Assembly (NCBI GenBank): GCA_015063165.1
Contig: SUSZ01000025.1
Span: forward strand, 1 to 36,814
Length of the DNA stretch: 36,814 nt
Source: Thermoplasmata archaeon
Lineage (GTDB): Archaea; Thermoplasmatota; Thermoplasmata; Methanomassiliicoccales; Methanomethylophilaceae
Direction: 5' to 3'
Shown: positions 1 to 36,814 of the stretch, piece after piece
How positions within the stretch are numbered: position 1 is the stretch's first letter
How the letters are laid out: each line of letters begins with the position of its first letter
Notes under the pieces: model-generated
What the model was told of the DNA's origin: nothing
The model's input: the letters and a program-made list of their open reading frames with translations, nothing else
Databases searched by the model: none
Made by a program: the position numbers and the translations under genes

Positions 1-204
1 CACGAGTGCCCGCGCTGCGGCCTCAGGATCGACCGGGACGTTAACGCCGCCATGAACATACTGGAACGGGGGTCGGCTCGCGACCCCGGCCCCGTCCGAG
101 GGCCGAATCGCCCCGCCGGTCGGCACGTTCCTGCGGATCCGGCCCAGAAGGCCGCAGGTAGGCTTCCGGACTTATACCATAAAATCCAGGAGTTAGAGTT
201 CTAA
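1..204 (+). CDS. tnpB: IS605-family TnpB (OrfB) RNA-guided nuclease/transposase, 3' end only
   Basis: The window opens inside this gene; frame 1 reads to TAA at 202-204 (67 residues visible). Residues 3-6 give CPRC, the second knuckle of the C-terminal zinc finger, followed by DRDVNAAMNIL, which is the hallmark TnpB tail with the last catalytic Asp region. TnpB is the RNA-guided DNA endonuclease of IS200/IS605 elements. The rest of the gene and any tnpA lie upstream of the window. The remaining tail is G+C rich and can fold into hairpins, for example a 7-bp stem at about 69-87; the 3' part of tnpB and the right end of such elements normally encode the guide (omega) RNA, so 60-280 is where it would be expected. 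I cannot identify the right end itself. Confidence 0.85.
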   Translation, partial: HECPRCGLRIDRDVNAAMNILERGSARDPGPVRGPNRPAGRHVPADPAQKAAGRLPDLYHKIQELEF

Positions 205-286
205 AAGAAACACACCCTATCTAGGGCCGAGGCGTCCCGCCCCGCGACCCTTTCCTGGATATGGAATGAGGTTATACTGCTCTGGT

Positions 287-694
287 TCAGTTGTTGACGA
301 TCACTGTCGTTCCGCTCGCGTTCTTCGTCAGGTAGTCCGACACGCTGCCGAACACCATTCTCTTTACGCCGGACTGGCCTCTCGTTCCGCATACGACGAC
401 GTCGTAGTCGCGGGAGAGCATCGCTATATCCTTCGCGGCGTGGCCGATAGCTACCTTGTAATCCACTTCAACTTCCATTGCCTCGGCCTCGGATCTGACG
501 AACGAGAATACCTTTTGAGCGGTCTCGTCTATCTCAGCGATCGAATAGTAGGTGGGTACGAGCCTGTATCCGATGTCTTCGACGAATACTGCGGTAACCT
601 TACCGCCGGACTCCTTCGCCATGGACAGTGCCTTGGACACGGCCGCTCTATTCTTCACGCTTCCGTCAACAGCTAACAGTATCTTTTGGAACAT
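287..694 (-). CDS. Universal stress protein (UspA family)
   Basis: A 135-residue single-domain UspA protein. It starts MFQKILLAVDGS, the usual first strand with the nucleotide-contacting Asp. Near the C-terminus it has GTRG-x9-GSVS, an intact G-2x-G-9x-G(S/T) ATP-binding motif, so this copy probably binds ATP. USP proteins are small cytoplasmic dimers linked to stress and energy limitation; the exact partner is not known. It ends in TGA. It lies downstream of the chagasin-like gene on the same strand, with a second USP on the other side. A palindrome (TTATTG-N6-CAATAA) lies 71.5 bp upstream of the ATG and a TATA-like AAATATTC lies between the two; the second USP has the same arrangement, which suggests shared control. 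Confidence 0.9.
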   Translation of the reverse strand: MFQKILLAVDGSVKNRAAVSKALSMAKESGGKVTAVFVEDIGYRLVPTYYSIAEIDETAQKVFSFVRSEAEAMEVEVDYKVAIGHAAKDIAMLSRDYDVVVCGTRGQSGVKRMVFGSVSDYLTKNASGTTVIVNN

Positions 695-756
695 TTCATA
701 TCCCGAAATGAATTAGACGTTTTGAATATTTAATGAATTTGCCTTAAATTAGTATA

Positions 757-774
757 TTATTGAGTCTACAATAA
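757..774. promoter_or_regulatory. Palindromic operator-like site upstream of the first USP gene
   Basis: Perfect 6-bp inverted repeat TTATTG-AGTCTA-CAATAA. The right arm continues as CAATAAAAAT. It matches, in sequence, spacer length and distance to the start codon, the palindrome at 2602-2627 upstream of the second USP gene. On the coding (minus) strand both read ATTTTTATTG-N6-CAATAA. It sits upstream of the TATA-like element, so a DNA-binding activator or repressor is plausible. The function is inferred. Confidence 0.55.
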
Positions 775-864
775 AAATCGTGACCGTCTCCGCATTAATG
801 GAATCGGGTCATTAAAAATGATGCATAGACAATAAAATGGTGGATGAGTGTTCTCGACAGAAAC

Positions 865-2022
865 TCATCTAAAGAGCCTAAAACCAGGTTTGACAGTCAG
901 CAGCAACACAATGCTTTTTATAGGTGAATCTTCCCAGTCGCGCCCGTACTGCGCTACGAACCTGTACTCCCCCGGGGTGTCCGCGGCCAGCTTGTAGATC
1001 GTCGTTCCTCCGGCTCCGCATATGCTCTTGTTCCTGGTGTCGGAGACGTAGCTCTCCTTCACATGCAGGCCGCCGTCGTCAACAACCTTCCATTTGAATC
1101 CTGTGGTGGGGTTGGACTTGAGCTTGAGGACGTATTCCTTCCTGACCCTGGTCTCCCCCTTGACGGTCATGGGTTCCGGAAGGGCAGCCGTCTTGGTACC
1201 GTTCCCTGCAGGCTCGGTGGCTGTCAGGACGACCTCCAGGGAGTTTATCCCTTGTTCCTCCCATGGGCGCATATAGACGGCATGAAGGACGTAGGTCCCT
1301 GGGGCTCTGGCGGTCATCTCGAAGATATGCTTCCCGCCGACTCCGCATAGGTAGCCCGGATTGGGGTCGGATTCGTACCTGTCTTCGCATATGAGGCCCC
1401 CGTCGTCCACGACGACCCATCTGAAGCCCGTGGTGATGTTGGCGTCCATGGTCAAGGAAACAGTCTTTCCGACGACCGTCTCTACCTTCTTCCTGTTCTC
1501 TACAGGTTCTACCTTGAGGTTCAGAGCGAGCATTTTTTCGGAGCGGGAGAGCAGCAACCTGTATTCCCCCGGAGGGCCTGCCTTCAGATTCAGGACCGGC
1601 CTATTCTGCTCGTCGATCCCCGCTTCGCATTCTATGCCGTCATCGTGGGCGACCTCCCAAGGTTCTCCTGGCTCCTCGGACAAGACCACGGACAGGTTGA
1701 ATCCTTCCCATGTTTGCTGATACAAGCTGTCGCATTGGGGGAACACGTACAGGTCCACCTCGAAGGTGTCTCCGATCTCGTCGGGAGAGCGCTCGCTCTG
1801 AAGTATGAATATGTGTCTTCCGGGAATGTCGGATCCGACCGCATAGAACGTGGTGCCTCCTACCCCGTCCAGGCAGCCAGGGTTGTCATCGGGCTCGTAC
1901 CAGCTCTTGTAGCTCAGCCCGCCGTCGGACTTCACCTTCCATTCGTAGCCAGTGGTCGGGTTGGTTTCCAGATTGAAAACGAACTGTTCGCCGATCGGGA
2001 CGGAGCCTTTGAGGACTGCCAT
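865..2022 (-). CDS. Multi-domain chagasin-like (inhibitor family I42) cysteine protease inhibitor
   Basis: A 385-residue protein with three copies of the chagasin signature. Domain 1: NPTTGYEW at 21-28 and GVGG at 53-56. Domain 2: ITTGFRW at 196-202, GVGG at 227-230 and MRPWE at 251-255. Domain 3: NPTTGFKW at 304-311, GAGG at 336-339 and GRDWE at 360-364. In chagasin these three loops plug the active site of papain-type cysteine proteases. Residues about 101-175 between domains 1 and 2 look like another beta-rich unit without the loops. No signal peptide or membrane segment is visible, so the protein is predicted cytoplasmic, which is unusual because many family members are secreted. It lies between two stress-protein genes on the same strand. 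Start MAVLKGSV at 2022; stop TGA. The target protease is unknown. Confidence 0.85.
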   Translation of the reverse strand: MAVLKGSVPIGEQFVFNLETNPTTGYEWKVKSDGGLSYKSWYEPDDNPGCLDGVGGTTFYAVGSDIPGRHIFILQSERSPDEIGDTFEVDLYVFPQCDSLYQQTWEGFNLSVVLSEEPGEPWEVAHDDGIECEAGIDEQNRPVLNLKAGPPGEYRLLLSRSEKMLALNLKVEPVENRKKVETVVGKTVSLTMDANITTGFRWVVVDDGGLICEDRYESDPNPGYLCGVGGKHIFEMTARAPGTYVLHAVYMRPWEEQGINSLEVVLTATEPAGNGTKTAALPEPMTVKGETRVRKEYVLKLKSNPTTGFKWKVVDDGGLHVKESYVSDTRNKSICGAGGTTIYKLAADTPGEYRFVAQYGRDWEDSPIKSIVLLLTVKPGFRLFR

Positions 2023-2134
2023 GGCTGGGAATCACCACCGATAAAGAAAACTGTTGTCTCGGCGGGCGGAGGCACAAGGCTATATGATACCTCCGTCGCG
2101 CCGATTTAAAAAAGATAGCGTGATGCTTGGGCTA

Positions 2135-2542
2135 TCAGCTCTTGACTACCATCGTTGCGCATTTCGACATCCGTGTCAGGGAATCGGATACGCTTCCTAG
2201 CAGCATCCTGGAGACTCCCTTGCGGTTGCGCGATCCGCATACGACGAAATCATAGCTGCGAGACAAGGATGCGATGTCTCTGGCTGCATGGCCTACGGTC
2301 ACCTTGAACTTGATATCAACCCCGGCTTCGTCGGCCATGGATCTGACGTTGGAGAACACGTCTCTTGCCATGACATCGACTTCACTGAGGGAATAGAACG
2401 AAGGACTCAGCTTGAAGCCGATTTCCTTCACGTACACCGCGGTTATGCTCCTGTTCGATTCTTTGGCCATCGATATGGCCTTCCGTACCGCCGGAATGCT
2501 CGATTTGGTCCCGTCGACCGCTAGGAGGATTTTCTCACCCAT
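2135..2542 (-). CDS. Universal stress protein (UspA family), altered nucleotide motif
   Basis: A 135-residue UspA protein, the same length as the copy at 287-694 and clearly its paralogue (MGEKILLAVDGT start, GSVSDSLT near the end). The ATP motif reads GSRN-x9-GS: the second glycine of G-2x-G-9x-G(S/T) is replaced by Asn, so nucleotide binding may be weakened or changed relative to its neighbour. It ends in TGA. It is divergent from the aconitase gene; the 205-bp spacer carries the palindrome at 2602-2627, centred 72.5 bp from this ATG, and a TATA-like TTAATATTCC downstream of it. Confidence 0.9.
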   Translation of the reverse strand: MGEKILLAVDGTKSSIPAVRKAISMAKESNRSITAVYVKEIGFKLSPSFYSLSEVDVMARDVFSNVRSMADEAGVDIKFKVTVGHAARDIASLSRSYDFVVCGSRNRKGVSRMLLGSVSDSLTRMSKCATMVVKS

Positions 2543-2601
2543 CTCGCATCACTATGTAGAAATTTGAGTATGGAATATTAAAAACATTCATCTGTGAATG
2601 A

Positions 2602-2627
2602 ATTTTTATTGTAATCGCAATAAAAAT
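2602..2627. promoter_or_regulatory. Palindromic operator-like site between the second USP and aconitase genes
   Basis: Perfect 10-bp inverted repeat ATTTTTATTG-TAATCG-CAATAAAAAT with a 6-nt spacer. A further half-site CAATAAAAA lies at 2638-2646. It is the longer version of the palindrome at 757-774 and has nearly the same distance to its USP start codon (72.5 against 71.5 bp). Because the spacer is divergent it could also affect the aconitase promoter, whose likely TATA (CATATACC) is near 2709-2716. A second short inverted repeat, CATTCA-TCTG-TGAATG, lies at 2585-2600. Confidence 0.6.
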
Positions 2628-2747
2628 GAATTAAAATCAATAAAAATTCTATCGGCGACTCCGATGAGGCATGCTATGCGTTCTGTATACTTGTCTTTTC
2701 GCCAATCTCATATACCAAGCGTGTTTACTCTTGGCCAAGGGAATACC

Positions 2748-5381
2748 ATGGCAGAGATCGGAGAATGCATGAAGACGATTTCCACCGCGGAGGGGGACGT
2801 CTGTGTATACAGCCTCAGGGAGCTGGAGTCGAAAGGCATAATCAAGAACCTGTCCAAGATGCCGTACAGCATCAAGGTCATCGTCGAATCCATGCTGAGG
2901 CAGAGGGACGGAAAGCTCGTGACCGACGAGGACGTCATCACGGCAGCATCCTGGAATCCGACCGAGAACACGGACCGCGACATACCCTGGATACCTGCCA
3001 GGGTTCTGCTCCAGGACCTCACCGGCGGAGCCGCGGTCGCGGATCTGGCATCCATGAGGGACGCCGTTGCGGCCATGGGCAAAGACCCCGAGCTCATCAA
3101 CCCGCTCGTTCCTGTCGATCTGGTCATCGACCACTCCGTGAACACCGATTTCGCCGGAAGGGACGATGCAAAGGAGCTCAACGAGAAGCTCGACTTCGAG
3201 AGGAACCAGGAGAGGTACGCCCTCTTCAAATGGGCCCAGAGGTCCTTCAAGAACTTCCGCGCGGTGCCTCCCGGGAACGGAATCTGCCATCAGGTCAACC
3301 TCGAGTACCTCTCTCCTCTCGTCCACGTGAAGGAGAAGGACGGGAAGAAGATCGCTTATCCGGATTCCTGCTTCGGAACCGACTCGCACACCACCCAGAT
3401 CGACGGATTGGGAGTCGTGGGATGGGGAGTCGGAGGAATAGAGGCGGAGGCCGTCATGGTCGGCCAGCCCAGCTACATGAAGCTGCCCGATGTCATCGGA
3501 TTCAGGCTCACCGGAGAGCTCAGACCCGGCATCACCGCCACCGACCTGGTCCTCACCGTAGTCCAGATGCTCAGGAAGAAGGGAGTCGTAGGAAAGTTCG
3601 TTGAGTTCTACGGACCCGGATACAAGAACCTCGATCTCGCCGACAGGGCGACCATCGCCAACATGGGACCCGAGTACGGAGCTACCATGGGATTCTTCCC
3701 CGTCGATGAGAAGACGATCGAGTATCTGAAGCTCAGCGGAAGGGACCTGGACCACATCGACACCGTCGAGAAATACATGAAGGAGCAGACGATGTGGTAC
3801 GACGGCGAGCCCGAGTACACCGACGGAATCGAGCTGGACCTCGCCACAGTCGAGCCCTGCCTAGCCGGCCACAAGAGGCCCCAGGACAGGATCCTCCTCT
3901 CCGAGATGAAGGAGAAGTTCGCCGAGACCCTCACCGCCCTGGGCGTCGAGGAGCAGAAGAAGCCCGTCGCGGGAGAGCTCGGAGACGGTTCGCTCGTCAT
4001 CGCTTCCATCACCTCCTGTACCAACACGGCCAATCCGTCCGTGATGATCGCCGCCGGTCTGGTCGCGAAGAAGGCCGCCGAGCTCGGACTCAAGCCTAAG
4101 GATTACGTCAAGACATCGCTGGCGCCCGGTTCCAGGGTCGTCACCGAGTACCTCAGGAACTCCGGGCTGCTCGTTTATCTCGAGAAGCTGGGATTCCAGG
4201 TCTGCGGATACGGATGCATGACCTGCATAGGGAACTCCGGACCCCTGTCCGATGCTGTCAGCAACTCCATCAGGGCCAACGATCTTGTTGTCGCCGCCGT
4301 CGCATCCAGCAACAGGAACTTCGAGGGCCGTATCCATCCGCTCGTCAGGGCCAACTACCTCGCCTCGCCCCCTCTCGTCGTGGCCTTCGCCATCGCAGGA
4401 AGGGTCGACATCGACATGGACAAGGAGCCTCTGGCTGTCGTCGACGGCAAGGAGGTCTACCTCAAGGACATCTGGCCCGCGGACTGGGAGATCGAGAAGC
4501 TCGTCGATGAATATGTCACCAGGAGCACCTTCGTCTCGAAGTACAAGAACATCTTCAAGGGATCCGAGAGGTGGGACGCCGTCAAGTGCAACGATTCTCC
4601 TCTCTTCTCCTGGGACGAGAACTCCACATACATCAGGAACCCTCCGTTCTTCGACGACATCTTCGAGGAGCCCGAGATAAAGAGCATAAGCAGGGCCAGG
4701 TGCCTCGCCAAGCTCGGAGATTCTATCACAACCGACCACATCTCGCCCGCAGGAGCATTCGCTGCCGACTCGGACGCAGGAAGGTACCTTCTGTCCAAAG
4801 GCGTGAAGAAGGAGGACTTCAACTCCTACGGTTCCAGAAGGGCCAACCACGAGGTCATGGTCCGCGGAACCTTCGCTAACGTCAGGCTGAAGAACCAGCT
4901 CGTCCCCGGAACCGAGGGAAGCAGGTCCGTCTATCTCCCCGACGGCTCCGTCGACACCATATTCGAGACCTCCCGCAAGTACGAGGAGGACATGACCCCC
5001 CTGATCGTCCTCGCCGGAAAGGAGTACGGGACCGGAAGCTCCAGGGACTGGGCAGCGAAAGGACCCCTCCTCCTCGGAGTGAAGGCGGTCATCGCGGAGT
5101 CCTTCGAGAGGATCCACAGGTCCAACCTGGTCGGAATGGGGATAGTCCCGCTGCAGTTCCTGCCCGGACAGAACTGCGAGACCCTCCGCCTGGATGGCGC
5201 TGAGACATTCGACATCGACCTGGAGGACCTCGAGCCCAAGGGAACCGTCAGGGTCACCGCATACAAGAACGGCAAGAAGCTGGAGTTCGACACCATCTGC
5301 AGGGTGGACATCGATGCCGAGATCGAGTACATCGCGAACGGCGGGATCCTCCAGTACGTCCTGAGAAGGATGGCCGAGTAA
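2748..5381 (+). CDS. acnA: Aconitate hydratase (AcnA/IRP type)
   Basis: An 877-residue aconitase, the usual length for the AcnA/IRP1 class. It interconverts citrate and isocitrate through a [4Fe-4S] cluster, feeding 2-oxoglutarate and glutamate synthesis in a methanogen's partial TCA pathway. The cluster cysteines are visible in SITSCTNTANPS and GYGCMTCIGNSG. The swivel domain has GKEYGTGSSRDWAAKG and RIHRSNLVGMG, typical of substrate-binding Ser/Arg residues. I chose the ATG at 2748 (MAEIGECMKTIS) because the frame upstream is A+T rich and does not look coding, and because a TATA-like CATATACC lies about 35 bp before it. Stop is TAA, one of only two in the window. A hairpin terminator follows. 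Confidence 0.95.
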   Translation: MAEIGECMKTISTAEGDVCVYSLRELESKGIIKNLSKMPYSIKVIVESMLRQRDGKLVTDEDVITAASWNPTENTDRDIPWIPARVLLQDLTGGAAVADLASMRDAVAAMGKDPELINPLVPVDLVIDHSVNTDFAGRDDAKELNEKLDFERNQERYALFKWAQRSFKNFRAVPPGNGICHQVNLEYLSPLVHVKEKDGKKIAYPDSCFGTDSHTTQIDGLGVVGWGVGGIEAEAVMVGQPSYMKLPDVIGFRLTGELRPGITATDLVLTVVQMLRKKGVVGKFVEFYGPGYKNLDLADRATIANMGPEYGATMGFFPVDEKTIEYLKLSGRDLDHIDTVEKYMKEQTMWYDGEPEYTDGIELDLATVEPCLAGHKRPQDRILLSEMKEKFAETLTALGVEEQKKPVAGELGDGSLVIASITSCTNTANPSVMIAAGLVAKKAAELGLKPKDYVKTSLAPGSRVVTEYLRNSGLLVYLEKLGFQVCGYGCMTCIGNSGPLSDAVSNSIRANDLVVAAVASSNRNFEGRIHPLVRANYLASPPLVVAFAIAGRVDIDMDKEPLAVVDGKEVYLKDIWPADWEIEKLVDEYVTRSTFVSKYKNIFKGSERWDAVKCNDSPLFSWDENSTYIRNPPFFDDIFEEPEIKSISRARCLAKLGDSITTDHISPAGAFAADSDAGRYLLSKGVKKEDFNSYGSRRANHEVMVRGTFANVRLKNQLVPGTEGSRSVYLPDGSVDTIFETSRKYEEDMTPLIVLAGKEYGTGSSRDWAAKGPLLLGVKAVIAESFERIHRSNLVGMGIVPLQFLPGQNCETLRLDGAETFDIDLEDLEPKGTVRVTAYKNGKKLEFDTICRVDIDAEIEYIANGGILQYVLRRMAE

Positions 5382-5393
5382 ACGCGAGACATC

Positions 5394-5428
5394 GCCGGAG
5401 GGGACCTTCCCTTCCGGCTCTTTTTTTT
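5394..5428 (+). terminator. Hairpin plus T-run terminator of the aconitase gene
   Basis: Starting 13 nt after the aconitase TAA, GCCGGAGGG pairs with CCCTTCCGGC (one G-U) around a short loop and is followed by eight T residues at 5421-5428. Archaeal termination mainly needs the T-run; the hairpin is an extra. Confidence 0.75.
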
Positions 5429-5464
5429 ACTCTTTTATTTAGAGCGTCGGCCTCTTCGACCTCT

Positions 5465-5683
5465 TCACAGCATGTAGAGGAACAGCGGGCTTCCGATGAC
5501 CTCTGAGAGCACTCCGACAGGCACCCCTGTGGATCCCAGCACCCTGCGCAGGCAGTCGCATATCACCAGGAACATCCCTCCGAAGGCGGCGGAAGCGGGA
5601 AGCAGGAACAACCGCGAGATAGACATGGCCGTGGCTTCGAAAGACCTGGAGTGACGTCTGAGCCATGTCGCGGAAACCTTTTC
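5465..5683 (-). pseudogene. 3' remnant of a FecCD-family (iron/cobalamin) ABC transporter permease
   Basis: Directly after the TGA of the MATE gene, in the same frame, 72 codons read to TGA at 5465-5467. They end with FLLPASAAFGGMFLV, then VPVGVLSEVIGSPLFLYML, which matches the last two membrane segments of BtuC/FecD permeases (LLPxSALxGA, then PVGxxTxxxGxPxFxxLL). Past the TGA the frame reads RGRRGRRSK, like the normal basic tail of the family, so the TGA may be an Arg-codon mutation. The first three quarters of the permease, and any substrate-binding protein or ATPase partner, are missing. This is a deletion scar, not a functional gene. Confidence 0.6.
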
Positions 5684-7063
5684 TCAGGCAGGAATGCCCT
5701 CGGTTGGCGGACCTGCCGCTTCCGCCTTCTTGAACACGATAATCGCGTGGATCAGCATCATCAGGCCTCCGGTTATCTCTCCGACAGTCAGCAGTATCCA
5801 CAGCGAGTCCAAGGTCCCGAAGGTGTATGCGCCGAACACGAAGAGGGCTGTGAGCAGTATGTTCCTTGCCAGAGAGTTGAACATGCCTCCGCGGGCGCGG
5901 TCCACCGCCTGCATCAGGGACGAACCGGTGTAGACGAACGACATGAACGGCAGGAAGACGCAGAACATGAGGATCATGCTGGTCATCTCGTGCTGCATGT
6001 GCTTCAGGCCGTCGCTGTGGGTGAAAGCGGCTGAGATAGGGTCGGCCAGCACCGCCGTTATGGCGGAGAACACCACCAGCAGGACGAAGGCGTAGACGGC
6101 CGTGAAGCGGAATCCGTCCTTGATCATGTCGAATCTTCCCATGCCGTATTCCGCCGAGCATACGCTCACCAGGGCGCCTCCCATGGCCTGTGCGGGCACC
6201 AGGAGTATGTAGAACACCCTCCAGCTGGACGAGTAGATCGCCGCTCCGTCGGTTCCTCCGCAATGGATGACGCAGAGGTTCAGGGCGATGTTGAACACGT
6301 TGATGACGGACAGCTCGAGAGCCTCCGGTAGCCCCACGGAGAAGATGTCCTTCCTCATGGCGCGGTCGCTCTTGAGGTACTCCTTCCTGATGCGGACGAA
6401 CAGACCCCTTCCGCGGATGTACCAGATGACGGCTATCAGGCAGGACACGGCGAAGGATATTGCGGTGGCCCACGCGGCTCCGGCGACGCCCATGTCCAGT
6501 CCGAAGATCATTATCGGATCCAGGATGATGTTAACAACGGCTCCAGAAGCCTGCATGAGCATCGAGCGCTTAGCGGCCCCTTCTCCGCGGAGCATCCCAG
6601 CTAGGATGCCGCTGAGGATGATGAAGAACGTCGTGATGTACAGGGGGTAGGCGTACCCCAGGCACACGTCGTTGATGTCTCCGGAGCCCATCAGGGGCAT
6701 AAGGAAGGGCGCTGTGAGCACCAGGACCGGGGTCAGTATCAGCGACGCCTGCACCGACACCACGAGTCCCTGAGCGGCCGAGCGTTCGGCCAGAGCCCTG
6801 TCCTTCATCCCGATGTGGCGGGAGATCGCTGCGGACACCCCGATGCCGAGACCGTTGCCTATCCCTATCTGGACGCAGTAGATCGGGTAGACTATCCCGA
6901 GGGCGGCCATGGCGCTTCCGCCGAGGTCCGAGACCCAGAGGCTGTCGACGATGTTGTTGAGGCTCTGGAACAGGAGAGCTACGGCTAGAGGTATAGCCAA
7001 GGCTACGATTCCCTTCCTCTGGTTTCCGATAAGGAGCTCTACGCCTTTCGTCTCTCCGTCCAT
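5684..7063 (-). CDS. MATE-family multidrug/sodium efflux transporter
   Basis: A 459-residue integral membrane protein with about twelve hydrophobic helices in two related halves, the size and layout of MATE exporters, which move cationic compounds out of the cell in exchange for Na+ or H+. Typical features are the first-helix stretch AIPLAVALLFQSLNNIVDSLWV and the second-half counterpart PEALELSVINVFNIALN. The C-terminus KKAEAAGPPTEGIPA is hydrophilic. Start MDGETKGVELL at 7063; on the coding strand a TATA-like AATAAATATAACC lies about 25-35 bp upstream. The stop TGA is followed in frame by the FecCD remnant, so the 3' end lies at a deletion junction and the last few residues may not be original. 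The substrate cannot be told from sequence. Confidence 0.9.
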   Translation of the reverse strand: MDGETKGVELLIGNQRKGIVALAIPLAVALLFQSLNNIVDSLWVSDLGGSAMAALGIVYPIYCVQIGIGNGLGIGVSAAISRHIGMKDRALAERSAAQGLVVSVQASLILTPVLVLTAPFLMPLMGSGDINDVCLGYAYPLYITTFFIILSGILAGMLRGEGAAKRSMLMQASGAVVNIILDPIMIFGLDMGVAGAAWATAISFAVSCLIAVIWYIRGRGLFVRIRKEYLKSDRAMRKDIFSVGLPEALELSVINVFNIALNLCVIHCGGTDGAAIYSSSWRVFYILLVPAQAMGGALVSVCSAEYGMGRFDMIKDGFRFTAVYAFVLLVVFSAITAVLADPISAAFTHSDGLKHMQHEMTSMILMFCVFLPFMSFVYTGSSLMQAVDRARGGMFNSLARNILLTALFVFGAYTFGTLDSLWILLTVGEITGGLMMLIHAIIVFKKAEAAGPPTEGIPA

Positions 7064-7296
7064 AAGAACCGCCCATGCACAGGTTATATTTATTAGACAC
7101 CTACCAACCAGCGCATGATTCGATAGTTTTTGTTGTTGGATAATCCGGGATACGGGATCGGTTTCCAGACAAACAGAAAAGAGGTCGAATCCGTCGGCGA
7201 GGTCTAGACTGATCGGCCTATCAAATTAAGGAATGATGACAAAGAGACGGGGAAAACCGGCTATCGTGCAGGTCCGGCTCTGTTCCGATGAGCTCC

Positions 7297-7953
7297 TCAT
7301 CCGCCTGTGAACGTGGCTACCAGGGTGATAACCCAAGCAAGGCTGGTTATTATGAGTCCGCATTTCCAGCCTTCCATTCCGACGTACTTCCCCATCCTCC
7401 ATCCGATGAAGAACATGGTTATGGCGGAAAGCGCGGACGCAGCGAACAGGGCGTCGTACAGGTCGTCGATCAGCAGCAGAGGTATGGAGGTGGGGATAAG
7501 AGGGAGGATTGTGGCTATGAAGCAGTAGAACGCGCTGATCGCCATGCGTCTGCGGTCGGACCTCATCTCCTCCTCGCTCTCTATGTCGAGCTCGGCTATC
7601 TTTCTGCAGGCCTCCAGCTTCTGCTCAGTATCGACGAGGTCCAGAGGGCTGTTGTCGAAGTCGTCCGCCATCATCTCCGCCTTCTGCTCGAGAGGGATGT
7701 CGGAGCGCATGTAGTTCAGCATCCTGCGCTGATCGAGCACGTCTATGACGAAGAAGAGGATGCAGTCTATGGCTCCCCAGGTGAAGTCCATCCCTACCAT
7801 CAGGATTATGATGTCCGTGGCGGACGAGAAGTTGATGATGCCGAATCTGGATGCGCTGATGAACAGGAGGGCCATGATGAACCCGTACATCATCTCCTGA
7901 AGGGCGAGGCCTGGGCCGGTACGGCTCACGATGCTCCTGATTATCAGTCCCAT
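7297..7953 (-). CDS. VIT1/CCC1-like membrane protein
   Basis: A 218-residue protein with about five membrane segments: QEMMYGFIMALLFISAS near the N-terminus, a helix ending in DFTWGAIDCILFFVIDVL, then a charged cytoplasmic stretch (about residues 75-135), and three C-terminal helices including FFIGWRMGKYVGMEGWKCG. The pattern QExxxGxxMALxF ... xxWGxIDxxxF and the C-terminal GxxxGKxxxxxxWxxG resembles short prokaryotic proteins related to vacuolar iron/manganese transporters of the VIT1/CCC1 group. The usual metal-binding Glu/Met residues of the plant transporter are not obvious, so iron transport is an inference. It is transcribed towards the MATE gene but 230 bp away. Stop TGA. Confidence 0.6.
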   Translation of the reverse strand: MGLIIRSIVSRTGPGLALQEMMYGFIMALLFISASRFGIINFSSATDIIILMVGMDFTWGAIDCILFFVIDVLDQRRMLNYMRSDIPLEQKAEMMADDFDNSPLDLVDTEQKLEACRKIAELDIESEEEMRSDRRRMAISAFYCFIATILPLIPTSIPLLLIDDLYDALFAASALSAITMFFIGWRMGKYVGMEGWKCGLIITSLAWVITLVATFTGG

Positions 7954-8072
7954 TGGAGGGGAATGCTCTTGCGGGTATTTACGAGGATTGAGAGTTCTAT
8001 GACGAAGGCAAAGATCGCTGGGATTACTGGAATATGATTATGCGATATCGCATTCCATCGCCTTATGCAAAT

Positions 8073-8080
8073 CCTTATAT
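8073..8080 (+). promoter_or_regulatory. TATA box of the tRNA-Pro gene
   Basis: CCTTATAT lies 26-33 bp upstream of the mature tRNA 5' end, the normal archaeal TATA-to-start distance. Confidence 0.55.
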
Positions 8081-8105
8081 CAGTCGAACAAATCCGCTCT
8101 CCAGT

Positions 8106-8178
8106 GGGCCCGTGGGGTAGCTTGGTATCCTTGTGGCTTCGGGAGCCATTGACTCCGGTTCAAATCCGGGCGGGCCCA
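8106..8178 (+). tRNA. tRNA-Pro (anticodon CGG)
   Basis: A full cloverleaf can be drawn. Acceptor stem GGGCCCG pairs with CGGGCCC. The D arm has A14 and G18-G19. The anticodon stem GTGGC pairs with GCCAT (one G-U) around loop TTCGGGA, giving anticodon CGG. The T arm TCCGG pairs with CCGGG around TTCAAAT, and the discriminator is A. CCA is not encoded. A T-run (8183-8187) follows. The 3' end faces an integrase gene about 150 bp away, so this tRNA is the probable integration site of a mobile element; I did not find a second copy of the 3' segment in the window. Confidence 0.92.
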
Positions 8179-8186
8179 CTTATTTT

Positions 8187-8202
8187 TATGTCAATTGACA
8201 TA
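8187..8202. repeat. 16-bp perfect palindrome next to tRNA-Pro
   Basis: TATGTCAATTGACATA is self-complementary over its whole length and sits nine bases after the tRNA 3' end, between tRNA and integrase. It could be a binding site for the integrase or an element regulator, or part of the attachment region. Function is not shown. Confidence 0.5.
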
Positions 8203-8271
8203 CGATTATTCCCCAATTTGGACATGCTGGCCTTTGTTTCTATGCTCAAATCACTCCTTTTTTCCGCTGTC

Positions 8272-8321
8272 TGGGAAGGCGTGGGTCCGACGGCATCTGG
8301 AATCCGACTCACGCCTTCCCA
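8272..8321. repeat. Long inverted repeat downstream of the integrase gene
   Basis: Arms at 8272-8287 and 8306-8321 pair over 16 bp with one mismatch (core GGGAAGGCGTG against CACGCCTTCCC) around an 18-nt loop. It begins six bases after the integrase stop. In the integrase direction no T-run follows, so it is not a standard terminator; in the plus direction a T-run precedes it. It may be a transcript-end hairpin or an element-end repeat. Confidence 0.5.
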
Positions 8322-8326
8322 ATGGT

Positions 8327-9280
8327 TCACGTGGAAGACCTCCCGTTCAGTATCCCGTGGACGCTGCTGAGCACCGTCTTGTCGCGGTAGTTCGCGTAGT
8401 ACTTCTGGGTGGTCTCGAGGGAGTCGTGGCCCATGCAGTAGGACACGAACTCGATCGGGACGCCTCTGTCGAGCATCCTCTGGCCGTAGGCTCTGCGACC
8501 GTCCTTCAGGGCGAAACTGACGCCGAGCTTCTTGGCCACTATGTCCTTGAACCTGTTCATGGACTGCTGGGAGACGAACTCCTTCTTTGACCTGAGCGGC
8601 GGGAACAACGCCTCGCTGCTGATGCCGAGGCGGTCGAGCTTCGCCTTGCGCATTGCCAGATACTTCTCCACGATGTCGGAGACCCCGTCGTTGAGCGGGG
8701 AGCTCTTCTCGCGGCCCCACTTTCCCTCGCCCTTCACGTGCTTGACGTGCACGTAAGGTTCTGGATCCAAATGGTGGATGTCGTGGACGTACATCTGCCT
8801 GGACTCCTGGGGCCTCAGACCGGCCGCGCATCCGAGGATGATAGCCATGCAGCCCTCCATGACCTTCCAGCTGTCGGTGGACCTGGCCAGGGCGTAGACC
8901 TTCTCTATGACCTCGTCCGGGAGGGGGTCGAGCCTGCCGTAGTAGCTCTTCGGCCTCTTGTTCCCGTACACGACCTTGTAAAGGTCCATGGCGTCGTTCC
9001 CGACGAACGTGAGGAGCTCCCCGATCATGGACAGATCCTTCCTGATGGTCGAGTCCCTCTTGCCGGTCGCGCGCCTGAACGCGACGTACGCGGCTATGTC
9101 CTCCTTCGTGAGGGTCTTCGGATTGCACGACGATATCTTCCCGTCCGTGTACAGCTTGAACAAGACGTCCGAGTAGTAGCTCAGCTTCCTCCTCTTCTCG
9201 TTGAAAGTGGAGTCCTTGTAGTTGCCCTTGATGGCCTCCAGGAACCTCTCGGAGTCCGTGCGGAACTGGTTCTTCGTCAT
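8327..9280 (-). CDS. Tyrosine recombinase/integrase at tRNA-Pro
   Basis: A 317-residue tyrosine recombinase. Residues about 1-120 form an N-terminal SAM-like DNA-binding domain; the rest is the catalytic domain. Catalytic residues seen: Arg in GLRPQESR, Lys in HVKGEGKWGRE, Arg in KDGRRAYGQRM, His in MGHDSLETTQKYY and the nucleophilic Tyr in the same motif. In the second box the usual HxxR reads KxxR, so the first His is replaced by Lys, as seen in some recombinases. It lies next to the 3' end of tRNA-Pro, pointing towards it, the classic place for an integrase of an integrated plasmid or virus. Neighbouring sequence on its other side is decayed, so the element is probably a remnant although this gene is open. 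Stop TGA. Confidence 0.85.
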   Translation of the reverse strand: MTKNQFRTDSERFLEAIKGNYKDSTFNEKRRKLSYYSDVLFKLYTDGKISSCNPKTLTKEDIAAYVAFRRATGKRDSTIRKDLSMIGELLTFVGNDAMDLYKVVYGNKRPKSYYGRLDPLPDEVIEKVYALARSTDSWKVMEGCMAIILGCAAGLRPQESRQMYVHDIHHLDPEPYVHVKHVKGEGKWGREKSSPLNDGVSDIVEKYLAMRKAKLDRLGISSEALFPPLRSKKEFVSQQSMNRFKDIVAKKLGVSFALKDGRRAYGQRMLDRGVPIEFVSYCMGHDSLETTQKYYANYRDKTVLSSVHGILNGRSST

Positions 9281-9421
9281 GCGCGGACCCTCCTTGTCTT
9301 GTTTCCTCTAGGCTCTGTTTCTGCGGTACCTCTCTCGTGAGCGCGGAGTCCGGATACGGGATTCCCGAAGGTACCTCCGGATCTTGGCTAGGAGGGCACC
9401 ATGTTATCAAGCCCTTCCTGA

Positions 9422-9562
9422 ACCCGACGTCACCATCGGATAACCTATGGTACATATTGGAAGGACTCCGCCCGTCTGGCCATCGCCGTTCAGGTGGAGA
9501 ACATCGACGAGGAGGGACACGTCCGGCTGATAGACAAGAGGCGGACTAGGACCGGCAGATGA
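9422..9562 (+). pseudogene. Coding-like fragment of unknown origin in the decayed element
   Basis: Between TGA (9419-9421) and TGA (9560-9562) the plus strand reads 46 codons including TYGTYWKDSARLAIAVQVEN and IDEEGHVRLIDKRR, which has normal protein composition and third-position G/C bias. There is no start codon and upstream sequence in this frame is not coding. It is probably the 3' tail of a lost gene. I do not recognise the family. The antisense frame does not look coding. Confidence 0.35.
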
Positions 9563-9567
9563 GGGCC

Positions 9568-9912
9568 TCAGGTTTCGTACGTATCGAAGCAATTCTTGAG
9601 CGCCACGGCTATCTTCTCCTTCTTGGTTTCTCAGGCTCCGAACATGGACGGCTTCGGCATTGTTCTGTCGATGTCCGTCTCGCGGCCCCCATGTAGCCCG
9701 TCGCGCAGGGAGTTCCTGGCGAACTCGCGGGCGCCCTCTGGCTGAAGCCTGAATTTCGAGATGAGCTCCTCGAGGTCCCTCTAGCGCCTGTCCATCATGA
9801 AGGCCTTCCTATCCCCGCGCACGTCGAAGGTATTGTTCACGCCGTCTATGAACGCCATGATGGGCTCATTCTTGCTCCAGATCTGCGTATTGGAACCGAT
9901 GACTCCGCCAAT
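9568..9912 (-). pseudogene. Decayed unknown gene with in-frame TAG and TGA
   Basis: One reading frame runs from just after TAA (9913-9915) to TGA (9568-9570) and reads as protein: MAFIDGVNNTFDVRGDRK from 9858, TAG at 9781-9783, then RDLEELISKFRLQPEGAREF, TGA at 9631-9633, then ETKKEKIAVALKNCFDTYET. Coding-like sequence on both sides of each stop suggests one gene. The TAG could be translated as pyrrolysine as elsewhere in this window, but the TGA cannot be explained that way, so the gene is most likely inactive, or a 75-residue product ends at the TGA. The 5' end is missing. Family not recognised; it lies in the decayed element next to the integrase. The stretch 9913-10106 holds nothing else I can support. 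Confidence 0.4.
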
Positions 9913-10106
9913 TTAAAGGACGAAGACGGCTGCCAGGGCATAGCCAAAGGGGTGCCCATAGTTTTTCGAGATGAACATAGGAGAAACAGACAACATCTAC
10001 GCAACGATGGCCCAAGACTAGATGAGAGTACAAGTTGCGGTCCAGAAGGATGCGGTGCGTCCTCGTGTTTATAAATTGGGGAGGGGAGACCCCTCCGGTT
10101 TCAGAT

Positions 10107-12236
10107 TCAGCGCTTGCCGGACCTGCTCCTCATCACGAAGAAGGCGACGACGAGCAAGATCACGATGGCGGCGATGATACCGACGTACAGCAGGGTGTTG
10201 TCGGCAGGTGCTTCCTTGACGGTCACGTCACACGAAGCACTGTATCCTCCGTCCACCGTAGTCGCAGTGATGGTGGCGTTCCCCACCGCGACAGCTTTGA
10301 CGTTCCCCTCCTGGTCGACAGTGGCGATCTTCTCGTCGCTGGACTTCCAGGTCACGGACTTGTCGTCCGCGTTGTCGGGACCGACGGTCGGAACGAGCTT
10401 GACGGATTTTCCGACGTTGACGTCCGCCTTGACCTTGTCGAGGGTTATGCTGTCGACGTGGACGATCTGGTGCTCGGTGACGGTCACGGCGCACGAGGTG
10501 GTCTTGCTTCCGTCGTTGGTCGTGACGGTGACGGTGGCGGTTCCCGCGGCGACGCCCTTCACGATCCCGTTGTGATCGACGGTGGCGACGTCAGGGTTGC
10601 TGGTGGACCAGGCGACGGTCTTGTCGGTGGCGTTGTCGGGGAGGACGGTGGCGACAAGCTTCATGACCTTGCCCTCCTCGACGGTAATCTCGGTCTTGTC
10701 GAGGGCCACTTCGGTCACGGCGACGGGGTTGACGGTCACGGCGCATTCAGCGGTCTTGGCTCCGTCCACGGTGGTTACCGTGACGGTCGCGCTTCCCACT
10801 CCGACTCCCGTCACGTTGCCTTCCGAGTCGACAGCGGCGATGTTCTCGTCGCTGGACTTCCAGGTCACGGACTTGTCGTCCGCGTTGCCGGGGAGGACGG
10901 TGGCATTCAGCTTCTCGGTGTTTCCGATAAGGACTGCGATCTCGGACTTGTCGAGCTCGACGCTGGTGACGTGGACGGCCTGCCTCACGGCGACGTCGCA
11001 CACGGCGGTTTTCTTGCCGTCGTGGGTGGTGACGGTGATCTTGGCGGTGCCGGCGGCGACCGCGGTCACGTATCCTTCCTGGTCGACGGTGGCGACCTTC
11101 TCGTTGTCGGAGGACCAGCTGACCAGCTTGTCGGTGGCGTCCTCGGGGAGGACGGTGGCGTTCAGCTTCTCGGACCCTCCCTCATTGATCTCGAGGGAGG
11201 TCTTGTCGAGCTTGACGTCGGTGACGTAGACGGCCTCGACAACCACGACGCAGAACGCGCTCTTGTAGCTGCCGGGGTTGGTTGCGGTGACGGTGGCGAT
11301 CCCGGGACCAACCGCTTCCACGCGTCCGTCCTTGTCGACGGTGACGACGCTCGTGTCGTTGGATGACCACTCGATCGTCTTGTCGGCGGTGGCGTTGTCG
11401 GGGGTGATGGTGATTATCAGAGTGTCGTGGTCCCCGACCGTGAGGTTCAGCGAGGTCACGTCGAGGGTTATGCTCTCTATGGGGATGACCTTGTCCAGAA
11501 CGGTCACGTCGCATGTGCCCTCCTTGCCGCCGTAATCGGTCGTGACGGTGATCTTGGCGGTGCCGGCGGCGACCGCGGTCACGGTTCCAAAGATATCGAC
11601 ATTCGCAACCTCCGGGTTGTCGCTGGTCCAGATGAAGTCAATGTAGGTGGCGTCCTCGGGGTGGGCGGTGGCCTTGAACGTGTAGGTCTCCTTCACGGCG
11701 AGAACGAGAGACGTCCTGTCGAGGGTCACGTTTGTGACTGGCGTGATGTCGGGATCGACAACGATGGTCGCAGTGCCTTCCAGGTAAATGCCTACTTCGT
11801 CTCCGCTGGCGTTGACGGCTTCACGGTTATCCATATGGAGCGGGAGGTTCATCCCGGCGGTATCGTCAGCCACATCGAAAACGAAGGTAAGGATCGTGCC
11901 TATGATTGTGACGTTGTCATCGGCCTTGCAGACGATGGTGCATGGGCTGCTGAGATCCTTTTCAGGGAAGACTGACATAAGCGTGCCTTTTCTGATCTCC
12001 TTCAGCGTAAGGCCTTCTTCGTAGTCGAGATCGAAGGAAAGGGAGCTGAACCCCGTTCCTTGCACATCTACAATCTCCATAGGGACTTCTACGTCCACAG
12101 CGCCTGCTCCTACCTTCACTTCCGGAATCTCCAAACTCACCATGTTGTCGTCCGCATCCGACTCGGAAACGGGGACTAGTGAGATGGAGACGGCCGTGAT
12201 TGCGAGAATCATGGCGATTATTCCATATTTGCTCAT
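10107..12236 (-). CDS. Secreted membrane-anchored protein: cohesin-like domain plus six BIG2 Ig-like repeats
   Basis: A 709-residue surface protein. Residues 1-29 are a signal peptide (MSKYGIIAMILAITAVSISL, then a likely cleavage site before DADDN). Residues about 30-155 resemble a cohesin fold: VDVEVPMEIVDVQGTGFSSL, LDYEEGLTLKEIRKGTL, GTILTFVFDV. Then six BIG2-type Ig-like repeats of about 83 residues each, with the pattern VxLDKxxxxVxxG, TVxPxxATDKxVxWSSxxxxVAxVDxxGxVxxVxxGxAxxTVTTxDG. A C-terminal helix (LLYVGIIAAIVILLVVAFFV) and basic MRSRSGKR anchor it, with the repeats outside. I chose the ATG at 12236 because it starts the signal peptide; an ATG at 12275 is possible. A TATA-like TTAAATATC lies near 12314-12322. 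The likely role is adhesion or docking at the cell surface. Stop TGA, followed by a G/C hairpin (about 10081-10097). Confidence 0.8.
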   Translation of the reverse strand: MSKYGIIAMILAITAVSISLVPVSESDADDNMVSLEIPEVKVGAGAVDVEVPMEIVDVQGTGFSSLSFDLDYEEGLTLKEIRKGTLMSVFPEKDLSSPCTIVCKADDNVTIIGTILTFVFDVADDTAGMNLPLHMDNREAVNASGDEVGIYLEGTATIVVDPDITPVTNVTLDRTSLVLAVKETYTFKATAHPEDATYIDFIWTSDNPEVANVDIFGTVTAVAAGTAKITVTTDYGGKEGTCDVTVLDKVIPIESITLDVTSLNLTVGDHDTLIITITPDNATADKTIEWSSNDTSVVTVDKDGRVEAVGPGIATVTATNPGSYKSAFCVVVVEAVYVTDVKLDKTSLEINEGGSEKLNATVLPEDATDKLVSWSSDNEKVATVDQEGYVTAVAAGTAKITVTTHDGKKTAVCDVAVRQAVHVTSVELDKSEIAVLIGNTEKLNATVLPGNADDKSVTWKSSDENIAAVDSEGNVTGVGVGSATVTVTTVDGAKTAECAVTVNPVAVTEVALDKTEITVEEGKVMKLVATVLPDNATDKTVAWSTSNPDVATVDHNGIVKGVAAGTATVTVTTNDGSKTTSCAVTVTEHQIVHVDSITLDKVKADVNVGKSVKLVPTVGPDNADDKSVTWKSSDEKIATVDQEGNVKAVAVGNATITATTVDGGYSASCDVTVKEAPADNTLLYVGIIAAIVILLVVAFFVMRSRSGKR

Positions 12237-12275
12237 ATGATCAAACTCCGCAGCACACAATGGTGCTGGAATCAT

Positions 12276-12672
12276 GGATGCCTTCTGGCTCCGTTTAGAT
12301 CATCACATGAGTGATATTTAACCGATAGTCGGATACAACTTAAATTGCGCTTTTATGAGATCAAACGTTTTACTGTTCATTCATAGAAAGCCTCCATCGT
12401 TTATTTCTGCCATCGATCGCATCCAGAGATGGATCGGCCAACGGATCGTCGCCGGATCACTATTTTGCCTGAAGCCGAGCGTCTCCTCCTTGGATACTAT
12501 GGGCTGGGCGCTGGGAGAGATCTACGAAAGCTTCGTCTTGCCGGGAGCCTCGGAATCGATGCAGCGGATTGCCAGCCTGACCTTTCCTATGCCGGGCCGA
12601 AGGCCCTTATCGTGTTCTAGAACAGGGAACTGGCTGGCTCCACATCATGGTTGCACAGGCCGTCGTAGACGT
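12276..12672. other. Gene-free spacer
   Basis: About 400 bp. The first 100 bp hold the promoter of the cohesin/Ig-like gene on the minus strand. The rest has open frames on the plus strand (for example 12429-12620, ending in TAG) but no ribosome-binding site or recognisable product. A small hairpin GGGCC-GAA-GGCCC lies near 12594-12606. I see no convincing gene. Confidence 0.5.
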
Positions 12673-13020
12673 TCAGAGGGCGTCCGCACTCCCTGCAAAC
12701 GCGGTGCTGAACTCCCTCTCCACGTCCACCGTCCTGATGCTCCTCTGGGAGGCCATCTCGAAGTAGTTCATGCGCAGATGATAGCTGAGGGTCTTCATGG
12801 CTAAATCCAGCCAGTCCATGTCCGAAATGTCCCCTGCCATCCTGTCTCTGCCCTCGATCTCGTCGGAGACGTCCTTGTCAGTGAAGCGGAAGTCCCTCCC
12901 GTCCTCCTCGGATCCTTTCGAATCGTCCCCCAGCCCCAGAATCATGTGGCACAGGAATCTGAAATCGTAGTCCACGTCGGACGGGTCCCTCTCGACTATG
13001 CTCAGGCCCATGTGGGTCAT
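12673..13020 (-). CDS. Hypothetical protein, in frame with the upstream Sel1 gene
   Basis: A 115-residue acidic open frame (MTHMGLSIVERDPSDVDYDF ... VEREFSTAFAGSADAL) ending in TGA. No known motif. There is no ribosome-binding site before the ATG at 13020. The same frame continues upstream without another stop to the TGA that ends the Sel1 protein (13042-13044), the seven codons between reading DPAAAYL. It may be an independent small gene or the C-terminal part of a longer Sel1 protein interrupted by one TGA. Codon usage resembles that of its neighbours, so it probably was coding. Confidence 0.45.
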   Translation of the reverse strand: MTHMGLSIVERDPSDVDYDFRFLCHMILGLGDDSKGSEEDGRDFRFTDKDVSDEIEGRDRMAGDISDMDWLDLAMKTLSYHLRMNYFEMASQRSIRTVDVEREFSTAFAGSADAL

Positions 13021-13041
13021 GAGGTATGCGGCGGCAGGGTC

Positions 13042-14295
13042 TCAGATCCTCTTCAGGGAGTCTCTCGCCCAGTCGCGGGCTTCGGGGTCTTCGTCCTGCG
13101 CGGAGGCCTTCTGGTACCATCCCCTGGCCTCGGCGATCGACTTCTGCACCCCCTGGCCGTTCTCGTACATGAAGCCGAGGTTGCACTGCGCTTTGGCATG
13201 CCCCTGGTCGGCCGCGAGCCTGTACCATTCGGCGGCTTCCGATATGGACGGGGGCACCCCCTGGCCGTTCTGGTAGCAAACGCCGAGGTTGTACTGCGCC
13301 ATGGCGTCTCCATGGTCGGCGGCAAGACTGAACAGACGGACGGCCTCCTCGTAGGACCGCGGCACTCCCCGGCCGTTGTAATACATGAGGCCGAGGTTGC
13401 ACTGCGCCATGGAGTCCCCCTGGTCGGCCGCGAGCCTGTACAGGCGGACGGCCTCCTCGTAGGACTGCGGCACTCCCCGGCCGTTCTCGTACATGAAGCC
13501 GAGGTTGTGCTGCGCCCTGGCGTCCCCTTGGTCGGCTGCGAGCATGTACAATCTTATGGCCTCCCAGTCGGACCGCGGCACTCCCCTGCCGTTAGAGTAC
13601 ATGAAGCCGAGGTCGCACTGCGCCCTGGCGTCCTCCTGGTCTGCTGCTAGCCTCCACAGACGCACGGCCTCCTGGTCGGACCGCGGCACTCCTCTGCCGT
13701 GAGCGTACATGAAGCCGAGACTGTATTGCGCCTTGCTATTCCCTTGGTCCGCAGCGAGCCTGTAGAGCCTCACAGCCTCTTCGAAGGACTGTGTCACCCC
13801 CCGGCCGTCGGCGTACATGAGGCCGAGGTTGCGCAGCGCCGAGGTGTCACCTTGGTCGGCGGCGAGCCTGAACCATTTCAAGGCCTCTTGGTCGGACTGG
13901 GGTATCCCCTGGCTGTTGTAGTATATGACGCCGAGGCTGTATTGCGCCGCGGCTAATCCCTGGTCGGCGGCAAACCTGTAGAGCCGAAGGGCCTCCTCGT
14001 CTGACTGCTTGATGCCGAGCCCGTAGTCGTGCATGAGGCCTAGCACAGTCGCTGCGGGCGGGTCGGACCCCGCGCGCTCCGAGAGCCAAGAGACGGCCTC
14101 CGCGTCGGTCTGGAACAGGGGCATTCCGCGGTCGGCGAGATCGTAGAACAGCTTCGCGGTCCCGGACCAAGACCTGTTCTTCCTGCACCATGCGGTTATC
14201 GCGGCCTCTGGGGGCGAGGAGGTCTCCATCGGAGAGGGGGCCTCATCGATTATCTCGGGGTCCTTCTTATTCTTTCTGAACAGGTCGAACAGCAT
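13042..14295 (-). CDS. Sel1-repeat (SLR/TPR-like) protein, nine repeats
   Basis: A 417-residue protein. After a charged N-terminus (MLFDLFRKNKKDPEIIDEAP) and a linker, nine 36-residue Sel1-like repeats run from about residue 75 to 400, each with the pattern LGxMYxxGRGVPxSxxEAxRLYRLAADQGDAxAQ. At DNA level they are near-identical 108-bp tandem repeats (about 13120-14060), liable to recombination. Sel1 repeats form a helical solenoid that binds other proteins; no enzymatic domain is attached and no signal peptide is visible. It ends LKRI-TGA, with a coding-like frame directly beyond. The partner is unknown. Confidence 0.9.
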   Translation of the reverse strand: MLFDLFRKNKKDPEIIDEAPSPMETSSPPEAAITAWCRKNRSWSGTAKLFYDLADRGMPLFQTDAEAVSWLSERAGSDPPAATVLGLMHDYGLGIKQSDEEALRLYRFAADQGLAAAQYSLGVIYYNSQGIPQSDQEALKWFRLAADQGDTSALRNLGLMYADGRGVTQSFEEAVRLYRLAADQGNSKAQYSLGFMYAHGRGVPRSDQEAVRLWRLAADQEDARAQCDLGFMYSNGRGVPRSDWEAIRLYMLAADQGDARAQHNLGFMYENGRGVPQSYEEAVRLYRLAADQGDSMAQCNLGLMYYNGRGVPRSYEEAVRLFSLAADHGDAMAQYNLGVCYQNGQGVPPSISEAAEWYRLAADQGHAKAQCNLGFMYENGQGVQKSIAEARGWYQKASAQDEDPEARDWARDSLKRI

Positions 14296-14695
14296 GGTGA
14301 TCGGGTATGAGCACGGGGATGAGAGGATAAAACGGTTGCTTTGGGATCAGAATCCCTAGCATGGGACGGAGCGGAGGTGATCGGCTCCCGAAGGCTCCCT
14401 TCCATCTTCTTAGAAAAAATCACCGGGTTTCTCGTCCTGATTCCTTATGGTAAGTCCTTCTATTCCGGTATCTGTATCCAGGCGGGTGTTCGAAACCACT
14501 TCGTTCCGGTCGCCCTATGCTCATCATTAGATGCGATGTATGTCCTCGCTCTGGTCCACGCTGAATTCTACGATCATTCGATCGTCTTCGTTCCACGTCA
14601 CATCGTGAATCATTCATAACGAACACTTCGGTTGTCACTTATTTCTACAACGATACGGATACTAGCATATCGCAAAGCATGGAAAGGCAGACCAC
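14296..14695. other. Gene-free spacer upstream of rarA
   Basis: About 400 bp between divergent genes. It contains the unrecognised promoters of the Sel1 gene and of rarA. A short inverted repeat ACGATC-ATTC-GATCGT is visible near 14570-14585. A 92-codon plus-strand frame (14341-14619) has no recognisable product and I do not call it. Confidence 0.45.
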
Positions 14696-16048
14696 ATGAA
14701 GCAGATGTTACTGGTCGAGGAACCGAATGAGGATGTCAAGGTGTTCGAGCCTTTGGCTTCGCGCATGAGGCCGAGAGACCTCGAAGAGTATGCTGGACAG
14801 AGGCATCTTCTGGCTAAGGGCAAGCTTCTTCGCAATCTCATCGAGTCCGACAACATACCTTCGATGATACTTTGGGGGCCTCCGGGAGTGGGGAAGACCA
14901 CTCTGGCCAGCATCATAGCCGAGAAGACCGATTCCAGGTTCATCAAGCTGTCAGCCATGACCTCAGGCATAAAAGAGGTCCGTGAGGTCATGGAGAGGGC
15001 GGAGTCCTCGAGAAGGAACGGGAAGAAGACCATACTGTTCCTGGACGAAATCCATCGCTTCAACAAGGCTCAGCAGGACGTGTTCCTCCCGTTCGTGGAG
15101 AAAGGAAGCGTGATCCTCATTGGCGCCACCACGGAGAACCCCTCGTTCGAGGTCAATTCCGCATTGCTGTCCTGGTGCAGGGTGTTCGTGATGCATCCAT
15201 TGGAACAGGAGGACTTGGAGGGCCTGCTAGAGCGCGCCATACACGATCCCCGGGGATTCGGAGACTATGAGGTAACCATGCCGGAGGGGATGGTGTCTAT
15301 GATAGCCGATTTCTCCAAGGGCGACGGGCGCACCGCCTTGAACACCCTGGAGACCATCCTGATGAACGGAGACCTTTCTGAAGGTAGGATAACCGTGACC
15401 ATGGACGGGATCAAGGAATGCATCTCCCGGAAGTCCATGATGTACGACAAGGGCGGCGAGGAGCACAACCAGGTGATTTCGGCGTTCCACGAGAGCATCA
15501 GGAACTCCGACGTCGACGCGGCCCTCTTCTGGCTGGCCAGGATGCTGGACGCGGGCGAGGACCCCATATGGATAGCCAGGCGCATGACCCATGCCGCCGC
15601 GGAGGACATCGGCCTTGCCGATACTAACGCCCTCCATGTCGCCGTGGACTGCTTCGAGGCCGTCAGGCTCATCGGGATGCCGGAATGCGCCGTACATCTG
15701 GCCGAGGCCGCGATGTATCTGTGCCTAGCACCCAAATCGAACTCGGTGATCCTCGCCTATGGCGCAGCCAGGAAGGATGCCGAGACCCACGACACCGATC
15801 CGATCCCTCTCGCCGTCAGGGCGGCGTACACCAAGCTCCAGAAGGACCTCGGGTACGGGAAGGACTACCAGTATCCGCACAGCGCTCCCGACAAGATAAC
15901 GGATATGCAGTGCATGCCGGACTCTCTCGTGGGGACGAGGTACTACCGCCCGTCGGACCAGGGCTAGGAGAAGGTATGCAAAGCCAGGTACGAATGGATC
16001 CTCGACTGGCACAGGAAGCATGACAGGAAGGTCGAGAGGAACGGATGA
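14696..16048 (+). CDS. rarA: RarA/MgsA-type AAA+ recombination factor, read through an in-frame TAG
   Basis: A 450-residue AAA+ ATPase of the RarA/MgsA/WRNIP1 family, acting at stalled replication forks. Walker A is GPPGVGKTT, Walker B is ILFLDEIHRFNKAQQD, sensor 1 is GATTENPSFEVN, and the C-terminal part (about 230-424) is the family's tetramerisation region ending VGTRYYRPSDQG. A TAG follows at 15965-15967, codon 424. Translation beyond it gives EKVCKARYEWILDWHRKHDR and TGA at 16046-16048, which matches the conserved tail of RarA (xGxExxxxxRlxxw). The gene therefore reads through TAG, presumably as pyrrolysine. If TAG stopped translation the protein would lose only the last 27 residues. Start MKQMLLVEEPNEDVKVFEPL at 14696. 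Confidence 0.9.
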
Positions 16049-16129
16049 CCCGTCCGCATCCGCGATTCCGGGATCATGGAAGCCTGCTGCGGATACGGTG
16101 CATCCCTGCGGTTCTGAACGTAGATAACG

Positions 16130-16137
16130 ATTATAAC
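16130..16137 (+). promoter_or_regulatory. TATA box of the phosphonate cassette
   Basis: ATTATAAC lies about 33 bp before the pepM ATG, which predicts a start of transcription close to the ATG (leaderless mRNA). No ribosome-binding site is present before pepM, which agrees. Confidence 0.5.
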
Positions 16138-16166
16138 ATTGATTCCGCTGACATGTTCGAAATAAC

Positions 16167-17462
16167 ATGCCGATCGTATACACCTGTTTCAGCACGGACG
16201 TGATCCATGAGGGCCATCTGAACATCATAAGGGAAGCACAGAAGTATGGCGATGTCTACGTCGGTGTCCTGTCCGATTCTGCAACGGTGAAATACAACAA
16301 GTTCCCCACGGTCTCGTTCGAGAAGAGGCTGGAGCTCGTCAGAGGCATAGAGGGCGTCAAGAAAGTGGTCATACAGAACGACGTCATGTACGACAGGATC
16401 GTGGAAAGCCTGCATCCGGACTACATCATCCATGGAGACAACTGGGCCCAGGGCACACTGAAGGCTCTGCGCGACAATGCGGAGAAGCTGCTGTCGGCCT
16501 ACGGCGGGAAGGTAATCGACGTGCCGTACACCTACAGCGAGGCGGTCAGGCGCATCGACAACAAGATCAAGGAGAAGCTGTCGATGCCGGAGTACAGGCG
16601 CAAGCGCCTCAGGCAGCTCATAGGCATCCGCCGGATCGTGAAGGCCATGGAGGTCCACAGCGGCCTGACCGGGCTGATAGTGGAGAAGACCTTCGTGGAG
16701 AGGCAGGGGGAGCTGGACCAGTTCGACGCGATGTGGCTGAGCTCCCTGTGCGATTCGACGGCCAAAGGGAAGCCGGACATAGAGCTGGTGGACATGACCT
16801 CCCGTTTCAAGACCATAGACGACATAATGGACGTGACCACCAAGCCGATAATCTTCGACGGGGACACCGGCGGGCTGACCGAGCATTTCGTATACATGGT
16901 CCATACCCTGGAGAGGATGGGCGTGTCCGCGGTCATAATCGAGGACAAGATCGGCCTGAAGAAGAACTCCCTGTTCGGGACGGAGGTCCAGCAGACCCAG
17001 GACGACAAGGAGCATTTCTGCGAGAAGATAAGGGCGGGGAAGAGCGTCCAGCTCACGGACGACTTCATGATCATAGCCAGGATAGAGAGCCTGATCCTGG
17101 AGAAGGGGATGGACGACGCATTGGAGCGCGCCGAAGCCTACGTGGAAGCGGGAGCCGACGGGATAATGATCCACAGCAGGAAGAAGGATCCCGGCGAGGT
17201 GCTCGAATTCTGTGACACGTTCCATGCGGCTCACGCCGACGTCCCCATAGTCGTCGTGCCCTCCTCGTACAACACGATCACCGAGGAGGAGCTCGCGGAG
17301 CACGGGGTCAGCGTCGTCATATACGCCAACCAGCTGACCCGCAGCGCGTTCCCCGCGATGGAGAACGCCGCCAAGAGCATACTCATCCACCACAGGTCTA
17401 AAGAGATCGAGTCCGAGATGATGCCAATCAAGGACATCATAACGCTGATAGACGAGCTGTGA
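16167..17462 (+). CDS. pepM: Phosphoenolpyruvate mutase with N-terminal nucleotidyltransferase domain
   Basis: A 431-residue fusion. Residues 1-135 are a cytidylyltransferase-like Rossmann domain (YTCFSTDVIHEGHLNIIREA; HxGH at 14-17, IIHGDNW at 87-93). Residues about 150-431 are PEP mutase, with the diagnostic EDKIGLKKNS at 259-268, an exact EDK-x5-NS signature that separates the mutase from isocitrate-lyase relatives, and FDGDTGG at 230-236 for Mg binding. PEP mutase makes phosphonopyruvate from PEP, the first C-P bond step in almost all phosphonate biosynthesis. The equilibrium is unfavourable and needs the next enzyme, encoded 4 nt downstream. The first domain could be structural or could activate a phosphonate or its acceptor with CTP. 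Stop TGA. Codons look richer in G and C than in nearby genes, possibly a sign of transfer. Confidence 0.92.
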   Translation: MPIVYTCFSTDVIHEGHLNIIREAQKYGDVYVGVLSDSATVKYNKFPTVSFEKRLELVRGIEGVKKVVIQNDVMYDRIVESLHPDYIIHGDNWAQGTLKALRDNAEKLLSAYGGKVIDVPYTYSEAVRRIDNKIKEKLSMPEYRRKRLRQLIGIRRIVKAMEVHSGLTGLIVEKTFVERQGELDQFDAMWLSSLCDSTAKGKPDIELVDMTSRFKTIDDIMDVTTKPIIFDGDTGGLTEHFVYMVHTLERMGVSAVIIEDKIGLKKNSLFGTEVQQTQDDKEHFCEKIRAGKSVQLTDDFMIIARIESLILEKGMDDALERAEAYVEAGADGIMIHSRKKDPGEVLEFCDTFHAAHADVPIVVVPSSYNTITEEELAEHGVSVVIYANQLTRSAFPAMENAAKSILIHHRSKEIESEMMPIKDIITLIDEL

Positions 17463-17466
17463 TACG

Positions 17467-18588
17467 ATGCAGGTCGAATCTTTCGTGGAAGCGCTGGGAT
17501 CCGAATTCTTCGTAGGGGTGCCGGACTCCCAGCTCAGGCAGCTCTGCGACTACCTGTACGACGAGTACGGCATAGACGAGAGGCATCACATCATCGCGGC
17601 CAACGAGGGCAACTGCGTCGGGATAGCCGCAGGCTACCACCTGGCGACCGGGAAGGTGCCGGTGGTCTACATGCAGAACAGCGGCGAGGGGAACATCGTG
17701 AATCCGGTCGCGTCTCTTCTGAACGAGGCAGTCTACGCCATCCCCTGCATATTCGTGGTGGGATGGAGAGGGGAGCCGGGGGTGCACGACGAGCCCCAGC
17801 ACGCGTTCCAGGGCAGGATCACCCGCGAGCTGCTCGACCTCCTGGACATCGACCACATGGTCGTCGACTCGAGCACCGACGCCGACGACGTGAGAAACGC
17901 CCTGGACCTCTGGAAGGAGCCCCTGTCGTCGGGGAAGCAGGTGGCGTTCGTGGTACGCAAGGGCGCCTTCGAGTACGGGAACAAGGTGAATTACTCTAAC
18001 GACTGCACCATAGTCCGCGAGGACGCCGTCGGGGCTATCGCGAAAGCGGCCGACGGGGGCCTCATCGTATCCACGACGGGGAAGATCTCCCGCGAGCTAT
18101 ACGAGTACAGGGACAGGAACGGCCAGGCGCACGGGAGCGACTTCCTCACCGTCGGGTCCATGGGCCACTGCTCGTCGATAGCCCTCGGAGTCGCGATCAA
18201 CCGCCCGGACAGGAAGGTCTGGTGCATCGACGGCGACGGCTCGGCTCTGATGCACATGGGATCGCTGGGGGTGGCGGCCTCCGTGGCGCCCAGGAACATG
18301 GTGCACGTGGTGATCAACAACGGGTCGCACGAGACCGTCGGCGGCATGCCCACAGTATCCAGGACGATGGACCTCGTCAAGGTCGCATCGGCCTGCGGGT
18401 ATCCGAAAGCCGTCAGCGTCTCGGACAGGGGCGAGCTGGACCAGGTCCTCGAGGAGGCCCGCGGCAGCGACGTGCTGACGTTCGTCGAGATCAGATGCGC
18501 CATCGGATCCAGGAAGGACCTCGGCAGGCCCAAGACCTCCGCGATAGAGAACAAAAACTCGTTTATGAAGACAATCGGTTCGATGTGA
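17467..18588 (+). CDS. ppd: Phosphonopyruvate decarboxylase
   Basis: A 373-residue thiamine-diphosphate enzyme that converts phosphonopyruvate to phosphonoacetaldehyde and CO2, pulling the PEP mutase reaction forward. The N-terminal (Pyr) domain has VGVPDSQLRQLCDYL and the catalytic Glu in AANEGNCVGIAAGYHLATGK; the C-terminal (PP) domain has the ThDP motif DGDGSALMHMGSLG ... VINN (about residues 257-289). The GSMGHCSSIALG segment precedes it, as in Fom2/Ppd proteins. It begins 4 nt after pepM and is followed by the transaminase fusion, so the three genes form one operon. Stop TGA. Confidence 0.93.
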   Translation: MQVESFVEALGSEFFVGVPDSQLRQLCDYLYDEYGIDERHHIIAANEGNCVGIAAGYHLATGKVPVVYMQNSGEGNIVNPVASLLNEAVYAIPCIFVVGWRGEPGVHDEPQHAFQGRITRELLDLLDIDHMVVDSSTDADDVRNALDLWKEPLSSGKQVAFVVRKGAFEYGNKVNYSNDCTIVREDAVGAIAKAADGGLIVSTTGKISRELYEYRDRNGQAHGSDFLTVGSMGHCSSIALGVAINRPDRKVWCIDGDGSALMHMGSLGVAASVAPRNMVHVVINNGSHETVGGMPTVSRTMDLVKVASACGYPKAVSVSDRGELDQVLEEARGSDVLTFVEIRCAIGSRKDLGRPKTSAIENKNSFMKTIGSM

Positions 18589-18597
18589 GTGAGCGCA

Positions 18598-20433
18598 ATG
18601 ATAAGACAGGCTGTGATAATGGCTGCTGGTCTCGGATCCAGGTTGAAAGAGAGAACCGCCGCGATGCCCAAGGGCTTCCTCGAGTTCGACGGCGTGCCCA
18701 TCATCGAGATGTCGGTGCGGAAGCTGATAGCGGCGGGCATCGAGGAGATAGTCATCGGCACCGGCCACTGCTCGGAGGCCTTCGACGCGCTGTCCAGGAG
18801 GTACGGCTGCATTACCCTCGTGAAGAACGAGGAGTACGCGAGCACCGGCAGCATGTACACGCTGTCCCGCTGCGCCGAGAGGATACGCGGGGACTTCCTC
18901 CTGCTGGAGTCCGACCTGATCTACGACAGCATCGGCCTGAGGGTGCTGATCAACGACCCCCACAGGGACGTCGTGCTCGCGTCCGGCGCTACTAACTCGG
19001 GCGACGAGGTCTATCTCGAGTGCGACGAGGGGCACTTCCTCAGGGGCAACTCCAAGAGGAGGGAGGAGCTGGGCTCCGTCTACGGCGAGCTCGTCGGCAT
19101 ATCGAAGCTCACCAAGGACACGGTTCGGAAGATGATCGAGCACATGGTGAGGAACATGGGCTCCGCCCCGAAGATGGACTACGAGGCCGCGCTCTCCTAC
19201 GTCTCGTCCAGGTGCTCTCCTGTATTCGTCCGCAAGGTGGAGTTCTACACCTGGTGCGAGATCGACGACGAGTCCCATCTCGAGAGGGCGCGGAAGGCCG
19301 TCTACCCCCACGTCAGGGAGAACGAGGAGATAAGGCGCGTGAGGAGGGAGGTCCTCCTCAACCCCGGCCCTGCCACCACCACCGACAGCGTGAAGGAGGC
19401 GCAGGTCCAGACCGACATCTGCCCCCGCGAGCACGAGTTCGGGGACGTCATGGAGTGGGTCGCCGACGAGCTGGCCCTGATGGTCGGCGCTCCCGGACGC
19501 GTCAAGGCGGTCCTGTTCGGAGGGTCCGGCACCGCCGGGGACGAGGTGATGATCTCCTCCTGCATCCCCGATGGCTCCAGGACGCTGATCGTGAACAACG
19601 GCGCCTACGGGAAGAGGCTGGCCAGGATCGCCGACATATACGGTCTGGAATACGACGAGTTCGAGAGCGACGGAACGCAACCCCTCGACGCGGAAGCCGT
19701 GAAGAGGAGGATCTCCTCCGGAGGGTACACCCACCTCGTCATCGTGTACCACGAGACGACCACCGGGCTGCTGAACCCCGTGCCGGAGATCTGCAGGCAC
19801 TGCAAGGCCAACGGCGTGACGACCATAGTGGACGCCGTGAGCGCCTTCTGCGCCGTGCCCATCGACATGGACGAGGACGGCATCGACTTCATGTCCTCCA
19901 CCTCCAACAAGAACATCCAGGGGATGGCGGGGCTGGCGTTCGTGTTCTGCAGGACGGAGGCCCTGGAGTCCATAAAGCCGTACCCGATGCGCAACTACTA
20001 CCTCAACCTGTACGACCAGCACGCCTACTTCGAGAGGACCCACCAGACCCGCTTCACCCCTCCTGTCCAGACGTACTACGCCCTGAGGCAGGCGATCATC
20101 GAGGCCAAGGTCGAGACCATAGAGAGCAGGTACTCGCGGTACACCGCCTGCTGGAGGATACTGATCGAGGGCCTCGAGAGGCTGGGGCTGAGGTACCTGG
20201 TGCCGATCGAGGCGCAGTCCCGCCTCATCGTGACGGTCTGCAACCCCGAGTCGGAGAGGTACGACTTCGAGACGATGCACGACTTCATGCGTGACAACGG
20301 GTTCACGATATACCCCGGCAAGCTGAGCGACCACCCGACCTTCAGGATCGCTAACATCGGCGACATCCAGCCCGAGGAGATGTCCCGTTTCATCGACCTT
20401 CTGAAGACGTATCTGGACGAGATAAACGGATGA
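18598..20433 (+). CDS. CTP:phosphonate cytidylyltransferase fused to 2-aminoethylphosphonate transaminase (PntC-AEPT)
   Basis: A 611-residue bifunctional protein. Residues 1-240 are a sugar-nucleotidyltransferase fold of the LicC/PntC kind: MAAGLGSRLKERTAAMPKGF at 8-27, LLESDLIYD, and EFYTWCEIDDESHLERA. Residues about 250-611 are a class V PLP aminotransferase like PhnW: LLNPGPATTTDSV, GSGTAGDEVMIS, VDAVSAFCAVPIDMD and the PLP lysine K438 in STSNKNIQG. The transaminase makes 2-aminoethylphosphonate (AEP) from phosphonoacetaldehyde; PntC makes CMP-AEP for transfer to lipid or glycan. PntC-AEPT fusions are known from bacteria such as Treponema. I prefer the ATG at 18598 (MIRQAVIMAAG); a GTG at 18589 would add three residues. 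No transferase for CMP-AEP is seen nearby. Confidence 0.9.
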   Translation: MIRQAVIMAAGLGSRLKERTAAMPKGFLEFDGVPIIEMSVRKLIAAGIEEIVIGTGHCSEAFDALSRRYGCITLVKNEEYASTGSMYTLSRCAERIRGDFLLLESDLIYDSIGLRVLINDPHRDVVLASGATNSGDEVYLECDEGHFLRGNSKRREELGSVYGELVGISKLTKDTVRKMIEHMVRNMGSAPKMDYEAALSYVSSRCSPVFVRKVEFYTWCEIDDESHLERARKAVYPHVRENEEIRRVRREVLLNPGPATTTDSVKEAQVQTDICPREHEFGDVMEWVADELALMVGAPGRVKAVLFGGSGTAGDEVMISSCIPDGSRTLIVNNGAYGKRLARIADIYGLEYDEFESDGTQPLDAEAVKRRISSGGYTHLVIVYHETTTGLLNPVPEICRHCKANGVTTIVDAVSAFCAVPIDMDEDGIDFMSSTSNKNIQGMAGLAFVFCRTEALESIKPYPMRNYYLNLYDQHAYFERTHQTRFTPPVQTYYALRQAIIEAKVETIESRYSRYTACWRILIEGLERLGLRYLVPIEAQSRLIVTVCNPESERYDFETMHDFMRDNGFTIYPGKLSDHPTFRIANIGDIQPEEMSRFIDLLKTYLDEING

Positions 20434-20577
20434 GCCAGGCCGAAAGGAGCCAGGCTGGTTCCGGTCCATGTGAACCGGCTCCAGCCGTCCTTCCGAGAGC
20501 AGGAGGGTTTTCGGTCATCCCCTCCAAACCATTATGTTCGGTTTCATCGTAGACCGTTCGAATCGGAGGCGTTGCAC

Positions 20578-21801
20578 ATGGACCAGATCATCATCCACGT
20601 CGACATGGATGCTTTCTACGCTTCCGTAGAGGCCCGCGACAACCCTGGTCTGAGGGGGAAGCCTCTGATAATCGGCTCCATGCCCTACGAGAGAGGGGTG
20701 GTGGCCACCTGCAGCTACGAGGCGAGGAAGTTCGGCGTCCATTCCGCCATGAACATCAAGGAAGCGTACAGGCTCTGCCCTGACGGCATATACATGCATC
20801 CGAACTTCGTGAAGTACAAGGGGGTGTCCGAGCAGCTTCACGAGATCTGGAACTCCTATGCCACCGCATCCGAGACCATAGCCTTGGACGAGGCCTTCCT
20901 GGACGTCACCGAGACGGCCGGATCGATCGACAGGGCCAGGGAGATGGCCCTCGAGATCAAGAAAAGGACCCGCGACGAGCTCGGACTGACCTGCTCCGTA
21001 GGCCTTGCATACTCCAAATCTGCGGCGAAGACAGCGAGCGAGGAGAAGAAGCCAGACGGCTATTTCGAGATCCTCACTCCTCAGGACTTCGTCGACCTGG
21101 TGATAGACCGCGATGTGAGGGTCCTCTTCACCGTAGGCGCCAGGACCGCTGACAAGCTCTACGGGGCGGGCATAAACACTGTGAGCGACCTCCTGAGCAG
21201 GGAGGACGAGGTGGTCGGGCTCCTGGGAAGGCAGGGGAAGATGCTGATCCAGCTCGCCCGCGGCATCGACGACAGGAAGGTGGTCCCTTACAGGCCGGAG
21301 GATGCCAAGTCCGTGAGCCGCGAGATCACGTTCCAGGAGGACGTCCACGACTACAAGCTCCTGGAGGACGTCCTTCTGCTGATGTCCATGAGCGTCATCG
21401 AGCGCGCCAGACGTCACCATCTGCGCGGGAGCGGCGTTGTTCTGAAGCTCACGTACACCAACATGAAGAGCATCACCAGGTCGAGGGTCACCAACCATTG
21501 CGACGATGCGCTGTCCATCCAGAAGGAGGCCGTGGATATGCTGTACTCCCTGAAGAAGCACGGGGTGAGGCTGATCGGGGTAGGCATCTACAACCTCTCC
21601 AACAGCAGGACGAAGCAGCTGACCCTGGACGACGCCATCAGCATATTCCGCAAGGACGGGGACGAGGAGCTGGACAAGGCCCTCGCGGAGATGAGCGGAC
21701 GCTACGGCATCGACTTCTCTCCTGATTCCGAGCACATCTACCGTGTGGACTCCCTCCACAGCCTCGTAGAGGAGATGAGGGTCCGCAGGGTTTACGGATG
21801 A
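20578..21801 (+). CDS. dinB: DNA polymerase IV (Y-family)
   Basis: A 407-residue Y-family translesion polymerase. HVDMDAFYASVE at 7-18 holds the first metal-binding Asp; the second acidic pair is in ALDEAFLDV (about 102-110). The finger/thumb region SVGLAYSKSAAKTASEEKKP and the HhH segment GVGxxTADKLYGAGINTVSDLL are typical, and the little-finger domain fills 240-350. It bypasses damaged bases at the cost of fidelity. GGAGG lies 8 nt before the ATG at 20578, which decides this start over in-frame codons further upstream. A single gene, 144 bp after the phosphonate operon. Stop TGA. Confidence 0.93.
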   Translation: MDQIIIHVDMDAFYASVEARDNPGLRGKPLIIGSMPYERGVVATCSYEARKFGVHSAMNIKEAYRLCPDGIYMHPNFVKYKGVSEQLHEIWNSYATASETIALDEAFLDVTETAGSIDRAREMALEIKKRTRDELGLTCSVGLAYSKSAAKTASEEKKPDGYFEILTPQDFVDLVIDRDVRVLFTVGARTADKLYGAGINTVSDLLSREDEVVGLLGRQGKMLIQLARGIDDRKVVPYRPEDAKSVSREITFQEDVHDYKLLEDVLLLMSMSVIERARRHHLRGSGVVLKLTYTNMKSITRSRVTNHCDDALSIQKEAVDMLYSLKKHGVRLIGVGIYNLSNSRTKQLTLDDAISIFRKDGDEELDKALAEMSGRYGIDFSPDSEHIYRVDSLHSLVEEMRVRRVYG

Positions 21802-21827
21802 GACTTATCTATGCTGGTTCTGTCCCT

Positions 21828-21853
21828 ATTGATGTACTATTTTATACATCAAT
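21828..21853. promoter_or_regulatory. Operator-like palindrome upstream of the trp operon
   Basis: Perfect 9-bp inverted repeat ATTGATGTA-N8-TACATCAAT, followed at 21861-21870 by a related half-site TTGATACATA. It lies 20-45 bp upstream of the trp TATA box. Some methanogens regulate trp genes through TGTACA-type boxes bound by TrpY; the half-site TGTA/TACA resembles those, but the regulator here is unknown. Confidence 0.55.
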
Positions 21854-21872
21854 CCATTTTTTGATACATAGG

Positions 21873-21880
21873 TTTATATT
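21873..21880 (+). promoter_or_regulatory. TATA box of the trp operon
   Basis: TTTATATT, 68 bp before the trpE ATG, in an A+T-rich stretch. Expected transcription start near 21903. The palindrome and half-site lie just upstream. Confidence 0.6.
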
Positions 21881-21947
21881 CAATTGGTCTATTGTCTATG
21901 ATGCTTAGAAATAATCATTATTGAACAAAAACATTCAAAGTGATACC

Positions 21948-23405
21948 ATGGAACCGACTCTGGAAGAAGTATTGAAGATCGCCGCCGACGGGAGGTACAA
22001 GAAGTGCCCCGTCTGTCGCAGGATAACCTCCGACAGGACCCCCGCCGAGCTGGCTAAGGTGCTCATGAACGTATCCAACCATTGCTTTCTGTTGGAAAGC
22101 GTCGATGAGGACAAGAACTGGGGACGCTACTCCTTCCTCGGATACGATCCTTCCATGGCTATCTCCTGCAAGAACAAGACCATGCGCATCGGGGACCTGG
22201 AGATCTTCACGGACGACCCCGCTTCCTTCGTGCGCCAAGTGGTGGAGGCCCGCAGGAGCCCCAGGATACCTGGGCTCCCTTCCTTCACCGGAGGGCTTGT
22301 CGGATATTTCGCATACGATTACATGAAATACGCCGAGCCTTCCCTGAAGCTGAACGCGAAGGACGATGAAGGCTTCCAGGACCTGGACCTCATGGTGTTC
22401 GACAAGGTCATCGCCTTCGACAACTCCGACGGCAGCATCGTCCTGATATCCAACATCGATCTGAAAGACCCCGAGACCGCCTACAACATGGCCCAGATGG
22501 ACCTGGACCAGATGGAGAGGCTAGTCAAGGAGGGAGAGATGAAGACCGGCATACACGGCCGTCTGACCTCCGATGTGAGGGCTCTCTTCGATCATGACAA
22601 GTTCTGCTCCATGGTGGAGGAGGCCAAGCGCCACATCTTCGAGGGAGACATATTCCAGGTCGTCCTCTCCAACCGTCTTGAGGCGGACTTCGAGGGAAGC
22701 CTGTTCGACACTTACATGGCCCTCAGGAACATCAACCCGTCCCCGTACATGTTCTACTTCTCCGGAACCGACATGGAGGTCGCCGGAGCGTCTCCCGAGA
22801 CCCTGGTGAAGCTGGAGGACGGCGTTCTCCACACCTTCCCCCTGGCCGGCACCCGCCGCCGTGGGAAGACCCCCGAGGAGGACCTGCAGCTCGAGGAGGA
22901 CCTCCTCGCCGACGAGAAGGAGCTGGCCGAGCACAACATGCTCGTGGACCTCGGACGCAACGACATCGGCAGGATCGCCAAGTTCGGAACCGTAGAGGTC
23001 GAGAAATACCACTCCATCCAGAGGTTCTCCCACGTCATGCACATCGGTTCCACCGTACGCGGGGAGATAAGGGAGGACAAGGACGCCCTGGACGCCATCG
23101 GCTCCATCCTTCCCGCTGGAACCCTCTCCGGAGCTCCCAAGATCATGGCCAGCCGCCTGATCAACAAGCTCGAGAACAACAAGAGGGGAATCTACGGCGG
23201 AGCCATCGGATACATCGATTTCACCGGAAACCTGGACACCGCCATCGCCATACGCATAGCGTACAAGAAGAACGGCAAGGTGTTCGTCCGCAGCGGAGCA
23301 GGGATAGTCGCAGACTCGGTTCCTGAGAAGGAGTACAAGGAGTGTCTGGACAAGGCCGCCGCTGTCATAACCGCCCTGCAGAAGGCAGGAGGCGATTCCC
23401 AATGA
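21948..23405 (+). CDS. trpE: Anthranilate synthase component I
   Basis: A 485-residue chorismate-binding enzyme that, with TrpG, makes anthranilate from chorismate and glutamine. Features include [20 protein letters not shown] near the N-terminus (the LLES feedback-inhibition site for tryptophan), [20 protein letters not shown], and [18 protein letters not shown] with [20 protein letters not shown] and [17 protein letters not shown] in the catalytic core. I use the ATG at 21948 ([12 protein letters not shown]); a TTG at 21921 is in frame but less likely. First gene of a seven-gene trp operon. The stop overlaps trpG by ATGA. Confidence 0.95.
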
Positions 23406-23995
23406 TTCTAATAATAGACAACTACGACAGCTTCACATACAATCTCTACCAGCTGGTGGGCTCCATCTGTCCAGACATAAAGGTAGTCAGGAACGACGAG
23501 GTCACCGCGGACCAGGTCAGCTTCATGAGGCCCGAGGCGATCATCATCTCCCCCGGTCCCGGACGCCCCGAGGATGCAGGGGAATGCATCAAGATCGTAA
23601 GGAAGGTGGGCTCCAGATGCCCCCTGCTCGGAGTCTGCCTCGGACACCAGGCCATCTGCCAGGCTCTCGGCGGAGACGTCGTCCACGCCCGCAGGCTGAT
23701 GCATGGGAAGCAGTCGAGGATAAGGATCGTCGGAAAGGACCCCATGTTCGAGGGGCTTCCCGAGGAGATCGACGTGGCGCGCTACCACTCGCTCGCCGCG
23801 GATCCCGACACCCTTCCGGAATGCCTCGAGGTCACCGCTCTCTCCGAGGACGGGGAGATCATGGCCGTCAAGCACCGCATATATCCGATCCACGGGGTCC
23901 AGTTCCATCCCGAGTCCATACTCACTCCGGACGGAAGGGCCATGATGATCGGGTTCCTCAAGACCGCTGGGGTCAGGATGGAGGGTGTCGAATGA
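23402..23995 (+). CDS. trpG: Anthranilate synthase component II (glutamine amidotransferase)
   Basis: A 197-residue class I glutamine amidotransferase that supplies ammonia to Trp[18 protein letters not shown] opens the protein; the nucleophilic Cys is in [17 protein letters not shown]; His and Glu of the triad are in [14 protein letters not shown]. Not fused to TrpD. It overlaps trpE and trpD by ATGA at both ends, which suggests translational coupling. Stop TGA. Confidence 0.95.
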
Positions 23996-25005
23996 TAAAG
24001 GACGCCATCATCAAGATTGTCGACAAGCAGGACCTGACCTACGACGAGGCCTACCAGGTGATGAACGAGATCATGACCGGACAGACCACCCCTACCCAGA
24101 ACGCCGCCTATCTTGCCGCGCTCTCCACCAAGAGCACCAAGGCCGAGACGATCGCGGAGATCGCTGGGAGCGCAGCAGCGATGAGGGACGGAGCGATACA
24201 GTTCGACAACCCCTACGAGACTCTGGACATCGTCGGGACCGGAGGGGACGGCTCTCACAGTTTCAACATCTCGTCCACCTCGGCGCTGGTGATCGCCTCT
24301 TCCGGCATCAAGGTCGCCAAGCACGGTAACCGCGCGGCGTCGTCCAAGAGCGGCTCCGCCGACGTCCTGGAGGCTCTAGGAATTTCCCTGGACCAGGACA
24401 CTCAGAAGGCCACGAAGCTCCTCGACGATCCCGGGATCTGCTTCCTCTTCGCCCAGAAGTACCACCCTTCGATGAAGTACGTCGGAGCGCTCAGGAAGGA
24501 GCTGGGCATCCGGACAGTGTTCAACATCCTCGGTCCTCTCACCAACCCTGCCAAGCCGAAGTACCAGGTCCTCGGTGTCTATGACCCTCTGCTGATCGAG
24601 CCTCTGGCCCATGTCATGACCACGCTCGGGGTCAAGAGAGGGATGGTGGTATACGGGAACGACCGCATGGACGAGCTCTCTATATCTGATTCCACCACCG
24701 TCTGCGAGTTCGACGACGGGAAGTACGAGGTCCACATCCTTTCTCCGAAGGATTTCGGGCTGAAGATGGGAAAGAAGGCCGATGTAGTAGGCGGCACCGC
24801 CGAGGAGAACGCCCGCATAACCTTGGACATCCTCTCCGGAAAGAAGGGGGCGAAGAGGGATGTGGTCCTGATGAATTCGGCGGCAGGCCTTTATTGCGCA
24901 GGAAAAGCATCCGACCTCAAGGAGGGAGCGGAGATCGCTGCCAACCTCATCGACGAAGGCAAGGCGATGGAGCTCCTGGAAAGGTACAGGGCGGCCAGCA
25001 GATGA
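23992..25005 (+). CDS. trpD: Anthranilate phosphoribosyltransferase
   Basis: A 337-residue enzyme that transfers phosphoribose from PRPP to anthranilate. PRPP-binding [40 protein letters not shown] and [11 protein letters not shown] are all present. N-terminal helices ([25 protein letters not shown]) fit the family. ATGA overlaps with trpG and trpC. Stop TGA. Confidence 0.95.
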
Positions 25006-25784
25006 CGGTCCTGGACGAGCTAGCCGAAGAGGCGCGGAGGAGAGTGGAACGCTCCAGGAAGGAGGTTTCCATCGAAGAGCTGAAGAGAAGATGTTCCGAG
25101 ATGCCTCCACGCGGATTCCCCTTCGAGGATGCTCTCAGGAAGGACGGCACGTCCTTCATATGCGAGGTCAAGAAGGCTTCGCCGTCGAAAGGAGTGATCG
25201 CAGAGAACTTTCCCTATCTGGAGATAGCCGAGGACTACGAGCGTGCCGGAGCGTCCTGCATATCGGTTCTGACCGAGCCCAGCCGCTTCCTCGGCGACAT
25301 AAAGTACCTGGCAGAAATCGCTGAGGCCGTTGGAATCCCTGTTCTCCGCAAGGACTTCGTGGTCGATGAGTATATGGTCTACGAGGCCAGGTGCGCAGGA
25401 GCATCTGCGGTCCTGCTGATATGCTCTATCCTCGACGAAAGCCAGCTAAAGAGCCTCATTGGGCTTTGCGATAGCCTGTCCTTATCGGCTCTGGTCGAGG
25501 CTCATGACGAGGACGAGGTGAGGAAAGCGCTCAGATGCGGAGCCAGGGTCCTGGGTGTGAATAACCGTGACCTCAGGGATTTCTCCGTGGACCACCGCAA
25601 TTGTCTCAGGCTGCGCCCCCTAGTCCCTGACGATGTCCTATTTGTAGCCGAAAGTGGAATAAAGAGCCGCTAGGATATCGAGGACCTAGAAATGAACGGC
25701 GTAGATGCCGTTCTGATAGGTGAGATATTGATGCGTGCTGACGACCGCTGCGCCAAGCTGCGCGAGCTGAGGCGCTTAACATGA
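25002..25784 (+). CDS. trpC: Indole-3-glycerol phosphate synthase, read through an in-frame TAG
   Basis: A 260-residue TIM barrel that closes the indole ring from carboxyphenylamino-deoxyribulose phosphate. [53 protein letters not shown] and [12 protein letters not shown] match strands 1-7. The frame reads [10 protein letters not shown] and then meets TAG at 25671-25673 (codon 224), continuing [20 protein letters not shown] to TGA at 25782-25784. The part after TAG contains the last barrel strand (VDAVLIGE), which binds substrate phosphate and cannot be dispensable, so the TAG must be decoded, presumably as pyrrolysine. Homologues usually have Glu or Ala there. Only with read-through does trpC meet trpF by ATGA, as at every earlier junction in the operon. 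Confidence 0.93.
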
Positions 25785-26398
25785 CCATGGTCAAACTCTG
25801 CGGGATGCGTACGGAAAAGGATGTAGCGGAAGCTGTGAGAGCAGGCGCCGACCTGATCGGCATGGTTCTGACACCGGGATTCCGCAGGAGCGTTCCTCTG
25901 GGACTGGCCGTCAAGATGGTCAGGCTGGTTCCTAGGAACGTGATAACGGTGGGGGTCTTCGTAGACAGCCCTGCCGAGGAGGTGATCTCCACTTCCAGGA
26001 TACTCGGTCTGGGGATGGTCCAGTTCCATGGACGCGAGGACGACCAGTACATGGCATGCATCCGCGAGGCGCTGAGGGTGCCGGTCATCAAATCGTTCGT
26101 CATCTACGACGAGCAGGACATAGAGGAGGCCGAGAGGTCCACAGCGGACTACGTTCTTCTGGACAGCGGAAAAGGCTCGGGACAGACATTTGATTGGTCC
26201 CTGGTCAAGCCCCTTGGCCGCAGGATGGTCCTGGCAGGCGGGCTTACCCCCGACAACGTCAAAGAAGCGGTCACTAAGCTGCGTCCTTACGCCGTGGACG
26301 TCAGCTCGGGAATAGAAACAGGCGGCGTGAAAGACCCGATCAAGATGAAGGCGTTCGTCTAGAATGTAGCCGACGCCGATACGGAGGCGGAGGAATGA
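25781..26398 (+). CDS. trpF: Phosphoribosylanthranilate isomerase, probable TAG read-through
   Basis: A 205-residue TIM-barrel isomerase acting between TrpD and Trp[21 protein letters not shown] opens with the conserved catalytic Cys (KLCG), [11 protein letters not shown] and [11 protein letters not shown] follow, and [14 protein letters not shown] and [18 protein letters not shown] complete the barrel; Asp of [16 protein letters not shown] is the probable general acid. TAG at 26360-26362 (codon 194) follows MKAFV; beyond it 11 more codons ([11 protein letters not shown]) reach TGA at 26396-26398, overlapping the trpB ATG by ATGA. Without read-through the protein would still be nearly complete but a 32-nt gap would break the coupling. 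Read-through is therefore likely but less certain than in trpC and uvrA. Confidence 0.9.
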
Positions 26399-27585
26399 CC
26401 AATCCAAACGGAAGGTTCGGTATACACGGGGGACAGTACATCCCCGAGACGTTGATGAGCACCGTGATAGAGCTCGAAGAGGCGTACAACCATTTCAAAG
26501 ACGATCCCGAGTTTAAGAGCGAGCTGAGCACCCTGCTGAACGAGTACGCAGGACGTCCCAGCCGCCTGTATTATGCGAAGAAGATGACCGAGGACCTGGG
26601 AGGGGCGAAGATCTATCTCAAGAGGGAGGACCTGAACCACACCGGGGCCCACAAGATCAACAACGTCCTGGGACAGGCTCTCCTGGCGAAGAAGATGGGG
26701 AAGACCCGCCTGATTGCAGAGACCGGCGCCGGACAGCACGGAGTCGCCACAGCCACCGCAGCGGCCCTGATGGGCATGGACTGCGTCGTGTACATGGGCG
26801 TCGAGGACATGAAGAGGCAGGCTCTGAACGTCTACCGCATGAAGCTCCTCGGAGCCGAAGTTCGCGGTGTAGAGAGCGGAACCGGGACCCTCAAGGATGC
26901 GGTCTCCGAATGCATGCGCGAGTGGACTGCCCGCATCGACGACACCCACTACTGCCTCGGCTCCGTCATGGGACCTCATCCGTTTCCGACTATAGTGAGA
27001 GATTTCCAGTCCGTCATAGGGAAGGAGATCAGGGAGCAGATGATGGAGAAGGAAGGCAAGCTTCCGGACATGCTGGTCGCATGCGTCGGGGGAGGCAGCA
27101 ACGCCATCGGGACCTTCTACGATTTCATAAAGGACGAGAGCGTGGAGCTGGTCGGATGCGAGGCCGCCGGCAAGGGCGTGGACACCTTCGAGACCGCGGC
27201 CACCATCAACACCGGCAGGCTCGGGATATTCCACGGCATGAAGTCCTATTTCTGCCAGGACGAGTACGGCCAGATCGCTCCAGTGTATTCAATCTCAGCG
27301 GGGCTGGACTATCCTGGCATCGGTCCCGAACACGCCTGGCTCCACGACCTCGATCGTGCCAAGTATGTCGCGATAACCGACGAGCAGGCTGTCACCGCAT
27401 TCGAGTATCTCTCCCGCACCGAGGGCATAATCCCCGCGATAGAGTCATCTCATGCTCTGGCTTACGTGATGGAGCAGGCTCCCAAGATGAGCAAGGATAA
27501 GACTATAGTGGTAACATTATCCGGCCGCGGAGACAAGGACGTCGCTGCGATCGCCAGGTACAGAGGAGAGGATATCCATGACTGA
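26395..27585 (+). CDS. trpB: Tryptophan synthase beta chain (TrpB1 type)
   Basis: A 396-residue PLP enzyme that joins indole and serine. [16 protein letters not shown] is the TrpB1 start; the PLP lysine is in [15 protein letters not shown], the phosphate loop in [15 protein letters not shown], and catalytic Glu in [13 protein letters not shown]. The presence of trpA beside it fits TrpB1, not the TrpA-independent TrpB2. ATGA overlap with trpF (by read-through), 8-nt overlap with trpA. Stop TGA. Confidence 0.96.
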
Positions 27586-28354
27586 GATCCGCGACGCGTT
27601 CAGCAACGGGAAGGCCCTGATAGCATTCGTCACCTGCGGGGACCCCGATTTGGACACCACTAAGGCCATAGTGCGCTCGATGGCATCAAACGGTGTCGAT
27701 CTAATCGAGCTGGGGATCCCATTCTCGGATCCTACCGCCGAAGGTCCCGTCATCCAGGGGGCCAACGTCCGCGCCCTGAAGGCGGGAACCACCACCGACA
27801 AGATCTTCGACATGGTGGAGTCCATCCGCGACGACGTCGACATCCCTATGGTGTTCATGACCTATGCGAACGTGGTGTTCTCCTACGGCACCGACCGCTT
27901 CCTCGATCGCTGCGTCAAGGCCGGGATCAAAGGGCTGATCCTTCCCGACGTCCCCTTCGAAGAGAAGGAGGATTTCGCTCCAGCATGCGAGAAGCGCGGC
28001 ATGTGCCTGATCTCCATGGTCGCGCCGACCTCCCACGAGAGGATCGCGATGATCGCAAAGGGGTCCAAGGGCTTCCTGTACGTCGTCTCGTCTCTCGGAG
28101 TCACCGGCACCAGGTCCAAGATCACCACCGACATCGGATCCATCACCGAAGCCATCAAGAAGGTCACAGACACGCCCTGCGCAGTAGGATTCGGGATATC
28201 GAACCCTCAGCAGGCCAAGGACATGTCCAAGAAGGCCGACGGCGTCATCATAGGCTCGGCTATCGTAAGGCTGGTCGCTGAGCACGGAAAGGATTCCGCG
28301 AAGCCTGTGGGCGAATTCGTCAAGTCGGTGAAGGAAGCGATGAGGTCCCAGTGA
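27578..28354 (+). CDS. trpA: Tryptophan synthase alpha chain
   Basis: A 258-residue TIM barrel that splits indole-3-glycerol phosphate to indole and glyceraldehyde 3-phosphate. Catalytic Glu in [19 protein letters not shown], catalytic Asp in [15 protein letters not shown], phosphate binding in [10 protein letters not shown] and [11 protein letters not shown]. Last gene of the operon; its TGA is only 3 nt from the convergent uvrA stop, so no room is left for a terminator hairpin between them. Confidence 0.96.
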
Positions 28355-28357
28355 GCC

Positions 28358-30838
28358 TCAGATGTACCTTCCGGTCATGCTCTCCGGGCAGGCTCTGACG
28401 TCTTCCGGAGTGCCGGCCACCACGATCCTTCCGCCCTCCTCGCCGCCGTGGGGGCCCATATCGATGATGTAGTCTGCGTTCCTGATCACGTCCAGGTCGT
28501 GCTCGATCACGATCACGGTAGCTCCCATCTCGACCAGGTGCTGGAAGATCTTCATAAGCACCTTCACGTCGAGAGGATGAAGCCCAATGGTGGGCTCGTC
28601 GAAAACGAAGACGGTGCTGTCTTGACCCTTCCCCATCTCGCTGGCCAGCTTCAGGCGCTGAGCCTCTCCTCCTGACAGCCCGGGCGTGGCCTCTCCGAGG
28701 GTGAGGTATCCTAGACCGACTTCATGGAGGGTCTGAAGCCTGTTCCTCACCACGGACATGTCCTTGCACGCCTCCAGGGCTTCGTCGACGCTCATCTCCA
28801 TGACGTCCGGAAGAGATTGTATCGAACCGCTCTTGGACTGCCTGGTCATCTTGAAGGCGTCCTGGCAGTAGCGGGAACCGTTGCAATCTGGACAGGGTAT
28901 GTCCACGTCCGGAAGGAACTGAACGTCCAGGCTGACGGAGCCTGTTCCATCGCACGTGGGGCACCTGAGCGAGCCTGTGTTGTACGAGAAGTCTCCAGCT
29001 TTCACGCCTTTCTCCTTTGCTGCGGGAGTCTTGGCGAAGACCTTGCGAAGCTCGTCATGGACGTTGGCGTATGTCGCTACAGTGGAGCGGACGTTGATTC
29101 CTATCGGGGTCGCGTCAATCAGCTTCACCTGGCTGATGCCTTCTGCAGATATAGATGCGACATGGTCTGGAAGGGGCTTGCCGTTCATCGTCGCGTTCAG
29201 CGCAGGAACAAGGCTGTCCAGTATCATTGTAGTCTTACCGCTTCCAGACATCCCTGTGATGACCGTCATCCTGCCTTTCGGGATCTTGACGTCCAGAGGT
29301 TTGACCGTATGGATCTGGTTCGTTTTCATCACTATAGTCCCCAAAGAGAAGATCTCCTCTTCGGAGACTCTCGGGCGGAGGTCAAGGGCTTTGCTCTCGA
29401 GGAAACGTCCGATTATCGATGAGCCGTCGTTAACGAGGTCCTTGACGGTTCCAGTGCAGATGACGTTGCCGCCGTCGGCGCCTGCTCCCGGTCCGAGCTC
29501 GATCATCCAGTCCGAACGCGTGAGGACCTGAGTGTCATGGTCGACCAGGACCACGGTGTTCCCGTCCGATACGAGGTCGTCCATGACCCCTATCAGTCCT
29601 TCGATGTTGGCCGGATGGAGCCCGATAGAAGGCTCGTCCAGAACGTACAGGACGCCTGTAGTCCTGTTGCGGACGGATCTGGCCAGCTGGGTGCGCTGTC
29701 TTTCTCCAGTGGATAGCGTGGATGAAGCACGGTCGAGCGTGAGGTATCCCAAGCCTAGATCGACAAGGCGTCTTGCAGTGTCGAAGAACGACTCGCAGAT
29801 GCTCTCGGCCATCGGGACCATCTCCTTCGGAAGCGAGCCAGGAACGCCTTTGACCCATTCTATCAGCTCGTTGAGGGTCATCTCGCAGGCCTTGTCGAGG
29901 GAGATACCTCTCAGCAGCGGCGCGCGGGCTGCTTCGGACAGCCTGGTCCCGTTGCAGCAGGGACACGTCCCCATCTTCAGGAACCTCTCGACCCTCTTCA
30001 TCCCCTTCTCGTCTTTGACCTTGGAGAGGGCGTTCTCCACAGTGTAGGTAGCACTATAGTATGTGAAATCCATCTCTCCGGCGTTCCCGGTCTTCTCGTT
30101 GTAGTAGAGGAGATGTCTCTTCTCCGCCGGACCGTGGAAAACGATGTCCCTCTCCTTCTCGGTGAGCTCTCTGAACGGAACATCCGTGCGGACTCCCATG
30201 TCCCTGGCGATGTCCTTCATCAGGGACCACATCAGGGTCTGCCAGGGGGCCACCGCACCCTCGTCGATGGTCTTCGACTCGTCCGGAACGAGGGTGGTCT
30301 CGTCGACCTAGTAGGCTACGCCGGTGCCGTCGCATTTCCTGCAGGCTCCTGCGCTGTTGAACGCGAGCTCCTCCGCGCTGGGAGGCGTTACTATCTCGCC
30401 GCATACGGGGCATCTTATCTCGAACATCGCGGCGAAGTCTATGCTGGGCTCCAGGTAGTGTCCGTTGGGGCATCTGTGATGGGCCAGCCTCGAGAACATC
30501 AGCCTCACGCTGTTCAGGAGCTCCGTCGAAGTGCCGAACGTGCTCCTTATCCCGGGAACTCCGGGACGCTGGTGCAACGCAAGAGCTGCAGGAACGTAGC
30601 GGACGTCGTCCACATCGGCGCGGGCAGCCTGGGTCATGCGCCTGCGGGTGTACGTCGAAAGGGATTCGAGATAGCGTCTGGATCCTTCGGCGTAGAGCGT
30701 GCCAAGAGCCAACGAAGACTTCCCTGAACCTGAGACCCCTGCTATGCCCACGACCTTGTTGAGAGGGACGTCGACGTCTATGCCTTTGAGATTGTGGATC
30801 CTTGCGCCACGCACTTCGATATGGTCGGGAAGCTTCAT
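28358..30838 (-). CDS. uvrA: UvrA-type excinuclease ATPase (short class), read through an in-frame TAG
   Basis: An 826-residue protein with two ABC ATPase halves. First half: Walker [14 protein letters not shown], signature [31 protein letters not shown]. Second half: Walker [13 protein letters not shown], signature [30 protein letters not shown]. Zinc modules include RCPVCGE/CRKCDG and RCPTCDG/CPDCNG. It is shorter than classic UvrA (about 940), as in UvrA2-type proteins that lack the UvrB-binding region. TAG at 30308-30310 (codon 177) lies between DGTGVAY and [18 protein letters not shown]; a stop here would leave only the first 176 residues, so the codon is read, presumably as pyrrolysine. 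No uvrB or uvrC in the window. Start [19 protein letters not shown] at 30838; stop TGA. It may act in repair or in resistance to a DNA-binding drug. Confidence 0.92.
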
Positions 30839-30962
30839 GTGCCTGATGCAGGGTTCATCCCGATAAATAACTTGTTTGCAGAAGATAAACAACCTTGAAC
30901 AGAAGGAAAAGGTGCGAGGCAGGGATCCGGGGACCCCTGGCTCGCTGTTATCGCTAATGCCT

Positions 30963-31727
30963 TCAAGCTTTCTTCTTGGAGGCGGTCTTCCTGGTGGTCT
31001 TGGGCTTCGAGGGCTTGTCCTTCTTGAAGCACAGGAACCAGTCGTAGCAGATCTTGTCCGCTTCCTCGGTCTCGACCCTCTCTTTCGCGGTTCCGCAGGA
31101 TCCGGGTGCGGGGAGGATGACGTCGTCTCCGGGTCTCCAGTCGGCGGGGGTGGCGACGTTGTCGGCATCCGCCTTCTGCAGGGCCAGGATGACCCTCTTG
31201 ATCTCGTCGAAGTTCCTTCCGAGGGATGGGGGGTAATAGATCATGGCTCTGATCTTTCCGGCAGGGTCGATGAAGAATACTGACCTGACTGCCTGGGTGT
31301 CGGAGACGGTGGACTGGACCATTCCGTATTTCTTCGAGACCTCCATCTTGATGTCCTCGATGAGGGGGAATTTGACCTCGACGTTCTTCATTCCTTTCCA
31401 CTCGATGTCCTGGATCTTCCTGAGCCAGGCGATGTGTGCGTATATGGAGTCGACGGAGAGTCCGACGAGCTGGACGTTGAGGTCTTCGAACTCTTTGGCC
31501 ATGTTGGCGAAGGTCATGAACTCGGTCGTGCATACGGGGGTGAAGTCGGCAGGGTGGGAGAAAAGGATGATCCATTTTCCCTTGAAGTCGGAAGGGAAGT
31601 TGATCTCTCCTTGGGTGGTGTTGGCAGTGAACGCAGGTGCGTCCTGTCCGATCTGGGGCATGCCTCCGCAGCAGCCGCAGTCGCATTCGTCATCGCAGCA
31701 TTTGTCGCAGCACTGGTCTTTGCTCAT
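30963..31727 (-). CDS. Peroxiredoxin (Prx6/archaeal type) with Cys-rich N-terminal tail
   Basis: A 254-residue thiol peroxidase. The catalytic site is [14 protein letters not shown] with peroxidatic Cys66; the rest ([43 protein letters not shown]) matches the archaeal Prx6 group. Extra at the N-terminus: residues 6-20 hold eight cysteines (CC-x2-CC-x3-C-x-C-x-CC), absent from typical members and suggestive of metal or thiol chemistry. Extra at the C-terminus: a Lys-rich tail ([14 protein letters not shown]). Another Cys pair (about 215-231, GSCG and KICYDWFLC) could hold resolving cysteines. Start MSKDQCCDK at 31727; stop TGA. Probably protects an oxygen-sensitive cell. Confidence 0.92.
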
Positions 31728-31954
31728 TGTATGACCCGTTTTAAGTATCCCCTGGAGTATTAAAAAATGTGGTGTAGATCTATTGAATTTCAGTCCAGAA
31801 ATCGTTTTTCCAAACACATGCCAACGTTCCGATGTAACGGGGGTGTCGATATGCTCCAGCTAACGGCCCCATCGGATGATTCTTTATATGAAAACGAATG
31901 AAAAGAGCCTGAAAGGGCCTTTAGACCCCTTCGGACTGGTTGTGGTTTAGGGAT

Positions 31955-32584
31955 TCATCCCTTGTAGTACATCATCGCGTTGCAGATGGTGGCTGCGATG
32001 TTGGAGCCGCCCTTCCTTCCCTTGGGGACGATGAACGGGACCTTGCGCTCCATGATGAGCTCCTTGGATTCGACGACGTTGACGAATCCGACAGGGGCTC
32101 CGATGATTAGCGCGGGCTCGAGCTCTCCGGCGTCGACCATCTCGGCGATCCTTACGAGAGCTGTGGGGGCGTTCCCTATGGCGAATATGACGGGGTGGTC
32201 CTTCGCGATCTCCGCTCCCTTCTCCATGGCGACGGTGGCACGGGTGCATCCGCGGGTTTTCGCGGCTTCGGTGACGTCCTCGTCGGAGATGAAGCAGTGG
32301 ACCTCCCCTCCGTACTCGGCGAGCTTCTTCTTGTTGATTCCAGCGGCGGCCATCTTGGTGTCCGTCACGATGTGGGCTCCGTTCCTGAGGGCCTCCACTC
32401 CGATCTCGGCTGCCCTCTCGGAGAAGACGAGGTTGTCGGCGTAATCGAAGTCCGCCGAGGTGTGGATGCACCTTTTGACGATGGAGAACTGGGGTTCGGG
32501 CCAGGTCCTTCCATTCAGCTCGGAGACGATCGTAGCCATGCTCCTGGCCTCGATCTCTTCGGGTTTCACAATTGTTATTGCCAT
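31955..32584 (-). CDS. cbiC: Cobalt-precorrin-8 methylmutase
   Basis: A 209-residue CbiC/CobH enzyme that moves the C-11 methyl group to C-12, giving cobyrinate in cobalamin synthesis. The catalytic His41 is in VKRCIHTSADFDY; AIGNAPTALVRIAEMV and IGAPVGFVNVVESKELI are family segments. It starts 33 nt after cbiF, with a strong ribosome-binding site (GGAGG before ATATAATG), in the same operon. Corrinoids carry methyl groups in methylotrophic methanogenesis. Stop TGA. Confidence 0.94.
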   Translation of the reverse strand: MAITIVKPEEIEARSMATIVSELNGRTWPEPQFSIVKRCIHTSADFDYADNLVFSERAAEIGVEALRNGAHIVTDTKMAAAGINKKKLAEYGGEVHCFISDEDVTEAAKTRGCTRATVAMEKGAEIAKDHPVIFAIGNAPTALVRIAEMVDAGELEPALIIGAPVGFVNVVESKELIMERKVPFIVPKGRKGGSNIAATICNAMMYYKG

Positions 32585-32616
32585 TATATCCTCCTTCAAT
32601 TGGCTGCTGCCGGAGC

Positions 32617-33372
32617 TCAGGGTTTTCCTACTCTGAACTCGGTGGTGAATGTCTTGTCGTAAAGCTTGGAGAGGTCGTGCTCGTCTCCGAGGAAGTCTCC
32701 GACTACGGTGAGGGCGGTCTTCTTGATTCCGGCTTCCTCGACCTTTGCCGCGATCTCGCCGAGGGTGGACCTGATGATCTTCTGGTCGGGCCAGGTGGCC
32801 TTGTAGACAACGGCGCAGGGGGTGTCCTTGGTGTATCCTCCCTCGATGAGCTGGGAGACCATCTCGTCCATGAATCCGATGGAGAGGAATATGACCATGG
32901 TCGCGTGGTGCCTGGCGAGGTCCACGAGCTTCTCTCCCGGAGGCATGGGGGTCCTGCCCTCCATCCTGGTGAGGATGACGCTCTGGCTCTTTCCGGGGAG
33001 GGTGTACTCCGCGTTGAGGGCGGCAGCGGTTCCGAGGAACGAGCTGACTCCGGGGATGACCTCGTATTTGATTCCGAGCTTGTCCAGCTCGTCCATCTGC
33101 TCCCTGTGGGCTCCGTAGATGGCGGGGTCTCCGGTGTGGACGCGGACGCACTTCTTTCCTGCGGCCTCGGCCTCCTTCATGACCTCGATGACCTCTTCCA
33201 GGTTCATCAGGGCGCTGTTGTAGATCTTGGTGCCCTCTTTGCATCCGTCGAGGACCGCGGGGTTGACCAGAGATCCGGCGTAGATGACCACGTCAGCGGA
33301 GTCGATTAGCCTTTTTCCTTTCAATGTCAGAAGTTCGGGATCTCCCGGTCCTGCGCCGATGAACGATATCAT
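32617..33372 (-). CDS. cbiF: Cobalt-precorrin-4 C(11)-methyltransferase
   Basis: A 251-residue SAM-dependent uroporphyrinogen-type methyltransferase. FIGAGPGDPELLTLKGKRLI at the start, VHTGDPAIYGAHREQMDEL, and VIPGVSSFLGTAAALNAEYT identify CbiF/CobM, which methylates C-11 in the cobalamin ring. I use ATG at 33372 (MISFIGAG), preceded by GAGGT; an earlier in-frame ATG would add 25 residues that the family does not have. Followed by cbiC. Other cob/cbi genes are not in the window. Stop TGA. Confidence 0.94.
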   Translation of the reverse strand: MISFIGAGPGDPELLTLKGKRLIDSADVVIYAGSLVNPAVLDGCKEGTKIYNSALMNLEEVIEVMKEAEAAGKKCVRVHTGDPAIYGAHREQMDELDKLGIKYEVIPGVSSFLGTAAALNAEYTLPGKSQSVILTRMEGRTPMPPGEKLVDLARHHATMVIFLSIGFMDEMVSQLIEGGYTKDTPCAVVYKATWPDQKIIRSTLGEIAAKVEEAGIKKTALTVVGDFLGDEHDLSKLYDKTFTTEFRVGKP

Positions 33373-33600
33373 GATTCTACCTCTTTTTGAGCTCTCGGAC
33401 GGCGTCCGACGCTGCTGTCGTACGGTGCTCATGCAGTCACCGGTCAACGACGTTACGTAGGCTCTTGATTGGATGCTAACGTCAAGGGCATATATAAGGG
33501 ATGTTTGATGAACAAGGTCGCAGGTAAGGGCGCTGACATCCTATTGCTGTCAAAGAGAATATATTATTATTTATTATAGGTGGAACATTAATCCAAAACT

Positions 33601-34341
33601 ATGGATGAGATCTCGAAGCTGCTGATGTCCGACAAGCATGCGGTGGCTATCTATCACACCAAGGAGCCTGTCGAGGGCACAGGGTTCCTATCTGAGGAGC
33701 ACTGCTGCCTTCCCGGATTGTTCTTTCCTGCCGTCAGGGACGGCAAGACCGCCTGCGCCAACCGCGAACAGCTGAAATGCTCCGGAGCGTGGAGCGGGCT
33801 CGGTCTCGGTGGCTTCGGCAGCAAAGACTCCATGACAGTATCCTATTCGCAGGGAACCCCGGACAAGCCCGGGCGCAAGCTCTTCCTCGATCCGGAATGT
33901 GCCAGGAAGGAATTCGACATGGTGAAGACCTACGGTTCCGCGGACGACTATGTCGTATGCGAGCCTGTGGACGTTGCCGAGTCCAAAGGGGCCGACATAG
34001 AGGTCGTGGTGTTCCTCGTCGATCCGATAAGGATGTTCGCCCTCGCCGACATGGTGAACTTCTCCCGCCGCGCCCCCGGCAGCGCTGTGAAATACGTCAA
34101 CGCGTACGCCTGCGAGCAGCTCTACGCCCTTGCGAAGGCCGAGGGGGAATCCGACGATCCCATCGGCATAGTGGGGCTCTCCGAGTTCTTCGTACGCAAG
34201 TTCTGCTCTCCCGAGGAGATGACTTTCGCGGTCCCATACAAGTTATACAAAAGAATTGTGGCTGATTCCTCGAAGTCTTTCCTCATCACCGACAAATGGA
34301 AGGATGCAGTCCAGTCCAAGAAGAGCAGCTGCTGCGACTGA
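33601..34341 (+). CDS. DUF169 family protein
   Basis: A 246-residue protein of the DUF169 family, function unknown, common in anaerobes and methanogens. Typical segments: VAIYHTKEP near the start, KCSGAWSGLGLGGF (conserved Cys and Gly-rich loop), VFLVDPIRMFALADMVNFSR and the C-terminal FAVPYKLYKRIVAD. Eleven cysteines, including a CC pair at the N-terminal side and SSCCD at the end. An A+T-rich promoter (TATTATTTATTATAGG) lies 20-35 bp before the ATG, suggesting a leaderless transcript. It starts about 230 bp from the divergent cbiF. Stop TGA. Confidence 0.85.
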   Translation: MDEISKLLMSDKHAVAIYHTKEPVEGTGFLSEEHCCLPGLFFPAVRDGKTACANREQLKCSGAWSGLGLGGFGSKDSMTVSYSQGTPDKPGRKLFLDPECARKEFDMVKTYGSADDYVVCEPVDVAESKGADIEVVVFLVDPIRMFALADMVNFSRRAPGSAVKYVNAYACEQLYALAKAEGESDDPIGIVGLSEFFVRKFCSPEEMTFAVPYKLYKRIVADSSKSFLITDKWKDAVQSKKSSCCD

Positions 34342-34433
34342 GTACAAACATGGGCAATAGCCCATACTTTTTCAATAAACTTTACGAATAGGTATTTTAA
34401 CACCTTTTCCATCGGGGTCTGCGAGGTTATCTT

Positions 34434-34988
34434 ATGGCCGAAGCGAACAAGCTTGGTAGAAGAGTAAGCAAGTACAGAGAACAGCTCGAACTGACTCAGG
34501 AGCAGCTCGCAGTAAACTCCGGACTTGACCTCGCTCTAATCAAGGATGTCGAGGAGGGTCGCACGTACCCGCCGGTCGGCCAGCTCATAAAACTTTCCCG
34601 TGCTCTGGGACAGAGGCTCGGCACTTTCATGGACGACCAGTTCCATCCAGACCCTATCGTGGTCAGAAGGTCGGAGAGGAAGGAGGAAGCATCCTCCAAG
34701 GGCGATTTCGGTAACTACCAGTACTTCCCCCTCGGGAAGGGTAAGACCGACAGGCACATGGAGCCCCTCTTCATAAGGATGGAGAAGAGCGACAAAGAGG
34801 AATACGCGATCCACGAGGGAGAGGAATTCATCATTGTCGTTTCCGGAAGGGTTATCGTGAAATACGGCAAGCAGGAGACGATCCTGGATGAGGGCGACAG
34901 CGCCTACTACAACTCGGTCGTCCCCCACTATGTCGGATGCGTCGACGGTCCCGCTGAGATATACGCGGTGCTGTACGCCCCCATCTGA
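34434..34988 (+). CDS. XRE-family regulator with C-terminal cupin
   Basis: A 184-residue protein: an XRE helix-turn-helix at about 8-64 (RVSKYREQLELTQEQLAVNS, IKDVEEGRTYPPVGQLIKLS) and a cupin at about 110-184 (HEGEEFIIVVSGRVIVKYG, GDSAYYNSVVPHYV). Such proteins sense a small ligand and control a neighbouring metabolic gene. It is 9 nt from the acyl-CoA synthetase gene and probably in one operon with it, so it likely regulates it and senses its substrate or product. Promoter TATTTTAA near 34392-34399. Stop TGA. Confidence 0.93.
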   Translation: MAEANKLGRRVSKYREQLELTQEQLAVNSGLDLALIKDVEEGRTYPPVGQLIKLSRALGQRLGTFMDDQFHPDPIVVRRSERKEEASSKGDFGNYQYFPLGKGKTDRHMEPLFIRMEKSDKEEYAIHEGEEFIIVVSGRVIVKYGKQETILDEGDSAYYNSVVPHYVGCVDGPAEIYAVLYAPI

Positions 34989-34997
34989 GGCGATAGC

Positions 34998-36659
34998 ATG
35001 CCGTGTGTTCCAAGGGAGAATATCACCAGTGACGAGAGGCTGGGCGATCTGCTGGACAAATGCGTCCGCGAGCACCCCGACAACGACGCCATAGTCTACG
35101 TGGACAGGGAACTGAGGCTCTCCTGGACCGAGTGGGGTGCCGAGGTCGATCTCGTGGCCAAAGGCCTGATGGCGATGGGAGTGAAGAAAGGGGAGAAGGT
35201 GGCCATATGGGCAACCAACGTCCCCGACTGGATCACCCTCATGTTCGCCACCGCGAAGATCGGAGCCATCCTCCTCACTATCAACACCAACTACAGGAGA
35301 GCGGAGCTCGACTACGTCCTCAAGCAGTCCGACATGGAGTACCTGTTTCTCATAGACGGGGTCAGGGACGTGGACTACGTCGAGACCGTATACGACCTGA
35401 TCCCCGAGATGAAGTTGCAGCCCAGGGAGACCTTCCACTCCGAGAAGTATCCACATCTGAAGAAAGTCGTCTTCCTCGGCCCTCAGAAGCGCCGCGGAAT
35501 GTACTCCATGAACGAGGTCAAGTCCCTCGCGGTCAATGTCACCGAAGAGGAGTATGCCGAGAGAAAGAACTCCGTGGACGTTCACGACGTCACCATGATG
35601 CAGTACACCTCCGGTACCACCGGATTCCCCAAGGGAGTCATGCTGAGCCACTTCAACATCGCGAACGACGGATACTGGCTCGGAGCGAACATGAACTACG
35701 GCGCAGAAGACCGTCTGTGCATCACCGTTCCCCTGTTCCACTGCTTCGGATGCGTCTTGGGCGTCATGGCTTGCATCAACCACTGTGTCACCATGGTGTT
35801 CTGCGAGGTCTTCAATCCCGTCGATGTGATGACGTCGATCGAGGTCGAGAGGTGCACCTCCGTGTACGGCGTGCCCACGATGTACATCAGCATGCTGAAC
35901 CACAGGCTGTTCAACAAGTTCGACTTCTCCTCCCTGAGGACCGGCATCATGGCCGGATCCCCCTGCCCCATCAAGGCGATGGAGGAGGTTGTCGACAAGA
36001 TGAACATGAAGGAGATCACCATCGTCTACGGACTGACCGAGGCGTCCCCCGGAATGACCCAGACCAGGTACGACGAGCCTTCGATGGAGAAGAAATGCTC
36101 CTCTGTAGGAAAGAAGCTCCAGGGAGTCGACACCGTCATCCTGGATCCCGAGACGTACGAGCCCTGCCCTGACGGAGTCATCGGCGAGTTCTGCTGCAAG
36201 GGGTACAACGTCATGAAGGGCTACTACAAGATGCCTGAGGAGACGGCGAAGGTTATCGACAAGAACGGATACCTCCACTCCGGAGATCTGGGATACAGGG
36301 ACTCCGATGGGTATTTCTACGTCACCGGAAGGATCAAGGACATGATCATCCGCGGAGGAGAGAACATCTACCCCAAGGAGGTAGAGGACTTCCTCTACCA
36401 CTGCCCCGGAATCAGGGATGTGCAGGTGGTCGGAGTTCAGAGCGAGAAGTACGGCGAGCAGGTCGCGGCCTTCATCATCAAGGAGCCCGACTCGGATCTC
36501 ACCGAGCAGGACGTCTTCGACTACTGCAAGGGACAGATCGCCTGGTACAAGTCTCCCAAGTTCGTCCAGTTCGTCGACGAGTTCCCTCTTAACGCTGCCG
36601 GAAAGATCAAGAAGTTCGTGCTCCGCGAGATGGCGCACGAGATCTGGCCCAACGCTTGA
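34998..36659 (+). CDS. AMP-dependent acyl-CoA synthetase (fatty-acid/acyl ligase family)
   Basis: A 553-residue adenylate-forming ligase that activates a carboxylic acid with ATP and transfers it to CoA. AMP-binding core YTSGTTGFPKGVMLSH, aromatic motif VYGLTEASPGM, GDLGYRDSDGYFYVTGRIKDMIIRGG hinge, and the catalytic Lys in LNAAGKIKKFVLRE. The acid cannot be told from sequence; medium- or long-chain acids are most usual for this subgroup. It follows the XRE-cupin regulator by 9 nt. It ends TGA and is followed by a terminator hairpin. Confidence 0.94.
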   Translation: MPCVPRENITSDERLGDLLDKCVREHPDNDAIVYVDRELRLSWTEWGAEVDLVAKGLMAMGVKKGEKVAIWATNVPDWITLMFATAKIGAILLTINTNYRRAELDYVLKQSDMEYLFLIDGVRDVDYVETVYDLIPEMKLQPRETFHSEKYPHLKKVVFLGPQKRRGMYSMNEVKSLAVNVTEEEYAERKNSVDVHDVTMMQYTSGTTGFPKGVMLSHFNIANDGYWLGANMNYGAEDRLCITVPLFHCFGCVLGVMACINHCVTMVFCEVFNPVDVMTSIEVERCTSVYGVPTMYISMLNHRLFNKFDFSSLRTGIMAGSPCPIKAMEEVVDKMNMKEITIVYGLTEASPGMTQTRYDEPSMEKKCSSVGKKLQGVDTVILDPETYEPCPDGVIGEFCCKGYNVMKGYYKMPEETAKVIDKNGYLHSGDLGYRDSDGYFYVTGRIKDMIIRGGENIYPKEVEDFLYHCPGIRDVQVVGVQSEKYGEQVAAFIIKEPDSDLTEQDVFDYCKGQIAWYKSPKFVQFVDEFPLNAAGKIKKFVLREMAHEIWPNA

Positions 36660-36665
36660 AACCTT

Positions 36666-36687
36666 GGCGGGGAGACCCGCCTTTTTT
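36666..36687 (+). terminator. Hairpin and T-run terminator of the acyl-CoA synthetase gene
   Basis: GGCGGG-GAGA-CCCGCC, a perfect 6-bp stem with a GAGA loop (36666-36681), followed by six T (36682-36687). The next base begins an intron-like sequence, so the terminator is also the probable insertion site. Confidence 0.8.
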
Positions 36688-36814
36688 GTGTGCCCAGCAC
36701 ACATGGTTGGAACCCTTCGGGTTCCTTCTCAAACCACCTTGAGAATCTTGGGGGTGGAAGTCCCCTACGGCCCCTTGGGGAGGGAACCGTTAGTCAGAGG
36801 CAAGGTTGCGCCCG
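36688..36814 (+). mobile_element. 5' end of a group II intron (IIC-like), cut by the window edge
   Basis: Begins GTGTG, the group II 5' consensus GUGYG, and continues GTGTGCCCAGCACAC, similar to the opening of bacterial IIC introns (GTGTGCCCGGCA). Further on it has GGGTGGAAGTCCCC, then CCGTTAGTC and GGCAAGGTTGCGCCCG, resembling domain I segments of the class. Hairpins GGAACC-CTTCG-GGTTCC and TCTCAA-N6-TTGAGA are visible. It starts directly after the T-run of a terminator, the known preferred site of IIC introns. The reverse transcriptase (intron-encoded protein) and domains V/VI would lie outside the window. Confidence 0.65.

Follow-up and report, generated by a model that had tools for sequence, protein, structure and literature searches.

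A conserved palindrome upstream of universal stress protein genes and a candidate MarR-type regulon of methyl-compound methanogenesis in Candidatus Methanomethylophilaceae

Background

The Methanomassiliicoccales are important methanogens of the rumen and gut, which form methane from methylamines and methanol. In Methanosarcina, methanogenic pathways are under the global regulator MreA, a member of the TrmB family. Regulators of the MarR family (MarR, SlyA, MepR, OhrR) bind palindromic operators of 16 to 20 bp and control their own genes; archaeal structures are available (for example, PDB 3bpv and 2eb7). An operator placed upstream of the TATA box usually means activation in archaea. The Haloferax stress regulator OxsR, which is of the TrmB type, activates when its motif is 5' of the BRE/TATA elements and represses when it is 3' of them (PMC9426492). 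The TrmB operator of Thermococcales is TACT-N3-AGTA, located at the BRE/TATA, and for MreA no binding motif has been identified, according to a review of the TrmB family (PMC4158304). Our literature search returned no described regulator or operator for methyl-based methanogenesis in Methanomassiliicoccales, and no paper on the regulon described here.

The DNA analysed is a stretch of 36,814 nucleotides, hereafter called the window, from a Thermoplasmata archaeon of the family Methanomethylophilaceae (contig SUSZ01000025.1 of assembly GCA_015063165.1; source genome designated G000, 2.28 Mb). An earlier note on this DNA had pointed to one palindrome, TTATTG-N6-CAATAA, lying at nearly the same distance upstream of two universal stress protein (USP) genes, each copy being upstream of a TATA-like element, and had proposed that it binds a stress regulator.

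Results

Two palindromes at the usp promoters

Both palindromes were recovered as exact pattern matches in the window (TTATTGAGTCTACAATAA and TTATTGTAATCGCAATAA; Table 1), as the earlier note had described. Both have the form ATTTTTATTG-N6-CAATAA when the coding (minus) strand is considered, the full sequences being ATTTTTATTG-TAGACT-CAATAA for palindrome 1 and ATTTTTATTG-CGATTA-CAATAAAAAT for palindrome 2, whose arms reach 10 bp (ATTTTTATTG-N6-CAATAAAAAT). The centres are 71.5 bp (usp1) and 72.5 bp (usp2) from the ATG, and 36 and 35.5 bp, respectively, from the centre of the TATA-like box; as the host is an archaeon, the promoters are of the BRE/TATA type. Palindrome 2 sits in the intergenic region between usp2 and the divergent aconitase gene. 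The chagasin-type inhibitor gene located between the two usp genes is not clearly a member of the regulon.

Table 1. Positions of genes, promoter elements and palindromes in the window
Feature	Position	Strand	Role and basis
usp1, universal stress protein, 135 aa	287..694	-	PF00582 E 5.1e-21; 84% identical orthologue in G020
usp1 TATA-like box TTAAATAT	726..733	-	read from sequence; six-way alignment
Palindrome 1	757-774 (757-778 with T-rich arm)	-	candidate usp1 operator; exact match, shuffles, orthologues
Chagasin-type (I42) peptidase inhibitor repeat protein, between usp1 and usp2	865..2022	-	PF09394 E 4e-48
usp2, universal stress protein, 135 aa	2135..2542	-	PF00582 E 8.9e-22
usp2 TATA-like box TTTTTAATATT	2574..2584	-	read from sequence; six-way alignment
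Palindrome 2	2602..2627 (core 2606-2623)	-	candidate usp2 operator; exact match, orthologues
acnA, aconitase, divergent from usp2; start 133.5 bp from palindrome 2	2748..5381	+	TIGR01341

When up to two mismatches were allowed, three matches were observed in the window, compared to a mean of 0.23 in dinucleotide shuffles, none of which (0/100) reached three. The whole of G000 contains four exact copies of TTATTG-N6-CAATAA and no exact copy of the mirrored control; no further copy with one mismatch was found in its 2.28 Mb. Single extra half-sites were also seen, CAATAAAAAT at 2638-2647, some 27 bp past palindrome 2, and CAATAAAAT at 829-837, some 67 bp past palindrome 1. Elsewhere in the window, positions 10107-12275 encode a probable surface protein of 722 aa, most of which consists of Big_2 Ig-like repeats (PF02368, E 8e-107), and another ORF of 722 aa is found at 34536-36704 on the minus strand.

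Conservation at the usp promoters of relatives

Thirty-one genomes of the genus were compared; apart from G000, a close orthologue of these USPs is present in four. The relatives include MAGs of Candidatus Methanomethylophilaceae and Methanomassiliicoccaceae, two of which came from the rumen and omasum of sheep, and their genes are ORF calls based on codon usage, not curated annotation. A perfect palindrome was found upstream of usp at 70.5 bp in G020 and at 72.5 bp in both G011 and G019, and a degraded form, TTG-TAAACT-CAATA, at 70.5 bp in G018. In the six-way alignment only two blocks are conserved, the palindrome and the TATA box (TTAAATA/TTTAAATA), the rest of the DNA having diverged. Gene order follows that of G000 in two ways: in G011 and G019 a single usp is divergent from aconitase with the palindrome between them, as for usp2, and in G020 usp comes after a chagasin-like gene, as for usp1. 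More distant USP genes of these genomes mostly lack the site, and consensus-type sites precede two of the other USP genes, uspB of G018 (74.5 bp) and a usp of G003 (85.5 bp). The site is thus conserved across orthologous promoters at a constant promoter distance while its flanks diverge, as is characteristic of an operator, and we regard the existence of a real, conserved docking site as close to shown.

Promoters of a second type of USP gene carry other recurring words about 60 to 80 bp upstream, namely TTGTCC(A/T)GG(A/C)T in G000 (L046, C11), G020 (L047, C63) and G018 (L044, C8), and TTGGATGYATT in G019 (L043, C19) and G011 (L045, C40). In G010 and G015, TATTGA sites also have a TTGGAT..ATCCAA palindrome in their flanks. 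These elements possibly belong to a second regulator.

A wider motif family

The palindromes are related to a wider family with the consensus wTATTGA-N4-TCAATAw. Counts of several forms were compared with controls. TTATTG-N6-CAATAA was found 10 times in the 31 genomes of the genus, compared to 0 for its mirrored form; outside the genus the count (8 compared to 5 mirrored, 71 genomes) is at background level, and the search there required the TATTGA-N4-TCAATA form. The shorter TATTG-N6-CAATA occurs 10 times in G000 and 7 times in G020 (control 0), and 47 times in the genus (control 13). These copies pointed to a stronger inner consensus, TATTGA-N4-TCAATA, whose exact form was encountered 23 times in the 31 genomes, against 0 mirrored copies and 3 copies of one permuted palindrome of the same composition, and with at most one mismatch 54 times in the five USP-clade genomes (control 4). 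A two-mismatch search of G000 gave 60 copies for 33 in the control, which is too noisy for defining a regulon.

A weight-matrix scan (score of at least 13) returned 59 sites and 0 in the control, a comparison biased by the many loci that had been chosen by the motif. Cleaner controls are the permuted-palindrome count in the genus and the loci fetched by protein similarity. Loci fetched by USP similarity only contained 6 sites, compared to a mean of 0.14 and a maximum of 1 for 59 permuted palindromes; those fetched by the MarR protein alone contained 10 distinct sites with at most one mismatch (mean 0.19, maximum 2, for 59 permuted palindromes). Some of these loci overlap those found by motif, the fetch itself being motif-free.

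Almost every copy in the five genomes that have USPs of this type is intergenic, and copies are enriched over composition-matched controls. An equal spread through coding sequences, which the earlier note had named as evidence against a regulatory site, was not seen. Few copies emerged from an order-level scan outside the family; at least one of them (L268) resembles coding sequence, and no MarR neighbour was called within 1.3 kb at three inspected copies. A few copies beside unrelated genes may be due to chance, as is probably the case for those next to an integrase-type gene and type I restriction genes in G000 (C42 and C45).

Genes adjoining the motif

The regulon lists were drawn from the pattern searches, and Pfam scans and gene order show that the targets belong largely to the machinery of methyl-compound methanogenesis and to corrinoid supply. 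Sites were found at mtmC in G000, G020, G018 and G019, the distance being 328.5 bp upstream in both G000 and G020; mtmC-mtmB is followed further along by pylS-pylB-pylC-pylD, so that the motif is upstream of this whole region. The mtbC site lies 73.5 bp (G000) or 72.5 bp (G018) upstream, a placement like that at usp; an obvious TATA box 36 bp past the site was not seen there. Other methyltransferase sites are those of mttB in G003 and of mtaC-mtaB in G026 and G030. Cobalt and corrinoid functions are represented by cbiM (CbiM) and a CbiD/tetrapyrrole-methylase pair, which adjoin motif copies, and by a RACo-type corrinoid-activation gene in G019, directly past which a site is found.

Amino-acid-type permeases have sites in G000, G020, G018, G011 and G019. 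In G000 and in G020 alike, one permease carries a pair of sites with 40 bp between them, and a second has a site at 277-284 bp in G000, G018, G011 and G019. The remaining loci include topA (63.5 and 71.5 bp in G000 and G020), an EamA transporter with two sites in G011 and G019, and, in two genomes, an ACT-domain protein gene whose site is about 54 bp away. Orthologous intergenic regions retain their wider-motif sites.

Two of the G000 loci call for a remark. Near the topA palindrome, a minus-strand ORF (L005:8957-9397, C58), which by eye looks like a nickel regulator of the NikR type, shares its DNA with the 3' half of orfX, a divergent gene call that may be mistaken. At L006:10952-11160 (C66), an ATG-started frame (MPGSKYDREIRFMAREVDRLTE) downstream of the palindrome at 10767 runs into an in-frame TAG; pyrrolysine readthrough or a short leader peptide is possible.

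The earlier note had suggested looking for an enrichment of stress genes among the motif targets. No such enrichment was seen: methyltransferase, corrinoid, permease and MarR genes make up most of the targets, and most other USP genes have no site. The regulon looks metabolic, because other members of the motif family adjoin methyltransferase, pyrrolysine, corrinoid/cobalt and permease genes and adjoin MarR genes or lie within their promoters. Of the proposal of a stress regulator, the regulator site is strongly supported, being intergenic, at a fixed distance across species and upstream of the TATA box; the part concerning stress is not.

A candidate MarR-type regulator

The candidate binder of the sites, judged from its sequence, is a MarR-type protein. 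It was placed in the MarR family because its sequence profile matches MarR structures (MarR 3s2w, E 2.5e-13; SlyA 1lj9, 6.7e-8; MepR 4l9j, 1e-5 in a search against solved structures); no equivalog cut-off of NCBIfam was reached. There are three strong MarR paralogues in G000 (C34:11084, C66:7719 and C3:11099). The C66 paralogue, the only one scored, remained below both Pfam cut-offs, with 20.6 bits for PF01978 (TrmB; cut-off 25.6) and 23.7 for MarR_2 (cut-off 27); an MreA-like TrmB identity is not supported by the former score.

The motif accompanies MarR genes in several arrangements. A copy lies between the TATA box and the start codon of a MarR gene in four genomes (G000, on C3, and G012, G019, G011), and on C66 of G000 the MarR gene adjoins the double-site permease. 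In G008 and G009 the MarR gene is located between methyltransferase and FMN-reductase genes, with the site between MarR and FMN-reductase, and the same position of the site recurs in another genus (G069, G079). In other genera as well (G064, G069 and G079; G096 and G098), a site adjoins a MarR gene from this family. The operator is thus in the promoter of the candidate regulator itself or next to its gene, as in MarR regulons. Scans upstream of MarR-1 in G000 and of its orthologue in G020 revealed no autoregulatory site. In G018, mtbC and MarR-1 stand side by side in divergent orientation and two sites separate them; in G000 (L223:1879-2944, C34) transposase-like ORFs part mtbC, with its operator at 73.5 bp, from the MarR-1 gene.

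A MarR-1 orthologue is present in all five genomes with this USP type. More generally, site-bearing genomes encode a MarR-fold regulator, with the exception of G015, which has two exact wider-motif sites and only a weak MarR match; several MarR-bearing genomes have no exact site. Exact sites occurred in 13 of the 23 genomes with a strong MarR homologue, compared to 1 of the 8 without (P = 0.04). MarR genes and sites share the methyltransferase islands, and their closeness is partly confounded by this.

Proposed mechanism and alternative explanations

Taken together, the palindromes are probably operators of a MarR-type regulator of methyl-compound methanogenesis in Candidatus Methanomethylophilaceae, with the USPs as members of its regulon. 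A broader proposal, to which we give about even chances, is that one MarR-family regulon coordinates methylotrophic methanogenesis in Methanomassiliicoccales, comprising methylamine and methanol methyltransferases, the pyrrolysine operon, permeases, cobalt uptake, topoisomerase and the two USPs, in which the regulator would repress its own promoter and activate usp, the USPs being energy-metabolism proteins. A dimeric MarR, encoded beside methylamine methyltransferase genes, would recognise wTATTGA-N4-TCAATAw and close variants. Bound between the TATA box and the start of its own gene, as in some species, it would block initiation and repress itself; bound about 36 bp upstream of the usp TATA box, its position would let it aid TBP/TFB recruitment. 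Production of the USPs would in that case accompany that of the methyl-compound methanogenesis machinery and not belong to a general stress response. Activation at usp is suggested by the position of the site; the protein might instead act there as a repressor that loops or blocks TFB.

The degenerate USP sites would be bound by the same protein as the methyltransferase sites. They have T or C where the consensus has its inner A, and the weight-matrix score of usp2 is 9.7, compared to 18-25 for the training sites; a paralogue or another factor may therefore read them. A separate regulator, as the earlier note had proposed, with a half-site similar to the one of the methyltransferase MarR through chance or shared ancestry, would also account for the inner consensus particular to USP sites (TATTGTAAACTCAATA in G019, TATTG[TC]-based elsewhere) and for their lower scores (9.7-17). 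However, the outer arms are identical, mtbC shares the 72-bp placement, consensus-type sites precede uspB of G018 and usp of G003, and MarR-1 accompanies this USP type throughout, so that we consider a separate regulator unlikely, while keeping it in view. It is also conceivable that palindrome 2 serves aconitase and not usp2, since the site separates divergent genes in G000, G011 and G019. Where the two genes are apart, however (usp1 of G000, usp of G020), the site accompanies usp, and no palindrome was found in a scan of the region upstream of G020 acn. As acn is parted from usp there, acnA is probably not the target, and regulation of aconitase instead of usp2 is very improbable.

The remaining explanations hardly deserve credence. 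An RNA hairpin or transcription terminator could be suspected from the inverted repeat, from the location of site 1 at the 3' side of the chagasin-inhibitor gene, and from weak predicted hairpins (about -6 kcal/mol), but the predicted fold of site 1 leaves the two arms unpaired, and no gene ends into site 2 or the G011 and G019 sites, which lie in divergent intergenic DNA. Moreover, every usp site is upstream of the TATA box and thus outside the usp transcript; no terminator-like site (GC stem plus T run) was found at site 1, and no Rfam family matched, and this explanation was rejected. Chance similarity inherited by gene duplication, without function, was rejected on the mirrored, permuted and orthologue tests: usp1 and usp2 are indeed paralogues (53% protein identity), yet the arms stayed perfect while the flanks diverged, between species too, and the counts far exceed both controls. 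The earlier note had held that neither chance nor duplication alone would be expected to give the shared site. The shuffles and the mirrored and permuted controls argue against chance; as to duplication, inheritance with the duplicated gene followed by selection could explain the sharing, since orthologues show such retention of an inherited site.

Discussion

With an operator defined, a regulator proposed and target promoters listed, the control of methyl-based methane formation can be tested directly, and otherwise unexplained USP genes would be tied to this metabolism. The operator, which is real and conserved, is ordinary in kind; our literature search returned no description of the proposed regulon.

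The likeness to the MarR family lies in the alignment of the candidate with MarR structures, in an AT-rich palindromic operator, and in the location of this operator over the regulator's own transcription start in four genomes. The operator sequence differs, however, as do the gene content (corrinoid methyltransferases, pyrrolysine genes, CbiM and USPs) and the position upstream of the TATA box, which is likely an activating one. Methanosarcina MreA resembles the candidate in having methylotrophic methanogenesis genes as targets and a winged helix, whereas the candidate fits MarR better than TrmB, both Pfam scores being below cut-off. With OxsR it shares the position geometry invoked here for the usp and MarR promoters; the CG-rich OxsR motif, in contrast, is tied to hypochlorite stress. 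Thermococcales TrmB likewise exemplifies an archaeal winged-helix regulator with a palindromic operator, from which the present system differs in sequence, spacing and regulon (PMC4158304).
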